A stretch of DNA of 64,000 nt. Origin: Myxococcales bacterium (GTDB taxonomy: Bacteria; Myxococcota; Myxococcia; Myxococcales; JAJYLH01). The position numbers were made by a program, and so were the translations under genes. The notes beneath the pieces are model-generated. The model saw only the letters and a list, made by a program, of their open reading frames with translations. It ran no database searches and was not told the origin of the DNA. This document shows positions 1 to 64,000 of the stretch, in pieces. The stretch is taken from contig JAJYLH010000002.1 of assembly GCA_021787845.1 (NCBI GenBank), positions 62,001 through 126,000 of the forward strand, in the 5' to 3' direction. Position 1 is the stretch's first letter. Every line of letters starts with the position of its first letter.

Positions 1-91
1 GCGAAGCGAGGAGGAGGGCGCAGGCGGTCGGCAGGGCGAGGCGAGGCAACGAGGCTCCGGAGGGTTCGAGGCGGGACGGCGCCCGCCTCAT
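1..91 (-). CDS. N-terminal fragment of a probable exported protein
   Basis: An ATG at 91 opens a frame that runs off the left edge of the window. The visible 30 residues start MRRAPSRLEPSG and go on to a hydrophobic LALPTACALLLAS stretch, which reads like the basic and hydrophobic parts of a signal peptide or lipoprotein leader. Nothing of the mature protein is present, so no function can be assigned. An upstream ATG in another frame stops after ten codons. Confidence 0.3.
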   Translation of the reverse strand, partial: MRRAPSRLEPSGASLPRLALPTACALLLAS

Positions 92-181
92 TGCGTGGGC
101 GGGACCCGGGCGACGAGCATGTCAGGCGCGACGGGCCTTCGCACGCGCCGGGCGGGCGGTCGGCCTGCGAGCGGGCTTCTT

Positions 182-538
182 TCAGGAGGCGGGCGCCGGC
201 TCTCTGGACGGCAGGTAGCGCACGACCCGCACCGGTTCCATCGTGACCAGGCCCTCGGTCACCATCTCGTCGAGAATCGGCAGCAGCTTCTCCGCCCGCT
301 CCTCGGTGTCGACCACCTCGATCAGCACCGGCAGCTCCTCCGACAGCCGCAGGTGGTGCGCGGCGTGCAGCACGTTCTTGGCGCCGAACCCCTCGATGCC
401 GCGGATGACCGTGGCTCCGGCGTAGCCCTCGCGGCGCAGCCGCTCGACGAGCGCGGTGACGAGCGACGCGCGGTGCCACCTCTCCCCTTCGCCGAGAAAG
501 ATGCGCACGAGCACCTGCTCTCCTTCCAGCCGTCGCAT
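182..538 (-). CDS. DUF190 domain-containing protein
   Basis: A 118-residue protein starting MRRLEGEQVLVRIFLGE, with the DUF190 (PII-like) features: an initial beta strand with a conserved IFLGE, the YAGATVIRGIEGFG segment, a central LPVLIEVVDTEE strand and an EGLVTMEPVRVVRY end. The family folds like PII/CutA proteins and is often encoded beside CrcB/FluC fluoride channels; no such channel is visible here. The ATG at 538 was chosen because the homologous region begins there. The frame stays open to 898, but that extension is Pro/Arg-rich and looks non-coding. Confidence 0.85.
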   Translation of the reverse strand: MRRLEGEQVLVRIFLGEGERWHRASLVTALVERLRREGYAGATVIRGIEGFGAKNVLHAAHHLRLSEELPVLIEVVDTEERAEKLLPILDEMVTEGLVTMEPVRVVRYLPSREPAPAS

Positions 539-867
539 CGCTTGTGTCGCCTCCTTGGGAGCCGCGGCGCGCCGACCGGAGCCGACGCCACCCGCGATGA
601 GACAGATGACCACGGTCTCGGCGATGTTCAACAGCCGGGGTCGCGCGCTGGGCCCGTCGACCTCCGGCAGCGGTGCAGAAGGGCGCCGATCGACCGGCCG
701 ACTCGAATCGCCGGGGGACCGCAAGGGGCGAGCGCCCGTTGGAATCGACGCCGGTGCCGTTGGTTTCCATCCGCTTACCGATCCCGCCGTCGCCTCTCCG
801 GTGGGTGTGGCGGCTTGGGGTTCAAGCGCCGCCGTTTCGCGCCGATAAGGGCGGAAGGTACTGGTCG
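539..867. other. Divergent intergenic region, no gene recognised
   Basis: These 329 bases separate the DUF190 gene (leftward) from the histidine kinase (rightward), so both promoters should lie here. No clear -35/-10 pair, hairpin or small gene stands out. Open frames through it on both strands are Arg/Pro-rich translations typical of GC-rich non-coding DNA. Confidence 0.5.
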
Positions 868-3609
868 ATGGCAAACGGTCGCGATGAAGTCCAGGCATCG
901 ATGAGCGGCCGAGTCGCCCCGTCGGAAAACGCGGTCGCGGACGAACGGATGTGGGCGGTGCTCGAGCACTCGAGCCTGCCGATGTGGATCTTCGAGCTCG
1001 GGTCGCTGCGGTTCGTCGAAGTCAACGCGGCGGCGGTCGCGCTGTACGGCTACTCCCGCGCGGAGTTCATGGCGCGGACGGCGCTGGACATCATCGCTCC
1101 CGTCCACCGGGAGGACGCGCGACGCGCGCTCGCGCCCGGGCAGACGCGTGGCGGGTACATCGGCCTGCGCCCGCACGTCAGGCGCGACGGGTCGCTGCTC
1201 TGGGTCGACGTCCACTCGCAGCCGGTCGTGTTCCACGGCCAGCCGGCGCGTTGGTCGACGCTGATCGACCGGACGTTCGAGCTGCGCGCCAAGGAAGCGG
1301 CGGCGCGCGAGCGGGCGTTGCTCGCGGCGGAGATCGAGGCGTGTCCCGACGCGGTCGTGATGTTCGACCCGGAGGGGCGCATCGTCGGCTTCAACGGGCG
1401 GCTGCTCCAGGAGTGGCACACCGACGCGGACACCCTGCGGGCGCTGACGCTCGAGGACACCCTGCGCGCCGCCCAGCAGCATCTCGTCGACGCCACCCGC
1501 GAGACCGAGCTGCCGGCCGAAGGCGCGGCCGAGACCCTGCGCGCCGAAATCCAGTGGAAGGACGGGCGCATCAGCGAACGGTTCGCGACCATCCTGCGTG
1601 ATGCGGACGGCACGCCGCTCGGCCACACGCGCATCTTTCGCGACGTGACCGAGGCGAGGCGGGCGGTGCGCGCGCTCCAAGCGAGCGAGGCGCGGCTCAA
1701 GGTGCTGCTCGCCGGCGCGAAGGGCGTCGCCTTCGAGTTCGACGAGGACCGGCGCTACCTCGGCATCTGGGCGACCGACGAGTCGCTGCTCGCGCAGCCG
1801 CGAGCCGAGTGCCTGGGCCGCACCATCCGCGAGGTGCTGGGCGAGAGCGCTGACGAGCTCTTCGCCAAGCCCATCGCGCAGGTCTTCGCCACTGGCGAGC
1901 CGCGCACCATCGAGTACAGCATCCAGACGCTGGGCGGCGAGCGCTGGTTCGAAGCCGACGTGAGCCTGGTCCCGCTGGAATCCGGGGCCCGGCGGACGGT
2001 CGCGTTCATCAAGCGCGACGTGACGGAGCGCAAGCGCTCAGCGGAAGCGCTGGCGAGCACCGAGCGGAGCTTCCGCGCCCTCATCGAGCAGTCCCCCGAC
2101 GGCATCCTGGTGCGGCGCGGCCCGACCGTCGCCTACGTGAATTCGTCGCTCCTGCACAGCCTGGGGATGGAGCGCCCCGAGGAAGCGCTCGGTCGAAACG
2201 TCTTCGAATGGGTTCACGAGGCGGACCGGGCGCGAACGGCGGCGAGGCTGCGGGAAGCGGACGAGAGGGGGTTGCCGCTCGCGCCGGCCGAGTTCCGCTG
2301 CATCCGCCGTGACGGCGAAACGGTCCACTTCGAGTCGACCAGCATGGCGGTCAGCTTCGAAGGGCGGCCGGCGGCGCTGGTCATCATGCGCGACCTGACG
2401 GAGCGCAAGCAGCTCCAGGCGCGGATGATGGTGAGCGATCGGCTGGCGACGATGGGGACCTTGGCGGCCGGGGTCGCGCATGAAATCAACAACCCGTTGA
2501 GCTTCGTCGCCACCAACCTGTCGTTCGCCCTCTCCGAGGTGGAAGAGGCGGTGAAGACCGGCGACCGCGACGGGCTCCAGGAGGTGTGCAGCGCCCTTGC
2601 CGAGGGGATGGAGGGCTGCCGCCGGGTTCAGACGATCGCGCGGGACCTGAAGACCTTCGCCCGGGGCGGCGAGGACCAGCGCGCGGCGGTGGACGTGCGG
2701 CGGGTGATGGAGAGCGCCATAAACATCGCCTGGACGCAGATTCGGCACAAGGCGAGGCTCGTCAAGCTGTTCGACGAGGTGCCGGCCGTCTACGCGAACG
2801 AGGGGCGGCTCGGTCAGGTCTTCCTGAACCTCCTCGTCAACGCGACGCAGGCGATGGACGAAACGAGCGCCGACCGCAACGTCCTGCGGGTCGAGATTCG
2901 GGAGGAGGGCGGGAAGGTGCGGATCGCGGTGTCGGACACCGGAACGGGCATCGCGGCGGCGGTGCTGCCCCGCATCTTCGACCCGTTCTTCACGACCAAG
3001 CCGCAGGGGACCGGCACCGGTCTCGGTCTGTCGATATGCCACGACATCGTCCGCTCGCACGGCGGGCGGCTGACCGCGCGGTCCGAGCCAGGGGAGGGGG
3101 CGACGTTCGTCGTCGAGCTGCCGGTGGAAGCACCTGCGGTCGCAGAGTCCAGGTCGCCGCTTCCCTCGGGCCCGCGCGCGCGCGTGGTCGTGGTCGGTGA
3201 CGAAAGGAGCATCAGCCGGGTGCTGGTCCGGGCGCTGGGGACGACCCACGACGCGGAATGGTTCCTGAGCGCACGCGAAGTGATCGAGCGGATCGAAGCG
3301 GGCGAGAAGTGGGACGCGATCGTCTACGACGACGCCCTCCCAGAGCTGAGCGGCAGCGCTTTCTTCGAGCAGCTTCGCACCCGAGCGCCGGATCAAGCGG
3401 CGCGGCTCGTCTACCTCTGCGACGACGTCCCGCCCGGCCCGGCGCGCGAGTTCCTGGAACGAGCCCGCTGGAGGCTGGAGAAGCCCATCGACGTTCCCGC
3501 CCTGCGGCGGGTCCTGGCCGACCTGGTCGAGGCGCTCGGAGCCGGGGCCTCGGAGAAGACCGCGCACCGCCAGGGAAACTGGGCCTCGCGCGACTCGTCC
3601 GCGCTCTGA
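868..3609 (+). CDS. Hybrid sensor histidine kinase with four PAS domains and a C-terminal receiver-like domain
   Basis: A 913-residue soluble kinase. PAS domains lie at about 28-145, 152-265, 278-388 and 402-512; two of them end in the DVTER/DLTER linker usual before the next module. The HisKA motif GVAHEINNPL holds the phospho-acceptor His538 and is followed by HATPase motifs (NLLVNATQAM, DTGTGI, TGTGLGLSI). The tail (about 772-890) is receiver-like: Asp821 in YDDALPE aligns with the phosphorylated Asp and the KP lysine is kept, but the first acidic position reads GDE instead of DDE and the switch Thr/Ser is Cys. No membrane segment is seen, so it probably senses a cytoplasmic ligand or redox signal. 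ATG 868 has GGAAGG upstream; ATG 901 is the alternative. No partner regulator is adjacent. Confidence 0.93.
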   Translation: MANGRDEVQASMSGRVAPSENAVADERMWAVLEHSSLPMWIFELGSLRFVEVNAAAVALYGYSRAEFMARTALDIIAPVHREDARRALAPGQTRGGYIGLRPHVRRDGSLLWVDVHSQPVVFHGQPARWSTLIDRTFELRAKEAAARERALLAAEIEACPDAVVMFDPEGRIVGFNGRLLQEWHTDADTLRALTLEDTLRAAQQHLVDATRETELPAEGAAETLRAEIQWKDGRISERFATILRDADGTPLGHTRIFRDVTEARRAVRALQASEARLKVLLAGAKGVAFEFDEDRRYLGIWATDESLLAQPRAECLGRTIREVLGESADELFAKPIAQVFATGEPRTIEYSIQTLGGERWFEADVSLVPLESGARRTVAFIKRDVTERKRSAEALASTERSFRALIEQSPDGILVRRGPTVAYVNSSLLHSLGMERPEEALGRNVFEWVHEADRARTAARLREADERGLPLAPAEFRCIRRDGETVHFESTSMAVSFEGRPAALVIMRDLTERKQLQARMMVSDRLATMGTLAAGVAHEINNPLSFVATNLSFALSEVEEAVKTGDRDGLQEVCSALAEGMEGCRRVQTIARDLKTFARGGEDQRAAVDVRRVMESAINIAWTQIRHKARLVKLFDEVPAVYANEGRLGQVFLNLLVNATQAMDETSADRNVLRVEIREEGGKVRIAVSDTGTGIAAAVLPRIFDPFFTTKPQGTGTGLGLSICHDIVRSHGGRLTARSEPGEGATFVVELPVEAPAVAESRSPLPSGPRARVVVVGDERSISRVLVRALGTTHDAEWFLSAREVIERIEAGEKWDAIVYDDALPELSGSAFFEQLRTRAPDQAARLVYLCDDVPPGPAREFLERARWRLEKPIDVPALRRVLADLVEALGAGASEKTAHRQGNWASRDSSAL

Positions 3610-3710
3610 TGCCGAGCGAAACCGCTTTCGTCTAGTTGTCGCCCGGCACGCCTGCCTCGCGAGAACCCCGGATTCTCGGCCGTTCGAGCCGTCTTGCGAG
3701 GGCGACTTGC

Positions 3711-3746
3711 CATCGACGTGTCGTCGGACTATCATCGACATGTCGA
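3711..3746 (+). promoter_or_regulatory. Two tandem PadR operator-like sites
   Basis: CATCGACGTGTCG at 3711 and CATCGACATGTCGA at 3733 are copies of one motif 22 bp apart (two helical turns). The second contains the perfect 12-bp palindrome TCGACATGTCGA (3735-3746), and a partial third half-site GATGTCGG follows. They lie 27-60 bp before the padR start. PadR repressors commonly bind their own promoters at such inverted repeats, so autoregulation is the likely role; this is inferred. Confidence 0.5.
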
Positions 3747-3772
3747 CGCGATGTCGGCAGGAGGAGCGGTTG

Positions 3773-4423
3773 ATGGGCCATGGCGACTGGCACGGCCATT
3801 CGAGGCACGGGTACGAGCACTGGCGCGACACGGATTGGGCGCGGCAGGCGGCGGTGTGGTTCGGACGCGGGGCTTTTCGCGGGCGCGGGTTCGGGTCGGG
3901 GTGGTCGGGGATGCCGTTCGGTTCGGGGGGCTGGCCGTTCGGGCGCGGGCCGGGGCCGAAGGTGCGCAAGGGTGACGTGCGGGCGGCTGCGCTGGCGCTG
4001 ATCGCGGAGGAGCCGCGCAACGGCTACCAGATCATCCAGGCCATCGCCGAGCGGTCGGGGGGCGTGTGGTGTCCGGGCTCGGGGTCGGTCTACCCGGCGC
4101 TCCAGCAGCTCGAGGACGAGGGGCTCGTCCGCGCCGAGGAGGTCGGGGGCAAGAAGCGCTACCGGCTGACCGACGAGGGGCGCGCCTACGTCGAGGCGCA
4201 CCGGGAGGAGCTCAAGGACCCGTGGGGCGAGGTCGCGGGGACGGTCGACGACGATGCGACCGGGCTCCACGCGGAGCTGGCGCGGCTGGGGATGGCGATC
4301 GTGCAGGTGTTGCACGCCGGCCAGCCGGCGCAGATCGCGAAGGTGCGGCAGGTCGTCATCGGCGCGACGCGGTCGCTCTACCAGATTCTCGCGGAAGCGA
4401 ACGGCCGCGACGAGGTCGACTAG
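3773..4423 (+). CDS. PadR family transcriptional regulator
   Basis: A 216-residue regulator. Residues 1-62 are rich in Gly, His, Trp and Arg and of low complexity. The PadR winged helix follows (GDVRAAALALIAEEPRNGYQIIQAI, then the signature GSVYPALQQLEDEGLV and KKRYRLTDEGR wing). A C-terminal helical region about 70 residues long should dimerise. ATG 3773 is chosen for the GCAGGAGGAG ribosome site seven bases upstream. The operator-like repeats before the gene suggest autorepression. The copper ATPase lies convergent downstream, so regulation of it is possible but not shown. The His-rich head could bind metal, which is speculative. Confidence 0.92.
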   Translation: MGHGDWHGHSRHGYEHWRDTDWARQAAVWFGRGAFRGRGFGSGWSGMPFGSGGWPFGRGPGPKVRKGDVRAAALALIAEEPRNGYQIIQAIAERSGGVWCPGSGSVYPALQQLEDEGLVRAEEVGGKKRYRLTDEGRAYVEAHREELKDPWGEVAGTVDDDATGLHAELARLGMAIVQVLHAGQPAQIAKVRQVVIGATRSLYQILAEANGRDEVD

Positions 4424-4438
4424 GCTCCCGGCGAACCA

Positions 4439-4610
4439 GAACGAGTTCTGCGCAGACGTGCTTTCCGGTTCGCTCAGGTTGCACTTTCGCCAGCCGCTCA
4501 TCGTTCGAGTCCGGCCGACCAAGAGCCGCCGGCTTCCCCTTAGGATGAGCGGACCGGCTCTGAGCCCCGCACCCGAGTGAACCGGAAAGCCCGTCTGCGC
4601 TCATTCGTTC
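4439..4610. repeat. Nested palindromic repeat element (172 bp)
   Basis: Imperfect inverted arms of about 36 bp face each other. The left arm contains GCGCAGACGTGCTTTCCGG (from about 4450) and the right arm its reverse complement with single changes (4575-4610). Inside is a second inverted pair, CCGCTCATC and GATGAGCGG. The arm sequence GCTTTCCGGTTCGCTCAGG recurs in inverse orientation at 55977-55995 and in shortened form at 56062-56083. The element fills the gap between the convergent padR and copper ATPase genes, has no coding capacity, and may also act as a terminator. Confidence 0.7.
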
Positions 4611-4690
4611 CCGCTCATCGAAGGAGGGCGAGGCCGTTCGTTCAGGCTCGCCTCGACCGGTTCTTCGCCGCGCTCAGGCGGCTTCGTCGG

Positions 4691-7240
4691 TCAGAGGCGC
4701 ACCTGGCGCAGCCGCAGCGCGTTGGAAATCACCGACACGCTGGAGAGGCTCATGGCGGCGCTCGCGAGCATCGGGCCGAAGGCCATCTGCGCGATCGACA
4801 CATGGTAGATCGGATACAAAACGCCAGCAGCGATAGGTATCGCTAGCGAATTGTAGAGAAACGCGAGAGCCAGGTTCTGCCGCACGTTGCGCATCGTCCG
4901 CCGGCTCAGGCGGCGGGCGCGCACCAGCGCCGACAGCTCGCCCTTGACGAGCGTGATGCCCGCGCTCTCCATCGCCACGTCGGTGCCAGTGCCCATCGCG
5001 ATGCCGACGTCCGCCGCGGCGAGCGCCGGCGCGTCGTTGATGCCGTCGCCCGCCATCGCCACCAGGCGCCCCTCGGCCTTGAGCGACTCGACCACCGCGT
5101 GCTTGTCCTCCGGATGCACCTGCGCGCGCACGTCCTCGATGCCGACCTCCTTCGCCACCGCCTGCGCCGTCTCGGCCGCGTCGCCGGTCAGCATCACCAC
5201 GTGGAGGCCCCGCCGCTTGAGAAAAGCGATCGCCTCCGCCGAGCCGGCCTTGACTGGATCCGCGAGGTCCAGGACCGCTGCCGGCCGGTTGTCGAGGGCG
5301 ACGAAGGTGACGACGTGCCCAGCGTGTCGGAGCGGCTGCGCCACCGGCTCGAACGCCTCGACCGAGTGGCAGTAGGTCTGCACCATCCCGGCGTTCCCCA
5401 GCGCGACCCAACGGTCCCCGACCTTGCCGCTGACGCCGAACCCCGCGACCGCCTGGAACTCCTCCACCTTGTCGAAGGGAAGCCCGCGCGCCTTCGCCGC
5501 CTCGACGACCGCCGCGGCCAAGGGATGCTCGCTTCCACGTTCCAGGCTCGCCGCCGCCCGAAGCACCTCGGCCTCCTCGAACGCGTCCAGGCAGTGGACC
5601 CGCAGGAGCTTCGGCTTGCCTTCGGTGATGGTCCCGGTCTTGTCGAGCACCAGCGTGTCGACCTTCTCCATCGTCTCCAGCATCGTCGCGTTCTTCACGA
5701 GGACCCCCGCCGTCGCGCCGCGGCCGGTCGCCACCATGATGCTCATCGGCGTCGCGAGCCCGAGCGCGCAAGGGCAGGCGACGATGAGGACGCTGACCGC
5801 GCTGACGAGCGCGAAGGCGAGCTTCGCCTGGTGCGGGCCGAAGACGGTCCAGACGACGAACGTCGCGGCCGCGGCGAGCACCACCGCCGGAACGAAGAAC
5901 GCGCTCGCCTTGTCGGCCAGGCGCTGAATCGGTGCCCGGCTGCGCTGCGCCTCGGCGACGAGCTTGACGATCTGCGCGAGCATCGTGTCCTTGCCGACCC
6001 GCTCCGCTTCGAGGACCAGGGTACCGGTGCCGTTCACCGTGCCGCCGGTCACCTGCTGGCCGGCGGTCTTCTCCGCCGGAATCGGCTCGCCGGTCAGCAT
6101 CGACTCGTCGACCGAGGAGCGGCCCTCGACCACCACCCCGTCGACCGGCACCTTCTCGCCCGGCCGCACCCTCAGACGCTGGCCGACCTTGACCGACTCG
6201 AGCGGCACGTCGCGCTCGACGCCGCCCCGTTCGACGAGCCGCGCGGTCTTCGGCTGGAGCCCCAAGAGCGCCCGCAACGCCCCGCCGGTCCGCTCGCGCG
6301 CCCTCAGCTCCAGCACCTGGCCCATCAACACGAGCGTCGTGATCATCGCGGCGGAGTCGAAGTAGACCGGCACCGTTCCGCCGTGCTTGAACGCCGCCGG
6401 CACGAGCTGCGGCGCGAACGTGACGAGGAGAGTGGAGGCCAGGCTGTCGAGGAAGGCGACCCCGGTGCCCAGCGCAATCAGGGTGAACATGTTCGGGCGC
6501 GCCGTCAGGATCGATCGCCAGCCGCGCTGAAAGAACGGCCAGCCGCCCCAGAGGACGACCGGCGACGCCAACACCAGCTCGAGCCACCCGAGCCCGTTCG
6601 AGCCGAGCGCGTGCTTGACCGGGTTCGGGTGCCACAGGTCCGAGAGCCCGAGGAGGAACACGGGGAGCGTCAGCGCTGCGCTAACCCAGAAGCGCCGCCG
6701 CATGGCGGTCAGCTCGACGTTCTCCTCCGGCTGCGCGACCGGCTCTTCGGGCTCCAGCGCCATCCCGCAAACAGGACACGGCCCGGGCTTCGTCTCCCGC
6801 ACCTCCGGGTCCATCGGGCAGACCCAGACTGTCGGCGCCGCGCGCGAAAGCTCTTCCGGCACGACCGGAAGCGAATGCTGAGCAGAACCGGAAGCGGTCG
6901 GGGCTTGCGGTCTCGGGGCGAGCGAGCCCTCCGGGTCGGCGGCGAAACGGTCGTGGCACTTCGTGCTGCAGAAGAGGTAGATGGTCTTTCCGTGCTGGAA
7001 TCGGCCCCCCTTGGGGCTCCCCACGGGGACGGTCATCCCGCAGACCGGGTCGCGGGCGGTCAGATAGGTCGCCGGCGCCGCCTCGAACTTGGCCTTGCAC
7101 TTCGGATTACAGAAATAGAATTTGGTTCCGTCGTGCTCGGTGCTGTCGCCCTTGGGCCGCGAGGGGTCGACCGCCATCCCGCAGACCGGGTCGCGGGCGA
7201 GCATCTCGGACGCCGGCAGGGCGGAGTCGTTGGAGGTCAT
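4691..7240 (-). CDS. copA: Copper-type P1B ATPase with two N-terminal YHS domains
   Basis: An 849-residue heavy-metal efflux ATPase. Two YHS-type domains come first (DPVCGM at about 17-22 and 64-69, each with a later FC..KC pair). Next is a heavy-metal binding domain ([22 protein letters not shown], 139-160). The core has the TGE actuator loop near 383, the membrane CPC metal site at 489-491, the phosphorylation motif DKTGT with Asp533, and a C-terminal [10 protein letters not shown]. These motifs mark a Cu(I)-transporting CopA-like pump of the inner membrane. The usual ferredoxin-like HMA domains are replaced by the YHS modules, a variant seen in many environmental bacteria. The gene is monocistronic, and a palindromic repeat lies beyond its 3' end. 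Confidence 0.95.
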
Positions 7241-7367
7241 TGTCCACTCCTCGAGCCTGCGTGCGTTGCGCGCGATCCGCGTCTTAGCGCCCCTTGGCGG
7301 TCCGCGCCAAGCAGCGTCGCCAGCCTGTCGTCTACCGGTCGAGACGGGTTGGCGGGCCCCCCGCGCG

Positions 7368-7412
7368 GATCGATGGGCCGATCCGTCGGATCCGACCGAT
7401 CGGTCCGATCGG
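7368..7412. repeat. GATCGG-type palindromic repeat
   Basis: A cluster of overlapping GATC palindromes (GGCCGATCCGTCGGATCCG, then ACCGATCGGTCCGATCGG) lies between the copper ATPase start and the end of batE. The same core occurs at 41356-41390 and 42405-42430, so it is a dispersed repeat and not a local operator. Confidence 0.6.
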
Positions 7413-7436
7413 CGCTCGACGCTCAGCGGCAGCGGT

Positions 7437-8183
7437 TCAAATCACTGGCGCGTCGCGGGCGCTGACCCAGCCTTCGCTGCCGTTGGGTAGGCGGATGCGC
7501 AGGAAGCCGCGGTCTTGCCGCATCACCCGGACCTTGAGCCCCTCATGGATCTCGAAAGCGCTCCTGAAGTCCGCCGCGGGTCCCTCGCGCACCGCCGCGC
7601 TCGGCGAGACCACGATGGCGTACGTCGCGTACTTCTGGTGCCAGGCCGCGGCGAAGAGCAGCAGCCCCGCCGCCACCGCGACCACCACCGACGCGACGCC
7701 CACCAGGCCGACGAGGCCCCGGCGTTTGGGCGAGTACCGGCGTACCAACAGGAGCGCCAGCCCACCCAACCATGTCGCGAGGAACCAGACTCCGACCGCG
7801 CGCGCCGGCACCTCGGCGCCCACGCGCTCCAGAAGCGGTTCCTCTTCCCGGGAGCCCACCACCTTGTCGATGTTGCCGCGTTTCGCCTGCGCCAGGTTGT
7901 AGGCCGCGTCGGAGTCGTCGGGGTCCAGGCGTAGCGCGCGCTCGTAGGCCAGAATCGCTTGCCCTCGGCGTCCGGCCTTGAGAAAGGCGGTCCCGAGGTC
8001 GAAGTAGACGTCCGCGCTCTTGGAGCCCGCGTCGATGAGCGCTTGGTAATCCTGCGCCGCGACCGCGTACTGGCCCGCCTGGTAGGCGTGGTTGGCCCGG
8101 CCGAGGAGCACGGTCGCGTCGGGCGTGGCCTGCGCAGTCGAGGCGCAGCCGACGACGAGCAAGAGCAGCGCCAAGGGCTTCAT
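7437..8183 (-). CDS. batE: BatE: TPR and SH3-like membrane-anchored protein of the Bat operon
   Basis: A 248-residue protein. A lipoprotein-like leader ([16 protein letters not shown]) is followed by two to three TPR repeats (about 24-100, with a clear [22 protein letters not shown] unit), two membrane segments (about 125-145 and 155-178) and a bacterial SH3 domain ending [14 protein letters not shown]. That order matches BatE of the aerotolerance operon, thought to scaffold BatA/BatB on the periplasmic side. ATG 8183 overlaps the batD stop in an ATGA junction, so translation is probably coupled. It is the last gene of the operon. Confidence 0.85.
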
Positions 8184-10042
8184 CCGGCGCTCCGCGGGAG
8201 CCTCAAACCGTCGATGGCGTCGATCACTCGCGCCGCCTGGCCGAGCGCGCGTTCGAGCTCTTCGCCGGTCGCCGCCTGGGGCGCGAACCGAGCGGTTTCG
8301 CTCCGCGCGAGGAGGTCGACGAGCTGCGCCCGTTCCTTCTCCGGCACGCCCTTCTCGGTCAGGTGCCGGTGGAGCTGCTCGCCGGTCAGGCCCAGCGCGG
8401 GCACGCCGATCTTGTCGGTGACGAACTGCTGGAGGGCGCGCTCCAGCTCCGCGTGGAAGCCGCGGGCGTCGTCCGAGCGGGCGAGCTCGCGCGCGACCTT
8501 GAGGCGCCGGCTCGCCTGGCCGCGGGCGCGCTTGACCTTGAGCTTCTCCGGGTCCCGGCGGCGCAGCATCAGGCCGAGAGCGCTTCCGGCCCACAACAGG
8601 CCCCAGAGGGCCATCGGCGCACCGGTCACCGGCCAGAACCAGGTCTTCGCCCAGACCGGCACCTCGTCGGCGGCGGCGAGGTCGGCGTCGATGCGGATGG
8701 GCCGGACGGTGTCGGTCAACACGTTCGCTGCCAAGGGGGCGGCAACGGTCCCGGGGGGCGCCGGGACGGCGGAGCCGGGCGCCGGGGCGGTGACGGTCAG
8801 AGGCAAGGCCGGCGTGCGGGCGACCTCGTAGGTGCCGGCGCTCGGATTGAAATAGGGGAGCTGGAGCGCGGGCACGGTGAAGGTGCCGGTGCGCTCGGGC
8901 ACGATCACCCACTCGACGGTCTTGACCCCGCCGTAGCGCCAGCCGCTGACGCGCGACTTCGAGCGGACGGTCGGGTCGTAGGTCTTCAGGCCGGGGGGCA
9001 GGAGCGGTTTCGGGACCTCGACCGCGGTGACGTTGCCTGTTCCCTGGAGCGTCACCTTGAGCTGCACCGGCTCCCCGAGCGCCACCGTGGCGGGCGCGAG
9101 CTGCGCCGCGAGCGAGAGGTTGCCGACGTTGGTCGCGACGAAGCCGGGCGGCTGCCCTGCTGCGGGAAGCGCCTTCACTTGGATGGGAAGCGCCTCGCTG
9201 TAGCGCTTGACGGTCTCCGACGGCGCCCCGCTGAAGATCGAGATGCCGACGTTGATCTGCGCGTTGACCGGGTCGATGGTCAGGTCGCCCGACCGCAGCG
9301 GGAACAGGGCCCGGCGGCGCAGCAGGTAGACGCGGTAGGGGACGCCGTGCACCTCGCGGATCTGCGCCGAAAGCTGGGTCGGCGCCGCGATGTCCTCGGC
9401 CCAGAACCCATCCAGCCGGGGGCAGGAAACGCTCTGGACGCCCGACACGTCCGACTGGGCGAAGAGGTAGAGCGACATCGTCACCTGCTGTCCCAGGTAG
9501 ACGGTGGACTTGTCCACGGTCGCCCGCAGGAAGACGTCGTCGCCGCCGGGCCGCTCTTGGCGCTGGAACGGGTCCGGAAAGTTGTTGAACGCGCTGAACG
9601 GGTCGAAGGCGCCGCCGAAGGGGTTGTTGCTCGCCGGGGGCGCGGCGCGCGGGGCGTTCGGGTCGCACCGGAGCTTGACCGCGTTCGACCGCAGCGTCTG
9701 CCCGTTGAGGGCGAGCGTCGCCGGGCCGATGAGGTAGATGCCCGCGCTCGGCGCCCGCACGGTCCAGGTGTAGACCGTCGAGCTCTCGATGCTCTGCTGC
9801 CCGTTGGAGATGGTGATCGAGCTCTGCATCGAGGTGGAGGGCCCCTGGACGGCAAGACCGCCGAAGTCCGGCGCCGAGGGATGCCCCCCTCCAGCATCGG
9901 TGATGGTCAGCGAGTAGACCGCCTGGTCACCCGGCGCCACCGTGCTCGGGTTCAGGTCCGCCTGGAGCGACGGCCGGGCGAGAGCGCTGGCGGCGACCAG
10001 CAGCGCGCCCAATCCGCATCCGAGGACGGTCCCGCGCCGCAT
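8180..10042 (-). CDS. batD: BatD: oxygen-tolerance family membrane protein
   Basis: A 620-residue protein. A signal peptide (MRRGTVLGCGLGALLVAASALA) leads into beta-rich BatD repeats with the family's VAPGDQAVYSLTI opening, FLRATVDKSTVYLGQQVTMSLYL, and a second repeat VALGEPVQLKVTLQGTGNV. One membrane helix (about 475-498) follows, then a cytoplasmic helical tail of about 120 residues. BatD proteins are exported and work with the VWA proteins BatA/B; the biochemical role is not settled. The gene starts just after batC and overlaps batE. Confidence 0.9.
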   Translation of the reverse strand: MRRGTVLGCGLGALLVAASALARPSLQADLNPSTVAPGDQAVYSLTITDAGGGHPSAPDFGGLAVQGPSTSMQSSITISNGQQSIESSTVYTWTVRAPSAGIYLIGPATLALNGQTLRSNAVKLRCDPNAPRAAPPASNNPFGGAFDPFSAFNNFPDPFQRQERPGGDDVFLRATVDKSTVYLGQQVTMSLYLFAQSDVSGVQSVSCPRLDGFWAEDIAAPTQLSAQIREVHGVPYRVYLLRRRALFPLRSGDLTIDPVNAQINVGISIFSGAPSETVKRYSEALPIQVKALPAAGQPPGFVATNVGNLSLAAQLAPATVALGEPVQLKVTLQGTGNVTAVEVPKPLLPPGLKTYDPTVRSKSRVSGWRYGGVKTVEWVIVPERTGTFTVPALQLPYFNPSAGTYEVARTPALPLTVTAPAPGSAVPAPPGTVAAPLAANVLTDTVRPIRIDADLAAADEVPVWAKTWFWPVTGAPMALWGLLWAGSALGLMLRRRDPEKLKVKRARGQASRRLKVARELARSDDARGFHAELERALQQFVTDKIGVPALGLTGEQLHRHLTEKGVPEKERAQLVDLLARSETARFAPQAATGEELERALGQAARVIDAIDGLRLPRSAG

Positions 10043-10043
10043 C

Positions 10044-10967
10044 TCACCAGTCCTCGCCGGGATGGCGTAGCGGCCGGTGGACGACCTGGAACCGCCACAT
10101 CTGAAGGTTCTTCTCGCCGGCCTGCAACGCGTCCAGGACCTCGTTCGTGCTCTGCCGGGTCATCGGCTTGGCGGGCGGCGCCGCTTCTGCCCCTTGGGAT
10201 GGCTTCTGCTGACCCTTTCCGGCCTGCGCCATCGCAGCGGGGCTCTTCGGCTTCGGCTGACCGTTTTGCCCCTTCGCCGGCTGTGCCGGGGAAGGCTGCG
10301 GCTGCGGCGGCTGCTTCTGCGCTTCTTTCTGGCCGGTGCCGTTCTCGGCCTGTTGCTGCTTCTTCTCGTGCTGGCCAGCACCGTTCTGGGCCTGCTTCTT
10401 CTGCGCCTGGTTCTGCTGGCTCTTGCCCTGCTGGTCGTTCTTCGCCTGCTGGCCTTGGCCTTGCTGGCTCTTCTTCTTCTGCCCCTGGTCGTTCTTCGCC
10501 CGCTTCTGGCTCTGGCCGCCCTTCCGCTTCTCTTGCGCCTTCTTCTGGAGCAGGGCCCACTCCAGGTTGTAGCGCGCGTCCGGGTCGGTGGGGTCGATTT
10601 CCAGCGCCCGGCGGTAAGCGTCGATCGCCGGGTCGAGCTGACCGCCCTGGGCGTGCGCGTTACCCAGGTCGAGATAGGCGCGGGGCTGGAGGCGTCCGCT
10701 CGCCGCCGCGGCCGAGCGCTCGAACTGGTCGGCGGCCTCCCCCAGTTGGTGCTGCCTGGCGAGAGCGGCGCCGTCGTCGAAGTGCGCCGCCGCAGAGGGC
10801 GTGTGGACGATGGCTTGGTCGAACGCCTTCTCGGCCTCGGCGAACTTCGACTTCTCGTAGGAAGCGATACCGCTCTTGATCTCCGGCACCTCGGCGCGGA
10901 ACGGATGGCACCCGGCGAGCGTCGCCGCGAACCAAAGAAACGAGAGCGAGACCGGTCGCCTCTTCAA
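10044..10967 (-). CDS. batC: BatC: TPR protein with Gln/Lys-rich low-complexity tail
   Basis: 307 residues from a TTG at 10967, which overlaps the batB stop (TTGA) and has GCGGAGG just upstream. A short leader (FLWFAATLAGC) suggests a lipoprotein. Residues about 20-140 hold TPR units (KFAEAEKAFDQAI; AYLDLGNAHAQGGQLDPAIDAYRRALEIDPTDPDARYNLEWALL cut into two repeats). The following 120 residues are almost entirely Q, K, G, N and P, a region that should be disordered. In the Bat operon this position is held by BatC. The low-complexity stretch is compositionally extreme and likely to vary between strains. Confidence 0.8.
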   Translation of the reverse strand: MKRRPVSLSFLWFAATLAGCHPFRAEVPEIKSGIASYEKSKFAEAEKAFDQAIVHTPSAAAHFDDGAALARQHQLGEAADQFERSAAAASGRLQPRAYLDLGNAHAQGGQLDPAIDAYRRALEIDPTDPDARYNLEWALLQKKAQEKRKGGQSQKRAKNDQGQKKKSQQGQGQQAKNDQQGKSQQNQAQKKQAQNGAGQHEKKQQQAENGTGQKEAQKQPPQPQPSPAQPAKGQNGQPKPKSPAAMAQAGKGQQKPSQGAEAAPPAKPMTRQSTNEVLDALQAGEKNLQMWRFQVVHRPLRHPGEDW

Positions 10968-12031
10968 GCCCGCCTCCGCTGGAGCCGACCCTCCCCGGCA
11001 GCGAAGCCGAGGAGGAGGAGCAAGAACCCTGGCCACGCGAACGCCTGGTAGCGGTCGACGTAGTCGACGGGCTGCCGCGTCTTGTACTCGGCCTTCTTCA
11101 TCCGGCCCAGCTCTTCGTCGATTTCGCCCACCCCGAGGTCGCCCGCCTCGCTCACCACGTACTTGCCCTTGGTCTTGGAGGTGATCTCGCGCAGCACGTC
11201 CTCGTTCAGCCGGCTCATCACGGTCTGGCCCTGGCGGTCCTTCAAGTATCCGGTCACCCGCCCGTTCTTGTCGACGAGCGGAATCGGCTCCCCGGCGCGC
11301 GACCCGATGCCGACCGCGAAGATGCGCACCCCCTCCTTCGCGAGCTTGTCGGCCTCCTTGCCGATGCCGCCTTCGTGGTCCTCGCCGTCGGTGATCAGGA
11401 CGATGGCCTTGCCCGCGCCGCCCGGCGACCCGCCCGCGAACAGGGTGTCGGCGGTCTGAAGCGCTTCTGCTATCGCGGTGCCCTGCTGGGGAAGGGCGTT
11501 CGGATCGATCGCCCGCAGGAAGAGCTTGGCCGCTGCGCCGTCGGTGGTCAGCGGGCACTGGACGAAGGCGTCGCCCGCGAAGGCGACGATGCCCACCCGG
11601 TCGCCCGGGAGATGGTCGATGAGGTCGGAGAGCGCGAGCTTCGCCCGTTCGATCCGGGACGGCTCCACGTCGCGCGCCAGCATCGACCGGGAGGCGTCGA
11701 TGGCGAGGACCACGTCCATCCCGTACCGGTGCGCGAGGCGGGTCTGGGTGCCGCACTGGGGCTGCGCGGCGGCGAGCGCGAGGAGGACGAGCCCCAGGAG
11801 CGCCGTCGTTCCCCCGGCGAGATCGCGGGTCGAACCGGCCTTCGGCGCCATCCGCGCGAGGAGCCGCTCCGGTGCCGCTACCCTGAGCGCGCGCGCCCGC
11901 CCGCGAAGCATCAGCCCCCACAGAAGGGCGACGAGCACGATGGCGGCGAGAAAGGCGAGCGCCCACGGCTGAGCGAGCCGCACCGGAAGGCGGAGGATCG
12001 TGAACTGCCAGGCCGAGGTCCCGACGCTCAT
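10964..12031 (-). CDS. batB: BatB: VWA-domain membrane protein
   Basis: 355 residues. Two N-terminal membrane segments lie at about 20-45 and 77-95. The von Willebrand A domain follows with the MIDAS motif DASRS (in MDVVLAIDASRSM), the Thr of GTAIAEAL and the Asp of VLITDGEDHEGG. A final hydrophobic helix (FAWPGFLLLLLGFAAG) anchors the C terminus. BatA and BatB form the VWA pair of the MoxR-Bat system and bind partners through a metal ion. ATG 12031 overlaps the batA stop by four bases. Confidence 0.92.
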   Translation of the reverse strand: MSVGTSAWQFTILRLPVRLAQPWALAFLAAIVLVALLWGLMLRGRARALRVAAPERLLARMAPKAGSTRDLAGGTTALLGLVLLALAAAQPQCGTQTRLAHRYGMDVVLAIDASRSMLARDVEPSRIERAKLALSDLIDHLPGDRVGIVAFAGDAFVQCPLTTDGAAAKLFLRAIDPNALPQQGTAIAEALQTADTLFAGGSPGGAGKAIVLITDGEDHEGGIGKEADKLAKEGVRIFAVGIGSRAGEPIPLVDKNGRVTGYLKDRQGQTVMSRLNEDVLREITSKTKGKYVVSEAGDLGVGEIDEELGRMKKAEYKTRQPVDYVDRYQAFAWPGFLLLLLGFAAGEGRLQRRRA

Positions 12032-13032
12032 GGGAACCTCTTCAAACGGGTCACCCCGAGCGCCAGGTCGAGGAGCAAGAGCGCTATCCCTGGCCACAAG
12101 ACCCAGCCGAACAGCTCGTCGTGGTGGGCGAACGCTCCCGACTCGAAGAGCCGCGTCTTCTCCAGGGAGTCGAGGATGTCCTGGAGGCTGTTCTCCAGGC
12201 TCGCCTTGTCGGTCGCCCGGTAGTAGGCGCCGGCGGTGGTGGCGGCGATGGTCTTCAAGATCGAACCGTTCACCGGGATGTTCATCTTCACGTAGACCGT
12301 GCGGCCGAAGGCGTCCCGCTCCGGGTAGGGGACGACACCGCCCTTGCCCACCAGGATGGTGTAGACGCGGATGCCGAGGCTCTTCGCCATCTCGGCCGCC
12401 TCCAGCGGGGAAACGTTGCCGGCGTTGTTGTCGCCGTCGGTGATGAGGATGACCACCTTGCTTTTCGCCTTGCTCCCCCGCAGCCGGTTGATGGCGGTGG
12501 CGATGCCGTTGCCGATGGCGGTCCCGTCCGGAATCACGCCCATCTTGATCTGGTCGATGATGTTCAGGAGCACCGCGTGGTCGAGCGTGAGCGGGCACTG
12601 GGTGTAGGCCTCGGCCGCGAAGACGACGAGCCCGATGCGGTCGTTCGGCCGTTCGTTGACGAAGTTCTTGAGCACCTGCTTGGCGACGTAGATCCGGCTG
12701 CGAGGCTGGAAATCCGCGGCCAGCATCGAAGTGGACAGATCCTGCGCCACCATGATGTCGATGCCCTCGACGGAGACGTTGCGCGCGCGGGCCGTGCGCT
12801 CCTGCGGGCGGGCGAGGGCGAGGGCGACCAGCACGATCCCGAGAGCGCCGAAGACCTGCGGGAGCGCTCTCAAGTGGCTGGAGAGCGTGCGGGGCAACAG
12901 GCCGAGCGGACCGACGGCTGGGACCTGGAAAGTCGGCCGGCGCCGGACGAGCCAGGCGCGGCCGGCGACGACCAGCGCCGCCGGAACCAAGGCGAGAAGC
13001 GCCCAGGGGCTTTGGAGCGAGAAGCCGTTCAC
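12028..13032 (-). CDS. batA: BatA: VWA-domain membrane protein
   Basis: 334 residues, paralogous to the next gene. A hydrophobic N terminus (LQSPWALLALVPAALVVAG), a second helix at about 58-75, then a VWA domain with the MIDAS sequence DLSTSM, a GTAIGNGIA loop and ILITDGDNN. The C-terminal helix WVLWPGIALLLLDLALG completes the BatA architecture. ATG 13032 overlaps the upstream stop in ATGA. Within the operon it should be a client or partner of the MoxR ATPase. Confidence 0.92.
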   Translation of the reverse strand: MNGFSLQSPWALLALVPAALVVAGRAWLVRRRPTFQVPAVGPLGLLPRTLSSHLRALPQVFGALGIVLVALALARPQERTARARNVSVEGIDIMVAQDLSTSMLAADFQPRSRIYVAKQVLKNFVNERPNDRIGLVVFAAEAYTQCPLTLDHAVLLNIIDQIKMGVIPDGTAIGNGIATAINRLRGSKAKSKVVILITDGDNNAGNVSPLEAAEMAKSLGIRVYTILVGKGGVVPYPERDAFGRTVYVKMNIPVNGSILKTIAATTAGAYYRATDKASLENSLQDILDSLEKTRLFESGAFAHHDELFGWVLWPGIALLLLDLALGVTRLKRFP

Positions 13033-14291
13033 GCGCCGCCTCCCGGGAGCGCAGGCGCCGGGCGGGTGCGCTCAATCAGGGCGCGAGCGGTGTCGAGGCC
13101 CGTCTTGCACTCGCCGTCGCTCGCCTCCCGGCGGGCGAACTTGACGAGGTCGGAGGCGGCGCAGAAGGTGGCGGTCTGGTCGAAGTCGAGGCCCGGCGTC
13201 GAGCGGCGCTTGAGCTCGGCGAGAAGCTCCTCGGTCGTCATCTCGAGCGCGTCGAAGGTGTAGCGCCGGCCGAAGTAGTCGCGGAGAATCTCGGTCAGGC
13301 GGAAGAAGTAGATCTGCTTTTCGCCCCGGGCGACGAGTCCCTCGGCCTCGAGCTGGGCGAGGCGCGCCAGCGCTTCTTCGTCGGCGGGCGCGCGCGGCGC
13401 GGGAGGCGGCGGCGGAACCGGTCTTCGAGACCGCTTCTGCCACCAGAGGGCGAGCGCGCCCGCGCCAGCGAGAACGAAGAGCACGTACAGCGGCCAGTAG
13501 CGGCCGGTGTACGCGCGCGGCAGAGGCCGGTCGTCCGGGCGGAGCTGCGGCTTGCCCTGCGAGGGGTCGATGACGCCGGTGACCTTGATCTCCTGCGGGG
13601 GAATCTGAAGCTGTTCTTCGCCCACCGGCGTGTGGACCGGCAGGTAGAGCGCCGGAATCGAGACGTCGCCGAGGACGAACGCTTGCAGCTCGAGGCGGAA
13701 AAGCGAGGTCTGCGGGTCCTTCCCGGTCAGCGCGCTCTTCACCTGGCGCACGTGAAAATCCTTCCAGTCGAAATGCCGCGGGAGCGCGTAAACGTCGCGC
13801 TTCGGGTGGCGCACCTCGATGGTCACCCAGAACGGTTCGGCGAGCTCGACCACCGCCTTCTGCACGACGGACTTGAAAGAGATCGGCTTCGCCGAGGGCA
13901 GCTTCGCCAGGGGATCGGGAGCGGTCTCACTGGGCGTCGTCGCGGCGGGCGGCCTGGGAGCGGCAGCGCTCGAGGCTAGCGGCGGCGGTGCCGCCATCAC
14001 CGGTCCGGCGCTGCTGGGCGCGGGAGCCGGGGCCGGTCGGGAAGGGGCTGGGGCGACGGCCGTGGCGCCGCTCGCCCCTCGACTGCGCTCGGGATGAGCG
14101 GGGTCAGCGACCAGATTCGCTCCGCTCGTCCTGAGCGCTGTGGCTCCGCTCGTCCTGAGCGCTGTGGCTCCGCTCGTCCTGAGCGCTGTGGCTCCGCTCG
14201 TCCTGAGCGCAGTCGAAGCATGCGCGCGCGCCCCTTCGGGGACCCCCGCGAGGGCGAGCGCGATCGCCGCCAGGAGGAGCTGCCGCCTCAC
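13029..14291 (-). CDS. Bat-operon exported single-pass protein with repeat-derived octapeptides
   Basis: 420 residues from GTG 14291 (GTGA overlap with the DUF58 stop). A signal peptide (about 1-23) is followed by four copies of an eight-residue unit (ATALRTSG) and a Pro/Ala-rich linker. A periplasmic domain of about 150 residues resembles the beta-rich domains of BatD-type proteins (VELAEPFWVTIEVRHPKRDVY). A membrane helix at about 262-282 leads to a cytoplasmic tail of about 130 residues (LARLAQLEAEGLVARGEKQIYFFRLTEILRDYFGRR cut short). This position between DUF58 and BatA commonly holds such a protein of unknown role. The octapeptides are encoded by a 24-bp tandem array derived from a dispersed repeat. 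Confidence 0.75.
   Translation of the reverse strand: MRRQLLLAAIALALAGVPEGARAHASTALRTSGATALRTSGATALRTSGATALRTSGANLVADPAHPERSRGASGATAVAPAPSRPAPAPAPSSAGPVMAAPPPLASSAAAPRPPAATTPSETAPDPLAKLPSAKPISFKSVVQKAVVELAEPFWVTIEVRHPKRDVYALPRHFDWKDFHVRQVKSALTGKDPQTSLFRLELQAFVLGDVSIPALYLPVHTPVGEEQLQIPPQEIKVTGVIDPSQGKPQLRPDDRPLPRAYTGRYWPLYVLFVLAGAGALALWWQKRSRRPVPPPPPAPRAPADEEALARLAQLEAEGLVARGEKQIYFFRLTEILRDYFGRRYTFDALEMTTEELLAELKRRSTPGLDFDQTATFCAASDLVKFARREASDGECKTGLDTARALIERTRPAPALPGGGA
14076..14214. repeat. 24-bp tandem array (4 units) and inverted partner of a dispersed repeat, inside a coding sequence
   Basis: Units of 24 bp begin at 14119, 14143, 14167 and 14191, each starting GCTCCGCTCGTCCTGAGCGC; the last unit ends in CAGTCGAAG. 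At about 14076-14099 lies CCCTCGACTGCGCTCGGGAT, the inverted partner. The same pair, CGTCCTGAGCGCAGTCGAAG and CCCTCGACTGCGCTCGGGAT, occurs at 56740-56810 outside genes. The array is in frame with the host gene, because 24 is a multiple of three. Confidence 0.85.
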
Positions 14292-15319
14292 GCCCGAATC
14301 CTCCGGGCGCGGTTCTCGAAGAAGCGCGCGAGCGCCGGCCCGAAATCGTCGTCGGCGCCCATCCGGATCGCGTCGAGCTCGAGCTGTTGGAACGTCCGTT
14401 CCCGCCGCGCGACCGCCGCTTCCTGCCGCCGGCGGTACTCCATCCGCACGTGCCGGCTGGAGGTGTCGACGACGACTTTTTCTCCGGTCTCCGGGTCCAA
14501 GGCGTGCAGGAGGCCGACGTCCGGCAGCTCCGCCTGCCACGGCTCCCACACCACGATCGGCACCACGTCGTGCCGCTGCGCCGCCACCGCCAGCGGCCGC
14601 TCCCAACCGTCGGCGAGGAAGTCGCTGACCACGAACGCGACGCTCTTGCGCTTCGTCGATTGGTGGAGGAACGTCAGCGCGCCCGCGAGGTCGGTGCCGC
14701 GCTTCTTCGGCGAGAAGGTGAGGATTTCGTCGAGCACCCGCATCACGTGTTTGCGGCCCTTCTTCGGCGGCACGAACCGCTCGACCTCGCTCGTGAACAG
14801 CGCGAGCCCCACCCGGTCGTTGTTCGAGATGGCGGAGAAGGCGATCATCGCGGCGATTTCGGCGGCCACTTCCGCTTTCGTCCTCCGAGTGCGCCCCACG
14901 TCACCGGAAGCGGAGCGGTCGACCAGGAGCATCACGGTCAGCTCCCGCTCCTCGGTGAAGACCTTGACGTAGGCGTCGCCCATCCGGGCGGTGACGTTCC
15001 AGTCGATGGTCCGGATCTCGTCGCCCGGCTGGTACGGCCGGACCTCGGCGAACGCCATCCCCCGGCCCTTGAAGACCGAGTGGTACTGGCCGGAGAGGGT
15101 CTCGTTCACCACCCGGTTGGTGGTGATCTCGATCTTCCGCAGCCGCTTGACGATTTCCGCGCGGCCCTGCGGCGTCCTCGGGTCCGGCGGCGCGTCCAGC
15201 GGCGCTGCTGCCTCCCTGGAGCGCGCCCCCAGAGCGATGGCGCCGGCGCCGACCAGCACCGCAAGCGCGATCCCCGCGAGCTTCCCGAACCCGAAGAGGC
15301 TGAAGGCGAGCACGATCAT
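14288..15319 (-). CDS. DUF58 domain-containing protein of the MoxR-Bat operon
   Basis: 343 residues. A short hydrophobic N-terminal segment (about 10-30) precedes the DUF58 domain with its hallmark PYQPGDEIRTIDWNVTARMG and a VWA-like core beginning LTVMLLVDRSASG. DUF58 proteins occur directly beside MoxR ATPases and are thought to be their VWA-type partners. The gene starts 19 bases after moxR and overlaps the next gene by four bases, so it lies inside the operon. Confidence 0.9.
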   Translation of the reverse strand: MIVLAFSLFGFGKLAGIALAVLVGAGAIALGARSREAAAPLDAPPDPRTPQGRAEIVKRLRKIEITTNRVVNETLSGQYHSVFKGRGMAFAEVRPYQPGDEIRTIDWNVTARMGDAYVKVFTEERELTVMLLVDRSASGDVGRTRRTKAEVAAEIAAMIAFSAISNNDRVGLALFTSEVERFVPPKKGRKHVMRVLDEILTFSPKKRGTDLAGALTFLHQSTKRKSVAFVVSDFLADGWERPLAVAAQRHDVVPIVVWEPWQAELPDVGLLHALDPETGEKVVVDTSSRHVRMEYRRRQEAAVARRERTFQQLELDAIRMGADDDFGPALARFFENRARRIRA

Positions 15320-15338
15320 CCGCGGACCTGGGGCGCTC

Positions 15339-16334
<996 letters not shown>

Positions 16335-16509
16335 GCGTCTCGACCTCGCTTCACGAAAGGGTCGCGATGAAAGCGCCCGAGCTACCGGGCGTCCACAACA
16401 TTCGACCGGGCCGCGGGCATTCCTTTTTTCGCCCCGGCGCCCCGGCGCCCCGGTGCCGGCGGCCTCTCGCCGGTTGACGCGGCCCTGATGGCGCCCTAAG
16501 GATGCCTCC

Positions 16510-16965
16510 ATGCCGACCCTGGACGACGAGCTCGCCGCCTATCTCGCGCAGCCGGTCACCGGCGAGCGGCTGGGCGCAACCTATCAACTGTCGATCGGGC
16601 TCGTCGGAATTCTCCAGGACCTCGCCCGGGAACGTGCGGTGCCAGTCGATGCGCTGGTCGAGCACCTCTTGTTCAAGGCCGTGCGCGCCGAGCACGCCCG
16701 TCGCCTCGTCGGCGAGAAGCCGGACCCGATTCCCGCCTCCTTCACGGATGATCGCGTCGCCCGCGCCAAGGTCGAGCTCGCGAAGGACGTGGCGGCCGTC
16801 ACGGCTCACGAGGAGCGCGGCGACAAGGCGGCGCGAATCGCGGGCGAGATGGAAGCGCTCCTGGGGAGCGTTACCGGTGCCGCTGACCCGGAAATCGAGG
16901 AGCTCAACCGCCGCATCGCCGAGGCCGACGCGAAGACCGACCTCGCGCTGCAGAAGAAGCGCTGA
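16510..16965 (+). CDS. Hypothetical soluble helical protein
   Basis: 151 residues with no signal peptide or membrane helix. The protein is mostly alpha-helical and charged; the second half (EEIEELNRRIAEADAKTDLALQKK-like) should form a coiled coil. ATG 16510 has AAGGA eight bases upstream. It is transcribed away from the Bat operon. I do not recognise the family and propose no function. Confidence 0.6.
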   Translation: MPTLDDELAAYLAQPVTGERLGATYQLSIGLVGILQDLARERAVPVDALVEHLLFKAVRAEHARRLVGEKPDPIPASFTDDRVARAKVELAKDVAAVTAHEERGDKAARIAGEMEALLGSVTGAADPEIEELNRRIAEADAKTDLALQKKR

Positions 16966-17094
16966 GAGCTTGGGCACGAGCCGAGCTGGGTTCCCTCGTG
17001 ACGAGCGAGGACGGGCCCGCGTGTCCCGGCAAGAGAACTTCCCCGGGCCTGGTATTCCCGTGAAATGGCACGGGCCGACGCCGGCGACCGAAAC

Positions 17095-17174
17095 CGTAGG
17101 ATGGGTGGAGCGAAGGCGAAACCCATCATCGCGGTGTTCGCCGATGGGTTCCGCTCCGCTTCACCCATCCTACG
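17095..17174. repeat. 80-bp palindromic repeat (GTAGGATGGGTGGAGCG type)
   Basis: Starts CGTAGGATGGGTGGAGCG and ends CGCTTCACCCATCCTACG, with inner arms AACCCATC and GATGGGTT, so the whole unit can fold into one hairpin. Related copies are at 55886-55950 and 61287-61366. It lies in the 299-bp gap before carA. Its translation gives the 'VGWVKRSGTH'-like strings often mis-annotated as proteins. Together these are typical of a dispersed REP-like element. Confidence 0.85.
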
Positions 17175-17264
17175 AGTCGGCGCGCTCTTCGTGGCGGCGG
17201 GCTGGGGAAGAGGACGCCTTGCGTGCGTGCCGCCTCCCGTGTTGGATCGCGCAAGAGGATGCCG

Positions 17265-18392
17265 ATGCGCAAGGCTCTGCTCGCGCTCGCCGATGGCACC
17301 GTCTTCGAGGGGCGCGCGCTCGGCGCCGAGGCGACGCGCGGCGGCGAGGTCGTCTTCAACACCAGCATGACGGGCTACGAGGAGATTCTGACCGACCCCT
17401 CGTACGCCGGCCAGCTCGTGACGATGACGTACCCCGAGATCGGGAACTACGGCTTCACCGACCTCGACGCGCAGGCGGCCAGACCGCTGGCGGCGGGGCT
17501 CATCGTCAAGAACGGTTGCGTCGAGCCGTCGAGCTGGCGCGCGCGAGAGACGCTCGATCGGTGGCTAGCCGAGCGCGGGCTCGTCGGCATCGCGGGCATC
17601 GACACGCGGGCGTTGACGCGGCGAGTGCGGACCCGAGGCGCGCAGCAGGGCATGCTCTCGACGTTCGAGACCGACGCCGAGTCGCTGGTCGTGCGCGCGC
17701 GCGAAGCAGCCGGGATGGAAGGGCAGGACCTCGCGAGCGGCGCCTCGACCCGCGCGGCCTACGAGTGGACCGAGCCGACCCCGCGCGTGCTGCCGGGCGA
17801 ACCGGGGCCGTCGGACGCGCCGGTCGAGCTGCGCCATCGGGTCACGGTGGTCGACTTCGGCGTCAAGCGTGGCATCCTCCGGCAGCTCGTCGACGCCGGA
17901 TGCCGGGTGAGAGTGGTGCCGCTCACCACGACCGCTTCGGAGATCCTCGCTGGCGCGCCGGACGGCGTCCTCCTCTCGAATGGACCGGGGGATCCGGCGG
18001 CGGTGCCGGGGGCCGGGAGCCTTGCCGCTGGCCTCTTGGGAAGAGTTCCGCTCGCCGGCATCTGTCTCGGGCACCAGATCCTCGCGCTGGCGCTCGGCGC
18101 GAAGACCTACAAGCTCAAGTTCGGCCACCGCGGCGGCAACCATCCCGTCCTGACCGAGGGGGCCGGCGCCGTCGAGATCACCTCGCACAACCACGGGTTC
18201 GCCGTCGACGCGGCGAGCCTCGCCGGAAAGGCCCGCGTCACGCACCGCTCGCTCTTCGACGGCACCGTCGAGGGGCTCGAGCTGCCGGAAATCCAAGCGT
18301 TCGGCATCCAGTACCACCCGGAGGCGAGCCCCGGCCCGAGCGACGCGAGGCACCTGCTTGGCCGGTTCGTCCGGCTGATGGACGAGCGCTGA
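17265..18392 (+). CDS. carA: Carbamoyl-phosphate synthase small (glutaminase) subunit
   Basis: 375 residues, full length for CarA. The N-terminal domain has DGTVFEGRALG and the GEVVFNTSMTGYEEILTDPSY signature. The class I glutamine amidotransferase domain holds the nucleophile Cys267 (GICLGHQ) and the His351/Glu353 pair (YHPEASPG). It releases ammonia from glutamine for CarB, feeding arginine and pyrimidine synthesis. carB is not adjacent. ATG 17265 fits AAGAGGA six bases upstream; the ATG at 17259 is too close to it. A palindromic repeat lies just upstream. Confidence 0.97.
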   Translation: MRKALLALADGTVFEGRALGAEATRGGEVVFNTSMTGYEEILTDPSYAGQLVTMTYPEIGNYGFTDLDAQAARPLAAGLIVKNGCVEPSSWRARETLDRWLAERGLVGIAGIDTRALTRRVRTRGAQQGMLSTFETDAESLVVRAREAAGMEGQDLASGASTRAAYEWTEPTPRVLPGEPGPSDAPVELRHRVTVVDFGVKRGILRQLVDAGCRVRVVPLTTTASEILAGAPDGVLLSNGPGDPAAVPGAGSLAAGLLGRVPLAGICLGHQILALALGAKTYKLKFGHRGGNHPVLTEGAGAVEITSHNHGFAVDAASLAGKARVTHRSLFDGTVEGLELPEIQAFGIQYHPEASPGPSDARHLLGRFVRLMDER

Positions 18393-18400
18393 CCGAGCCG

Positions 18401-19141
18401 ATGTCGCTGTCTCCGCCGTTCGCGCCGCTCTTCGAGCGCGTCGTCGACTTCGCGGTCAAGCCGCAGAACGCCGACGACATCGCCCTCGCCCGAGCCGACC
18501 ACTTCGCGCGCTGCGGCGAGGTCTTCGAGGACGACCGCTCGTTCGACGTGCGGATGCAGGCCTTCCTCGACTGGCTCGTGTTCGACCGCCCGCTCAAGCC
18601 TTTCGACGACCCGCCCGCGCGCCTCTTCGTCGCGACGTTGACCGACAAAGACGAGCGGCAGCGCTTCCGGCTCCTGTCGCGCACGGTGCACGGCCTCTTC
18701 GAGGTCGTGGAGAACGGCGCCGAGTCGCTCGCGGTCCAGAACCTCCTGACCGCGGCGGAATACGAGGTGCCGGTCGAAGGTCCGCTCGCGGGCCTGCACG
18801 AGGGCGACCTGTTCGAGGGGAGGCTCGTCCCGTTCGACGGGCGCCTGCACTTCTCGAACGCGTTCCTCTTCCACCCGCCCGAGGCGCGCCGGCGGGTGCT
18901 GCGGGAGGTCGATCGGCAGCGCCGGGAGGAGGCGGAGGCCGGCGTCCAGAACGTGCTCTGGACGCTCGCGCGGATGGCGAGTCGGCTGGAGCACTATCGC
19001 AACGTGCCGCTCGAGGTCGTCTACGACTTCCAGAACCCGCCGCCCGTCGTGCGCACGCCGCCGATGCGGTTCGACCGCGCCTCGCTCGACGAACGGCGCC
19101 GGCGGCTCGTCCGCTCGATGCCTCGGGATCTCGCCGATTGA
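18401..19141 (+). CDS. Conserved hypothetical protein downstream of carA
   Basis: 246 residues starting eight bases after the carA stop, probably co-transcribed. No signal peptide or membrane segment. The sequence has a long acidic/basic helical character with FARCGEVFEDDRSFDVRMQAFLDWLVFDRPL near the N terminus and VEGPLAGLHEGDLFEGRLVPFDGRLHF in the middle, the latter resembling a small beta-barrel of the SH3/OB type. The first part looks like proteins found in myxobacteria-type genomes. No function is assigned. Confidence 0.75.
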   Translation: MSLSPPFAPLFERVVDFAVKPQNADDIALARADHFARCGEVFEDDRSFDVRMQAFLDWLVFDRPLKPFDDPPARLFVATLTDKDERQRFRLLSRTVHGLFEVVENGAESLAVQNLLTAAEYEVPVEGPLAGLHEGDLFEGRLVPFDGRLHFSNAFLFHPPEARRRVLREVDRQRREEAEAGVQNVLWTLARMASRLEHYRNVPLEVVYDFQNPPPVVRTPPMRFDRASLDERRRRLVRSMPRDLAD

Positions 19142-19233
19142 CGCTGCGGCCGTTTCGCGGGTCTAACGCCAGGCCGCCGCGTCGAGGCAGAATAAAGCGG
19201 CGAGCCGCAACGTCTCTCGGCTTGGAGGCGATC

Positions 19234-20202
19234 ATGCGCGCGCGGTCCCGGTTCCTGCTCGCGATTGTCGGAAGCCTCGCGCTGGCGCTCCTGCCCACCC
19301 GCGCGGGCGCGCTCGGGTTCGGGCGCAAGGACGGCCACGGCCGCTCCCGTAGCGCGAGCGGGTCGAAGTCGTCGGGCTCGTCCTCGGGACGCTTCGGCAG
19401 GCGGTCGAGCTCGGGCCGGCCCGTTCAGGTCTACACCAACGGGTATCGCGGCTCATACTATCGCCAGGGCTATGGCGATGGGAGCTACCGCTACCAATAC
19501 GGCTATGGCTACCACCCCTACCGCGACTGGGACGAATACCCGTACGGCCCGCCGGTCGTGGTCGAGCCTTACTACTCGGTTTGGGGTATCTACCCCGACG
19601 GCTACTACGCGTACGGCTACTACCCGTACTGGGGCGCGCCGCCGATCGAAGCGGCTCCGAGAGCGCCGTCGACCACCGTCGCGGAGATCTTCCTGGGCGG
19701 CATGGCGAGCCGCGAGCTCGGCGTCTCCCAGACGCTGCCCGCCTTCAGCGGCACCATCGGCGTCGACGGCCGCCGCTGGGGTTTCAACATCGGCACCATC
19801 GTCCTCGGCAGCGTCGACCCGAACGACACTTCCGTGGTCAACGCGATGCCCTTGACGAGCTTGCACCTGACCTATTCGCTCATCGCCGACCCGCACGCGC
19901 GGGTGCGTTTCGAGCTGGGCGGAAGCGGTATCGTGGCCCCCGCGGTCAACTACATCGGCCCGGACGCGGGCGCGTCGGCGCAGCTCGCGGTCTTGGGGCC
20001 CATCGCCCTCGAGGGCGCCGCGCACTACACGCCCCTGCCCGCGCGGATCCTCGACGTCGAAGCGGACGCCGCGCTCCATTTCGGCGCGCTCGGCCTCAAG
20101 GCCGGCTGGCGCTACATCCGGCTCGACGACACGTCGGTCAACAGCCAGGGCGGCGTCGATTCCTTCAACGGCCCCGAGGTGAGCGTCGGCCTCGTGTGGT
20201 GA
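19234..20202 (+). CDS. Secreted, Tyr/Gly-rich probable outer-membrane protein
   Basis: 322 residues from ATG 19234 with GGAGG upstream. A signal peptide ending near ARAGALG is followed by a Ser/Arg-rich stretch (RSRSASGSKSSGSSSG) and then a Tyr/Gly/Pro-rich segment of about 90 residues. The last 170 residues alternate hydrophobic and polar residues in beta-strand fashion (LHLTYSLIADPHARVRFELGG; LHFGALGLKAGWRYIRLDD) and end in the aromatic VSVGLVW, a typical outer-membrane barrel end. The likely location is the outer membrane; the role is unknown. Confidence 0.75.
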   Translation: MRARSRFLLAIVGSLALALLPTRAGALGFGRKDGHGRSRSASGSKSSGSSSGRFGRRSSSGRPVQVYTNGYRGSYYRQGYGDGSYRYQYGYGYHPYRDWDEYPYGPPVVVEPYYSVWGIYPDGYYAYGYYPYWGAPPIEAAPRAPSTTVAEIFLGGMASRELGVSQTLPAFSGTIGVDGRRWGFNIGTIVLGSVDPNDTSVVNAMPLTSLHLTYSLIADPHARVRFELGGSGIVAPAVNYIGPDAGASAQLAVLGPIALEGAAHYTPLPARILDVEADAALHFGALGLKAGWRYIRLDDTSVNSQGGVDSFNGPEVSVGLVW

Positions 20203-20443
20203 TTCGCCAGCTCAGCTTCTTCGGCCGGTCACGCAAACGCGCACGACGGGCGAAGCGAGCGCTGAACCCGCCGGGCGCAGCATCGGCTGCTCGAGGGGCT
20301 TCGCTTTCGTTCCATCCGCCCGACCGCTGGGGCTGCCGGCCGCTGGCGCCCGACGATGCGGCGCCGCCTCGGCGGCCGGTGTTATGAGGGCGGGTCGGTC
20401 CGGTCTGGCGCCCAAAGCGTGCGGAACCTGAGGTGGAGCGCTC

Positions 20444-21790
20444 TTGCAGGTCGTGACGGTGGTCGGCGGAGGCTTGGCGGGCTGCGAGGCGGCGCTCGTC
20501 CTCGCGCGCTCCGGCCATCGGGTGCGGCTGTGCGAGATGAAGCCGCAGGCGCGCACGCCCGCCCAGGCGACCGACCGGCTCGCCGAGCTCGTCTGCTCGA
20601 ACAGCCTGCGCTCCGACAACCCGCGTAACGCCATCGGCTTGCTGCACGAGGAGCTGCGCCGCTGCCGCTCCCCGATTCTCGCCGCGGCGGACGCGACGCG
20701 CGTGCCCGCCGGCGACGCCCTCGCGGTCCACCGGGATGCCTTCAGCGCTCTCGTCGAGCAGGCGATCGAACGCGAGCCCGCGATCGAGCTGGTCCGCGGC
20801 GTCGTCGAGTCGCTCCCCGACGACCTCGCCATCCTCGCGACCGGTCCCTTGACGGCGCCGAAGCTCGCCGAAGCGCTCGGTGAGGCGGTCGGCGGCAGGC
20901 TCTTCTTCTACGACGCGATCGCGCCGATCGTCAGCGACGAGTCTATCGACCGGTCCGTCGCCTTCCTGCAGAGCCGCTACGACAAGGGCGACGGTGCCGA
21001 CTACCTGAACCTGCCCTTCACCAGGGACGAGTACGTGCGGTTCGTCGCCGAGCTCAACGCCGCCGAGAAGGTCCAGCCGCGCGCGTTCGAGGAAACGAAG
21101 TACTTCGAGGGCTGTCTGCCCATCGAGGTGATGGCCGAGCGCGGTCTCGAGGTGCTCGCGCACGGGCCGATGAAGCCGGTCGGCCTGACCGACCCGCGCA
21201 CCGGCCGGCGGCCGTACGCCGTGGTGCAGCTTCGCCGCGAGGACCCAGCCGGCACGTGCTGGAACCTGGTCGGCTTCCAGACGCGCCTGACCTGGCCAGA
21301 ACAGAAACGCGTCCTGCGCGCGTTCGTCCCCGGGCTATGGAATGCCGACTTCCTCCGCCTGGGCCAGGTGCACCGCAACACCTTCATCGATGGCCCCGAA
21401 GCGCTGGCGCAGGACTTCTCGCTCCGAGCGAGACCGCTCCTCTTCCTCGCCGGGCAGATCACCGGCGTCGAGGGCTACGTCGAGAGCACCGCCTGCGGGC
21501 ACCTCGTCGCGCGCGCGGTGGCGGCGCGGCTCGAGGGGCGCACCTTCGTGCCGCCGCCCCCCGAGACCGCTCTCGGCGCCCTTCATGGCCACGTCACCGG
21601 CGCTGCCCACCGGGACGGCGACGACTACCAGCCGACCAACGTCACCTGGGGCCTCTTCCCGCCGCTGGTCGACGGGGGGAAGAAGCTCGACCGCAAGGCG
21701 CAAATGCTCGCGCGCGCGCGAGCTCGGTTGGCCGAATGGCTCGAGAGCGTCGAGCCGGCCTCGCGGACCGCTCGGATCGGAGGTGCATGA
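20444..21790 (+). CDS. trmFO: Methylenetetrahydrofolate-tRNA-(uracil-5-)-methyltransferase TrmFO
   Basis: 448 residues, the usual length. The FAD-binding N terminus reads [22 protein letters not shown], followed by the family strings [45 protein letters not shown] and [11 protein letters not shown]. TrmFO makes ribothymidine at position 54 of tRNA using methylene-THF and FADH2. It is typical of Gram-positives and deltaproteobacteria, where it replaces the SAM-dependent TrmA. The TTG at 20444 is selected for AGGTGGAG just upstream and because the Rossmann motif starts four residues in. Confidence 0.97.
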
Positions 21791-21791
21791 C

Positions 21792-23483
21792 ATGACGAAC
21801 GAGAAGGATGGGCGCCGGCCGAGCGGGGGGACCAGAGGACGGGCGCGCCTGGTTATCGGCACCGCTCTCGCCCTGTTCGTGCTTCCTGCGTGCACCCACC
21901 ACGCGCCACGCGTGCGCGGAACGACGTTGATTTCCGGGAAGGCCAGCGAAATCTGGGTCGCGCCCGGGGGCCGGGTCGTCGCGACGCTGGTGGGCGCGGA
22001 ATCGTCCGGGGTCACCGGCGCGCCGGCCGGTCTTCACCTGGGCTCGCTGACGGTCGTCGACGTCGCGGGCGGCACGCCCCGGCGGTTGGGCGGCGGCGTC
22101 TCGAACCTCCCGGGTTCGCTCCTGTACAGCAGCGACGGCAAGGTCCTCGGCTTCATCGCCGAGTACGACGTGAAGAGCGCGAGCGGTGAGCTGCGCCTGG
22201 TCCCGACGGCGGGCGGCACGGTCCAGACCATCGCCGACGGCGTGACGTTCTTCGGGTTCTCCCCGCACGGCGACCAGCTCGCCTACATCTCGAACGGCGA
22301 TTTGTACCTGCGGCCGCCCGCGGGTCCGTCGAGGCGCATCGCCTCGAACGTCTTCCTCTTCCAATTCGGCCCGAAGGACACGCTCGCCGAGGACACGCTG
22401 CTCATCCATCGCAGCTACGAGACCGACGGCGCGCTCCTGTCGTACGACCTGAAGACCGCCAAGCTCACCGCCATCGCGCAGGGCGTGCAGGTGTTCCATT
22501 GGTCGCCGGCCGGCGACGCGCTCGCGTTCAACGCGCAGGGGCTGCTCGCGCCCACCGACACGCAGGGGCCGTCGGTCTTCGGCGACAAGAAGAGAGGACC
22601 GCGCGCGCCCGGCCTCTACGTGCGCTGGCAGGGGGCGGCACCGGTCCGGGTGACCGAGACGATGGCGCAGGACTTCAAGCTCTCGCCGGTCGGAGGGCGG
22701 ATCGCCTACGCGACCCCGCCGGGCTTCTCGACCACGGGCGATCTGTGGGTCGCGGGTCGCCATGCGCAGCCGAAGAAGGTCGCCGAGAAGGTCGAGAAGT
22801 TCCAGTTCGGCCGCGACGGCTCGCTCGCGGTCTTGGGCGCGTGGGTGCAGAGCGCCGAGGCGGGCACGCTCGGCCTTCTGCCCCCGACGGGACCGCTCCT
22901 GGAGGTCGCACGCAGCGTCCGCCAGGTCTTCGTCACCCCGCACGGTCGCCAAATGCTCTATCTGCATGGCATCAAGCAGGGTCACGGCTGGGCGCTGGAG
23001 CTCGCGGACCGGCCGTTCGGCGTGGCGCGGACGGTCGAGCCGCGCGAAATCGACACCGCGATATCCGGTTACGCTTTCGACGCGTCGGAGACACACCTCG
23101 CCTACAAGGCGCACTGCATGGACAGCGACACCTGCGAGCTGTTCGTCGTGGACCTCACGCGCCCAGGGAGACCGGTCAAGCTCGCCGATAGCGTCGCCGC
23201 CTTCCAGTACGTCCCGAAGGCGAACGAGCTCGCGGTCATCGCCTCGAGGGAGGCCGGCCACCTGACCGGCCGGATGCTCTACTCGCTCACGCTGATGCCC
23301 CTCACCGTGCCGAGCGGCAGCGCTACCGCTTCCATGGCGGTGCTCGACGACGACATGACGGGCGAGTTCGCGTTCGCCGGGCCGAACAAGCGCGAGGTGG
23401 TGTACCTCGTCGACGAGAAAGGCCGCGAGGGGCTCGACCGCGCGTCGCTCGACCAGCCGCTGCAGAAGCAAGCCGCGCGGTGA
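21792..23483 (+). CDS. WD40/TolB-like beta-propeller lipoprotein
   Basis: 563 residues from ATG 21792, one base after the trmFO stop. The leader IGTALALFVLPAC has a lipobox (LPAC), so the mature protein is probably a lipoprotein. The body is a series of propeller-like blades of the form SPxGDxLAY (FGFSPHGDQLAYISNGDLYL; FHWSPAGDALAFNAQG; FKLSPVGGRIAYATPPG), as in TolB/WD40-like proteins. No catalytic residues are obvious. The tight spacing suggests co-transcription with trmFO. Confidence 0.8.
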   Translation: MTNEKDGRRPSGGTRGRARLVIGTALALFVLPACTHHAPRVRGTTLISGKASEIWVAPGGRVVATLVGAESSGVTGAPAGLHLGSLTVVDVAGGTPRRLGGGVSNLPGSLLYSSDGKVLGFIAEYDVKSASGELRLVPTAGGTVQTIADGVTFFGFSPHGDQLAYISNGDLYLRPPAGPSRRIASNVFLFQFGPKDTLAEDTLLIHRSYETDGALLSYDLKTAKLTAIAQGVQVFHWSPAGDALAFNAQGLLAPTDTQGPSVFGDKKRGPRAPGLYVRWQGAAPVRVTETMAQDFKLSPVGGRIAYATPPGFSTTGDLWVAGRHAQPKKVAEKVEKFQFGRDGSLAVLGAWVQSAEAGTLGLLPPTGPLLEVARSVRQVFVTPHGRQMLYLHGIKQGHGWALELADRPFGVARTVEPREIDTAISGYAFDASETHLAYKAHCMDSDTCELFVVDLTRPGRPVKLADSVAAFQYVPKANELAVIASREAGHLTGRMLYSLTLMPLTVPSGSATASMAVLDDDMTGEFAFAGPNKREVVYLVDEKGREGLDRASLDQPLQKQAAR

Positions 23484-23502
23484 GGGTCTTCGCGCGCCGG
23501 TT

Positions 23503-24504
23503 TCACGCGCTCGCGCGCCGGAGGCGATCGCGGACCGCGGCCCAGGCGGGCCCTTCTGGAACGCTCTCGATCAGCACGTCGGTCGCGCCGGCCTCGTCCA
23601 TCGCGTGCAGCGCCGCGTACAAGCCGCGGGCGTAGACTTCCGGCGAGGAACCGAGCTGCTTCCAGGCCACGAGGCGCCGATCCGCCGGGGCTGGCAGCTC
23701 ACGCACGACGACCCCGATGCGCGCGCCGGCCGCCAGCGCAGCCAGCGCCTCAGGCAGTGCCGCGCCCGCGACGAGCCGGGTCTTGCCTCGGGGCGCGTAA
23801 TGGCGCGAGAGCATCCCCGGGGACGTGCGCTGGCCGGCGTCGAGGGCGACATCGACCGTCTCCACCGGACCAATCACCGACGCGAGAGCAGCAGCGCTCA
23901 CGCCTCCCGGGCGGAGCACCCGCGGGCGGTCGACGGTCAGGTCGAGGACCGTCGATTCGATGCCGACCTCGCACGGTCCCCCGTCGAGGAGCAGGTCGAC
24001 ATGGTCGCCGAGGCTCGCCGCGACGTGCGCCGCGGTCGTGGGCGAGACCGCGCCGAATCGGTTCGCGCTCGGCGCCGCGAGCGCAAGCCCGCAGGCTTCG
24101 AGGAGGGCCCGTGCGACCGGATGCGAGGGCGAGCGCAAGGCGACCGAATCGAGCCCGGCCGTCACCAACGGCGGAACCGCGGCCGTCTTCGGCACGACCA
24201 GCGTCAGCGGTCCCGGCCAGAAGGCGTCCACGAGGTCCTCCGCCGCTTCCGGCCAGCGGGACGCCAACCGCTTCGCGTCGGCGGTGCCGAGCACATGGAC
24301 GATGAGCGGGTTGAACGCCGGCCGGCCCTTCGCCTCGAAGATGCGTCGGACCGCCCGTTCGTCGAGCGCGTTCGCCGCGAGCCCGTAAACCGTCTCGGTC
24401 GGCATGGCGACGAGCGCGCCCGCGCGAATCGCCGCTGCCGCCTCCTCGATCGCCGCCCGATCGAGGTCGCCGGAGACGTCATACGCTCCAACACGCCTCA
24501 CCAT
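23503..24504 (-). CDS. L-threonylcarbamoyladenylate synthase (Sua5 type)
   Basis: 333 residues. The YrdC domain has the PTETVYGLAANALD opening, the KGRPAFNPLIVHV substrate loop, RSPSHPVA and the APSANRFGAVSPTTA motif. The C-terminal Sua5 domain (about 220-333) includes SPGMLSRHYAPR. The enzyme condenses threonine, bicarbonate and ATP to threonylcarbamoyl-AMP for t6A in tRNAs reading ANN codons. The extra C-terminal domain distinguishes it from short TsaC. Confidence 0.95.
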   Translation of the reverse strand: MVRRVGAYDVSGDLDRAAIEEAAAAIRAGALVAMPTETVYGLAANALDERAVRRIFEAKGRPAFNPLIVHVLGTADAKRLASRWPEAAEDLVDAFWPGPLTLVVPKTAAVPPLVTAGLDSVALRSPSHPVARALLEACGLALAAPSANRFGAVSPTTAAHVAASLGDHVDLLLDGGPCEVGIESTVLDLTVDRPRVLRPGGVSAAALASVIGPVETVDVALDAGQRTSPGMLSRHYAPRGKTRLVAGAALPEALAALAAGARIGVVVRELPAPADRRLVAWKQLGSSPEVYARGLYAALHAMDEAGATDVLIESVPEGPAWAAVRDRLRRASA

Positions 24505-24566
24505 CGACGGACTCGTGTAGAGGACCCGCGCGGCCGTGTCAACGCGACGCGCCGTCCGCCGCCGCT

Positions 24567-26918
24567 CTAGAACCTCTGCTGCGCTCCCGAGAAGCTCACG
24601 GTCAGCCCGAGCGTCGAGTCCGCGAGCAGCGCGTACGGCTGGCCGCCCGTCTTGAGCAGGAGGAGGTCCAAGCCCGCCTGGAGCGCAAGGGGGCCCCCCA
24701 GGGGGACGAGCAGCCGTGCTCGAAAGCGTCCCTCGTGTTGGGGGTTGCCGCCCAGGTCGTAGACGAAGTAGTCGAGGCTCGATTCGATGCTGACCGGCAG
24801 GCCGTGCACCTTCGCCGGCGAGAAGCGCGGCAGGTCGTAACCGGTCTCGAGGCCGTAACGCGCGCGCCCGTTCGGATCGAGCACCTCGCGCCGCACGCCG
24901 ATGCCGAGCTTGAGCTCCAGCGGTCGCACCGGGAGCAGCCGCACCCCCACCGTCGCGCCGAGCTCCTCATGCCGGTAGGGTGCGCCCGTTGCTTGGGTGA
25001 ATTCGGTGTCGAGCGTGCCGCCCGCGTAGGGCAGCGGCGCCCACCAAGCGTTCGCCTCGAGCCGCTTGACGAGGCGCAGGCGATAGAGCGCCTCGACGAA
25101 GGCCTGATCGTCGGTCTCCGCCGGCGGGGCGTGCTCGACCCAGCTCTCGCCGTACTTCGCGAGCGCGGTCAGCCGCACCGACTGGTCGCGCGCGTCCGCG
25201 TCGAGGCGCCCGGTCGCCTCGCCGCTGATGGCACCCGCCTTCGGGCGCGCGATGCGCGGGTCGGTATAGCCGGGCGAATTGGTGAGGTAGGTATCGCTCC
25301 CGGTGAGCGCGAGCCCATAGCTCCAGCTTAAGCGCAGCCGCCCGGCGAGGTCGAGCCGGCGTCCGCCGGCGAGCGCACGCGTACCGAAACGCGGGTCGAG
25401 CAGCGCTTCGAGGGCGAGCTGTCGCAGCACCAGCGCCCGGCCGCGCGCCTTCACCGTCTCGTAGGCGAGGCGTTTGCCGAGCAGCGCGTCGCCGCCGCGG
25501 GCGAGGTAGTCCGGCAGCGCGAGCTCATAGGTCGACGCGTCGTCGAGCGGCCGGTCGTTGACGAACACCTGCTTCTTCTTCTCACCGATGCCCGCCCACG
25601 CGAGCAGCGGCGCCTTCGTCTTCGACCCGAGCCAGAGCTTACGCAGCGCGCCACCCTCGATGCGGGCGCGCGCGAGCTTGTCCGCGTAGGGCATCGCCGC
25701 GAACACGTCGGCCGCGCTCACCGCGCCGCGCAGGGGGAAGACCGAGGTGTCGAGGAGCAGCTCGTTCGTGACCGCCACCTCCGCGTGCGCGTGCCGCCGC
25801 ATCTGGTCGAGCAGGAACGAGAGGAACGCCCGCACGCCGACGGGCTTCGTCGCCCGCGCTGGCAGCGGCCGGTCGAGGGCGCGGCAGTACTCGGCGTCGA
25901 GCGCGCGCATCTCGTCGTGCAGCGCGAGCTGCGGCTGCGCCGCGTCCAGGCGCGAGGTCGCGAGGCGTACCACCCGAAAGCCACCGCCGCTCGGCGCGAG
26001 GTCGACGTCCACCCGCACCACGCTCGTCGGCGTCCAGCCGCTCGCTGCGATGGCGGGCCCGCTCACCGGCTCCAGCGCGGCTGCCAGCTCAGAGGCTTGC
26101 CCGATGCGGTTCAGGAGAATGAGAGCGGTGCCGCCTAGCTCGGTTCCGGACGCCAGCATCCGGCGCAGCCCCGCGTCCGTCTGCAGGTGCACCGCCGCGA
26201 CGACCACCTGCGCGCCAGCCGCTTTCGCTTCCTTCGCCTGCGCCGCGAGCGCCTCCGTGAGCGGTGTGATCGACAACCCCTTCGCGTTCGCCGGGTCGAT
26301 CGCGGTGACGACGTCATCGCTCGTGACGCCGACGATCGCGACGCGCAGCCCATCGACCTCGAGCATTCGGCGCGGGGGAAGCGCCGCGAGCAACGAACAC
26401 GACGGCCCTTGGGAGCAGGTCGCGGTGGCGTCGAGGAAGTGCGTGCCGCTCCCCGGCAGCGCTTTCAGGAGGCGTGCCCGAAGGGCGGGCGCCCGATTGA
26501 AGAAGTCGTCGCCGAGGATCGCGTCGGTGAAACCGAGTCGGCCGACGAAGCGCGACAGACGAGCCGCGCCCTCCGGCGTGGAGAGCAGGTAGCGCCCGAC
26601 GGCGCCGGCGCCCGGAAAATCGCCGAGCTGAATCGCGGCGACGACGGTGCGCCCGTCGCCTTCGGCCTGCGCCCGCGCTGTCTGGAGCGAGGCGGCGAGG
26701 TTTCCGAGGTCCCGCGCCCGCGCGCGGTCGGCGGCGCTCGGATGGCACTTGGGCGAGGCGAGCGCGCCGTCGAGGTCCGAGGAAATCAGAAAGGTCCAAC
26801 GCCTGATCGGCTCGGCGGCGCGGGCGGGAGTCGAAACGCCCACGAGCAGCACGACCGACAGGGGGAAGGCGAGCGAACGCACGCGGCTGGTTTGGCCGAT
26901 GCGCGGCGTTGCTGTCAA
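24567..26918 (-). CDS. UshA-like 5'-nucleotidase homologue with degenerate active site fused to an outer-membrane barrel
   Basis: 783 residues. The signal peptide ends near STPARAAE. Residues about 40-330 follow the 5'-nucleotidase metallophosphatase fold, but the metal and catalytic motifs are altered: DxHG reads SDLDG, the GNHE motif reads LGDDFF and the late GHxH is absent; only QLGDF and AAVH remain. Residues about 340-520 match the 5'-nucleotidase C-terminal domain (AEVAVTNELLLD, ADVFAAMPYADKLARARIEG). From about 540 the protein turns into amphipathic strands and ends in VSFSGAQQRF, suggesting a C-terminal beta-barrel. It probably binds a ligand without hydrolysing it. The start is TTG 26918; GTG 26882 is an alternative. 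Confidence 0.75.
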   Translation of the reverse strand: MTATPRIGQTSRVRSLAFPLSVVLLVGVSTPARAAEPIRRWTFLISSDLDGALASPKCHPSAADRARARDLGNLAASLQTARAQAEGDGRTVVAAIQLGDFPGAGAVGRYLLSTPEGAARLSRFVGRLGFTDAILGDDFFNRAPALRARLLKALPGSGTHFLDATATCSQGPSCSLLAALPPRRMLEVDGLRVAIVGVTSDDVVTAIDPANAKGLSITPLTEALAAQAKEAKAAGAQVVVAAVHLQTDAGLRRMLASGTELGGTALILLNRIGQASELAAALEPVSGPAIAASGWTPTSVVRVDVDLAPSGGGFRVVRLATSRLDAAQPQLALHDEMRALDAEYCRALDRPLPARATKPVGVRAFLSFLLDQMRRHAHAEVAVTNELLLDTSVFPLRGAVSAADVFAAMPYADKLARARIEGGALRKLWLGSKTKAPLLAWAGIGEKKKQVFVNDRPLDDASTYELALPDYLARGGDALLGKRLAYETVKARGRALVLRQLALEALLDPRFGTRALAGGRRLDLAGRLRLSWSYGLALTGSDTYLTNSPGYTDPRIARPKAGAISGEATGRLDADARDQSVRLTALAKYGESWVEHAPPAETDDQAFVEALYRLRLVKRLEANAWWAPLPYAGGTLDTEFTQATGAPYRHEELGATVGVRLLPVRPLELKLGIGVRREVLDPNGRARYGLETGYDLPRFSPAKVHGLPVSIESSLDYFVYDLGGNPQHEGRFRARLLVPLGGPLALQAGLDLLLLKTGGQPYALLADSTLGLTVSFSGAQQRF

Positions 26919-27029
26919 ACGATTCCGGTTCTGGCGGATGGATTTCCCCGCACGGCGCCGCCCGGGAAGCGTCGGGTTCCCGATCGCGCGGGAGGGCGCG
27001 ACCTGCGACGAGCCCCAGAACCGCCTGAC

Positions 27030-28586
27030 CTAGGCGGCAGCGCCGTCGGTAAGCGTCGCAGCGGCTTCGTGCGGCTGCAACCGGGTGCGCGGGAGGAAGC
27101 GTCCGTGGTCGAGGTCGTGCAGGTAGGCGAGGAGCTTCTCGCGCACGTTGCAGCGCAGGTCCCAGTTCGCGCCCGCGTCGGCGCTCGACACCAGCGCGCG
27201 CAAGGTGACCGTCCGCTCCGAGGCGTCGGTCACTTGAAGCCCCACGACACGGCCGTCCCAGAGCGGGTCCGCTTTTACTATCCGTTCGAGCTCCTCGCGA
27301 ACCCTCTGCACCGGCACCGAGTAGTCGGCATAGAGGAAGATCGTTCCCATGATTTGCGGCGCGACCTTGGTCCAGTTCTGGAACGGCTGGTCGAGAAAGC
27401 GGGTCACCGGCACCACCAGCCGCCGCTCGTCCCACACCCGCACCACCACGTAGGTCAGGGTGATTTCCTCGATCCAGCCCCACTCGTTCTCGACGATCAC
27501 CGTGTCGCCGATGCGCATCGGCTGGGTGATGGAGAGCTGGATGCCAGCGAGGAGCGTCGAAATCGTTCGCTGCGCGGCGAGGCCGAAGACGATGCCGGCG
27601 ATGCCCGCGGAAGCGAGCAGGCTCGTGCCGAGGCTGCGCACGATGGAGAACTGCATGAGGACGAGCGCGGTGCCGAGGACCACCACCGCCACCGCCACCA
27701 CCCGGCGGAGGATTTCGATTTGGGTCTTCACCGCCCGCGCGTGGGGGGGCTCGCGGGCGGCCGTGAACCGGGCCTCGAGCACGGCGGCAGCGGTGCCGGT
27801 AAACCGCATCAGCAGCCAGGTCGCCGCGATCAACAGCTCGGTGCGCACGATCTGGTCGACCGCGTGCTGGGCAGGCGCCGCGAGCTTGAGCAATCCATCG
27901 AGCGCGGCGAAGAGGGCCCCTCCGAGGAGGTAATGGCCCGGCGGCGTGAGGGCTTCGAGGAGCGCATCGTCCCACTTGGTCTCGGTCCGCCGGGCAACCT
28001 TTCGCCCGATGCCGATGCCCACCTTCGCGAGCAGCGTGCCGCCGCCCAGCGCCAACGCGAGCAGCACCACCAGGCCCAGCCATTGCCAGACCTCGATTTC
28101 CAGGAAGCGCGCCCCGAAGAACGTGTCGGGGAGGCGCCGCTCGAGGAAGCCGGCGCCGTAGATCTCGTACAGCGCGGGAATCTCCGCCACCGTCGCCGCC
28201 GAGACGCGCCACCGCGCCTGGGCGTCGCGGTCTAAGGTCACCGGCACCGCTCCCGTGGGGAGGGGAATCGTTCCGACCAGGAGCGGGCTCGTCGCGCCGG
28301 GCGCATCCGGGATGCGGTCCCAACTCACCCAGAGCTTCCGGTCCAGCACGAACTTGAGCTCTTTCGCAAGCAGAGCGCCGCGCGCCTCCCGCTTGGCCGC
28401 CGGGACCATCGACAGGTCGAGCGCTTGCGCGGCTTGCCCGGGATGACCCGCTCGGCACGCGTCGATGAAGAGCTCGAGCGTGCGCCGAGGCGTCGAAAGG
28501 TCGGGGCTGGCGGCCGCCCGCGCGAGCGTGGCGACGAGAAGCAGAGCGACACCCCAGCCGACGACCCGCGCGCGCCGCAAAACCAT
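27030..28586 (-). CDS. MscS family mechanosensitive ion channel
   Basis: 518 residues from ATG 28586, with TAGGAGGT six bases upstream. A signal-like N terminus and a periplasmic domain of about 130 residues come first, then several membrane helices and the MscS pore and beta domains (LLASAGIAGIVFGLAAQRTISTLLAGIQL cut; MRIGDTVIVENEWGWIEEITLTYVVVRVWDERRLVVP). The Gly/Ala-rich pore helix and the GDTV...G.V.EI segment define the family. It should gate at high membrane tension to relieve osmotic shock. The large N-terminal extension places it among the longer MscS homologues. Confidence 0.93.
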   Translation of the reverse strand: MVLRRARVVGWGVALLLVATLARAAASPDLSTPRRTLELFIDACRAGHPGQAAQALDLSMVPAAKREARGALLAKELKFVLDRKLWVSWDRIPDAPGATSPLLVGTIPLPTGAVPVTLDRDAQARWRVSAATVAEIPALYEIYGAGFLERRLPDTFFGARFLEIEVWQWLGLVVLLALALGGGTLLAKVGIGIGRKVARRTETKWDDALLEALTPPGHYLLGGALFAALDGLLKLAAPAQHAVDQIVRTELLIAATWLLMRFTGTAAAVLEARFTAAREPPHARAVKTQIEILRRVVAVAVVVLGTALVLMQFSIVRSLGTSLLASAGIAGIVFGLAAQRTISTLLAGIQLSITQPMRIGDTVIVENEWGWIEEITLTYVVVRVWDERRLVVPVTRFLDQPFQNWTKVAPQIMGTIFLYADYSVPVQRVREELERIVKADPLWDGRVVGLQVTDASERTVTLRALVSSADAGANWDLRCNVREKLLAYLHDLDHGRFLPRTRLQPHEAAATLTDGAAA

Positions 28587-28760
28587 CCGAGCACCTCCTA
28601 CCCGCCAATGAAGAAGCGTTCTTCGGCTCGTCGTCCCCACTACGCGCATCGAACGACGGATGCAAGGCGCGCCTGCCTGCGGAGCGAGGGGGCACGACGC
28701 CGGCCCGTCGGCCGCAAGAGGCCAAACGGAAGCGCTCCCGCCATCAGGCAGCGGTGCGGA

Positions 28761-29459
28761 TCAGGCGGGTCGGCGGGCCGTGAACAGGACGCAAGCGCCG
28801 AAGGAGAAGGGAACCGCTCGTGCATCCTCGAAACCCGCGGCGCCGATGGTCTGGACGAACTCTTCGCGTGGCGGAAAGCGGGCGATCGATTCTGCGAGGT
28901 ACTGGTAGTCGTCGCCGCGCGACAGCCAGGCGCCGAGCTTCGGGACCACCTTGTTCACGTGCAGCCGCGCGAGGGCGCCGAAGAACCGGCCGCGGGGAGT
29001 GGCGAGCTCGAGGACCGCGAGGCGCCCGCCGGGCTTGAGGACCCGGCACATCTCGGCGAGGGCCCGCGGGCGGTCGGGGACGTTGCGGATGCCGAAGGCG
29101 ATGGAGACGCCGTCGAAGGTCGCGTCGGGGAAGGGCAGCGCCTGGCCGTCACCGGCGACGAGCGCGACCTTCACCCCGCCGGCCGCGGCCTTGCGCGCGC
29201 CCTGCGCCAGCATGCCCGACGCGGGGTCGACGCCGAAGACGCTGAGGCCGGGGACCAGCCTCGCGGCGAGGATGGCGACGTCCGCGGTGCCGGTCGCGAG
29301 GTCGAGGAGCCGGTCGGACGGCGCCAGGGCCAGCGCGCGAACCGTCCGGCGCCGCCACCGCCGGTCGAGACCGCCGCTGGCCAGCAGGTTGAGGGCGTCG
29401 TACCGGCGGGCGATGCCGTCGAACATCCGCCCCGAGCCACGGGGGGCCGGTGGGCTCAT
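28761..29459 (-). CDS. ubiE: Demethylmenaquinone/ubiquinone C-methyltransferase (UbiE/MenG type)
   Basis: 232 residues. Family motifs: MFDGIARRYDALNLLASGG, the SAM-binding LLDLATGTADVAI, GMLAQGARK, GDGQALPFPDATFDGVSIAFGIRNVPDRPRAL (in part) and VLKPGGRLAVLELATPRG. It methylates the quinone ring in menaquinone or ubiquinone synthesis; the sequence alone does not decide which, and menaquinone is common in this kind of organism. ATG 29459 has GGGAG upstream and is preferred over ATG 29501, which lacks a ribosome site. Confidence 0.93.
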   Translation of the reverse strand: MSPPAPRGSGRMFDGIARRYDALNLLASGGLDRRWRRRTVRALALAPSDRLLDLATGTADVAILAARLVPGLSVFGVDPASGMLAQGARKAAAGGVKVALVAGDGQALPFPDATFDGVSIAFGIRNVPDRPRALAEMCRVLKPGGRLAVLELATPRGRFFGALARLHVNKVVPKLGAWLSRGDDYQYLAESIARFPPREEFVQTIGAAGFEDARAVPFSFGACVLFTARRPA

Positions 29460-29636
29460 GCGCTGCTCCCGATCTGGCTTGGGGGACGCCTTGGGGTTCA
29501 TCGAACGACGCGAGGTGACGACGCGGTGGAGGAGCGAGCGGAAGCGGAGCTCATCGGCCGCGGTCGCCGCGTTGGGTGGCACCGTGCTCGGTCCCGCTGA
29601 CGGGATGGGCGCGCTCGACGGCCGGCGGCCATGCCG

Positions 29637-30359
29637 TCACGCTCGAAACGGCGACCGCTGGGGCCGGAGGACGATTTCCGTCGGGCAGGTCCGCGGCGAA
29701 GCGCCGAGGGCCCAGAGCACCGCGTCCGCGACATCCTCGGGGGAAATCATCCGAGAGCGCTCCAGCTCGGTGGCATCGCTGACCCTCGGCGTGTCGACGA
29801 AGCCCGGGAGGATGGTGCAGACCTTGAGCCCGGTCTCGCGGACGTTCTCGAACAGCGAATCGGCGAAGCCGAGGACGCCGTGTTTGGCGGCCGAGTAGAC
29901 GGCGGCGCCGCGCAGCGCCTGGCGCCCGGCGAGGGAGCCGACGTTCACCACCGCCGCGCCCTCCGCGTGCTGCAAGAGGTACGGCAGCGCATGGCGGGTG
30001 GCGACGATGGTGCCGCGCAGGGTGACGTCGAGAACCCGGCCGATCTCCTCGACTTGCACGTCCCGGAAGCCCTGCCCCTCGACGACACCGGCGTTGTTCA
30101 CCAGCACGTCCAGCCGGGAGAAGCGCTCGACGGCCCGGCGAACGGCCAGCGCCACCGCCTCGGGGTCGGTCACGTCGCAGGCGAGCGACAGCGCCTCGCC
30201 GCCATCGCTCTCCAGCTCGCGCGCCACCTCGTCCAGCTCGGGACCCGTGCGCGCGACGAGCGCCAGGCGGAAGCCCTCCCGCCCTAAGGCGAGCGCGATC
30301 GCGCGGCCGATGCCCCGGCTCGCGCCGGTCACGAGCGCCACCTTGTCGTCCGCCGCCAT
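29637..30359 (-). CDS. Short-chain dehydrogenase/reductase
   Basis: 240 residues, classical SDR. Cofactor motif TGASRGIGRAIALALG near the N terminus, NNAG (in LDVLVNNAGVVEG), a catalytic Ser in VNVGSLAGRQ and the YSAAK active-site Tyr/Lys. The Arg residues after the first strand (VARTG) suggest NADP(H). The substrate cannot be deduced. It precedes ubiE in the same orientation with a 177-bp gap. Confidence 0.92.
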   Translation of the reverse strand: MAADDKVALVTGASRGIGRAIALALGREGFRLALVARTGPELDEVARELESDGGEALSLACDVTDPEAVALAVRRAVERFSRLDVLVNNAGVVEGQGFRDVQVEEIGRVLDVTLRGTIVATRHALPYLLQHAEGAAVVNVGSLAGRQALRGAAVYSAAKHGVLGFADSLFENVRETGLKVCTILPGFVDTPRVSDATELERSRMISPEDVADAVLWALGASPRTCPTEIVLRPQRSPFRA

Positions 30360-30407
30360 CAGAAAGCCTCCTTGCCTAGCAGGACCGAAGCCGCCTAGCG
30401 CTACCCC

Positions 30408-30866
30408 TCAAGGTCCGCCTTCCCGCAGCTCCTCCAGGATTCGCTCCTCCAGCCCGCGCCGGTGCTGCTTATCCAAAGCGTAGTCATAGCGCGGTCCGCG
30501 GAAGACCGTGCTCGGGCTCGAGTGATCGCGGGCCTGGGTCACGTCCACCTCGACCCGCGCGCAGGGGAAGGGAGGCGACGCCATCCGCTCGGCCGAGACC
30601 CGCGCTCGCCCTTTGACCCCCCAAGTGATTCCGTCCCCCAAGAGCTCCAGCGCGATGGCCGGCCGCCGTGTCAGGTTGTGGAAGGTGCGCGAACGGGTGT
30701 CGACGCACAGCGCCAACCTGGTGGGCGACAGCGCCACCAGCCAGCTCATCAGTGTCGTCGAGGGGAAGCCGTCGTCGTCGACGGTCGCGACGAGGTGGAG
30801 CTGCGCCTGCTGGAGCCGGGCCACGACGTCGTCCGGCAACCGTGTGAGGACGGGCGTCTGGCCCAT
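30408..30866 (-). CDS. Pyridoxamine 5'-phosphate oxidase-fold protein
   Basis: 152 residues forming a split-barrel flavin-binding fold: LHLVATVDDDGFPSTTLMSWLVALSPTRLALCVD and FHNLTRRPAIALELLG follow the pattern of general PPOX-family proteins. The family binds FMN or F420 and reduces small molecules; residues specific for pyridoxine phosphate are not evident. ATG 30866 is preferred because GGAGC lies seven bases upstream; a GTG at 30899 is the longer alternative. Confidence 0.8.
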   Translation of the reverse strand: MGQTPVLTRLPDDVVARLQQAQLHLVATVDDDGFPSTTLMSWLVALSPTRLALCVDTRSRTFHNLTRRPAIALELLGDGITWGVKGRARVSAERMASPPFPCARVEVDVTQARDHSSPSTVFRGPRYDYALDKQHRRGLEERILEELREGGP

Positions 30867-30950
30867 CGCTGCTCCGAATCCGAGAGCGCTGCCGCTCACC
30901 TAAACCGCAGCCGATTGGCGACCGGGCGTCGGGCCCCGTGGAGAAACGAC

Positions 30951-30977
30951 GAAAGCCCCGGAAAGATCGGGGCTTTC
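30951..30977 (-). terminator. Hairpin terminator downstream of tRNA-Leu
   Basis: GAAAGCCCCG and CGGGGCTTTC form a perfect 10-bp stem with a short loop, 35 bp past the 3' end of the tRNA gene in its direction of transcription. Only a weak T-run follows. No plus-strand gene ends just before it, so it most likely ends the tRNA transcript. Confidence 0.65.
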
Positions 30978-31011
30978 TTCGGCCGAAGCTCTATTGGAGC
31001 GCCAGTGCTGT

Positions 31012-31098
31012 TGGTGCCCAGGAGAGGACTCGAACCTCCACCCCGTTGCCGGGACTAGACCCTGAATCTAGCGTGTCTACCAATTTCACCACCTGGGC
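31012..31098 (-). tRNA. tRNA-Leu(CAG)
   Basis: An 87-nt gene with encoded CCA. The acceptor stem GCCCAGG pairs with CCTGGGC, the anticodon stem CTAGA/TCTAG encloses the loop TTCAGGG (anticodon CAG), a long variable arm is present as expected for class II tRNAs, and the T arm contains GGTTCGAGTCC. A hairpin terminator follows. It reads the CUG codon, which is abundant in GC-rich genes. Confidence 0.97.
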
Positions 31099-31193
31099 GT
31101 CGGGTGGCCTCGCGCGGGCGTCGGTCGTCCAGCCCCGAGCGGGGAAGCGGCTATTAGCGTGCGCGCGCCGCCTCTGTCAACCCGGAAGCGAGG

Positions 31194-32132
31194 TCAGTAG
31201 CCGCCGGACGAGGCCTTGCCGCCGACGATCGCGACCGAGGCGCTCGCGCCCAGGCGGTCGGCACCGGCCGCGATGAGCTTCTTCGCGTCCTCGAAGCTCC
31301 GCACACCGCCCGACGCCTTGACCCCCATCTCCGGCCCGACGATGCGACGCATCAGCTCGACGTCGTGCACGGTCGCGCCGCCGCCGCCGAAGCCGGTCGA
31401 GGTCTTGACGAACGCCGCGCCGCCCGCTTTCGACAGCGCCGAGGCGACGACCTTCTCCTCGTCGGAAAGCTGGCTCGTCTCCAGAATCACCTTGACCGGC
31501 GCCGGTTGCGACGCTTTCACGACCGCCTCGATGTCGTCGAGGACGAGGTGGTAGTCGCGGCCCTTGAGCGCGCCGATGTTGAGCACCATGTCGATTTCGG
31601 CCGCGCCCTGCCGCACCGCCTCCCGGGCCTCGAACGCTTTCGCCGACGGCGTCATCGCACCCAAGGGGAAGCCGACCACGGCGATGGCCTTGACCGGCGA
31701 GCCCGCGAGCAACCGCGCCGCGAGCCCCACGTTCGAGCCGTTGACGCAGACGGTCGCGAACTGGAAACGGCGGGCTTCCTCGCAGAGCTTGACGATGTCG
31801 TCGCGGGTCGCGTCGGGCTTCAAGAGCGTGTGGTCGATGTAGGGGGCGACGTCCTGGCTGGTCTTGACGTCGCCGGGCGTGGTGCCGATGCGGACGGCGC
31901 CGAGGGCGATGCCGTGGCGGACGCCGCAGTCGCCGCGGCCGGTGCAGGGGTCGCAGCCGCCGGAGGAGCAGGTGGCGCCGCCGGCGGCCTGGGCGGGGGC
32001 GCTCGCGATGACCTGGAGCGCACGCCCTGGGACAGAGGGTTGCTGTCCACCGTCGAGGCCGACGCCCAGCCGCCGCAGGGCCCGTTCCGCGATTGCCTCC
32101 GCCAGCTCGTCGAGCTCTCGTGCCGTCGCCAT
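31194..32132 (-). CDS. deoC: Deoxyribose-phosphate aldolase with Cys-rich N-terminal extension
   Basis: 312 residues, against about 220-260 for ordinary DeoC. The C-terminal 225 residues carry the aldolase: [25 protein letters not shown] with the catalytic Asp, the Schiff-base Lys in VKTSTGFG and the second Lys in VKASGGVRS. It cleaves 2-deoxyribose-5-phosphate to glyceraldehyde-3-phosphate and acetaldehyde. The first 85 residues are extra: an amphipathic helix ([18 protein letters not shown]), a Pro/Ala linker and a cysteine group ([15 protein letters not shown]). Such helix-plus-linker heads resemble encapsulation peptides of microcompartment cargo, but no shell genes are in view. Confidence 0.93.
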
Positions 32133-32234
32133 GCGGCGCGTTCTACCGGGCGCGAGCGGCTCTGGTCAACGAAGCGAACACTTCGGCTTGCGCGGTCGTG
32201 GCGGGTCGGGTAGGGTGCGCCTCCCTTCGCCGGA

Positions 32235-32311
32235 GGGCGTGTAGCTCAGCTGGATAGAGTGTTGGCCTCCGAAGCCAAAGGCCGTGGGTCCGAATCCCAC
32301 CACGCCCGCCA
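32235..32311 (+). tRNA. tRNA-Arg(CCG), integration target
   Basis: A 77-nt gene including CCA. Acceptor GGGCGTG/CACGCCC, anticodon stem TTGGC/GCCAA with loop CTCCGAA (anticodon CCG), T arm GTGGG-TCCGAAT-CCCAC. Its last 45 bases and three bases beyond are duplicated at 40963-41010, which marks it as the attachment site of the neighbouring element. The gene stays intact at the left junction. Confidence 0.97.
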
Positions 32312-33619
32312 CTGCAAGTCCCCTGAATCGTAGGGTTTCGCGTTCTCACCGCCGGACGGTTCGCCGTCCGAGCGGGGGACGTGCCACACGGGTGCCACAT
32401 CCGGCCCGCGCTCGCCCGCGACGGCGCGCAGCTCTTCGACCGCCGGGACCGTGGGGGCGAGGTCGGCGAACGAGGGCAACCGGTTCACTCCCGCTCGGAT
32501 GTCCTCCACTTCGAGGTGGCCGTACACGTCAGCGGTCAGCTTCGGATCGGAATGCCGGAGAAGGCGCCGCACCGTTTCCAGCGGCACGCCGGCCTTGAGC
32601 AAGAGCGTCGCCGCCGTGTGCCGGAGCGAATGAAACGTCAGGTCCTTCGGGACGGGCTTCGGCCAGAGCTTCATCTTGCACTTGGGGCAGCGGCGCAGCT
32701 CTTGGTCGGAAGCGCTTTCGCTGTGCCCGCACCGCCGGCACTTGTGGACGTAGCCGGACACGAGCCCCGCCCGCTTGAGGGCGCGCCGGAGCACCACGTC
32801 GAGCTTGAGCGTCGGGTTGTGCATCTTGCCGTCGGCGCGCGGGAACACGAATTCGGACGGCGAGGCGTTCAGCGCGGCCACGATGAACGGCCGCAACCCG
32901 TCGGCGATGGGAATCAGGTCGGCGTGTCCGCCCTTCGTCGTGTCACGATCCCACGAGCGGGCGACGGCGATCGTCCCGGCCGCGAGGTCCACCTCGGGGC
33001 GCTGGAGCCCGAGAAGCTCGCCCTTGCGCATTCCGGTGTAGATGGCCGTCGCAAAGAGCGAACGCCACTCGGGGGCGAGCGCGCGCAAGAGCGGTTCGAC
33101 TTCATCTTCCCGAAGGAAACGTGGCAGCCGGCGGGGAACCTTGCGCTTTTCCACTTCGCGCACGGGGTTCGGTCCCCGCCAGAGCCCGCGCTTGGCCGCG
33201 ATGTTGAAGATGCGCCGGATCGTCGAGCGAAGCTTGTTCACGGTTTCGGGGGCCAGGGCATCGCTCTTGCTATTCAGGAGCGCTTCGATTCGGCCGGGCG
33301 TCACTTCGGCCAGCGGGAGCGAGCCGAGCGCCGGGAGCAGGTGCAGGTCCTTGTGCGAGACGAGGGCGCCGTGCGAGCGTAGCTTGCTCGCGTATTCATC
33401 CCACCACAGCTTGACCGCATCGGCGAACGTGGTTCGGGGCGCGTCGGTCGGGAGCGGCTCTAGGCCGAAGCGCTGCCGCTCAGCCTGCCGCTCCAAGTCT
33501 TGCGCGAGGCGAACGGCCTGAGCCTTCGTCGCATAGTTCGTTCGCTTCTCGCGCCAGTGGCCGGCGGCATCCTTCCACTTCGCGCACCACGTCCCCTTGT
33601 GCTTGCGGGCGAAAGCCAT
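32246..33619 (-). CDS. Tyrosine recombinase/integrase with inserted zinc ribbon
   Basis: 457 residues. An N-terminal Arm-type domain (GTWCAKWKDAAGHWREKR) and a SAM-like core-binding domain precede the catalytic domain: Arg in TGMRKGELLGL, HSLRHTA (His-x-x-Arg), HSDPKLTADVYGH with the nucleophile Tyr. Between the Lys strand and HxxR is an insertion with two CxxC pairs (CRRCG and CPKCKMK), a zinc ribbon. The last 15 or so residues (WWDSDPRPLASE and onward) are the antisense translation of the tRNA-Arg gene, because the frame runs through attL and stops at 32246. ATG 33619 has AGAGGT upstream. Confidence 0.95.
   Translation of the reverse strand: MAFARKHKGTWCAKWKDAAGHWREKRTNYATKAQAVRLAQDLERQAERQRFGLEPLPTDAPRTTFADAVKLWWDEYASKLRSHGALVSHKDLHLLPALGSLPLAEVTPGRIEALLNSKSDALAPETVNKLRSTIRRIFNIAAKRGLWRGPNPVREVEKRKVPRRLPRFLREDEVEPLLRALAPEWRSLFATAIYTGMRKGELLGLQRPEVDLAAGTIAVARSWDRDTTKGGHADLIPIADGLRPFIVAALNASPSEFVFPRADGKMHNPTLKLDVVLRRALKRAGLVSGYVHKCRRCGHSESASDQELRRCPKCKMKLWPKPVPKDLTFHSLRHTAATLLLKAGVPLETVRRLLRHSDPKLTADVYGHLEVEDIRAGVNRLPSFADLAPTVPAVEELRAVAGERGPDVAPVWHVPRSDGEPSGGENAKPYDSGDLQWRAWWDSDPRPLASEANTLSS
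32267..32314. repeat. attL, 48-bp core in tRNA-Arg
   Basis: The 48-bp core starts CTCCGAAGCCAAAGGCCGTG and ends CGCCCGCCACTG. It covers the 3' part of the tRNA-Arg gene from the anticodon loop, and is identical to 40963-41010. Sequence identity stops abruptly at both ends. Confidence 0.95.
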
Positions 33620-33622
33620 AGG

Positions 33623-33820
33623 CTACCTCTTGCCCTTCCGAGGGGCACTAGCCTTCTCGCTTTCCTTTGGCGCGGGAAAGCCGTTGTTTTCGAGCCACTT
33701 CGAGAGAATCCACACCGCGAGGCTCGAAGTCGTGCGCATCTCGCGTTTCGCGGCTTCGGCGAGACGAGCTTTCATCTCGGAGGGGAGCCGCATGAAGAGA
33801 ACGTCGTCTTTGCGCATCAT
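33623..33820 (-). CDS. Ribbon-helix-helix DNA-binding protein
   Basis: 65 residues. The segment VLFMRLPSEMKARLAEAAKREMRTTSSLAVWILSKWLE (in pieces) has the strand-helix-helix pattern of Arc/CopG/MetJ proteins, with a basic tail. It lies four bases from the integrase start in the same direction, so it may regulate integrase expression or aid excision. The start is one of two adjacent ATGs. Confidence 0.75.
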   Translation of the reverse strand: MMRKDDVLFMRLPSEMKARLAEAAKREMRTTSSLAVWILSKWLENNGFPAPKESEKASAPRKGKR

Positions 33821-33853
33821 GGCTTGACCTTGTATAGCGTCCGCAAGTGGTTG

Positions 33854-34114
33854 TCAAGTCGCCCTGCCGGCGGGCAAGCGGAGGATGCGGGCCGCCTCGC
33901 CCGACGTGTCGCCCGTCTCGCCGCGGGCGAACGCCCGGACGCGCGCGGGCTCGAACCTGAGCAGAGCGCCGATTCTCAGGCACGGGAGCCGGCCATCGTC
34001 GGCCGCCTTGTAGACGAACGAGCGGGACGCTTTCAGGTAGGCGGCGACATCGACCGCATCCCAGAGCGCAGCGTCTTCGAGCCGGGCGGGGTTGGATTCC
34101 TTCGGGTTGGGCAT
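33854..34114 (-). CDS. Excisionase-like helix-turn-helix protein
   Basis: 86 residues from ATG 34114 with a strong AGAGGTG site. The core ALWDAVDVAAYLKASRSFVYKAADDGRLPCLRIGALLRFEP (shown in part) is the MerR-like HTH_17 fold of excisionases and AlpA regulators, ending in a segment that positions the wing Arg. A longer start at 34207 would overlap the upstream ATPase stop in ATGA; the extra 31 residues are Pro/Thr-rich. It probably directs excision or controls the replication module. Confidence 0.8.
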   Translation of the reverse strand: MPNPKESNPARLEDAALWDAVDVAAYLKASRSFVYKAADDGRLPCLRIGALLRFEPARVRAFARGETGDTSGEAARILRLPAGRAT

Positions 34115-34203
34115 GTTCACCTCTTGGGTTGCCGGCACCGGACGGGTGCCGGGTTTGGGGGGAGTCAAAGGCATCGTCGAGCGATGGAAACGGGGGCGCG
34201 TGC

Positions 34204-35865
34204 TCATGCGTCGCTCCCGAGAAGGGAAACCTGCGTCCCGTGCGTCCCGTGCGACCCGAAGCCCTTGTTTTCAGGCGAATCGACATTCGACGCTGCGTCC
34301 CGCGTGCGTCCCGGCTGCGTCCCGGTGGGCGGTCCACCAAGGGAGAGCATTCGGTCCCGCCGCCCGCCGGGGGCGCGCCAGAGCTCGACGTTCACGCCCA
34401 CCGCCCGGAGGTCAGGAGCGATCCTGCGTACCTGGTCCGCCAACGCCTTCGGCGTCTTCGGCCAGCTCCGAGACTTGCGGTCGGGTTCGGGAACACGCTC
34501 GTTCAGCTTGTCGAGAAGCTCGCGAGCCGTGCCTTCCCACGGGTCGGTTTCGACAAGCGCGCGAATCGGTCCGGCGATGGGCGAAGCATCGAGGATCGCG
34601 CCGCGCGCGTCGGCTCGCGATGCGTCGAGCGCCCGAAGGACGGCGCCGGCCTCCAAGCCGAGCGCCGACTCAGCCGCGACGGCGAGCGTCGCGAAGTCGG
34701 CCATGCGCGGCAGGTTCTCGAGCCTCGTTTCAGGAATCCGCCGCAGCGCAACGGACAAGGCGTCGAGAAGCGCACCGAAAACGCGGGGGGCCGCCTTGGC
34801 GAATTCGGCTTCGTGCTCCCGTTCGGTTCGTCGCCGCGTCGGCGGGATCGTCGGGCACGTGAGAACGAGCGCCCGGTCGAGAAGGTCGCTGCGCACGACC
34901 ACGTGCTCGATGGCGGTGACGATGACGGGAAGGCGCGCGGTCAAGATCGTTTCTTCATCGTCGGAGTAGTTCGTCCGCACCGCGAATCCGCTGCCGGTTG
35001 CGAGCCGGCAGAGCGCGTCCGAAAGCCACGCCGACAGTGCGGACACGTTGTCCAGAACGATGACGTGCCCGTTGTTCGCGGCGATCATGAGGTCCCGCAC
35101 TTCGCGAGGTTCCGATCGAAGCGAGGCTTCGTTCGGGTCCACGAGGCGCCGGCACACGCGGGCGGTTGTGCTCTTCGCCGAACCCTGCTCACCGAACAGC
35201 GCGAGCACCGGATAGGGACCGATGGGCGAGAGCGCGGCCACGAGCCAGGTGAGCAAGAGCGGCCAGTCTTCGTCAGCGACGTTGACCAGCGGCCGAAGCT
35301 CCGCCACTGAACCGCCGCGAACCGGATCGGGAAGCGGCAGCGCTCCCGGCTTGCGCTGAAATCGGACGGGCGGCTCGTCCACTACCCGCCAGCCGTCAGG
35401 GCTCACTTCCACGGCTCGCCAGTCGGCATCGGCGAGGTCGATGTACCAGCGGCCGTCGTGCGCGGCGACACGAACGAACACCTCGCACATCGGCGATTCG
35501 TACAGAGCGCGGGCCGCCACGACTTCCAGAGCGTCGGCGAGTGACGAGCCGGCGATTGCCTTCCCCTCCGCCTCGAAGACGATGCCAGCGGCCCACGTTC
35601 GGAAGGCGTGTCCGCGGACAGGGTGACACTCCCGATGCTCGCCGACGGGATGCACGGCGTAGGGCACACCTTTCGACGTGCGGAACAGCTCGCACACGCG
35701 GTCAAGGATCAAGTGGGCGGCACGAGTCGCTCTCGTGTGATTCTCGACGCCCACCGGCGGCGCTCTAGGGACTGGCTTCCGGTCTTCCCACTCATCGCCC
35801 TTGAAGGGGTCCTCCGGCAGCTCGCCGTTGCGATGCAGATCGTTGTCGTCGTGGTCTTTGCTCAT
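34204..35865 (-). CDS. P-loop ATPase of the island replication module
   Basis: 553 residues. The P-loop GEQGSAKSTTA (about 233-243) is followed by a Walker B-like VIVLDNVSAL and a sensor-like RLPVIVTAIEHVV, as in helicase/ATPase proteins found beside primases in integrated islands (DUF927/D5-like). The N-terminal 220 residues are not recognised. The C-terminal 40 residues are low-complexity (GTQPGRTRDA; GSHGTHGTQ). ATG 35865 overlaps the primase stop. Together the pair probably primes and unwinds element DNA. Confidence 0.75.
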   Translation of the reverse strand: MSKDHDDNDLHRNGELPEDPFKGDEWEDRKPVPRAPPVGVENHTRATRAAHLILDRVCELFRTSKGVPYAVHPVGEHRECHPVRGHAFRTWAAGIVFEAEGKAIAGSSLADALEVVAARALYESPMCEVFVRVAAHDGRWYIDLADADWRAVEVSPDGWRVVDEPPVRFQRKPGALPLPDPVRGGSVAELRPLVNVADEDWPLLLTWLVAALSPIGPYPVLALFGEQGSAKSTTARVCRRLVDPNEASLRSEPREVRDLMIAANNGHVIVLDNVSALSAWLSDALCRLATGSGFAVRTNYSDDEETILTARLPVIVTAIEHVVVRSDLLDRALVLTCPTIPPTRRRTEREHEAEFAKAAPRVFGALLDALSVALRRIPETRLENLPRMADFATLAVAAESALGLEAGAVLRALDASRADARGAILDASPIAGPIRALVETDPWEGTARELLDKLNERVPEPDRKSRSWPKTPKALADQVRRIAPDLRAVGVNVELWRAPGGRRDRMLSLGGPPTGTQPGRTRDAASNVDSPENKGFGSHGTHGTQVSLLGSDA

Positions 35866-36968
35866 GGCATCCTCAGCCGTCGCACACGGCAACGGCTCGA
35901 AAGAGTGGAAGCAATCCGGCGGGCGTATTCGTCGCCGGCCTTGTCGTGGTGGGTACGGAGAGCGACAACGGTCCCGGTGGGCACGCGCGCGGCGAGGTCA
36001 TCCGTCCAAGAGCCGGCGATGATGCCGAGCACGGCGGGCGCAAGCTCAGCGGCATCGCTCCAGTGGGTCGCCCACGTCAGGAAATCGGGCTCGCCCTCAG
36101 CGATGATGAGGCCCACCTCGCGTACCAAGTCGGCGGCAGCGTTGCCGTCTCCAAGCGACGCACCGGCCAGCATGAGCCGGGCGAGCGGATCGGCGAGCAC
36201 GAGGCCGCGCACCTCGAAGCCGGCGGGTGCAAGCGCTTTCGGTCCCTCGACATCGCGAACCGCCCTCGCCCGCAACGACACGAGCGCCCCGGTCGCGTCG
36301 AACAGCGGGAGCACACACGTATGGCAGGAGCGCCGCCAGTCACCGTCAGGACCGCGCGCCCAAGGCGGGAGCGGTCCTGCTTGGGGCAATGCGCGGGCGA
36401 GGTCGCGATCGGCAACGTCGCCGGGGTTGAAGCCGCGCGAGCGAAGCCAACCGCTCACCGCATCGTCGTCGAGAACAGAGCGGCAGCGCTTCCACAACCC
36501 TTGCACCTCGCCCAACGGTGGCCGGTTCGGCGGCAAGGGGTGCGGTGGCGAAACAGGTGAGCGTCGAGCCTGTCGGTAGGCATGAGCGAACCCGCTGGCC
36601 GGCGAAGCGTCGCACAGCTCAGCGGCAGCGCACCGGCCAAGCACGTCGGCCCAAGACGAGGGTTTCGTCGAACCCGTCGTCACGGCGGCGGCGAGCGCTA
36701 TCGCGTCCCCGCCCGCCTCGCACTGAAAGCACCGCCAGCCCTGCCCATCCGGCCGAACGCCGATCGCGAGCCGTCGGTCGTGACGCTTCGTGTGACGGAG
36801 AGGGGCATCGCAGACGGGACACGGGCCGATGCCGCCCCCTCGCCGGTCTGAAACGGTCAAGCCGAGCGCGGCGGCCACGGCTAGGACGCCGTGGGCGTTG
36901 ATCTGCTCGAACAGGTTCGGGCCGTGCGGCAGCGCTTGCAGTCTGCGTCGAGCTTCGGTAGTATCCAT
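35862..36968 (-). CDS. Zinc-finger/Toprim primase-like protein
   Basis: 368 residues. Near the N terminus CPVCDAPLRHTKRHDR and CFQCEAGGDAIAL form a CHC2-type zinc site as in DnaG and P4-type primases. The C-terminal part has a Toprim-like acidic motif (LIIAEGEPDFLTWA) and a later HHDKAGDEYARRI matching the DxD-x-AG region with one Asp changed. Between them is an RSRGFNPGD-type segment seen in primase-like island proteins. ATG 36968 has GGAG six bases upstream. It is translationally coupled to the ATPase. Confidence 0.8.
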   Translation of the reverse strand: MDTTEARRRLQALPHGPNLFEQINAHGVLAVAAALGLTVSDRRGGGIGPCPVCDAPLRHTKRHDRRLAIGVRPDGQGWRCFQCEAGGDAIALAAAVTTGSTKPSSWADVLGRCAAAELCDASPASGFAHAYRQARRSPVSPPHPLPPNRPPLGEVQGLWKRCRSVLDDDAVSGWLRSRGFNPGDVADRDLARALPQAGPLPPWARGPDGDWRRSCHTCVLPLFDATGALVSLRARAVRDVEGPKALAPAGFEVRGLVLADPLARLMLAGASLGDGNAAADLVREVGLIIAEGEPDFLTWATHWSDAAELAPAVLGIIAGSWTDDLAARVPTGTVVALRTHHDKAGDEYARRIASTLSSRCRVRRLRMP

Positions 36969-37030
36969 CCGTTCTCCACGCGCCCCGTCGAATCCGCGGC
37001 CAAGCAGCGGCGGGGCGCACTTGTGCTGTG

Positions 37031-37246
37031 TCACCTGCGGGCCGTCACGGCCTCCCTCGTGGAGAGCGCTTCGACCTGTTGCCAGATGAGCGCGTGCGTC
37101 CCGGCGTAGACCGGGAGCCCTGCTAGGGCGCGAGCGAGCGACGTGCGCGTCAGGCGCAGCTTCGCCGTCGCGAGGCGTTCACCGTCGCGCTCGACAAGCT
37201 CTCGGATCGTCTGCCGGAAGGATTCGGGGATCGGCGCGCCAACCAT
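37031..37246 (-). CDS. Small hypothetical protein of the island
   Basis: 71 residues, basic, predominantly helical (PESFRQTIRELVERDGERLA, LTRTSLARALAGLPVYAGT). The second half looks like a short helix-turn-helix (TSLARALAGLPV), which would fit a Cro-like or replication-control protein, but this is a weak resemblance. It precedes the primase in the same direction and follows an operator-like palindrome. Confidence 0.55.
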   Translation of the reverse strand: MVGAPIPESFRQTIRELVERDGERLATAKLRLTRTSLARALAGLPVYAGTHALIWQQVEALSTREAVTARR

Positions 37247-37311
37247 GCGCGCAAGCGTGGCCCTACGGAAGCGTTCAGCGCGAATGAAACAACGCGCAGC
37301 GGTCGCGACGA

Positions 37312-37363
37312 GTTCTCACACTGAGCGTGAAAACTTGTCCGAGGGCGAGGGGGTTCTCACACT
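37312..37363 (-). promoter_or_regulatory. Operator-like palindrome with additional half-site
   Basis: A 23-bp near-perfect palindrome spans 37312-37334: GTTCTCACACT faces AGCGTGAAAAC with only two unmatched pairs. A second copy of the left half, GTTCTCACACT, is at 37353-37363 and overlaps the stop of the next gene. The site lies 66 bp upstream of the start at 37246 and just past the gene ending at 37357, so it probably controls the primase-integrase transcript. Confidence 0.5.
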
Positions 37364-38043
37364 CCGCCACGACCTGAACGGTGGGACTTGATCTTCTGCA
37401 TGGCTGCCTGCACGGCATCCCTCGACACGCTCCAACTCTCCGCCTTCAACCGAGAAACAACCTTCGACGCTGGAATGCCGTGGTCGAGCGCGAACTTTGC
37501 GATGTGCTCCATGCCAAGATCGTTCGGAGCACCACCCTTCGGACGTGCCATCCGAATTGCCGCGGCCTGCTGCCGACAGACAATCGCAATAGCCCTGGCA
37601 GTGCGCGGCACCTGTCGAGTCGGCTCAGGCTCGCTCGTGGACGGAGGAAGCCGTTCGAGCCACTCGACCTGAGCGCATCGGTAACGCTCGGCTCGTTCCG
37701 ATACTTTCGGAGGGGTGCCCTTGAAATCTGCGAGCAACTTCTCGCTTCGCCGTATCTCGTCGGGCTCTCCGTCCTGTAGCCACCAGATTCCCGACGCGCG
37801 GAGGGAATTATCTCGCTGGATGATATCGATGCGGGCGTGCCATCGATCTGCGTAGCCGTCGAACCATGCCGCAAGTCTCTCCAGCTCTCGCACTGACACG
37901 CCCAACGTGCTGCTTTCGTCCCTGATTCGCATCGCTTCCGACAGACGCGGCTCATGGTCGGCTTGATCAGATAGAAGCTTTGCGTAAAGGATATTCCACG
38001 TCCACTCGTCGTCGCTGACCGCCTGTGGTACGTTCTTCGCCAT
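37357..38043 (-). CDS. Island hypothetical protein with C-terminal helix-turn-helix character
   Basis: 228 residues, no signal or membrane segment. The N-terminal half is helical and Trp-rich (DDEWTWNILYAKLL; LERLAAWFDGYADRW). The C-terminal 50 residues (MEHIAKFALDHGIPASKVVSRLKAESWSVSRDAVQ, in part) read like a DNA-binding HTH. A basic tail follows. It is the first gene of the minus-strand module and could be the element's regulator. I do not recognise the family. Confidence 0.6.
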   Translation of the reverse strand: MAKNVPQAVSDDEWTWNILYAKLLSDQADHEPRLSEAMRIRDESSTLGVSVRELERLAAWFDGYADRWHARIDIIQRDNSLRASGIWWLQDGEPDEIRRSEKLLADFKGTPPKVSERAERYRCAQVEWLERLPPSTSEPEPTRQVPRTARAIAIVCRQQAAAIRMARPKGGAPNDLGMEHIAKFALDHGIPASKVVSRLKAESWSVSRDAVQAAMQKIKSHRSGRGGV

Positions 38044-38167
38044 CGGATGCGGCCTCCTTCCGCTCCGACCACGAGGGCGGGCCGTTCGCGCGGCGCCGCC
38101 CTCCGTCCTTGTGCGAGTCTACCTCCATCGCGGCGTCGCCCTGGTATGCTGCGCGGAGGAGGTTCCG

Positions 38168-38773
38168 ATGCGACCACAGGTGGCGCACAAGCTCTACTTG
38201 ACGATTCGAGCGTTCGCGGTCCTTTGGCTCGTGGGCTTCGCGATCGGCGACATGGTGTACTGGTTCCAAGAGGCCACCCGCATTGCAAACACGCGACGGG
38301 CGCTTCCGTCGGAAAACGAGGCGCGCGTGGAGGGGACTCGCGAGGCCACCCGCACTGCAAGCACGCGACGGGCGCTTCCGACGCCAAGGAGACAGCCGCC
38401 AACGGCGAATGAGCCACGGACTGAGCCGGATTCCAGCTCGCCGGTTCCGTGGGCCGGCGTAGAGATACCCGCGCCACAAGCTGTTTCCACAGCGAAAGCG
38501 GCCTCCTTCACGGCTCCGGCGGTGATGGCGGACCACAGTACCGGAGAACTCGTTGAGGTCGCTGCGGGTGACATCGCCAATGCCCTCTCGCAAGGCTACA
38601 CTCTCGCCTCTCCTAAACAGACCGCCGCCTTCAATCGCGCGGTGGAGGTCGCCGTCGACTCCCGAGAGCGCGATCTTTGGTGGGCGATTCTCGGTCTACT
38701 TGGACTCGGCGTAGCGCCATTGCTCGTCGTGGTTGGTGCGCGGCGATGGGGGCTCTGGCTGCGCAGGGAGTAG
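38168..38773 (+). CDS. Island two-helix membrane protein with duplicated segment
   Basis: 201 residues from ATG 38168, with GGAGGA upstream. One membrane helix near the N terminus (IRAFAVLWLVGFAIGDMVYWF, residues about 10-30) and one near the C terminus (WWAILGLLGLGVAPLLVVVG). Between them is a soluble stretch with two copies of EATRxAxTRRALP, encoded by two 42-bp direct repeats about 70 bp apart. The cargo position and lack of homologues recognised by eye leave its function open. It is transcribed opposite to the replication genes. Confidence 0.6.
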   Translation: MRPQVAHKLYLTIRAFAVLWLVGFAIGDMVYWFQEATRIANTRRALPSENEARVEGTREATRTASTRRALPTPRRQPPTANEPRTEPDSSSPVPWAGVEIPAPQAVSTAKAASFTAPAVMADHSTGELVEVAAGDIANALSQGYTLASPKQTAAFNRAVEVAVDSRERDLWWAILGLLGLGVAPLLVVVGARRWGLWLRRE

Positions 38774-38911
38774 CGGCACCGGCTCTGCCATTCGCGCTCC
38801 AACGCCGATGCGAACAGGGTGAATCCGCCGTTACATCGCCGCCGCGAGGAGAGTGTCCGCCTACGGCACGAACCCCTCGACGGCGATCGGGTGCTTCATG
38901 GCGGAGGCGCA

Positions 38912-39403
38912 TTACTGGAGGCAGTGTCCTTCCGCGCAGGTAAAGCCGAACGGGCATTCCGTGGAAAAGTAGCATTCGCGCTGGCCCGGCCCGATGGAAT
39001 CGCCACGCGGCGCTTGGTAGGTTGGAGTGTCCGTGTCGTCGACCGCGCGGGCGCAGAAGCCCGAGAAGGAGTAGGGCCGCTTCACGCAGACATTTCCGAA
39101 GCCGCAGTCGAAGTCGGACGAGCACGACGGCGCGACAACTACGGTTCTCGGCTGCTGCTGCATTGCCCTGCCCACCACGCCAAGGGCGAAGGCGGCGCTC
39201 CGACGTGCTTCCAGGTTTTCCCTCAATGTCCGCTCCCGCTCGTCGACCTCCCGCCGCCAACAGGAGTTGAACTCGGCATGTCGCTGTTCCGGCGGGTAAG
39301 GCTTGGCGAACACCGTGCAAGTCTGGTCGATCTCGGCATCGCTCATCACGTGCGCGCAAGCGGCGACCGCGGTGATGACGATGAGAAGCGCAAGGCGCCT
39401 CAT
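38912..39403 (-). CDS. Cys-rich lipoprotein in island cargo
   Basis: 163 residues. The leader MRRLALLIVITAVAAC ends in a lipobox (VAAC). A helical middle is followed by two short cysteine modules, CSSDFDCGFGNVC and CYFSTECPFGFTCAEGHC, of the C-x4-DC-x5-C type common in myxobacterial surface proteins. The modules probably form disulfide-bonded knots outside the cell. The upstream ATG 39541 would add 46 unlikely residues. The role is unknown. Confidence 0.65.
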   Translation of the reverse strand: MRRLALLIVITAVAACAHVMSDAEIDQTCTVFAKPYPPEQRHAEFNSCWRREVDERERTLRENLEARRSAAFALGVVGRAMQQQPRTVVVAPSCSSDFDCGFGNVCVKRPYSFSGFCARAVDDTDTPTYQAPRGDSIGPGQRECYFSTECPFGFTCAEGHCLQ

Positions 39404-39920
39404 GGCGAACCCCAGGCCCCCAAGACGGCGGCCGACGCTAGTCCGCACGACGGGAGCTGTCGAGTCCTTTCGGGCGCACGCGATGCCCGCAAAAACGTCG
39501 AGGCAATACGACCGCCCCGATCCCTGCCCCCCGTTCTCCAAGATCAGGGGATATTACGGGCAACGGGCGAATCCCAACCGGGGTTTCTGAGAAATTCGCC
39601 AAGCCGGGCGGTGCCGGTACCGGTCGCCTCGCGCACGCGCGCGACAGGCAGCGGGGGCTTGGCATCGGGCTTGCTAAGCTCATCGGCGGTCGCCTCGCGC
39701 GCGCGCGAGCGGATCTGGGCGATCGGCGGCGGTGCCGGCCGTGCCTTCGTCCCGCCGCGTCCCGCGTGCGTCCCGCGTGCGTCGCCTTGCCGGGCAGCCT
39801 TCGGGACCGTCGGGACGCACGGGACGGTGCGCGCCCTACTTGTTCGCGCTCGCCCTCGCGGGGTGGCCGCAAGGCCGCTTGGCCGGCGAGCCTGACCGGG
39901 ACCTCGCGCGCGCGGCGGGC
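39404..39920. other. Island spacer, one doubtful minus-strand frame
   Basis: No confident gene. A 128-codon frame on the minus strand (39544-39930, ATG in the toxin promoter) has a Pro/Arg/Ala-rich composition with VPCVPTVPKAARQGDARG, resembling the low-complexity tail of the island ATPase (34204 onward). The shared short repeats CGTCCCGCGTGCGTCC point to a decayed copy of that 3' end more than to a working gene. Confidence 0.35.
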
Positions 39921-39947
39921 TTGACAGCATATCGGGAACGATATACA
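39921..39947 (+). promoter_or_regulatory. Toxin-antitoxin promoter with embedded operator
   Basis: A consensus -35 TTGACA (39921-39926) and -10 TATACA (39942-39947) with a 15-bp spacer. Between and overlapping them is the inverted repeat ATATCG-GGAA-CGATAT (39929-39944), placed so that a bound repressor would block polymerase. The expected start of transcription is only a few bases before the toxin GTG, so the message would be almost leaderless. Autorepression by the antitoxin is inferred. Confidence 0.65.
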
Positions 39948-39957
39948 ACTTCGTCGG

Positions 39958-40275
39958 GTGGAGGTCCGCTACTACAGGTCGGCGAGCGGGCGCGAGCCGG
40001 TCCGGGACTACATCGAGGGGCTCGACGCGGCCGAACGGGCACCGCTTCTCGCGATGGTGCTCCACCTTTTCAGCGTCGGCTTCGACGGGCTCGACGTGAA
40101 GCCGCTGCGAGGCAAGCTGTGGGAAGTGCGGGTGACGAGGCATCGCGTGTTCTACGTCGCGGTGGCGGGGCCGACGGTGGTGCTGCTCCACGCCGACAAG
40201 AAGCAGGGCCAGCGGGCGCCGCCGCGCGAGCTGGCGACGGCCGAACGACGGATGCGGGAGGTGCTCGGCAGCTAG
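39958..40275 (+). CDS. RelE/HigB-type toxin (phage-derived Gp49-like)
   Basis: 105 residues from a GTG at 39958. The sequence VRYYRSASGREPVRDYIEGLD, PLRGKLWEVRVTRHRVFYVAVAGPTVVLLHADKKQGQ (in part) follows the HigB/Gp49-like RelE fold, with the KLWE-R and HxFxKK-like basic residues thought to act in ribosome-dependent mRNA cleavage. The toxin-first order with an HTH antitoxin downstream is characteristic of HigBA modules. It probably stabilises the element in the chromosome. Confidence 0.88.
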   Translation: MEVRYYRSASGREPVRDYIEGLDAAERAPLLAMVLHLFSVGFDGLDVKPLRGKLWEVRVTRHRVFYVAVAGPTVVLLHADKKQGQRAPPRELATAERRMREVLGS

Positions 40276-40294
40276 CCGGGCGGGAGGCTTGGGC

Positions 40295-40615
40295 ATGGCC
40301 GCGAAGAGCAAAGGGACGGGGGGCATCGGCAGCGATGCCGCCCAGCACGCGCGAGGGCTCGTCGAGAAAGACGCCACGCTCGCGGCGCTCGTCGAGGCCG
40401 AGCTTTCGCGCCTCGCCCTCGCCGCGAAGGTCAAGGCGCTGCGCGAGAAGCGTCACCTCACGCAAGCCGAGCTGGCCGAGCGGGTCGGCACCGCGCAGCC
40501 CAACATCGCGCGGCTCGAAAGCGGCCGGGCGACGCCACGGCTAGACCTGCTCGCCCGCATCGCCGCCGCGCTCGGCGCCCGGCTCGACGTGACCTTGACC
40601 CCCGCCCGCACCTAG
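40295..40615 (+). CDS. HigA-type XRE antitoxin
   Basis: 106 residues. The helix-turn-helix occupies about 50-100 (VKALREKRHLTQAELAERVGTAQPNIARLESGRATPRLD in part), a standard XRE domain; the N-terminal 50 residues should wrap the toxin. ATG 40295 fits the GGGAGG site. It lies 19 bp after the toxin gene and should neutralise the toxin and repress the shared promoter. Confidence 0.88.
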   Translation: MAAKSKGTGGIGSDAAQHARGLVEKDATLAALVEAELSRLALAAKVKALREKRHLTQAELAERVGTAQPNIARLESGRATPRLDLLARIAAALGARLDVTLTPART

Positions 40616-40833
40616 CGTTCGCGGTGCCGGGCGATGAAGGCTTCGAGGTCGGCGGGCGCCACCCGGATCGCGTTCAGGATGCGCACGTGCGCCAGCTTGC
40701 CCTCACCGCACAGCCGGTAGACGGTAGCGGTGCAGACCCCCAGCCGGGAGGCGACTTCGCGCGCGCTCAAGAGCGGTTCCGGGGCGAGAGCGGGAGCGAT
40801 TCGCGTGCCCCGCCCGTGCCACACGGGTGCCAC
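40612..40833 (-). CDS. Excisionase/AlpA-like HTH protein next to attR
   Basis: About 73 residues. The HTH_17 core is clear: EPLLSAREVASRLGVCTATVYRLCGEGKLAHVRI followed by the wing RVAPADLEAFIARH (given in pieces). The start is uncertain: GTG 40833, GTG 40822-40824 and a TTG inside are possible and none has a good ribosome site. The stop overlaps the antitoxin stop on the other strand. The upstream sequence CGTGCCACACGGGTGCCACAT is shared with the end of the integrase gene (about 32383), a second homology between the two element ends. Confidence 0.65.
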   Translation of the reverse strand: MAPVWHGRGTRIAPALAPEPLLSAREVASRLGVCTATVYRLCGEGKLAHVRILNAIRVAPADLEAFIARHRER

Positions 40834-40962
40834 ATGCGGGGGGTGAACGGGCGGGACCGGTGCCAAGCCGTGGGAAGGCGGGTTCTCGGAAACCCCTTGT
40901 TTCGTCGAGGCTGTGAGAAGCGGTGCTACCGAGGGAGAGCGCACGCGATCGGCAGGAACGCT

Positions 40963-41010
40963 CTCCGAAGCCAAAGGCCGTGGGTCCGAATCCCACCACG
41001 CCCGCCACTG
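40963..41010. repeat. attR, 48-bp core
   Basis: Identical to 32267-32314. Here it holds only the 3' part of the tRNA-Arg gene, without the acceptor 5' strand or D arm, so it is not a functional tRNA. It marks the right end of the element; chromosomal sequence resumes after it. Confidence 0.95.
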
Positions 41011-41223
41011 AAAGAGAGCGCGGATCCCAGAAATCGAAGGGATCCGCGTTTCCCTTCGGTAGAGCATGAACCGTCCACTGACGTGCGGAATCATCGCCTG
41101 ACGTGCCGGCGATGACGTGCGGCTGAAGTACGGCGGCGCTCACCGGGTTCGCCTCTTGGCCGCCCGCCCGTCGCCAAGGGACTGTCCGAGGCCAGAGCAG
41201 CAAAGGGTCCTGGGCCTCGGCGC

Positions 41224-41319
41224 CGCAACGTGCGCATCCGGCTCGGAAAGATCGAAGACAAGCTCGGAGCCCGCTCGCACGTCGACGCGATGGTGGTCGC
41301 GCTCAAGCGGGGCTCATCC
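41224..41319 (+). pseudogene. Remnant of a LuxR-type helix-turn-helix domain
   Basis: The codons from 41224 read RNVRIRLGKIEDKLGARSHVDAMVVAL and onward, matching the recognition helix and last helix of LuxR/FixJ-type DNA-binding domains (TVRxHLxxIxxKLGxxSRxEAVxxA). The upstream part of the domain is missing in this frame, and the frame then runs into a GATCGG repeat. It appears to be the end of a lost response-regulator gene beside the insertion site. Confidence 0.45.
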
Positions 41320-41355
41320 AAGTCGGACCGCGACGGCAGTCTGAAGGAGCAGAGC

Positions 41356-41435
41356 GATCGGTCCGATCCGACCGATCGGTCTGATCGATCACAGAACGGG
41401 GTGGCGCCGTGGAGTGGTGAGCGCTGACCCGCGGT
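41356..41435 (+). repeat. GATCGG repeat with GTGGTGAGCGC tail, copy 1
   Basis: GATCGGTCCGATCCGACCG continues to CTGATCGATC (ending 41390), followed by a tail containing GAGTGGTGAGCGCTGACCCG. Copy 2 at 42405-42474 has the same order and orientation. The two flank the NifX-like/DUF134 operon as direct repeats. Confidence 0.65.
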
Positions 41436-41454
41436 AGGGGCGGCCGGTGTTCGG

Positions 41455-41943
41455 CTACCGGCAGCCGTGCCGCTTCCCATGCCGGTGCTGCCGGCCGAGT
41501 CCGTGCGGCCTGTCCGACACCGCTCCCGCATGGCGCATGCGGTGCTGCCCCCGACGCGCGTGATGCCCACCGCCTCCGCTGCCGCCTTCCTCGCACGGCG
41601 CGGAGCCCTGCAGCGTGCCGCCGAGGAACGCGGACACGGCGTCTGCGATTCGGCCGCGGGCGCCGGTGACGACCGCGATACCGTGGTGCTCGAAGGCCGC
41701 GACGGCGACCGGGCCCATCCCGCCGGCGATGACGGCGTTCGCGCCCAACTGGCGTACGAGGTTCGGGACCACGCCGGGCCGGTGCTCCACGTTGGACGGA
41801 TTTTCCACGACCCGAGCGTCGAGGACACGGCCGTCCTCGGTGCGCACGACGGTGAAGCTCTCGCAATGGCCGAAGTGGCCGCTGACGAAGCCGTCGAGCC
41901 CTCCCGTGCCTTCGGATGCGACGACGATGGTGCGCGTGCTCAT
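41455..41943 (-). CDS. NifX/NifB-type dinitrogenase iron-molybdenum cofactor family protein
   Basis: 162 residues. The family fold is evident: IVVASEGTGGLDGFVSGHFGHCESFTVV, VVENPSNVEHRPGVVPNLVRQLGANAVIAGGMGPVAVAAFEHHGIAVVTG (in pieces) and a His/Gly/Arg-rich tail with GGGHHARRGQHRMRH. Without nitrogenase genes nearby, such proteins usually belong to the orange-protein/Mrp type of metal-cluster loci rather than nitrogen fixation. ATG 41943 has AAAGGAG upstream and overlaps the DUF134 stop. Confidence 0.88.
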   Translation of the reverse strand: MSTRTIVVASEGTGGLDGFVSGHFGHCESFTVVRTEDGRVLDARVVENPSNVEHRPGVVPNLVRQLGANAVIAGGMGPVAVAAFEHHGIAVVTGARGRIADAVSAFLGGTLQGSAPCEEGGSGGGGHHARRGQHRMRHAGAVSDRPHGLGRQHRHGKRHGCR

Positions 41944-42338
41944 GGCTGTTCTCCTTTCGAGGCGGAGTCCTCCGCCGGCCGGGCCCGGCAACAGCTCCGG
42001 CGCCCTCGCCAGCAGCCGTGCCGGGATCCTCTTGCGGTGCCGCTTGCCGATAGCTTCCAGTCGCCGCCGTCGATGCGCAGCGCCTTTCCCTCGACGAGCG
42101 CCTGCGCGACCTTGCGCCGCGCTTCGGCGACCACCCGCCCGAACGTCGCGCGCGAGATCTCCATGCGCGCCGCCGCGTCCTCGTGGTACAGCCCTTCGAG
42201 ATCCGCGAGGCGCAGGCTCTCCAATTCGTCGAAGCCGAGCGCGACCTCCTCCAGCGCGCGCAAGGGGATGCCGCGCGGCTTGAAGACGCGGGCGTCCGGT
42301 GGGCAGGCGAGGCGTCGGGGGCAGCGCGGCCGGGGCAT
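41940..42338 (-). CDS. DUF134 family DNA-binding regulator
   Basis: 132 residues. MPRPRCPRRLACPPDARVFKPRG is the DUF134 start; VALGFDELESLRLADLEGLYHEDAAARMEISRATFGRVVAEARRKVAQALVEGKAL (in pieces) contains the sigma-factor-like HTH. The C terminus adds a Cys/Arg patch (CWRGRRSCCRARP). DUF134 genes typically accompany NifX-like proteins. The 22-bp palindrome directly upstream is a plausible autoregulatory operator. No ribosome site precedes ATG 42338. Confidence 0.88.
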   Translation of the reverse strand: MPRPRCPRRLACPPDARVFKPRGIPLRALEEVALGFDELESLRLADLEGLYHEDAAARMEISRATFGRVVAEARRKVAQALVEGKALRIDGGDWKLSASGTARGSRHGCWRGRRSCCRARPAEDSASKGEQP

Positions 42339-42346
42339 CGGCGAAG

Positions 42347-42368
42347 ATTTTGAGCATATGCTCCAAAT
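42347..42368 (-). promoter_or_regulatory. Palindromic operator of the DUF134-NifX operon
   Basis: GAGCATATGCTC (42352-42363) is a perfect 12-bp palindrome and extends to 22 bp (ATTT...AAAT) with one mismatched pair. It lies between a -35-like TTGACC and the AAAAT before the DUF134 start, nine bases from the ATG, so binding would block transcription. The binder is presumably DUF134 itself, which is inferred from proximity. Confidence 0.6.
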
Positions 42369-42404
42369 CAGGTCAATCCCCCCGCGACCAAGACGCGCGG
42401 CGGC

Positions 42405-42474
42405 GATCCGATCGATCGGCCTGATCGATCGCAGTGGGTGACGCGGGAGGGGTGGTGAGCGCAGATCCGCGGTG
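42405..42474 (+). repeat. GATCGG repeat with GTGGTGAGCGC tail, copy 2
   Basis: GATCCGATCGATCGGCCTG leads to ATCGATC (ending 42430), then GGGGTGGTGAGCGCAGATCC and GCGGT. It is the direct-repeat partner of 41356-41435 and lies in the gap upstream of the DUF134 operon. Confidence 0.65.
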
Positions 42475-42505
42475 CAGCCCCTCTCGCGGTCACTGGGCTC
42501 GGTCG

Positions 42506-43009
42506 CTACAGCGGCTCGCGGGCGAGGTGGTCGAGCGCGCGGGCGAGGGCGGCTTCCTGGCCAGCGGTGAGCTGGTCTTCGAGAATGGGGAGGTAGAGCT
42601 CCTCCTCGGCGAGATGGGTCTCGAGGAGCATCGCGAGCCGGAGCACGACGCGGTGCAGGGCCAGGACCGAGCCGCGGTCGGCGCCCTGCGGCGTGGGCGC
42701 GACGAAATCGTCGAGGGCGCCCACCATCCGGTGGATCTCCTCGTGCTCGCGGCGCATCGGCGCGCTCGTCTCCCGGTCTTTGCGCAGCCGCTCGAGGGTC
42801 GGATAGACCGCCGCTTCCACCGCTTCCATGTGCGCAATCAAGTACGTCTGGAGTCCCGAGACGAGCTCGCGCATCCGCGGGAGGCCCTCGATGAGCCGCG
42901 TCGTGTCGAGGCAATCGGCGTTCAGACAATCCCCGAGCTCGCGCAAGTCGACGACGAAATTGTGCAGGCGCGCGTGGTGTTCGTGGGTGACCTTGGTCAA
43001 CGTCGGCAT
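42506..43009 (-). CDS. Hemerythrin domain-containing protein
   Basis: 167 residues from ATG 43009, with AGAGGAGGA upstream. A four-helix hemerythrin-like domain: His in THEHHARLHNFV, later HMEAVEAAVYPTLERL, REHEEIHRMV, and HLAEEELYLPIL, giving the H...HxxxE...H...HxxxE pattern for a di-iron site. Such proteins bind O2 or NO or store iron. A sigma-54 promoter lies directly upstream and a sigma-54 activator is encoded nearby, so it is probably induced by that regulator. Confidence 0.88.
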   Translation of the reverse strand: MPTLTKVTHEHHARLHNFVVDLRELGDCLNADCLDTTRLIEGLPRMRELVSGLQTYLIAHMEAVEAAVYPTLERLRKDRETSAPMRREHEEIHRMVGALDDFVAPTPQGADRGSVLALHRVVLRLAMLLETHLAEEELYLPILEDQLTAGQEAALARALDHLAREPL

Positions 43010-43035
43010 CGCCGTTCCTCCTCTGGCCCTCGATT

Positions 43036-43050
43036 GCGAGCTGCGTGCCA
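43036..43050 (-). promoter_or_regulatory. Sigma-54 (-24/-12) promoter of the hemerythrin gene
   Basis: On the minus strand TGGCACGCAGCTCGC matches TGGCACG-N4-TTGC with one mismatch; the invariant GG and GC are separated by exactly ten bases. The -12 element is 26 bp before the ATG, which leaves room for a short leader with the AGAGGAGG site. A sigma-54-dependent activator is encoded 1.2 kb away. Confidence 0.7.
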
Positions 43051-43136
43051 GCCTGAAGCGAAATAGCCTTCCTGGTCCGGTCACGGTAGGCGGATTCGCT
43101 CCAGTCGCTTCATGGCGCTCACCTCCTGCCCTGCCA

Positions 43137-43968
43137 CTAAGCGGCTTCGGCCAAGCCAAGCTCCTCCGCTGCCGCTTCCCGTGCGCGCTTTCGCACGGGG
43201 GCGAGGTACATCGCGAACGGGCGATAGAACATGTGCGACCACTTCCCCCAGGGGACCTGCACCACGAGGAAGGCGCCACCACCGCGAGGTGGACGACGTA
43301 GGCCGCCTACGTCGCGAGTGGCAGCCCCGAAAGGCGCAGGACGTGCATCACGCTGCCGGTCAGCGCGATCAAGAAGAGCATCCCGACGAAGAGCCAATCG
43401 CTCGCGCGGGAGAACCGGTGCATCGCCGCGTCGCGCTTGAGTCGGCCGATGAGGAAGCTGCCCTTCGAGTAGAGCAGGACCGCTGCCGCGTAGTAGCCGA
43501 GCAGCCGCGTCGGATGGAAGAACGACCGCACTTCGTCGGTCTGGAACCAACGCAGGCCGACCTCGACCAGGCCCATCATCGTCACCCAGCCGGGGACCAG
43601 GCGGGTGCTTGAGCCAGCGCGAGCGCGAGCCGGTGCACGACCGCCGGCGTTTCTGGGTGAAGAAATGGACGATGAAGGTCCAGGCTTCCCGGATGTGCAT
43701 GGCTAGAGCCAGTATCGGCTCGTCCGTCAGGACCAGTCGGTACATCCGGAACGCGTTGATGAGCAGCGTCACCGCGAGGAGCCCGCCAGCGCTCCAGTCC
43801 ACCAGCTCGACGGCGTGGACCGGGACGAACCTGTCGATGGCCATGTGCGAGGTGATGGCCGGGCCGTGCAGGAACACGAACGCGAGCACCACGGCAGGCG
43901 GCGACGAGGAAGCGATTCGGGTAGGCGTGTTGCTGAGCAGTCCGCGTTCTTCGACCGCGGTTCGTCAT
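43137..43968 (-). pseudogene. Decayed membrane cytochrome b-like (NarI/DsrM/TmcC-type) subunit
   Basis: Three frames are needed to read one protein. From ATG 43968 a short N terminus leads into LAFVFLHGPAITSHMA and DEPILALAMHIREAWTFIVHFFTQKR, then shifts to RLVPGWVTMMGLVEVGLRWFQTDE (in part) and LLGYYAAAVLLYSKGSFLIGRL, meets an in-frame TAG after GLPLAT, and shifts back to FLVVQVPWGKWSHMFYRPFAMYL. The segments follow the order of haem b quinol-oxidising membrane subunits that partner iron-sulfur proteins. At least two frameshifts plus the stop mean it cannot encode the full product. Its sigma-54 promoter is still recognisable. Confidence 0.75.
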
Positions 43969-44047
43969 GGCGCGTCTCCTCGAGGTGTGACCGTGATCTC
44001 GCGTGGGCGGGTCGTCTCGCGGTCCAACAACCCGAGCCCCGCCCCAA

Positions 44048-44062
44048 GCGAAAAGCGCGCCA
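44048..44062 (-). promoter_or_regulatory. Sigma-54-like promoter upstream of the decayed cytochrome gene
   Basis: On the minus strand TGGCGCGCTTTTCGC keeps GG and GC ten bases apart and departs from TGGCACG-N4-TTGC at two positions. It is 80 bp upstream of ATG 43968 and oriented toward it. Confidence 0.55.
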
Positions 44063-44251
44063 ACGGCGGGGACCATCCCGACAGCCGCATCGCGCGGGTG
44101 CGATCGTGATCGGACAGCGACACCAAATCGAGGCGGCGCCGCTCGTCCTCGACCGGGAGGGGAGTGGCGGTCCTGCTCTCCGATCACGCGGTCGCGGCCG
44201 CGGCGGATGGAACATTCGAGACGAAACGTGCGAGACCTGGAACGAAACGTC

Positions 44252-45664
44252 TCAGCGTGTCTCGGGCGCGAGCAGGCCGTGGCGCTTCATCCGGCACCAG
44301 AGGGTGTTGCGGCTGATGCGCAGCTCTTTCGCGGTCTCTTCCCGACGCCAGTGGTGCGTCTCCAGCGCATGGAAGAGCTTGGCCGCCGCCGGGTCGACGG
44401 GTAGCGGAAGGTCCTCGACGGGTGGCGGCGGCGCTCCCGGTAACCGTGGCTCGGGGCTCTGGCGATCGCGGACCGGCCCGTTCTTCTCCAACAACACGTG
44501 CGACAGCTCGATGCGCGGCCCGTGGCAGAGCACGAAGGCCCGTTCGATGACGTTCTCCAGTTCGCGCACGTTGCCGGGAAACGGGTGGGCCAGGAGCGCC
44601 CGCATCGCCGGGGCCGAGACCTCGCAGATGTGCTTGCCGGTCTTGATGGCGAAACGTTTGAGGAAATGGTCGACGAGGAGCGGAATGTCCTGCCGGCGCT
44701 CCCGCAGGGGCGGCAAGGTGAGCGGCACCACCTGGATGCGGTAGTAGAGGTCCTCCCGGAAAGTGCCTTCTTGCGCCATCGCCGACAGGTCGCGGTTGGT
44801 CGCGGCGATGACGCGCACGTTGAGCTTCAGGGTACCGGTGCTGCCGAGCGGCTGCACTTCTCCTTCCTGGAGCGCGCGCAACAGCTTGACCTGGAACGCG
44901 GGCGAGACATCGCCGATTTCGTCGAGCAGGATGGTGCCGCCGTCGGCCAGCGCGAAACGACCGGGCTTGTCCCGCCGGGCGTCGGTGAAGGCGCCCTTGA
45001 CGTAGCCGAACAGCTCGCTTTCGAGAAGCGTGTCCGGTAGGGCCGCGCAGTTGACTCGGACGAAGGGCCCGCCTTTTCGCGGGCTCAGGTCGTGGACGGC
45101 CCGCGCCACCAGCTCCTTCCCGGTACCGCTCTCGCCCTGCACGAGGACGCTCGCGTCGCAGGCGGCGACGTCCGGCAGCACCTGGAAGACCTCCCGCATC
45201 GCCGGGCTGACGCCGATGATGTCGGCGAGCCCGTGCTGGCCGCTCAAGTCGTGCCGCAGGCTCTCCACGTCGGAGATGTCGCTGAGGATCTCGACGCCGC
45301 CCTTCATCCGGCCGAGCTCGTCCTTGAGCAGGGCGGTGGAAACCGAAATCGGCACGATGCGCCGCGAGGCGTTGACGATGTCCACCCGCACGTCGCGCAG
45401 CGATTTCCCGGTGCGCAGGGTCTGCATCATCGCGCAGCCGCTCTCGCACAGGCTCGAGTGGAACACGTCATAACAGCGCTTGCCGATGGCGTTCTCGCGC
45501 TGGACGCCGGAGATGCGCTCGGCTTCGCGATTGAACGAGGTGATGCGGAACACCTCGTCCACCGTGAACACGCCTTCGTTGATGCTGTCGAGGATCAGCG
45601 GGAAGAGTGGGTTCCCGGGGTCGCCTGGAACGCCAGGCTGTCCGGCACCGGTGCTGGCAGGCAT
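44252..45664 (-). CDS. Sigma-54-dependent transcriptional activator (PAS-AAA+-Fis)
   Basis: About 470 residues. The PAS domain (about 15-125) contains a cysteine group, [18 protein letters not shown]. The AAA+ domain has Walker A GESGTGKE, the sigma-54 contact loop GAFTDA and Walker [12 protein letters not shown]; the C-terminal Fis-type HTH ends [21 protein letters not shown]. It should activate -24/-12 promoters by ATP hydrolysis. The CxxxxxxxxCxxxC pattern in the PAS suggests a redox or metal signal. ATG 45664 is provisional: no ribosome site is visible and the frame stays open to 46003 in Gly/Pro-rich sequence. Confidence 0.93.
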
Positions 45665-46361
45665 ATGAGGAGTGGAAGGGCTCGTGGGGTCCTCGCTCGG
45701 CGCCGCGCCCGCTCCGCCGGCACCGCCCGCCCAACTTGCCGGAAGTTCTGGCGGCGAACAAGACTGGGCGAGATTGGCGGGCGTCCCCGGTGGCGTCTCA
45801 GGCCCAGCGCCCTGGCGATCCACGGTGTTGCCTCTCCAGGCCGTCGCGACGGCAACGCCATCGGCCGGCGTCACCGGCCTCGCCGCCCGCCGATCGCCGA
45901 TCGCCGCAAGCACGAATCGCGCTAGCCCCCTGCGGTCCACGTCGAATTCTCCCGCGAACGGAGAGCTCGTTCGTTCCGGGGTGCCCCCTCGGTCGGGCCG
46001 CAATCAGATCGGCGAAATGAGCGAATCGAAATCGCACCGAACGGCTTGTCGGGGGGACCGCACCTCGCTCGCGTTTCTGGCCGCTCGTCGTGAGCGCAAC
46101 CAAAGAGACGAGCGGTTCTTGCCGAGCGTCATGCTCATCCCGCCGGGATGAGCGGCATGCCCACCTCGCTCGGTGCGGTCAACCGAAAAGCATCTCGCAC
46201 CGAAAACGAAACACGCCCTCCGAGCCGGCACCTCAACCACCGTCGTCTCCGCCCATCGGCGACAGGCGGTGTCGATCGGCGCTTCCGGAGCCGGTGAGGA
46301 GCAGCGGAACCCTTGGACGTGAGGGCTCCGGGATGGCACGCCGAGGCGAGACCGCCGCCCG
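45665..46361. other. Leader region of the sigma-54 activator, no separate gene
   Basis: The first 340 bases may encode an N-terminal extension of the activator but are of low complexity. A hairpin at 46133-46153 (GCTCATCCC and GGGATGAGC) lies 209 bp past the kinase gene that ends at 46362 and may end its transcript, although no T-run follows. Nothing else is recognised. Confidence 0.4.
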
Positions 46362-49300
46362 TCACAGCGGCAGGTCGACGACGAAGGTGGTTCCCTCGCC
46401 GGGGCGGGTGTGGACGCGGACCTCGCCGCGGTGGCCGTCGACGATGCGCTTGACGACCGCGAGCCCGAGACCGCTCCCCTTCGCCTTGGTGGTGAAGAAC
46501 GGCTCGAACAACCGCGGCGCGAGCTCCGGCGGAATGCCGGGGCCGTCGTCCTCCACCTCGATGCGCGCGACCGGCCGGTCGTGCGACGAAGCGAGAGCGA
46601 CGGAGACCTTGACGTGCCCGCCGCGCGGGACCGACTGGAGCGCGTTCGACAACAGGTTCACCACCGCCTGGTGGACGAGCCGCTCGTCGATGGGAACCGG
46701 GGGCAGGCCGGCGGCCGCCGCCACCGACAGCTCGATGGCCTCGACCGGAGTTCCCCGGCTCTTCTCCGAGGCCTGCGCGCTCTCGACCGCGTCGTAGAGG
46801 ACCTCGTCGAGCGCGCCGGGCCTCAGGAGCGGTTCCGGGGGGCGGGTGTAGTCGAGCAGGTCGCCGACGATGCGGTTCAAGCGGTCCGCCTCGTCGCGGA
46901 TGAGGTCGTAGAGCCGCTGCGCGTCGCCGGAGAGCGCCACCAGCTTCGAGAGCGAACCCAAGCTGGTGAAGATGACACCCAACGGATTACGAACTTCATG
47001 CGCCACTAGCGCTGCCAGCTCCCCGAGCGCAGCCAGCCTCTCCTTGCGCACCAGCTGCTCCTGGGTCCTCTCCAGCTCGACCAGCGATTTCTCCAGGGCC
47101 TCGTTCAACCGCCCGCGTTCGACCGCGCTCGCCACCTGGCTGCCGATGGCCGCGACCCGAGCGGACTCGGATTCGGAGAGCGTCTCGACCCGGGTGTCGT
47201 CGGTCAGGATGACAGCCCCGATGGTGCGCTCGCCCGCGTCGAGCGGCAGCCCATACGTCCACCTCGGCCGCCAGCCGAGCGCTTTCTCGACTTCGCCCGC
47301 GAACACGTTCTGCGCGAACGCGGGGTCCTGAACCGCCTGATGCGCGCGGATGGCCTGGGCGGTGACGGACCCCGGCGTCGAGCGGCCGATCACGAGCTGG
47401 CGGGCTCCCGCCGACACCTCGCGGCTCAGACCCCTGACGTGCAGCGCGTCGTCGGCCGGGTCGATGAGGAAGACGAGGCACGCGCGCACGCCGATGAGGT
47501 GCGCCAGCCGGGTCGCCACCTGGTCCAGCGCCTCGCCCAGCGGCGCCTCTCCGACGAGCGCGCGCCCCGCCTCCGCGACGATCGACAAGTCCTCCACGCT
47601 CTGCCGCGCCTCGTCGTAGAGCTGCGCGTTGCCGAGGGCGACGGCGATTTGGCTCGCGAGCACGCCCACCACCTGGAGCTCTTCCGGCGAGAAGGAGCGC
47701 TGCTGCTTTCTTCCGATGAGCAGCGCCCCCCGGTCGAGCGCGCGCGCGGCCTTCGAGCCCGGGATGAGCAGCGGCGCTGCCGCCAGGCTGGTGACGCCGA
47801 TCCGCCGGCAGAAGGACCGGGTGGGTTCGGGCATCTCGTCGCTGACCAGCGCCACCGGCCCTTCGCTCTTGAGCGCCCGCGCGATGGCCGGGTCGCCGAC
47901 CGTCAAGGTCTCCGTGATCCGCGCCGGCTCCGCGGGAAGGCCGAAATCGGCGGCGGACCGGTAGACGACCCCGTCGCGCACGTAGACCTGGACCGCGTCC
48001 GCTTCCAGCGCGCGGGCGAGCCGCTCCACCGCTTCCGGTAGAATCCGCCGCGCGTCCAGCGACCGCGCGAGCACGTCGCCGACCTCGTGCACCAGCTCGA
48101 GCTCGGCCGTGCGGCGGGTGGCGTCCTGGAAGAGCCGCGCGTTGTCCACCGCCACCGCGATCTCCGAGCAGATGGCGAGCAGCAGGCTCACCTCCTCGTT
48201 CGAACAGGAGCGGTCGGCGCGCGCCACCGCGACCAGCCCGATCGGCCGGTCCTGGGCGATCAGGGGCACGACGCAGGCGAAGGCGAGGCCGCGCGCGGCC
48301 GCCAGCTCCTCGACCTCCCAGACCCCCAGCTCCGCTGCTGCCCCTCGGCTTGGCTCTCGGGCAGCAAGAGCACGCCGGGCGAGCCCCGCGCCGACCCGGG
48401 CGTGCCCGAGCCGACCGGGCAGCGGGCCGAGCGGTCCGGAAGCCGCGCCGTCGACCAGCTCCTCGGCGAGCGGATCGTACAGCCATAGCGCAGACAGCTC
48501 CGCCCCCAGCGCCCAGCAGATGCGGTGGTTGACCGCCGGCAGGAGCCGTTCGAGGCCCAGCTCCGCGCAGTCGGCGGCGACGTCGTTGAGAACGGAGAGC
48601 TCGCGCACGCGCCGCTTCTGTTCCGCGAACAGCTCCCCCGACTGCAACGCCATCGCGAGGTAGTCGGCGACCGCGCGCAACCGCTGGAGGTCCGACTCCT
48701 CGAAGACCGGCGTGCCCGCCCGCGGGTCGGTCGGCAGCCGCTGGGCCACCAGGCAGCCGAGAGGCCTGCCGCTCGTCACCAGCGGTGCCGCTGCCAGGTG
48801 TCCCGCCGCCGGCGGGAGCATCCACGCGTCGGAGATAGCGACGTTCTGGCGAATGGCGCTCAGGCCCAACTGGCGGGCGTGCTCCAGCGTTTCGTGGGCG
48901 ACCTCATCGGAGACGGCGCCGGGCGAGGGCGGCTCGAAGCCGTCGTGGAGGCAGGTCGTCAGCGCCAACTGCGTCGCCTCGAGGCCCGGCTTCAGCTCGA
49001 GGAGGAAGACCTCCTGCGCGCCGACCAGCGCCGCTGCCGTCCTCACCGCGAGCCGCGAGACCCGGGGGAGGTCGTGCTCGCCGGCGATGGTTCGCCCGAG
49101 CTCGAAGAGGCTCTGGAGGTCGTGGACCTGCCGGCTCGACTCGCGCAGGAGCCGCTGGTGCGTGAGGGCGGCCCCGAGCGGGGCGCCCAGGGACTGGAGA
49201 AGCGCCCGGTCCTCGGCGGTGAAGGGCTTGGGATCCTGGCGCGCGACGACGAGGAGCCCGAAGGAGTCCCCGCCGCCCCAGAACGGGGTCGCGAGCGCCT

Positions 49301-49955
49301 CCTCGATGGCCGCCGCGCCAAGGGCCGCGGCGAGGTCCGGCGGCGAAGAGGCTCGGCCGAAGGCCATCTGCCCCTCGCAGCGCTCGAGCGCGAATGCCGC
49401 GGCGAGGGCGGCGAGGCCGTGCTCGCGCTCGGGGGGGGCGGTCGGTGCGAACGGGCGCATCTCGGTCCCGACCCGTTCGAACAGGGCCGCGAAGTCGGCC
49501 GCCGTCGCCCGCGCGACCAACTCCATTTCCGCGACCAGCCGGTGTCCGCCGTCGAGCGCGCCCACCACCGAGGCGAGCTCGATGAGCGGCCGGACCCGTT
49601 CTGGTTCGCCCGGAGCGACCGGGGTGGCCGGGTCGAGGACGAGGAAGAATGTGGTGCGGTGGCGGCCGGCCCCGGTCGAGCGGGACTGCCGGGAGACGCG
49701 CGCCCGCGCCTGGCGCCGATGGCCACCGGGAGCGATAATGGAAAGCGTGAACGGTGCCGCCTGGCGTGCGGCTTCGAGGAGGGAGGTCCCAATGGGTGGG
49801 GCGAGAACCTCCTCCAGCGCCGCGCCGGCGAGGTCGTCCGCCGAGCGCCCGGTGAGACCGGCGGCAGCAGGGTTCGCAAAGGCGATGCGACCGTCTTCGA
49901 CCACCAGCACCGCTGCCGGAAGAGAGCAGAGCAACTCTTTCTCGGGAGCCCTCAC
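46362..49955 (-). CDS. Large PAS/multi-GAF sensor histidine kinase
   Basis: 1197 residues from GTG 49955. A PAS domain (about 10-120; LPAAVLVVEDGRIAFANPAAAGLTG) is followed by four or five GAF domains over about 140-960 (for example VVPLIAQDRPIGLVAVARADRS and LLIGRKQQRSFSPEELQVVGVLASQIAVALGNA in part). The HisKA motif ALVAHEVRNPLG contains His986, and the HATPase has NLLSNALQSV, DDGPGIPPE and GSGLGLAVVKRI. No membrane helix is seen. The GAF array suggests integration of several small-molecule or redox cues. No response regulator is adjacent, but the sigma-54 activator gene lies downstream in the same direction. Confidence 0.93.
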   Translation of the reverse strand: MRAPEKELLCSLPAAVLVVEDGRIAFANPAAAGLTGRSADDLAGAALEEVLAPPIGTSLLEAARQAAPFTLSIIAPGGHRRQARARVSRQSRSTGAGRHRTTFFLVLDPATPVAPGEPERVRPLIELASVVGALDGGHRLVAEMELVARATAADFAALFERVGTEMRPFAPTAPPEREHGLAALAAAFALERCEGQMAFGRASSPPDLAAALGAAAIEEALATPFWGGGDSFGLLVVARQDPKPFTAEDRALLQSLGAPLGAALTHQRLLRESSRQVHDLQSLFELGRTIAGEHDLPRVSRLAVRTAAALVGAQEVFLLELKPGLEATQLALTTCLHDGFEPPSPGAVSDEVAHETLEHARQLGLSAIRQNVAISDAWMLPPAAGHLAAAPLVTSGRPLGCLVAQRLPTDPRAGTPVFEESDLQRLRAVADYLAMALQSGELFAEQKRRVRELSVLNDVAADCAELGLERLLPAVNHRICWALGAELSALWLYDPLAEELVDGAASGPLGPLPGRLGHARVGAGLARRALAAREPSRGAAAELGVWEVEELAAARGLAFACVVPLIAQDRPIGLVAVARADRSCSNEEVSLLLAICSEIAVAVDNARLFQDATRRTAELELVHEVGDVLARSLDARRILPEAVERLARALEADAVQVYVRDGVVYRSAADFGLPAEPARITETLTVGDPAIARALKSEGPVALVSDEMPEPTRSFCRRIGVTSLAAAPLLIPGSKAARALDRGALLIGRKQQRSFSPEELQVVGVLASQIAVALGNAQLYDEARQSVEDLSIVAEAGRALVGEAPLGEALDQVATRLAHLIGVRACLVFLIDPADDALHVRGLSREVSAGARQLVIGRSTPGSVTAQAIRAHQAVQDPAFAQNVFAGEVEKALGWRPRWTYGLPLDAGERTIGAVILTDDTRVETLSESESARVAAIGSQVASAVERGRLNEALEKSLVELERTQEQLVRKERLAALGELAALVAHEVRNPLGVIFTSLGSLSKLVALSGDAQRLYDLIRDEADRLNRIVGDLLDYTRPPEPLLRPGALDEVLYDAVESAQASEKSRGTPVEAIELSVAAAAGLPPVPIDERLVHQAVVNLLSNALQSVPRGGHVKVSVALASSHDRPVARIEVEDDGPGIPPELAPRLFEPFFTTKAKGSGLGLAVVKRIVDGHRGEVRVHTRPGEGTTFVVDLPL

Positions 49956-50566
49956 GTCGGCCTTCTCGCGGTGCGTTGGGCGCCGCCGCGCGACTCGACC
50001 GGCGCGCGGTCGGGCCACTCGCACCGGGGAGTCAGAAACGTCCGCGAGGGTCCCGCGATTTCCAGGTGGTCCGACGTCGTCGCTTCTCCTCGGCCCTCGA
50101 GCGTTTCTATCACCCGCGTGCGCAAACGCTGGGTGGCGGCGCTCGAGACGAACAGCCCTTCGGTTGGGCAAGCCGCCTCGTCGCCTCGGGCGAGGGCTCG
50201 CCGCGCGACGCAGTGAGCGGCTCGGCCGGCGCCGAGCGGATGCGACAGCGCGGCGACGGCCGACGGCTGGAGCTCTGGCTTCGCGATGGCCCGGACGAAC
50301 ATCGATTAGCACCCACGTGCGCTCGTCCCATGCGCCGAACCTCGATTGTATCGCCGCCAACGAGATCGAGGGCGGAAGGGTGGGCTGGAGAAGGCGGTCG
50401 AGAGGTTCTCGGACCCTTTGGGTGCGTGTCCACCTTGTGCCAAGGAGGAAGCCGAGGCGAGGCCGTGGGGAGGAGTCACAGGACGGCGAGCCGTTGGGAG
50501 GTGAGGCCGAATCGCCGACAACCCGAGCGAACCGGCATCCCATTTCGACGGCATCGGCTTCGACCT
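49956..50566. other. Intergenic region, no gene recognised
   Basis: 611 bases between the kinase start and the nitronate monooxygenase stop. Frames on both strands give Arg/Ser/Pro-rich products without domain similarity. The kinase promoter should lie near 49960-50100. No strong hairpin or repeat was found. Confidence 0.45.
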
Positions 50567-51598
<1,032 letters not shown>

Positions 51599-51599
51599 T

Positions 51600-51836
51600 C
51601 AAATTGCGGCTCTCCGAATCTGTGCGTGTTGCGGGCGAGAGAAGGAAGCCGGACACGTGAGTGTCCGGGTGCAGGCACCGCGTTCGTCGATCGTGAGAAC
51701 ACCACCTCAAGATCTTCGCGTCGGGCGACAGGACGGTCGGAGAGCGGCGAATGGCACTGCCCAACCCGACACTCACGTGTCCGGCTCCAAGAGCGGCGCT
51801 TTCCACGCACAGATTCTGTTGAGGAGCCCCAAATGC
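51600..51836. repeat. Long inverted-repeat element with CCGGACACGTGAGTGTCCGG core
   Basis: Left arm (51600-51668) and right arm (51766-51836) are imperfect inverted copies of about 68 bp. The right arm contains CACAGATTCTGTTGAGGAGC and the left its reverse complement with changes. The left arm ends in a perfect 20-bp palindrome at 51649-51668. A single copy of the right arm recurs at 56376-56452. Degenerate partial copies, GTCCGGCTCCAACGACGG near 52000 and GGAGCCGGAGAGG near 51897, follow. Confidence 0.75.
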
Positions 51837-51870
51837 CTGCCCGGTTGGCGCACTCCCAGGCGCTCGTTGA

Positions 51871-51996
51871 AAGCCCTGCCGCCTGAACGGTCGTTGGAGC
51901 CGGAGAGGTCTTTGTCCGGGTTCATGCACGGCCGCGGGCTGCGGCGGCAAGGGTCAAGGCACGGGTGGCGGCGGCAAAGGCAAGGGCGGACACTGA
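51871..51996 (+). other. Possible 3' remnant of a Gly/Lys/Cys-rich small protein
   Basis: After a stop at 51868 the frame reads through GLCPGSCTAAGCGGKG and a GGGGKGKGGH ending before TGA at 51994. The composition is that of small low-complexity metal-buffering proteins, but there is no start codon and the 5' side is a repeat element. It may be the stump of a gene cut by repeat insertion; this is tentative. Confidence 0.2.
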
Positions 51997-52057
51997 CCGT
52001 CCGGCTCCAACGACGGTTCCAACTCCAAACAACGCAGAGCCCGCCTTCCCGCGGCGC

Positions 52058-52621
52058 TCATCTTCGGCGCACGACGCGGGTGCCCGCGAGCAAGTCGTGC
52101 AGGCAGCGGCGGTCTCGACGAAGCGCGAAGACGGCGTCGACGAGGTAGACGGCACCCAGGGCCACGAGCCACGTGGGGCTCTTCGCGTGATTCGAAGCCA
52201 CGAGCGCCAAGAGCGGCATCAGGAGCACTGGCAACTCACGCAGCAACGTCCCTTTCGTCAGCCCCGGGTTCCCGCCCCCGACCAGTTCGACGCGAGTTCC
52301 GAACGCCAGCTTCCCCAGCGATCGACCTCGGAACGCGACGAGCAAGGACTCGGCGATGATACCCGGCAGGATGAAGGCGAACGGAATCCAGTCCGGATCT
52401 TCTGCGTCCCACCACCTCCACGCCAGCGCAACGTAGAACGTGCCGAGAAAGGCAACGAAGATGAACCCGAAGTCGATGATCCTCGCCCCGATGCGAGCGG
52501 AGTACGAGGCGGAGGGGGCGCCGGGTCCTCCCTGCGCGCCATCCGCGGTCGCGGCGAGATCGGCTCGCGGTGGCGCGTAGGGATTCGAAGTCCCTGCTCT
52601 TTCGCCATTCGGGACGGGCAT
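52058..52621 (-). CDS. RDD family membrane protein
   Basis: 187 residues. RIGARIIDFGFIFVAFLGTFYVAL carries the family Arg and Asp; later GRSLGKLAFGTRVELVGGG and RRCLHDLLAGTRVV complete the RDD pattern. Three membrane helices are predictable (about 45-70, 80-100 and 130-165). The N-terminal 35 residues are a Pro/Ala-rich cytoplasmic tail. RDD proteins are thought to transport small ions; the substrate here is unknown. Confidence 0.88.
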   Translation of the reverse strand: MPVPNGERAGTSNPYAPPRADLAATADGAQGGPGAPSASYSARIGARIIDFGFIFVAFLGTFYVALAWRWWDAEDPDWIPFAFILPGIIAESLLVAFRGRSLGKLAFGTRVELVGGGNPGLTKGTLLRELPVLLMPLLALVASNHAKSPTWLVALGAVYLVDAVFALRRDRRCLHDLLAGTRVVRRR

Positions 52622-52633
52622 CGCTCGTTCAGG

Positions 52634-53641
52634 CTACAAGAGATGCACGTTGACCGTCCTGCCCTGTCCGCCGAAGGCCATCCCGAGCGAGAGCAGGAAG
52701 GTCGGCGCGTAGGTCGACGAGGTCGTCGTCTTTCCCGTGGCGTCGTCGAAGTTGTCGGCCGTCGCGGCGTAGAACGGGAGCGTGGCGCCGAGCTGGACGA
52801 AGAGACGGATGGTGCTCGCGCGGAGCAGCTCGTAGCCCAGGGTGACCTCTCCTTGCAGTCCGGTCTTGCTGTAGGAGTGGCTGCTGTTCGAAACGGCCAC
52901 TCCGCCCCAGGAGATGCCGCCACCGACGTAGGGGCTCGCGTTGGCAGTGGGGTTCAGGAAGTACAGTCCCTGCAACCTGAGCCACGAGCCGCTCACGGCT
53001 CCGTTGGAGCTGTCGGTGTTCGTGGGGGGCGAGTAAGCCAAGCCGAGGGAGGCGTCGATTCCCCACGAATCGAGCTCGTAGCGCCAGCCGAGGCCGAAGC
53101 CCGGGCCGCCCTGGTAGCCGGCGCCGGCGATGGCCGAGTAGCCCAGGTTCGCGTACCAGAGCGAATCCGCGGCGACCCGCAGCGGCGCCGCCTGCTTCAC
53201 GGTCACGTTGTCGCGGGTGAGCTCGGCGCCGGCGGCGCTCGACATCGGCGTGCCGGTCAGCAGCGACCGCACCATCTGATCGTAAAGCGCCGGCAGCTCG
53301 TCGAGGCTCGTCGCCGTCGCCGTCCGGTTTCCCTTCGGGCCGGTCAGCGTCGCGTCGATGGTGTTCCCGAGCTTCACGTCGGCCATCGTCCAGGTCTCGG
53401 TGCAGTTCGTGTCGCTCACCTTGCCCGCGCCGTCCTTGGTCAACGTCTGCTCGAGCAGGATGCGCGCCGACGCGCGGTCCTGCGGGCTGAGCGTGTCGTG
53501 CGCGGTATCGACCTCGACGCAGACGTCGGCCCGCGCCGCTCCGGCCGCGAGAAGCACGGCGCACGCGACGAGCAGAACCATCGGGTTGCGAAGACCAGTC
53601 ATCGACGACGCGTGGAACATCACTTGGCGATCGGGTCTCAT
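52634..53641 (-). CDS. Exported outer-membrane barrel-like protein
   Basis: 335 residues from ATG 53641, with AAAGGAGA upstream. A signal peptide ends near AAGAARADV. Residues about 45-130 form an exported domain that includes a Cys pair. The remainder is strand-rich with Gly and aromatic periodicity (YQGGPGFGLGWRYELDSWGIDASLGLAYSP in part; YVGGGISWGGVAVSNSSHSYSKTGLQGEVTLGYELL in part), consistent with a beta-barrel. It is close to the RDD gene in the same direction. The function is unknown. Confidence 0.75.
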   Translation of the reverse strand: MRPDRQVMFHASSMTGLRNPMVLLVACAVLLAAGAARADVCVEVDTAHDTLSPQDRASARILLEQTLTKDGAGKVSDTNCTETWTMADVKLGNTIDATLTGPKGNRTATATSLDELPALYDQMVRSLLTGTPMSSAAGAELTRDNVTVKQAAPLRVAADSLWYANLGYSAIAGAGYQGGPGFGLGWRYELDSWGIDASLGLAYSPPTNTDSSNGAVSGSWLRLQGLYFLNPTANASPYVGGGISWGGVAVSNSSHSYSKTGLQGEVTLGYELLRASTIRLFVQLGATLPFYAATADNFDDATGKTTTSSTYAPTFLLSLGMAFGGQGRTVNVHLL

Positions 53642-54250
53642 GCTTGTCTCCTTTCGATGCGGTGTCACGCTTGCCTCTTGGCGATGGGTCTTGCGCCCGC
53701 CGCTTCTAGCACGAGCCGTGCCATCACCGCCAACCGCGCGATCGGGCCTGAGGACCGGCTTTGCGGCGGCGATCCTGACGCGAAGCGTCGGACGCTACTC
53801 AGGCCGATGGAGCGCCATCCGACCCGGCAGGGGATTTCGCGCGCCGCGGGGCAGTGCGTCGAACTTTATGCGCAGGATAGAGAGCGCGTCGCCCTGGGCG
53901 GGCTCGTTTCCACGCGCAGATGGGGGCGCCGCTCGATCGGGCCGCGACATGCGTGTCGCGGGCGGCGTTGCCTGCACTGCACCGTTCGATGAGCTCTTCG
54001 GCTCTCGCTTCTTCCTCGGGGCGCTGACGGCGGCGCCAGTCGAAGCCGCGACAGCTCTGTCGCGAGGCACGGCCGAGAGGCGCGCGGCCAAACAGGATTC
54101 GGGTCAGGCGACGCCGAGCCCCATGCGCCACGCCCGATACCTCTTGACGGCCAGCCCGCGGCATGCCAATGTCGCGGCCCAACGGAAGAGGTGCCCGCGG
54201 CTCGCGGGTCGAGGTTCGGGCAGGTCGCCTGCCGAGGCGAAGGAGGATGG
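53642..54250. other. Intergenic region, no gene recognised
   Basis: 609 bases between divergent genes. Frames present (for example 53795-54091 minus) are Arg/Pro/Ala-rich without domain signatures. Promoters of the flanking genes should lie at the edges. No clear repeat family member was found here. Confidence 0.45.
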
Positions 54251-54694
54251 ATGAAGAGGCTAGCATTGGTCGCGGGAGCTCTGCTGGCGTTGGTCTTCGT
54301 GCCGGGTTGCCATCACGACGACAGAGCGCTCGACGCGGCGGTGGAGATAACTCCGGGCATGTGGAAGGTGACGGCGACCGAGGGAATCAAAGGGGTGCCC
54401 TCGAGCACGCAACAGCACTCGGGAAGCCATTGCGTCACCGCCAAGGATCTGGCGAAGGGGTATCGACAGTGGATCCCCGAACTGGGAGGGTGCACCTCGA
54501 AGAACTTCGTCGCGGGCGCGAACAAGATCAACTGGGATCTGGCCTGCACGGGTAACTACAAGGGCACGGGCTCGGGAGATGTCGTGTTCTCGGGTGATTC
54601 CTACGAAGGCGAGGTCACCATCCACGTCGTCTACTTCCCGCATCCGGTCTTCCACCTCAAGCTGACCGGCACGCGGACTGGAGATTGCCCGTAG
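54251..54694 (+). CDS. DUF3617-like lipoprotein
   Basis: 147 residues from ATG 54251, with GGAGG upstream. The leader ALLALVFVPGC ends in a lipobox Cys. The mature part has the DUF3617 pattern: EITPGMWKVTATEG, a CVTAKDL segment, CTSKNFVAGANKINWDLAC and a closing beta strand pair ending TGDC. Four cysteines are likely paired. Family members are periplasmic proteins of unknown function. Confidence 0.8.
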   Translation: MKRLALVAGALLALVFVPGCHHDDRALDAAVEITPGMWKVTATEGIKGVPSSTQQHSGSHCVTAKDLAKGYRQWIPELGGCTSKNFVAGANKINWDLACTGNYKGTGSGDVVFSGDSYEGEVTIHVVYFPHPVFHLKLTGTRTGDCP

Positions 54695-54802
54695 CCCGCT
54701 TTCGAGCCCTGCGCTGGTCAGGAGTGTGCCAGCCCGAATCGGTGCGGCTCCTCCAGACCGACAGAATCCCTTGGTCTTGAGCGCCGCTCCCTGACGTTCG
54801 CG

Positions 54803-54949
54803 GTATTGATCGTTGCGAAAGTAGCCCCAGTCGGGACCTCGTGGCGCGGGCGTCCTCGCCTGTGAAAGCCACAACGAAGGCTACACGGGCGGGGACGCCT
54901 GTGCCACGCTGGTAGCCCGAGGCGCAGACGCTTTCGCAACGATTGATAC
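54803..54949. repeat. 147-bp imperfect inverted repeat
   Basis: Begins GTATTGATCGTTGCGAAAG and ends in the inverse, CTTTCGCAACGATTGATAC. Arms of about 58 bp continue inward to GTGGCGCGGGCGTCCTCGCC and GGCGGGGACGCCTGTGCCAC. The inner arms reappear at 61049-61141, so this is another mobile-type palindromic family. It lies in the 431-bp gap between the DUF3617 gene and the next membrane-protein gene. Confidence 0.8.
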
Positions 54950-55125
54950 AGACGTGCCCGCCCTTCGGGCCAGGGCGTCGATGTCCAGCCCAATCGAGGG
55001 CGAGCCTGGAAAGACAGTCACGCGATCGGAAGCCGGGCATCCGTACCGCGACCGTCAGGGAGCAGCGCCCCGCCGCGCGAATCATCGTAATCCGCGGGAG
55101 CCGCGCCCGACGCGAACAGCGTCCT

Positions 55126-55683
55126 TCACTCGCCCGCTTCCGGGCGGGCATCGACCGCCGGCGCGGGGCCGAGCAGGCGCCAGTGGACCAGCCGCTTCGA
55201 TGCGGGCGCGATGTAGAGGCGGACCCGTTCGCGCTCGTGCCGTCCCAGGAGCCAGGCGCGAATCCGACCGACGCTCGCCTCGTGACCGACGATGTCGTCG
55301 TGGTCGATGACACCGCAGTAGTAATGTTTGTAGGTGTTTCCCTCCCCGGTCGTGTTCACGTGGACGTCCATGACGAGCGGCCCTTCGGCGACGATCATCC
55401 GCCCGGAGAGGAAGTCCCTCAGCGCCGGGATGAGCCAAAGCCAGGCGACGAACAGCGCGATGCCGCCGCCGAAAACGAGCGGGCCCAAAGCCTGATGGAC
55501 CACGTGGGCCCGGGTCAGGTGGGCAAGCGGGTGGTGGCCGAAGTCGGTGAGCCCGGCCCATGCGGCTGCGCCGGCGGCGGCGAGCACGACCACGAGCGGC
55601 GGCACCACGGCGGTGAAGAAGAACAAGAGCCGGTCGCCGAACCCCATGCCTTGGTAGCGCTCCGATTGCCCAAGCCAACTCAT
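55126..55683 (-). CDS. Two-helix membrane protein, hypothetical
   Basis: 185 residues from ATG 55683. Two membrane helices, LLFFFTAVVPPLVVVLAAAG (about 18-42) and QALGPLVFGGGIALFVAWLWL (about 63-85), are followed by a soluble C-terminal domain of about 90 residues with MDVHVNTTGEGNTYKHYYCGVIDHDDIVGHEASVGRIRAWLL (in part). The His/Asp-rich YCGVIDHDDIVGH is notable. No family is recognised. Confidence 0.65.
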   Translation of the reverse strand: MSWLGQSERYQGMGFGDRLLFFFTAVVPPLVVVLAAAGAAAWAGLTDFGHHPLAHLTRAHVVHQALGPLVFGGGIALFVAWLWLIPALRDFLSGRMIVAEGPLVMDVHVNTTGEGNTYKHYYCGVIDHDDIVGHEASVGRIRAWLLGRHERERVRLYIAPASKRLVHWRLLGPAPAVDARPEAGE

Positions 55684-55821
55684 CGCGTCACCCGACCGTC
55701 CGCATGCTGGCCGATCCATCCTCGCGACGCGCGAAGGACACGCTCGGCCGCCGTCGCGCCCATCATGACCGGTTGGACCGCCCTTGGCAAGCACCGAGCG
55801 AAAAGCGCCAGGAGGTGGGAT

Positions 55822-55950
55822 GGTGGGGTCAACCGGATAAGCAATCCCGCGAAAATCCATGCGACTGTCCGTTCCCGGGTCCGCCAAACGAAGCGGAACC
55901 CCTCGGCGAGCGCCGCGATGATGGGTTTCGCCGTCGCTCCACCCATCCTG
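55822..55950. repeat. Two dispersed repeats: GTCAACC-GGATAAGCA and GGGTGGAGCG families
   Basis: GGTGGGGTCAACCGGATAAG at 55822 is the terminal-repeat sequence of the element inserted at 56692-56852. At 55886-55950 is an inverted copy of the GATGGGTTTCGC...CCACCCATCC palindrome also seen at 17095 and 61287. Both are non-coding. Confidence 0.7.
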
Positions 55951-55976
55951 CCCGCTGGCTCACGGGCGGGAACGCA

Positions 55977-56236
55977 CCTGAGCGAGCCGGAAAGCCCGTG
56001 AGCGGAAGTCTCCGATGCGGCATGTCCTGGACAGCAGTTCGTGCCTTACTCCTTAGCGCCCGCTATCCGGTTCGTTCAGGTTGAAACCATGCCTATCCTC
56101 TTCACACCCTTGGGCGCGCCGGATGGTTTGAGCCGCGTGGCGTCAGCCCGCGGTAGCCGCCGGGAACCGCGGGCTGACGCCACGCGGCTCAAGCCCTATG
56201 GCCTGCGAAGTGGGCAACCTGAACGAAGGCGATAGC
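55977..56236. repeat. Nested inverted repeats around a perfect 27-bp-arm hairpin
   Basis: CCTGAGCGAGCCGGAAAGC (55977) is the reverse of the arm at 4463. Arms at 56062-56083 and 56215-56236 (GCTATCCGG...CAGGTTG and its inverse) enclose a second pair at 56128-56154 and 56166-56192: 27 bases, perfectly complementary, loop 11, beginning TTGAGCCGCGTGGCGTCAGC. The layered structure suggests one repeat inserted into another. It lies in an 860-bp stretch with no gene. Confidence 0.85.
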
Positions 56237-56375
56237 CCCTTGCGGATATTCTTGGCCGTCCAACAATACCTGTGCGCGCTATGGACGAGAGGTGGAAGCC
56301 GAGGCGTTCGTTGGTCAGGAGATCTGCGCCTCGGTTTCCGCATCGGGCGATCCATATCTCGAAGAGCGGCAGGGC

Positions 56376-56452
56376 TGTGCTCAACCCGGACACTTACGTG
56401 TCCGGCTCCAACTTTCGGCCGGTTCCATGCACAGATTCTGTTGAGGAGCCAT
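56376..56452. repeat. Single arm of the CCGGACAC...GTGTCCGG family
   Basis: CCGGACACTTACGTGTCCGG opens this copy, followed by CTCCAAC and, 20 bp on, CACAGATTCTGTTGAGGAGC. It matches the right arm of the element at 51600-51836. No inverted partner was found next to it. Confidence 0.75.
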
Positions 56453-56543
56453 ATTCTTGGGGCCGTCGGATCACCTCCGGCGAGACCTTGGCGTCTCGCC
56501 GCCGCCGGGCGTTGACCAGGCTCGGAGGCGCCGCGGGTGGCGC

Positions 56544-57000
56544 TCAGTGACCGCCGTCGGGAGGCATGTTGCAGTCGACCGCGAGGAAGCTCCATCCGGG
56601 TTGGACCGCCGACGTATCGCACCACCGGCAATCGCCGCAGGGGGGGCTGTTCGCCGTACGCCGCGGGCGGGCACAGGGGCATCGAGGCGTACTTGCTTAT
56701 CGGGTTGACCCCACCTCCCTCGAATTCCCGGCCGCTCGTCCTGAGCGCAGTCGAAGGACGGGCGGTTTCGGCTTCACCGCGCTCGTCCCTCGACTGCGCT
56801 CGGGATGAGCGACATTGCCCCCGTGGCATGGTGTGGTGAACCCGATAAGCAGTCGAGGCGTATTCTGCTGGCACCGGCCCGCAGGCGTCGGAGAACGAGC
56901 CGTCGGAACCCTGGCCCGGCGCGCAGCCCGCGAGCACGAGCGGCACGGCCATCAGCGCCGCCCGCCGCCACCATCGGCCGTCCTTTCGGGATGTCGCCAT
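56544..57000 (-). pseudogene. Small Cys-rich lipoprotein gene interrupted by a repeat element
   Basis: ATG 57000 starts MATSRKDGRWWRRAALMAVP and continues to the lipobox VLAGC and DACGPVPAEYAS. The frame then enters a 161-bp insertion (56692-56852) flanked by a 10-bp duplication. Beyond it EYAS resumes as YASMPLCPPAAYGEQP, and a run of seven G's (56640-56646) must lose one base to continue as CGDCRWCDTSAVQPGWSFL and AVDCNMPPDGGH, with TGA at 56544-56546. Restored, the protein would be about 95 residues with seven or eight cysteines. As it stands the product is disrupted twice. Confidence 0.7.
56692..56852. mobile_element. 161-bp MITE-like palindromic insertion with 10-bp target duplication
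   Basis: The duplication TCGAGGCGTA is found at 56682-56691 and 56853-56862. The element's ends are inverted: CTTGCTTATCGGGTTGACCC on the left and the inverse of CTGCTTATCGGGTTCACC on the right. Inside is a second palindrome, CGTCCTGAGCGCAGTCGAAG facing CCCTCGACTGCGCTCGGGAT, the same sequence that forms the tandem array at 14119. It has no coding capacity, so movement must rely on an enzyme encoded elsewhere. Confidence 0.8.
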
Positions 57001-57102
57001 GCGCCTCCTCGAACGCACCGGGCGTTCGCAGGCCTCCGCCGGATGCGACTGTCGCGCGGAAAGCCTGCCGGTGCAAGTCGGGGCGCGTCCCGGGCGCCTG
57101 CT

Positions 57103-59130
57103 TCACCAGATGGTGAACGCGCGGGCCTTGGTGGCGGTCATCGGGGCGGTCTCGGCGCAGTGGAATGCCTTGGCGAACTCCGGGAAGTCGGTGACGGGGC
57201 CGTCGACGCGCCACTTGACCGGGCTGTGGACGTCGCTCGTGAGCAGGAGCCGCGTCTCCGCCGGCCGCATGTTGGTCCGCCAGCCCTGCGCGAAGGCGAC
57301 GAAGAACTGCTGCTCCGGCGTCAGGCCGTCGATGGGTTTCTCCGGCTTGCCCTTGCTCGCGAGCTTCCACGCCTCGAAGGAAATCTGGAGCCCGCCGATG
57401 TCGGCCAGGTTCTCGCCCAGCGTCTGGTGCCCCTGGATGCGCATGCCCGGCAGCGGCTCGTAGGCGTCGTACTGGGTCACGACCTTCGCCGTCGCGGCGT
57501 CATAGCGCTTCTTGTCCTCTTTCGTCCACCAGTTCTTCAGGTTCCCGTTCGCGTCGTACTGCGCGCCCTGATCGTCGAACCCGTGCAGGAGCTCGTGGCC
57601 GATGGTCGAGGCGAGCGCGCCGTAGTTCGAAGCGTCGGACGCCTTCTCGTCGAAGAACGGCGGTTGCAGGATGCCGGCGGGCAGCACGATTTCGTTGAGC
57701 GTCGGGTCGTAGTAGGCGTTGTTCGTCTGCGGGGTCATCTCCCAGTCGGTCCGATCGACCGGATGCCCGAGCTTGTGCAGCTCGCGCTGGAATTCGAACC
57801 GGTTCGCCGCGAGCACGTTCCCGACGTACGACCGCCGCGAAATCTCGAGCGCGGAGTAGTCGCGCCACTTGTCCGGGTATCCGACGAGCGCCTGCAGCTT
57901 CGTGATCTTCGCGAGCGCCGATTGCTTGGTCTTCGGACCCATCCAGGTCGCGTCCTCGATGCCCTGCGTCAGCGCCTCGAGGTGGAACTTGACCATCGCG
58001 AGCACCCGCTTCTTCGCCTCGGGCGAGAACGCCTGCTTGACGTAGAGCCGGCCGAGGTCGAAACCGATCGCGTCGTCGGTCGCGAGCATCACCCGCTTCC
58101 AGCGCGGCAGCATCTTCTTCTTGCCGCGCAGCAGCTTGCCATAGAAATCGAACGACTCCCGCTCGAACGGACGGCTCAGGCTCGACGCGGTCGCGGCCAG
58201 GAGCTGCCAGCGCAAGTACGCCTTCCACGTCTCGAGCGGCGCGGTCATCGCGAGATGCGCGAACGCCTTCAGGAACTCCGGCTGACCGACGACGACGTCC
58301 TTCTCCGATGCCGGAAAATCGATCGCCGCGAGGTAGGCATTCCAGTCGAAGCCCGGCGCGGTCTTCGGCAGGTCCGCGACCGTCGTCCGGTTGTAGTTCT
58401 TGTACGGATCGCGCAGCGCATCGAGCGTCCGCGAGCTCTTCGCGAGCAAGGTCTCCAGTGCCATCACGCGTTTCGCGTCCACCCGCGCGCGCTCTGGCGG
58501 CTCGCCCGAGAGCGCCAGCATCTTCGCGACATGCTGGACGTAGGCGCGGCGAATCTTCTTCGAGGTCGCATCGGTGCGGAAGTAGTAGTCGCGCTCCGGC
58601 AGCCCGAGCCCGCCTTGCCAGAGCTTCGTGACCATCGCCTGGCTATTCTTGTCGTCGATGGCGATCTGGAACGAGAAACCGACGTCGACGCCGTCCTCGT
58701 GCAGGGTCGCGAGAACGTTCGCGAACGACGGCCCGGGCTGCACCCGGTCGATGCGCGCGAAGAGCTTGGCCAAAGGCTTGATGCCCGCGCGGGCGATGGC
58801 CTTCTGGTTCATGCCGCTCGCGAAGAAGTCGCCGAGGCGCTGCTCGGGCGTGCCGGGCTGGGCGCGCTTGTCGGATGCCGCGCGCACGAGGATGCGCTTC
58901 AGGATGGCCCAGTTGCGGTTGTCGATTTCCTGGTTGACGCCGAAGGAGGCGTAGGCGGGCGGAATCGGGGTCTTGTCGTAGCTGCCGTTCGCGTACTCGT
59001 AGAAGTCCTGGCAGGCGCCGGCCTGGCGGTCGATGTACGCCGGGTCGACGCCGAGGACCGGCTGCGCCTGAGCGACCGGATGCGCCGCGGGAGCGACGGT
59101 GGCGAGCAGCACGAGAGCGGAGACGAGCAT
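57103..59130 (-). CDS. M13 family zinc metallopeptidase (neprilysin/PepO-like)
   Basis: 675 residues. A signal peptide (VSALVLLATVAPAAHPVAQA) shows export. The N-terminal M13 domain (DFYEYANGSYDKTPIPPAYASFG in part) is followed by the catalytic domain: NAYYDPTLNEIVLPAGILQPPFF (in part), the zinc site HELLH with His512, Glu513 and His516, and GENLADIGG with the third ligand Glu. The protein ends ARAFTIW where the family has a C-terminal xxW. It should cleave peptides in the periplasm. ATG 59130 has AGGAAAGG upstream. Confidence 0.95.
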   Translation of the reverse strand: MLVSALVLLATVAPAAHPVAQAQPVLGVDPAYIDRQAGACQDFYEYANGSYDKTPIPPAYASFGVNQEIDNRNWAILKRILVRAASDKRAQPGTPEQRLGDFFASGMNQKAIARAGIKPLAKLFARIDRVQPGPSFANVLATLHEDGVDVGFSFQIAIDDKNSQAMVTKLWQGGLGLPERDYYFRTDATSKKIRRAYVQHVAKMLALSGEPPERARVDAKRVMALETLLAKSSRTLDALRDPYKNYNRTTVADLPKTAPGFDWNAYLAAIDFPASEKDVVVGQPEFLKAFAHLAMTAPLETWKAYLRWQLLAATASSLSRPFERESFDFYGKLLRGKKKMLPRWKRVMLATDDAIGFDLGRLYVKQAFSPEAKKRVLAMVKFHLEALTQGIEDATWMGPKTKQSALAKITKLQALVGYPDKWRDYSALEISRRSYVGNVLAANRFEFQRELHKLGHPVDRTDWEMTPQTNNAYYDPTLNEIVLPAGILQPPFFDEKASDASNYGALASTIGHELLHGFDDQGAQYDANGNLKNWWTKEDKKRYDAATAKVVTQYDAYEPLPGMRIQGHQTLGENLADIGGLQISFEAWKLASKGKPEKPIDGLTPEQQFFVAFAQGWRTNMRPAETRLLLTSDVHSPVKWRVDGPVTDFPEFAKAFHCAETAPMTATKARAFTIW

Positions 59131-59322
59131 TACGCCGTCCTTTCCTGCGCTCCGGCGGGCGAGGGCCATCCCGCCCGACGCACGGAGCGCGCGCACCATA
59201 ACCGAGCTCGAAGCGCGATGCACGCGAAGGCACGCCCTTTCAGAACGCGCGGGGACTTCCCCGGAGCGGGCGGCAACCGTCGAACGTTGCGCTGGCCTCG
59301 CCCGCCTGGTACGGTGCCGGCC

Positions 59323-60978
59323 GTGAGCGGGAGCTGGCGACGTCTTTGGCGGCCTCAGATCATCGGCTGGATGGCCATCGTCGTGGTCCTCGGCTTCAAC
59401 GAAGCGTGGTTGATTGCTCGTGATCCCATCACGGCGCGCGACGACGAATCGCTCCTCACGCCCTTGAGGCAGGTCCACGGCCTCGGCGGCTATGTCCGAG
59501 CGCTCGTCCACCACCGCGTCATGGACGTGCAACCCGTGCGCGACCTGTCCTTTCTCGCGGACATCGAGCTGGGTCGCCTGTTCCACGTCTCGACCTTCCA
59601 TGCGACCAACGTGCTCCTGCTCATCGCGATTCTCCTCCTCGCCGCCGCCATCCTGCGACGTCTCGGGCGGTCGCAGGCGGCCATCGCCGTCGCGCTTCTC
59701 TGGTATGCCGCCCACCCGGTCATCGCCGACACCGTGAGCTGGATCTCCGCGCGCAAGCATCTGCTCGCGGCCGTCTTCATCCTCGCGGCGACGCTGGTCG
59801 TCTTGCGCACCGAGCTCGCGAGCTGGCGCGCGCGCCTCGGAAGCCTCGGGCTCTACCTGTTGTCGGTCTTCGCGCAACCGATCACGCTCCTTTGGCCCTG
59901 CTGGGCGGCCTTCGAGCTCGTTCTGCGAGGACGCCGCCGCGACGCCGTGAAGACGCTGGCCCTCTTCGCGCCCGTGACCGCCGCCGTCGCTCTCATCAAC
60001 CTCGCCTACTACCGAGGCGCGTACGTGCGCGTCGCGGGTCCGAAGCTGTCCCACCTTTCCTGGACGGGCTTCTCGGTGAGCCTGTTGTCGCTCGGCCGCG
60101 ATGTCTTCAATGCCGTCTGTCCTATCGCGGTCGCCACCGCCTACGACCCGGGGCGCATCTTCAACCTCATCGGGCTCGTCCTGCTTCCGCTGTTCGTCTG
60201 GGCGTCCGTTCGGCTGCTCAATAGACGGCAGGCGCTCTCGGCTTGGGCGATTTTCGCGTTTCCGCTGGTTCCGGTGACCGCCTGGATGACCAACATCTTC
60301 GTCTCCGACACCTACCTCGTCGTGCCCCTGGTCGCATTCTCGTTGCTTCTCGCGATGAGCCTGGACGCACTGACGAGCCGCGCGGTCCGGCGCGTGACCG
60401 CGATGGCCGTCGCGGCTCTCGCGCTGGTGGCGGCGGTCGAGTCGCACGCGGTCGCCGCAAGCTGGGAATCGACCGAGGCCCTCTGGGCTCGCGCGTACCG
60501 CGTCGAGGCGACGCCGCGGGCCGTCGGGATGGAGGCCTACTACGAGCTACGGGCGGGTCACATCGAGGCGGGGGACCGGCTGGTGCGCAGGCTCATCGCT
60601 TGGGACCCCAGGGACCACAACGCGCCGACGGTGTTCGCGATGGCCCTCGCGGCGGACACCCGGCTTTCGGCGCAAGAGAAGATCGACGCGCTGAAGGCCT
60701 ATCCGGTGCAGAACGCGTGGACGCAATACGGAATCGGGGCTCTTCAGGCGCAGGCCGGACTGACCCGGGAGGCATGGCGGCACCTGTCCGAGATCGTCGG
60801 CGACCCGACGCCGCTCGGAAAGTTCGGGTCCGCCGCCGCGGCCGAGGGGCTTGCTCTGTGCCGCGGCACGGGGGCGTCCGGATGCGACCGCTGGCTCGAG
60901 ACGATGAAGCGCAAGCTCGGCGCAGCGTGGGACCCGAAGGCCTTTCGGCAGAAGGAACAGGCGCTGGGAATACGCTGA
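59323..60978 (+). CDS. Multi-pass membrane protein with C-terminal TPR-like region
   Basis: 551 residues from GTG 59323. About ten membrane helices occupy residues 15-395, with HATNVLLLIAILLLAAAILRR and conserved-looking polar loops (AAHPVIADTVSWISARKHLLA in part) similar to O-mannosyltransferase/TMTC-type and other GT-C glycosyltransferases. The C-terminal 150 residues are helical repeats (AYYELRAGHIEAGDRLVRRL). A lipid-linked sugar transfer role is plausible but the acidic catalytic loop is not secure. ATG 59371 is an alternative start. A divergent 192-bp gap separates it from the M13 gene. Confidence 0.7.
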   Translation: MSGSWRRLWRPQIIGWMAIVVVLGFNEAWLIARDPITARDDESLLTPLRQVHGLGGYVRALVHHRVMDVQPVRDLSFLADIELGRLFHVSTFHATNVLLLIAILLLAAAILRRLGRSQAAIAVALLWYAAHPVIADTVSWISARKHLLAAVFILAATLVVLRTELASWRARLGSLGLYLLSVFAQPITLLWPCWAAFELVLRGRRRDAVKTLALFAPVTAAVALINLAYYRGAYVRVAGPKLSHLSWTGFSVSLLSLGRDVFNAVCPIAVATAYDPGRIFNLIGLVLLPLFVWASVRLLNRRQALSAWAIFAFPLVPVTAWMTNIFVSDTYLVVPLVAFSLLLAMSLDALTSRAVRRVTAMAVAALALVAAVESHAVAASWESTEALWARAYRVEATPRAVGMEAYYELRAGHIEAGDRLVRRLIAWDPRDHNAPTVFAMALAADTRLSAQEKIDALKAYPVQNAWTQYGIGALQAQAGLTREAWRHLSEIVGDPTPLGKFGSAAAAEGLALCRGTGASGCDRWLETMKRKLGAAWDPKAFRQKEQALGIR

Positions 60979-60984
60979 TGGGGT

Positions 60985-61415
60985 GTCGCCTTCGTCTGGC
61001 GCGGGCTTTCGCCCGCAACCCAAGCTCGACCCGGGAAACGATCGGGATCGTGGCACGGGAGTCCTTGCCCATGAGCGCTTGGCGACTCGCCATCCCGCCG
61101 GATCCGGCTCACCTTTCACGGGCGAGGACGCCCATGCCACGAAGTCTTGCTGCGTGGCGTCGAGAACCTGCGCGGCGCAAGCCTTTCGCGGCGTAGCCCG
61201 TACGATGGGCTCCGTCTCACTTCACCGATCCTACGACTTGGGTTGCGCGCGAAAGCCTGCCTTCGATGCGACAGGAAACCTGAGCCCGTAGGAATGGGTG
61301 GAGCGCAGCGAAACCCATCATCGCAGTGCCCATCGATGGGTTCCGCTCTGCTCTACCCATCCAACGACTTGGGTTGCGCGCGAAAGCCTGCCTTTAATGC
61401 GACAGGAAACCTGAG
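60985..61415. repeat. Repeat cluster upstream of the AmmeMemoRadiSam locus
   Basis: 61049-61141 is an inverted repeat (GTGGCACGGGAGTCCTTGCC facing GGGCGAGGACGCCCATGCCA) related to 54841-54906. 61233-61284 and 61364-61415 are 52-bp direct repeats (ACGACTTGGGTTGCGCGCG at the start) differing at two bases. Between them is an 80-bp palindrome (61287-61366) of the GGGTGGAGCG family. CGGGCTTTCGCCCGCAACCC near 60998 is an inverse relative of the direct repeat. No gene lies in 60979-61564. Confidence 0.8.
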
Positions 61416-61564
61416 ACTCACCTGTCCTACTCCGCCTCTTCGCCCGCCGGGACGGATTTCGTGGAAGCGCCCTCCCTCCGCCGCGTTCCGGCCCCTTGAC
61501 CGACTCTGCCCGGCGCGCGACAGTTTCGCGGGCGTCCCTCGGTGGCTGTCCGGGAGCTCTGCGG

Positions 61565-62599
61565 TTGTCGGCGCTTTCATCCATCTCGAGCGAGTTGCGC
61601 CTCTTGTCGCCAGGCAGGAGGCGTCCCGTCCTCCGCTGCGACCTGTGCCCGAAGGGGTGCGTGCTCCACGAGGGCCAGCGCGGCGAGTGCCGTATCCGCG
61701 TCTACCTCGACGGCGCCATCCGCGCGGTGACCTACGGCCTGCCGAGCGCCATCCACCTCGACCCGGTCGAGAAGAAGCCGTTCTATCACTTCCATCCCGC
61801 GCGCCAGGCGTTCTCGGTCGCCACCGCCGGCTGCAATCTCCACTGCGCGAACTGCCAGAACTGGACGCTCTCCCAGGCGAATCCGGAATCGCTGGACAAC
61901 ACTCCGCTCTCTCCCGACGAGCTCGTCACCGCCGCCCAGCGCATGGGCGCGCCGATGATCGCCTTCACCTACTCGGAACCGCTGGTGTTCTACGAGTACA
62001 CGCTCGACGGGAGCCGCGCCGCCCGGCAGGCAGGCATCGACCCGCTGCTCGTCTCCGCCGGCTACGCCAATCCGGGCCCGGTGCGCGAGCTGTTCAAGGT
62101 CATCTCCGCCGCGACCATCGACGTGAAGGCGTTCGACGACGGCTTCTATCGCAAGGTCTGCAAGGCCAGCTTGAAGCCGGTGTTGAACACGCTCGTCCTC
62201 GCGAAAGAGGCGGGCATCTGGCTCGAAGTGTCGACCCTGGTGATCCCGACGCTCAACGATTCGCCGGCGATGTTCACGCCGCTCGCCAAGTGGATCGTCT
62301 CGAACCTCGGGAAGGACACGCCGCTACACCTGCTGCGCTACTACCCGCAATACCGGCTGCAGAACCTGCCGCCGACGCCCGCCTCGACCCTCCGGAACCT
62401 CGCCGACGAGGCGCACGCCGCCGGGCTCCACTACGTCTACATCGGCAACGTCGAGGGCGACCCCGCGAGCGACACCCGCTGCCCGCACTGCGGCACCGTT
62501 CTCGTCCGGCGGGTCGGCTACGTCGTCCTCCGCGACCTCCTCGGCCGCGACGGCAAGTGCCCGAACTGCGGCACCGTCATCGCCGGAGTGTGGTCGTGA
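61565..62599 (+). CDS. amrS: AmmeMemoRadiSam system radical SAM enzyme
   Basis: About 344 residues. The radical SAM cluster motif CNLHCANC binds [4Fe-4S]; before it lies CDLCPKGCVLHEGQRGECRIR, typical of this family, and at the C terminus a zinc ribbon (CPHCG and CPNCG). FTYSEPLVFYEYTLDG and IDVKAFDDGFYRKVC are family strings. Together with Memo and AMMECR1 homologues it forms the AmmeMemoRadiSam set, whose reaction was long undefined. TTG 61565 with GGGAG upstream is preferred; the frame stays open back to TTG 61496. No export signal, so cytosolic. Confidence 0.92.
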   Translation: MSALSSISSELRLLSPGRRRPVLRCDLCPKGCVLHEGQRGECRIRVYLDGAIRAVTYGLPSAIHLDPVEKKPFYHFHPARQAFSVATAGCNLHCANCQNWTLSQANPESLDNTPLSPDELVTAAQRMGAPMIAFTYSEPLVFYEYTLDGSRAARQAGIDPLLVSAGYANPGPVRELFKVISAATIDVKAFDDGFYRKVCKASLKPVLNTLVLAKEAGIWLEVSTLVIPTLNDSPAMFTPLAKWIVSNLGKDTPLHLLRYYPQYRLQNLPPTPASTLRNLADEAHAAGLHYVYIGNVEGDPASDTRCPHCGTVLVRRVGYVVLRDLLGRDGKCPNCGTVIAGVWS

Positions 62600-62781
62600 C
62601 CCGCCGCGACTGGCTCGCCGGGGCCGCGGCGCTCGCGCTCTCCGCGGCGCTCACCGGTTGCGAGCCCCGGCGCGGCGACCCGATGCGCGCTGCGCCGCCG
62701 AATCTGATGGCGCTCCTGCGCGCGCGCTCGCGGCCGTTCGACTTGCATCACGTGGCCCCCGGAACCGCTCTCGCTGGATAG
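62596..62781 (+). CDS. Tiny Tat-type lipoprotein between amrS and the Memo fusion
   Basis: 61 residues from a GTG at 62596, which overlaps the amrS stop (GTGA). The N terminus TRRDWLAGAAALALSAALTGC combines twin arginines with a lipobox, suggesting Tat export and lipid attachment. The mature part is about 40 residues, basic (MALLRARSRPFDLHHVAPG), without recognised domains. Its coupling to amrS and position before the amrB-like gene imply co-expression. Tat usage suggests that it leaves the cytosol folded or with a cofactor, which is inference. Confidence 0.65.
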   Translation: MTRRDWLAGAAALALSAALTGCEPRRGDPMRAAPPNLMALLRARSRPFDLHHVAPGTALAG

Positions 62782-62790
62782 GAACGCTTC

Positions 62791-64000
62791 ATGACCCGCC
62801 GCCTCCTCTTGACGCTGCTGCTCATCGGCACCGCCTGCACCCACCACAAGCGCACGAGCCCAGCCATGCCTCAGACCCCGACCGCCGACGCGAAGACCGC
62901 CACCACGCCTCCGCCCGCGAAGCTCCGCCCGGTGCGGTTCGCGGGCACCTGGTACCCGGCGAATCCTACCGACCTCGGCGCCATCCTCGACGCCGACCTC
63001 GCGCGGGCCAAGCCGGACAAGAGCGGTGAGCCTGTCCTCGCGGTCGTCAGCCCCCACCCCGGCATCCAGTACGGCGGCGAGGTGGCCGGCACCGCTATCG
63101 GCACCCTGCGCGGCCACGGCATCGAGCGCGTCTTCCTCATCGGGCCGTCGCACACGATGTACTACCGCGGCATCGCGCTGCCGCCCGACTGGAGCGGGTA
63201 CGCGACGCCCGTCGGCGACCTCCCCATCGATCGCGCGGCAGTCGACGCCCTGCGCGGCGCGCCCGGTTTTACGGGCCCGACGGTCGCGCAGGCGCCGGAG
63301 CACAGCCTGGAGATGGTCGCCATCTTCGTCGCGCGCGCTCTCCCGGGCGTGCGCATCGTGCCGCTCGTCGTCGGCGACCTCGGCTCCGAGGACCAGGTCC
63401 GCGCCGAAGCCGCGCGCATCGCCGCGCTCCTCCAGCCGACCGATGCCGTGGTCGTCAGCAGCGACTTCACCCACTACGGCCCGAGCTACCACTACGTGCC
63501 CTTCACGACCGACGTGCCGAAGCACTTGCAGGAGTACGCCGACGAGGCGACCGCCGCGCTCACCGCGGTCGACCTCGCGAAGTTCGACGAGCACCTCGAG
63601 AAGACGGGCGACGACATCTGTGGGCGGGAGGGCTTGCGCTTACTGATGGCGCTCCTGCCCCCCGGCGCGCACGGCGAGCGCGTCGCCTTCGACACGAGCG
63701 GCCGCGAGACCGGCGACTACACGAACTCCGTCAGCTATGTCGGCCTCGTCTTCCGCGCCAAGAGCCCCTGGACCGCGAAGGGCGCGCCGGAGGGCGGAGC
63801 GAAGATCGACATCATCCGCGGCTCGACCACGACCTCCACCTCCGCGCCGGCCGCCGAGCCGACGTTCGTCGAAGGCCCGGAGGTGCTGAACGCGAGCGAG
63901 CGAAACCTGGCGCTCCTCATCGCGCGGCGCAGCATCGGCCATTACCTCGCGCAAGGAACGCGGCCGGACGACAAGGTGCTCGAGGTGCCCGCGACGGGCG
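62791..64000 (+). CDS. amrB: Lipoprotein Memo (AmrB)-AMMECR1 (AmrA) fusion, cut at window end
   Basis: 403 codons are visible. MTRRLLLTLLLIGTAC is a lipoprotein leader, and a Pro/Thr linker follows. The Memo domain (about 48-330) has the family's metal-ligand positions: His in SPHPGIQYGG, His in GPSHTMYYRG, His in SSDFTHYGPSY, and Cys in DDICGREG. After a linker, LNASERNLALLIARRSIGHYL begins an AMMECR1 domain, which runs off the edge. Ordinary AmrB and AmrA are separate cytosolic proteins. Exported, fused forms beside a cytosolic AmrS are unusual. It starts nine bases after the small lipoprotein gene, in the same operon. Confidence 0.88.
   Translation, partial: MTRRLLLTLLLIGTACTHHKRTSPAMPQTPTADAKTATTPPPAKLRPVRFAGTWYPANPTDLGAILDADLARAKPDKSGEPVLAVVSPHPGIQYGGEVAGTAIGTLRGHGIERVFLIGPSHTMYYRGIALPPDWSGYATPVGDLPIDRAAVDALRGAPGFTGPTVAQAPEHSLEMVAIFVARALPGVRIVPLVVGDLGSEDQVRAEAARIAALLQPTDAVVVSSDFTHYGPSYHYVPFTTDVPKHLQEYADEATAALTAVDLAKFDEHLEKTGDDICGREGLRLLMALLPPGAHGERVAFDTSGRETGDYTNSVSYVGLVFRAKSPWTAKGAPEGGAKIDIIRGSTTTSTSAPAAEPTFVEGPEVLNASERNLALLIARRSIGHYLAQGTRPDDKVLEVPATG

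Follow-up and report, generated by a model that had tools for sequence, protein, structure and literature searches.

5'-Nucleotidases of the UshA, NadN and CD73 type are built from two domains. The first has a metallophosphoesterase fold, and its DxH, GD, GNHE and GHxH motifs, with a further His in an AH motif, make up a two-metal site. The second is the 5_nucleotid_C domain (PF02872). Its NxGGxR, LPF and GGDGF motifs bind the nucleotide. Barrels of 12 strands occur in the outer membrane in quite different proteins: in Tsx, a nucleoside channel (PF03502), and in type Va autotransporters such as NalP and EstA, where the barrel lies C-terminal to a soluble part. In MOSP of Treponema denticola, an N-terminal periplasmic domain is joined to a C-terminal porin barrel (PMC5643300).

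The window, by which we mean the whole 64,000-nucleotide stretch of Myxococcales DNA that was analysed, encodes a protein that resembles each of these systems in part. With the nucleotidases it shares the two-domain fold and a PF02872 match above cut-off; it differs from them in that GHxH and the catalytic His are lost, substrate-type residues are changed and a predicted outer-membrane barrel is fused to the end. Tsx is the best VIA-align match of that 12-strand barrel, but the window protein has no Pfam match to its family, a negligible hhalign score and an extra N-terminal domain of 500 residues. Type Va autotransporters have the same order of soluble part and barrel and give the best Foldseek E-values, whereas the window protein has no listed PF03797 match, shows no pore helix in its model and fits their barrels less well in VIA-align. 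MOSP is an analogue in the way it works: it has two parts, a barrel in the outer membrane and an N-domain on the periplasmic side. We claim no kinship with it, and PMC5643300 describes the N-domain as an extended hydrophilic monomer, unlike the nucleotidase fold found here.

An earlier note on this DNA had read the gene product as an exported, nucleotidase-like protein without its metal site, followed by a strand-rich barrel. It had suggested a nucleotide-binding outer-membrane receptor derived from UshA. Here we report a computational analysis of that proposal. Our preferred explanation, to which we give a probability of roughly 0.5, is a channel in the outer membrane to which a periplasmic pseudo-nucleotidase is tethered as a binding, docking or gating module. 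The figure is for the explanation as a whole, which includes the proposal that the N-terminal half would no longer cleave nucleotides by the ordinary two-metal mechanism.

The gene and its nucleotidase half

The coding sequence lies at 24567..26918 on the reverse (-) strand, as do all the features of the protein given below. Translation from a TTG at 26918 yields 783 amino acids; a GTG in the same frame at 26882 would give 771, and residues are numbered here from this GTG. The frame is open over all 783 codons, and its GC content by codon position (0.744/0.527/0.894) is gene-like. We reject pseudogene decay because of this open frame, the typical codon-position GC and the purifying selection seen in sister pairs (see below). 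Export is supported by a Sec-type signal peptide (...SLAFPLSVVLLVGVSTPARA, then AEP; 26817..26918), read by eye from the sequence.

Pfam recognises only 5_nucleotid_C in the protein, at residues 345-466 (25485..25850), with an E-value of 3.5e-12 and 47.2 bits against a cut-off of 23.6. No Metallophos match is listed for the window protein or for the related barrel-fusion proteins described below. The degenerate metallophosphoesterase-fold domain, residues 25-338 (25869..26810), is supported by a VIA-align match to snake 5'-nucleotidase (5h7w_B; Z 25.9, rmsd 3.1, 285 residues aligned), with which NadN (3ztv) ties at Z 25.9 with an rmsd of 7.4 over 329 residues. In a full-length AlphaFold2 model built from seven sequences, a nucleotidase fold of two domains precedes 12 strands; the model's best solved match in Foldseek is UshA (1oid_B, E 1.3e-16). 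With a mean pLDDT of 69.3 and a pTM of 0.45, this model leaves the placement of the domains and much of the C-terminal nucleotidase domain unsure; the latter is the less sure part, many of its blocks falling below pLDDT 60. Descent from the UshA/5'-nucleotidase superfamily is backed by the PF02872, Foldseek and VIA-align matches alike.

How much of the active site is left? In the alignment with an intact paralogue from the same genome (L002), the window motifs SDLDG, LGDF, LGDDFF, VHLQ and NRIG stand against NDLHG, GDLF, GNHEF, AHAGG and GHTHQ. The DxH position (D36-L-D38, 26769..26777) keeps its D and has D for H. The GD position (D88, 26619..26621) and the AH position (H232, 26187..26189) are kept. 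At the GNHE position (G124-D125-D126, 26505..26513) Asp replaces both the Asn and the catalytic His, and at the GHxH position (N258-R-I-G261, 26100..26111) both His are lost. Of the complete two-metal site, then, the protein retains D36, D88 and H232 only. The motifs quoted in the earlier note (SDLDG, LGDDFF and a missing GHxH) are exact and in register with the paralogue. Its phrase 'without its metal site' is right about GHxH and the catalytic His but too strong for a protein that has three residues at canonical positions and Asp at three more.

The second domain is altered as well. N373 is kept, NxGGxR reads NELLLD (R to D) and LPF reads MPY (F to Y, Y399); GGDGF, which lies at or just beyond the end of the PF02872 domain, reads GGDAL (F to L). 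The earlier note had called this domain well kept, and its Pfam score agrees; the changes in NxGGxR and GGDGF and the less sure modelling do not. Nucleotide binding, which the note had suggested for the protein, finds no support in the sequence because several substrate-type residues are lost, including the NxGGxR Arg and the GGDGF aromatic, although N373 and the aromatic Y399 remain.

The same genome also encodes a 363-residue frame (L110, G000:C2:3198-3740) that has a 5_nucleotid_C domain, apparently without a metallophosphoesterase domain.

The predicted barrel and its nearest shapes

Between the last nucleotidase helix and the first barrel strand runs a low-confidence linker (25335..25397), where residues 461-514 fall below pLDDT 50 in the full model. 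The region beyond it, 24570..25343, is predicted to form a 12-strand outer-membrane beta-barrel that ends in Phe. Predicted alone from 19 sequences, the barrel again has 12 strands and reaches a pLDDT of 89.2 and a pTM of 0.81. The strand-rich barrel of the earlier note is upheld by this prediction, and its placement in the outer membrane gains plausibility from the predicted strand number and from the C-terminal Phe, the last residue in 18 of 19 rows. Alternation of polar and apolar residues is clear in eight of the 12 strands and weak in b1, b3, b4 and b8; the mean hydropathy of alternating positions is 2.14 versus -1.98 in b2 and 2.30 versus -2.47 in b7. Mean KL over the barrel is 1.85. The last two residues apart, its most conserved non-strand parts are loop L3 (24969..25001; mean KL 2.33, the highest of the loops) and turn T2 (W..P; 25035..25076; mean KL 2.20). 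With the usual topology of outer-membrane proteins, in which both termini lie in the periplasm, L3 would be extracellular and T2 periplasmic.

The two structure searches rank the known barrels differently. VIA-align places Tsx first (1tlw_B; Z 16.2, rmsd 3.2, 206 residues aligned) and OMPLA next (Z 13.9, rmsd 4.5, 211 aligned), and includes the autotransporters AaaA (Z 12.4) and NalP (Z 11.7). In Foldseek the best E-values belong to NalP (8.2e-07, TM-score 0.40) and EstA (8.6e-07, TM-score 0.41), and Tsx stands at rank 37 by E-value (8.7e-05) with a TM-score of 0.53.

Kinship with Tsx by sequence was considered and rejected: hhalign gave a probability of 0.4% where its reversed control reached 0.3%, and the window protein has no PF03502 match at E 0.1. 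Across 146 genomes PF03502 matched weakly in four, never above cut-off and never in the genome of the window (G000). Comparisons by hhalign with Tsx, PldA, NanC, Ag43 and OmpG gave 0.2 to 0.6%, with reversed controls at 0.1 to 0.3%, and a Pfam scan of 20 barrel-fusion proteins found no barrel family better than one DUF3078 match (1/20, E 0.0092). Neither Pfam nor hhalign ties the barrel by sequence to a known family of channels. The lead to Tsx is therefore one of shape alone; as the closest solved barrel by VIA-align, Tsx keeps a nucleoside link open. Since the barrel has no good Pfam family in these 20 proteins, a dedicated model may be warranted.

The fusion across the phylum

Of 195 genomes of the phylum searched with a profile of the barrel alone (A3), 21 carry the fusion; they fall under nine family codes. 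Every barrel match sits in a frame of 505 residues (cut by a contig end) to 1091 residues. Because 20 further genomes carry the same fusion, we exclude chance or an oddity of the window. Contig searches gave no match with the window protein alone and seven loci with the f11/f31 alignment, no new member among them. The most divergent barrel member, L107 (G189:C15), has 1060 residues, a longer N-terminal part and weak matches to the N- and C-domain profiles.

A full-length alignment (A7) covers twenty members, of which L008 and L039 are cut, and omits L107 (E 1e-10); a second alignment (A5) leaves out both L039 and L107. Counts for N-terminal motifs are over 19 members, as L008 has no N-terminus, and other counts are over 20. 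PF02872 was found in 18 of the 20. Both His of GHxH are lost in 20/20, and none of the 20 is an intact enzyme. The catalytic His is present in 4/19, the GNHE Asn in 10/19, the GD Asp in 16/19 and the AH His in 14/19; the NxGGxR Arg survives in 5/20, and an aromatic residue aligns at GGDGF in 9/20. Two cysteines, C46 and C333, are conserved at 90% or more.

For comparison, 77 candidate loci gave 71 rows after removal of L108 (the same gene as L002) and five near-copies. In the canonical rows of the phylum the first GHxH His is present in 41/43, the second in 43/43 and the catalytic His in 42/43, counts that are biased towards well-kept enzymes because the rows are mostly the best-scoring matches of one Pfam search; they include L110, seemingly without an N-domain. 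DxY stands in place of DxH in 29 of the 43 (L119-L148 and others), and in most of these rows the remaining site residues are intact; on its own, then, the DLY seen in f11 members does not count as a loss.

In a tree of the nucleotidase part, with the barrel columns excluded, all 19 placed barrel members fall on one side of a 100/100 branch. This tree leaves out L008, and its controls were thinned to 21 of the 43 canonical and 8 of the 28 lipoprotein rows. Where the window protein sits within the clade is unsure, because it forms a long branch joined to L104, a case for which the tool gives a warning. Most simply read, these sequences point to a single fusion, with loss of GHxH, that would have come before the members split, the other site residues then changing lineage by lineage.

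The lipoprotein rows (family f4; L009-L021 and L042-L061, 28 distinct rows) are proteins of about 550 residues with no barrel, and they form a second pseudo-nucleotidase clade, also at 100/100, in the tree with 8 of the 28. GD, GNHE, the NxGGxR Arg and the GGDGF Phe are kept in 28/28, and all 28 lack the D of DxH, AH and the first His of GHxH. They could be real nucleotide-binding lipoproteins.

Selection was estimated from dN/dS in six sister pairs, with approximate domain borders set at fixed offsets from the C-terminus. Values for the N-domain, C-domain and barrel are 0.31/0.22/0.15 (L005-L006), 0.31/0.19/0.14 (L040-L041), 0.50/0.39/0.19 (L004-L005) and 0.28/0.34/0.08 (L098-L102, where the barrel dS of 2.47 is near saturation). 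Two pairs give one value each, dS being undefined in the other two domains: 0.095 for the barrel in L098-L099 and 0.07 for the N-domain in L097-L101 (dS 4.27). All values are well below 1, and in each of the four pairs that have a value for every domain the lowest is the barrel's. The sister pairs are under purifying selection, usually strongest on the barrel; this holds for sister lineages, the window's own lineage being without a close relative. As the same build occurs in several families of the phylum, the fusion looks like a retained, probably non-enzymatic membrane protein and not a decaying gene.

Directly upstream of the gene lies one for an MscS-type channel (27030-28649, reverse strand), and a Sua5-type gene (23503-24504, reverse strand) occupies the other flank. 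An MscS-type gene, here in the opposite orientation, likewise adjoins the homologue in G023 (L066:2708-3859). The comparison of neighbours took in 10 of the 21 barrel loci, namely the window and L062-L070 (L097-L107 were left out), some on short contigs. L064 and L065, from one genus, have a MaoC-type gene in common, and L066 and L070 have two genes some kilobases away. No neighbour recurs in more than two of the 10 loci, and none names a substrate.

Among the matches listed by text searches of open-access (PMC) papers, none describes this fusion. Its novelty is provisional: the search covered open-access papers, and most subscription papers lie outside that scope.

Proposed mechanism and alternatives

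We propose that the exported protein would place its C-terminal 12-strand barrel in the outer membrane as the functional core, where it would most likely be a small-solute channel with an open pore. The pseudo-5'-nucleotidase would then lie on the periplasmic side and, as a folded domain, might bind at, dock on or gate the barrel's opening to the periplasm. As to the solute, the Tsx-like shape and the origin of the domain give no more than a lead to a nucleoside or phosphate ester. In a bolder version, a dead nucleotidase fused to a Tsx-like channel would supply that channel with a binding or gate domain of its own in the periplasm, in an uptake system for nucleosides or related phosphate esters used across the phylum. 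We consider that version unlikely.

Could the soluble half instead face outwards? In the manner of an autotransporter, the 12-strand barrel would display the pseudo-nucleotidase on the cell surface as a binder or adhesin. The predicted order, passenger and then C-terminal barrel, fits this arrangement, as do NalP and EstA at the head of the Foldseek list and the presence of AaaA and NalP among the VIA-align matches. The linkers of the f3 and f11 members also hold, immediately ahead of strand 1, an NFPDLARxLRW-like and possibly helical segment. Of the three alternatives we rate display the least improbable. It is still improbable: the Tsx and OMPLA barrels fit better in VIA-align, PF03797 is absent both from the matches of the window protein up to E 0.1 and from the families listed up to E 0.01 for the 20 members, the window linker is modelled with low confidence, and L007, L008, L040 and L041 have Pro-rich linkers. 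C46 and C333 also count against it, as conserved cysteines are unusual in autotransporter passengers.

Alternatively, an enzyme anchored in the outer membrane might act on another phosphate ester through an altered site, perhaps with one metal or rich in Asp. The window protein has Asp at both the D and H positions of DxH and at the Asn and His of GNHE, sister lineages show purifying selection on the domain, and the retention of the GD and AH residues in most members leaves room for metal, so that a residual site may persist. Against this, GHxH is lost in every aligned member, the catalytic His is absent from 15 of 19, and the remaining site residues vary by lineage, whereas enzymes usually conserve their active site best of all. 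We find an altered enzyme doubtful, and we rank it below surface display. Least likely of the three is a structural or envelope role, with the fold as a scaffold for complexes, for contact with peptidoglycan or for barrel assembly, and a barrel that is no pore. Two observations suit such a role: each ligand or catalytic residue of the former active site is missing from at least some lineages, and where a pair has a value for every domain the barrel is the part that changes more slowly. Conserved polar positions in the strands, probably facing the lumen (the even positions of b7 are 62% polar or charged, KL 2.40), together with loop L3 suggest a functional lumen instead.

A channel with a tethered pseudo-nucleotidase is thus the reading we favour. 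For annotation, a PF02872 match alone is poor ground for naming such proteins 5'-nucleotidases. If the channel reading is true, an enzyme has been turned into a channel part. The family would be a bacterial clade of pseudoenzymes built into an outer-membrane barrel, in which a periplasmic enzyme was recruited as a channel module.

Follow-up and report, generated by a model that had tools for sequence, protein, structure and literature searches.

The stretch of DNA analysed here, hereafter the window, comprises 64,000 nucleotides of a 6.2-Mb Myxococcales genome (G000:C56:62001-126000) and ends in three genes on the forward strand. In 5' to 3' order these are a leaderless AmrS core, a 61-aa open reading frame (ORF) of the Tat type, and a Memo-AMMECR1 fusion with a lipoprotein leader. 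AmmeMemoRadiSam systems are widespread but of unknown function, and two of their domains, Memo and AMMECR1, have human homologues. They are usually pictured as cytosolic, a picture that does not hold here, given the predicted lipoprotein leader of Memo-AMMECR1. All three domains are present and adjacent, each above curated or Pfam cut-offs, and by these domains the locus is an AmmeMemoRadiSam system in an exported and split variant. As in the defined system (TIGR04335/04336/04337), the domains lie side by side, and both the metal-ligand positions of Memo and the cysteine motifs of AmrS are kept. Unlike in that system, Memo and AMMECR1 are fused and exported, AmrS lacks a leader and an N-terminal segment, and a small Tat protein and an FMN_bind/NapH-type membrane partner have been added.

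The Memo-AMMECR1 fusion (62791..64000, + strand, continuing beyond the window) occupies a single open frame that runs from 62791 to the equivalent of 64458 and encodes 555 aa. Its Memo domain scored 156 bits against TIGR04336 (cut-off 26) and 145 bits in Pfam. The AMMECR1 domain, for whose confirmation the initial annotation had called for sequence beyond position 64000, was reached only by reading past the window edge and scored 170 bits in Pfam (cut-off 25); it is the only AMMECR1 domain in the genome. The leader, MTRRLLLTLLLIGTAC, contains a lipobox (Cys16), as expected for the lipoprotein that had been proposed. A more 3' start that removes the leader was ruled out, since it would reach into the linker that precedes Memo. 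Metal-ligand positions H89, H121, H228, and C277 of Memo align with human MEMO1 and are invariant in six exported proteins. A second Memo-domain ORF of approximately 430 aa occurs elsewhere in the genome (L009, G000:C56:267190-268002); it has an N-terminal extension, is without AMMECR1, and is apparently cytosolic.

AmrS (61604..62599, + strand) was identified by a profile search with 350.6 bits against TIGR04337 (cut-off 220). The plausible start codons are TTG, at 61595 or 61604. Upstream of 61604, GC content by codon position in the AmrS frame was 0.69/0.71/0.69 and thus displayed no bias, indicating that no hidden in-frame leader precedes the gene and supporting the earlier view of this AmrS as leaderless. 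A Tat leader was not seen in another frame or further upstream either. Also missing is the N-terminal segment by which CxLCPxxC is preceded in other AmrS. Without this segment, the core was nonetheless predicted by AF2 to adopt a confident fold (pLDDT 94.4), and the closest solved fold is that of the peptide-bound pyruvate formate-lyase activase. No second AmrS copy above 1e-40 was found in the genome. The region upstream of AmrS is non-coding and contains two 82-nt direct repeats (61203-61284 and 61334-61415; 85% identical) and a 24-nt inverted arm (61001-61024).

The 61-aa ORF (62596..62781, + strand) starts with a GTG codon that overlaps the AmrS stop codon (GTGA). It encodes an RRDWL motif, a hydrophobic stretch, and the lipobox LTGC, and its GC content by codon position (0.79/0.65/0.87) is coding-like. 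The Tat-type lipoprotein gene that had been noted between AmrS and Memo-AMMECR1 was thereby corroborated. Against the generic Tat-signal model TIGR01409, the only curated family found for the small protein, it scored 15.6 bits, just under the cut-off of 16.7, and an orthologue reached 22.0 bits.

Exported AmmeMemoRadiSam is a widespread second form of the system. AmrS itself carries a Tat leader in about 67 relatives from Bacteroidota, Desulfobacterota, Ignavibacteria, Planctomycetota, and Myxococcota-like genomes. Clear Tat leaders (e.g. MTSRRLFLKRC...) also occur in two genomes of the same order as the window (G014 and G002). A scan of named genomes yielded 80 loci, most of which encode an AmrS with a Tat leader at its N-terminus, then a linker (e.g. 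WKWSREADYY), and then CxLCPxxC; the scan was queried with Tat-AmrS sequences, and the share of all AmrS that is exported is not readable from this sample. Signals and Tat leaders in the survey were called by simple hydropathy and motif rules rather than by a trained predictor. The usual operon consists of a secreted Memo-AMMECR1, a spermidine-synthase-like polytopic membrane protein of 700–800 aa, and Tat-AmrS. Counted over loci at which both N-termini are readable, a Memo signal was present in 31 of 33 Tat-AmrS loci (counts 31, 2, 7, and 10; Fisher p 9e-5). Cytosolic AmrS start with ...HPARWWHxxxDGxxQCDLCP, and the membrane partner was absent in the loci seen. AF2 modelling of a fused AmrS gave a disordered Tat leader (residues 8–30) followed by the N-terminal segment (residues 31–50) in ordered form (pLDDT 87–97). 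No description of exported AmmeMemoRadiSam or of Tat-exported radical SAM enzymes was found in the open-access literature searched. The initial annotation had proposed a system split across the membrane; this finds no support, and in most relatives with secreted Memo-AMMECR1, AmrS carries its own Tat leader.

Seven discordant loci with readable N-termini had a leaderless AmrS, and in five of them (the window, L142, L145, L151, and L164) a small Tat ORF directly follows AmrS. The same was observed at L171, where Memo lies off the contig. These split AmrS start just before CxLCP (e.g. MREVVCELCP), and their six cores formed one clade in a tree calculated without the leader (support 100/93). A further 35 split loci came from whole-genome searches, which covered the class to which L142 belongs (Magnetococcales) and the order of the gammaproteobacterial L151; with a subset of these, a split clade of 24 was recovered with a support of 99/96. 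In the midpoint-rooted core tree the split clade is sister to a large, mostly Tat-bearing group, and the cytosolic AmrS of the window's own phylum are positioned on the opposite side, where some Tat-AmrS are also placed. A Tat-type ORF of 40–100 aa located at most 12 nt from the AmrS stop codon occurred at 38 of 41 split loci versus none of 96 comparison loci with Tat-fused or cytosolic AmrS (Fisher 1e-30, uncorrected for common descent); such counts are not independent because the split arose once, as a single ancestral event that was kept. At the remaining split loci, the ORF lies at about +106 (L258) or a Tat-like frame is found approximately 260–290 nt downstream (L256 and L259). A Memo signal was predicted in 36 of the 37 split loci at which Memo was found. 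Four of five other split genomes that were checked also hold a cytosolic AmrS with an intact segment and no small Tat ORF behind it.

Most of the small proteins end like the tail consensus EADFYRPHDLAG, which is similar to the segment that precedes CxLCP in fused AmrS. An HMM of this segment scored at least 5 bits in 17 of 39 small proteins versus 5 of 2146 decoys. Conversely, 70 of 96 other AmrS retain the aromatic segment, versus 2 of 41 split AmrS. The window's own small protein gave no hit in a direct HMM search, and its C-anchored similarity to the AmrS segment is weak (rank 32 among 2146 decoys). Since this protein has diverged, it was assigned on the grounds of its position, clade membership, size, and Tat motif.

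We consider it likely that the small protein represents the Tat leader and N-terminal segment that AmrS itself has lost, provided in trans by a gene downstream of the enzyme, and that AmrS is exported as a hitchhiker, so that the whole system would lie on one side of the membrane. Leader and segment would have come to be encoded separately, perhaps after a duplication in which each copy lost a part. In such a scheme, Memo-AMMECR1 would be secreted as a lipoprotein, and AmrS would fold and acquire its Fe-S clusters in the cytosol. The small Tat protein would bind AmrS, supplying the missing N-terminal segment together with the Tat signal, and the folded, cluster-loaded enzyme would be carried through the Tat translocon as a hitchhiker. 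TatC is present in the genome. Since the small protein has a lipobox in the window, it would anchor the AmrS complex to the membrane beside the lipidated Memo-AMMECR1. Several points count against this reading, among them the weak tail similarity and sub-threshold Tat score of the window's own small protein and the single origin of the split. In addition, two Bacteroidota loci (L132 and L157) combine a secreted Memo with an AmrS that has neither a leader nor a small Tat ORF behind it, no AmrS was found in three genomes with exported Memo-AMMECR1 (G001, G009, and G020), and an exported AmrS would need SAM outside the cytosol. That a radical SAM enzyme should be sent through Tat is surprising, given that both SAM and its reductants reside in the cytosol.

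Among the alternatives, AmrS might stay in the cytosol with Memo-AMMECR1 outside and the small Tat lipoprotein acting as an independent fourth component, as had been suggested from the window. The missing leader of AmrS, the cytosolic location of SAM and low-potential reductant, and the loci L132 and L157 would all fit such an arrangement; we nevertheless regard it as unlikely, as fused relatives bear the Tat leader on AmrS itself and the small protein is encoded only where leader and segment were lost from AmrS, with a similar segment in most of its members. Slightly less probable still is a RiPP-like role, in which the small protein would be a substrate of AmrS and its EADFYRPHDLAG tail would be modified in the cytosol prior to Tat export. 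Enzyme-peptide pairs of this type are commonly arranged in the same way, with a radical SAM gene overlapped by a short ORF whose tail is conserved, and the solved fold closest to AmrS has a peptide bound, but both fused and cytosolic AmrS contain an ordered segment similar to this tail, and none of the 96 other AmrS loci has such an ORF. That the small ORF is spurious or the true AmrS start lies elsewhere is very improbable: short length, GTG start, and weak family similarity of the window ORF would allow it, but positional orthologues in several taxonomic groups, the coding-like codon-position bias, and the stop/start overlap all speak for a genuine gene.

Directly downstream of Memo-AMMECR1, beyond the window, a polytopic protein of 1288 aa and an ApbE flavin transferase (252.6 bits) are encoded. 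The 1288-aa protein comprises a spermidine-synthase-like N-terminal part, an FMN_bind domain (45.8 bits), and a Fer4_5 region similar to NapH/NosR. Its FMN_bind domain contains the sequence DFITGAS, in accordance with the flavinylation rule D-x-x-[ST]-G-A-[ST] (PMC12052999). L145 and L151 likewise have the FMN/NapH part in fused form. FMN_bind/NapH was rejected as a trait common to the membrane partners, as both domains occurred in 3 of 60 cases and NapH alone in 2 more. In the window, the polytopic protein and ApbE probably bring electrons to the outside, and the FMN/NapH/ApbE module would supply them to the system. FMN_bind with its motif, the NapH/NosR-like Fer4_5 region, and the adjacent ApbE gene are shared with ApbE-flavinylated carriers such as NosR and RnfG (PMC8238504, PMC12052999). 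Unlike in these carriers, the FMN_bind and Fer4_5 parts are fused here to a spermidine-synthase-like polytopic domain beside AmmeMemoRadiSam. AMMECR1, Memo, and radical SAM are not mentioned in the main text of the flavinylation literature examined.

Tat hitchhiking is an established mechanism for [NiFe] hydrogenases and formate dehydrogenases (PMC10924467). Much as in those complexes, a signal-less Fe-S enzyme is encoded beside a partner bearing a putative Tat signal; in contrast to them, the partner here has only about 60 aa, is encoded downstream, and appears to be the enzyme's own detached N-terminus. If this holds true, a Tat leader and N-terminal segment provided by a separate downstream gene would represent a new way to build a Tat substrate, and the detached leader a natural two-piece test of export. 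The whole AmmeMemoRadiSam system of the window probably works outside the cytoplasm, and its chemistry is most likely a radical modification of an envelope substrate. The exported form with its fixed operon narrows the search for an AmmeMemoRadiSam substrate to the cell envelope. More tentatively, and with considerable doubt, we propose radical SAM chemistry outside the cytoplasm in which AmmeMemoRadiSam might operate on the outer face of the membrane, with SAM handled by the spermidine-synthase-like partner, electrons arriving via a flavinylated NosR-like carrier, and AmrS reassembled from two pieces before Tat export.

Clustering of genes near the exported loci for other conserved partners returned mainly shadow ORFs of known genes and no shared functional partner. 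At L157 (7930-8885), a calcineurin-like metallophosphatase with an RR/lipobox leader is located between the secreted Memo-AMMECR1 and the leaderless AmrS, replacing the usual membrane partner. The fusion itself is split in G014 (L040 and L041), where a close Memo relative (70% identity) is exported and lacks AMMECR1, and another contig encodes an exported AMMECR1 behind Tat-AmrS. Exported Memo-AMMECR1 without an adjacent AmrS occurs in several genomes. At L081, L085, and L086, such lipoproteins are encoded directly downstream of two proteins of approximately 1,000–1,100 aa, several of which have lipoprotein leaders; the pair at L081 contains HYDIN/ASH-type Ig-like repeats. Orphan exported Memo-AMMECR1 lipoproteins were further observed at L042, next to a proline-dehydrogenase-like gene, and at L044, next to ATP synthase genes, the AMMECR1 part of the latter being degenerate.
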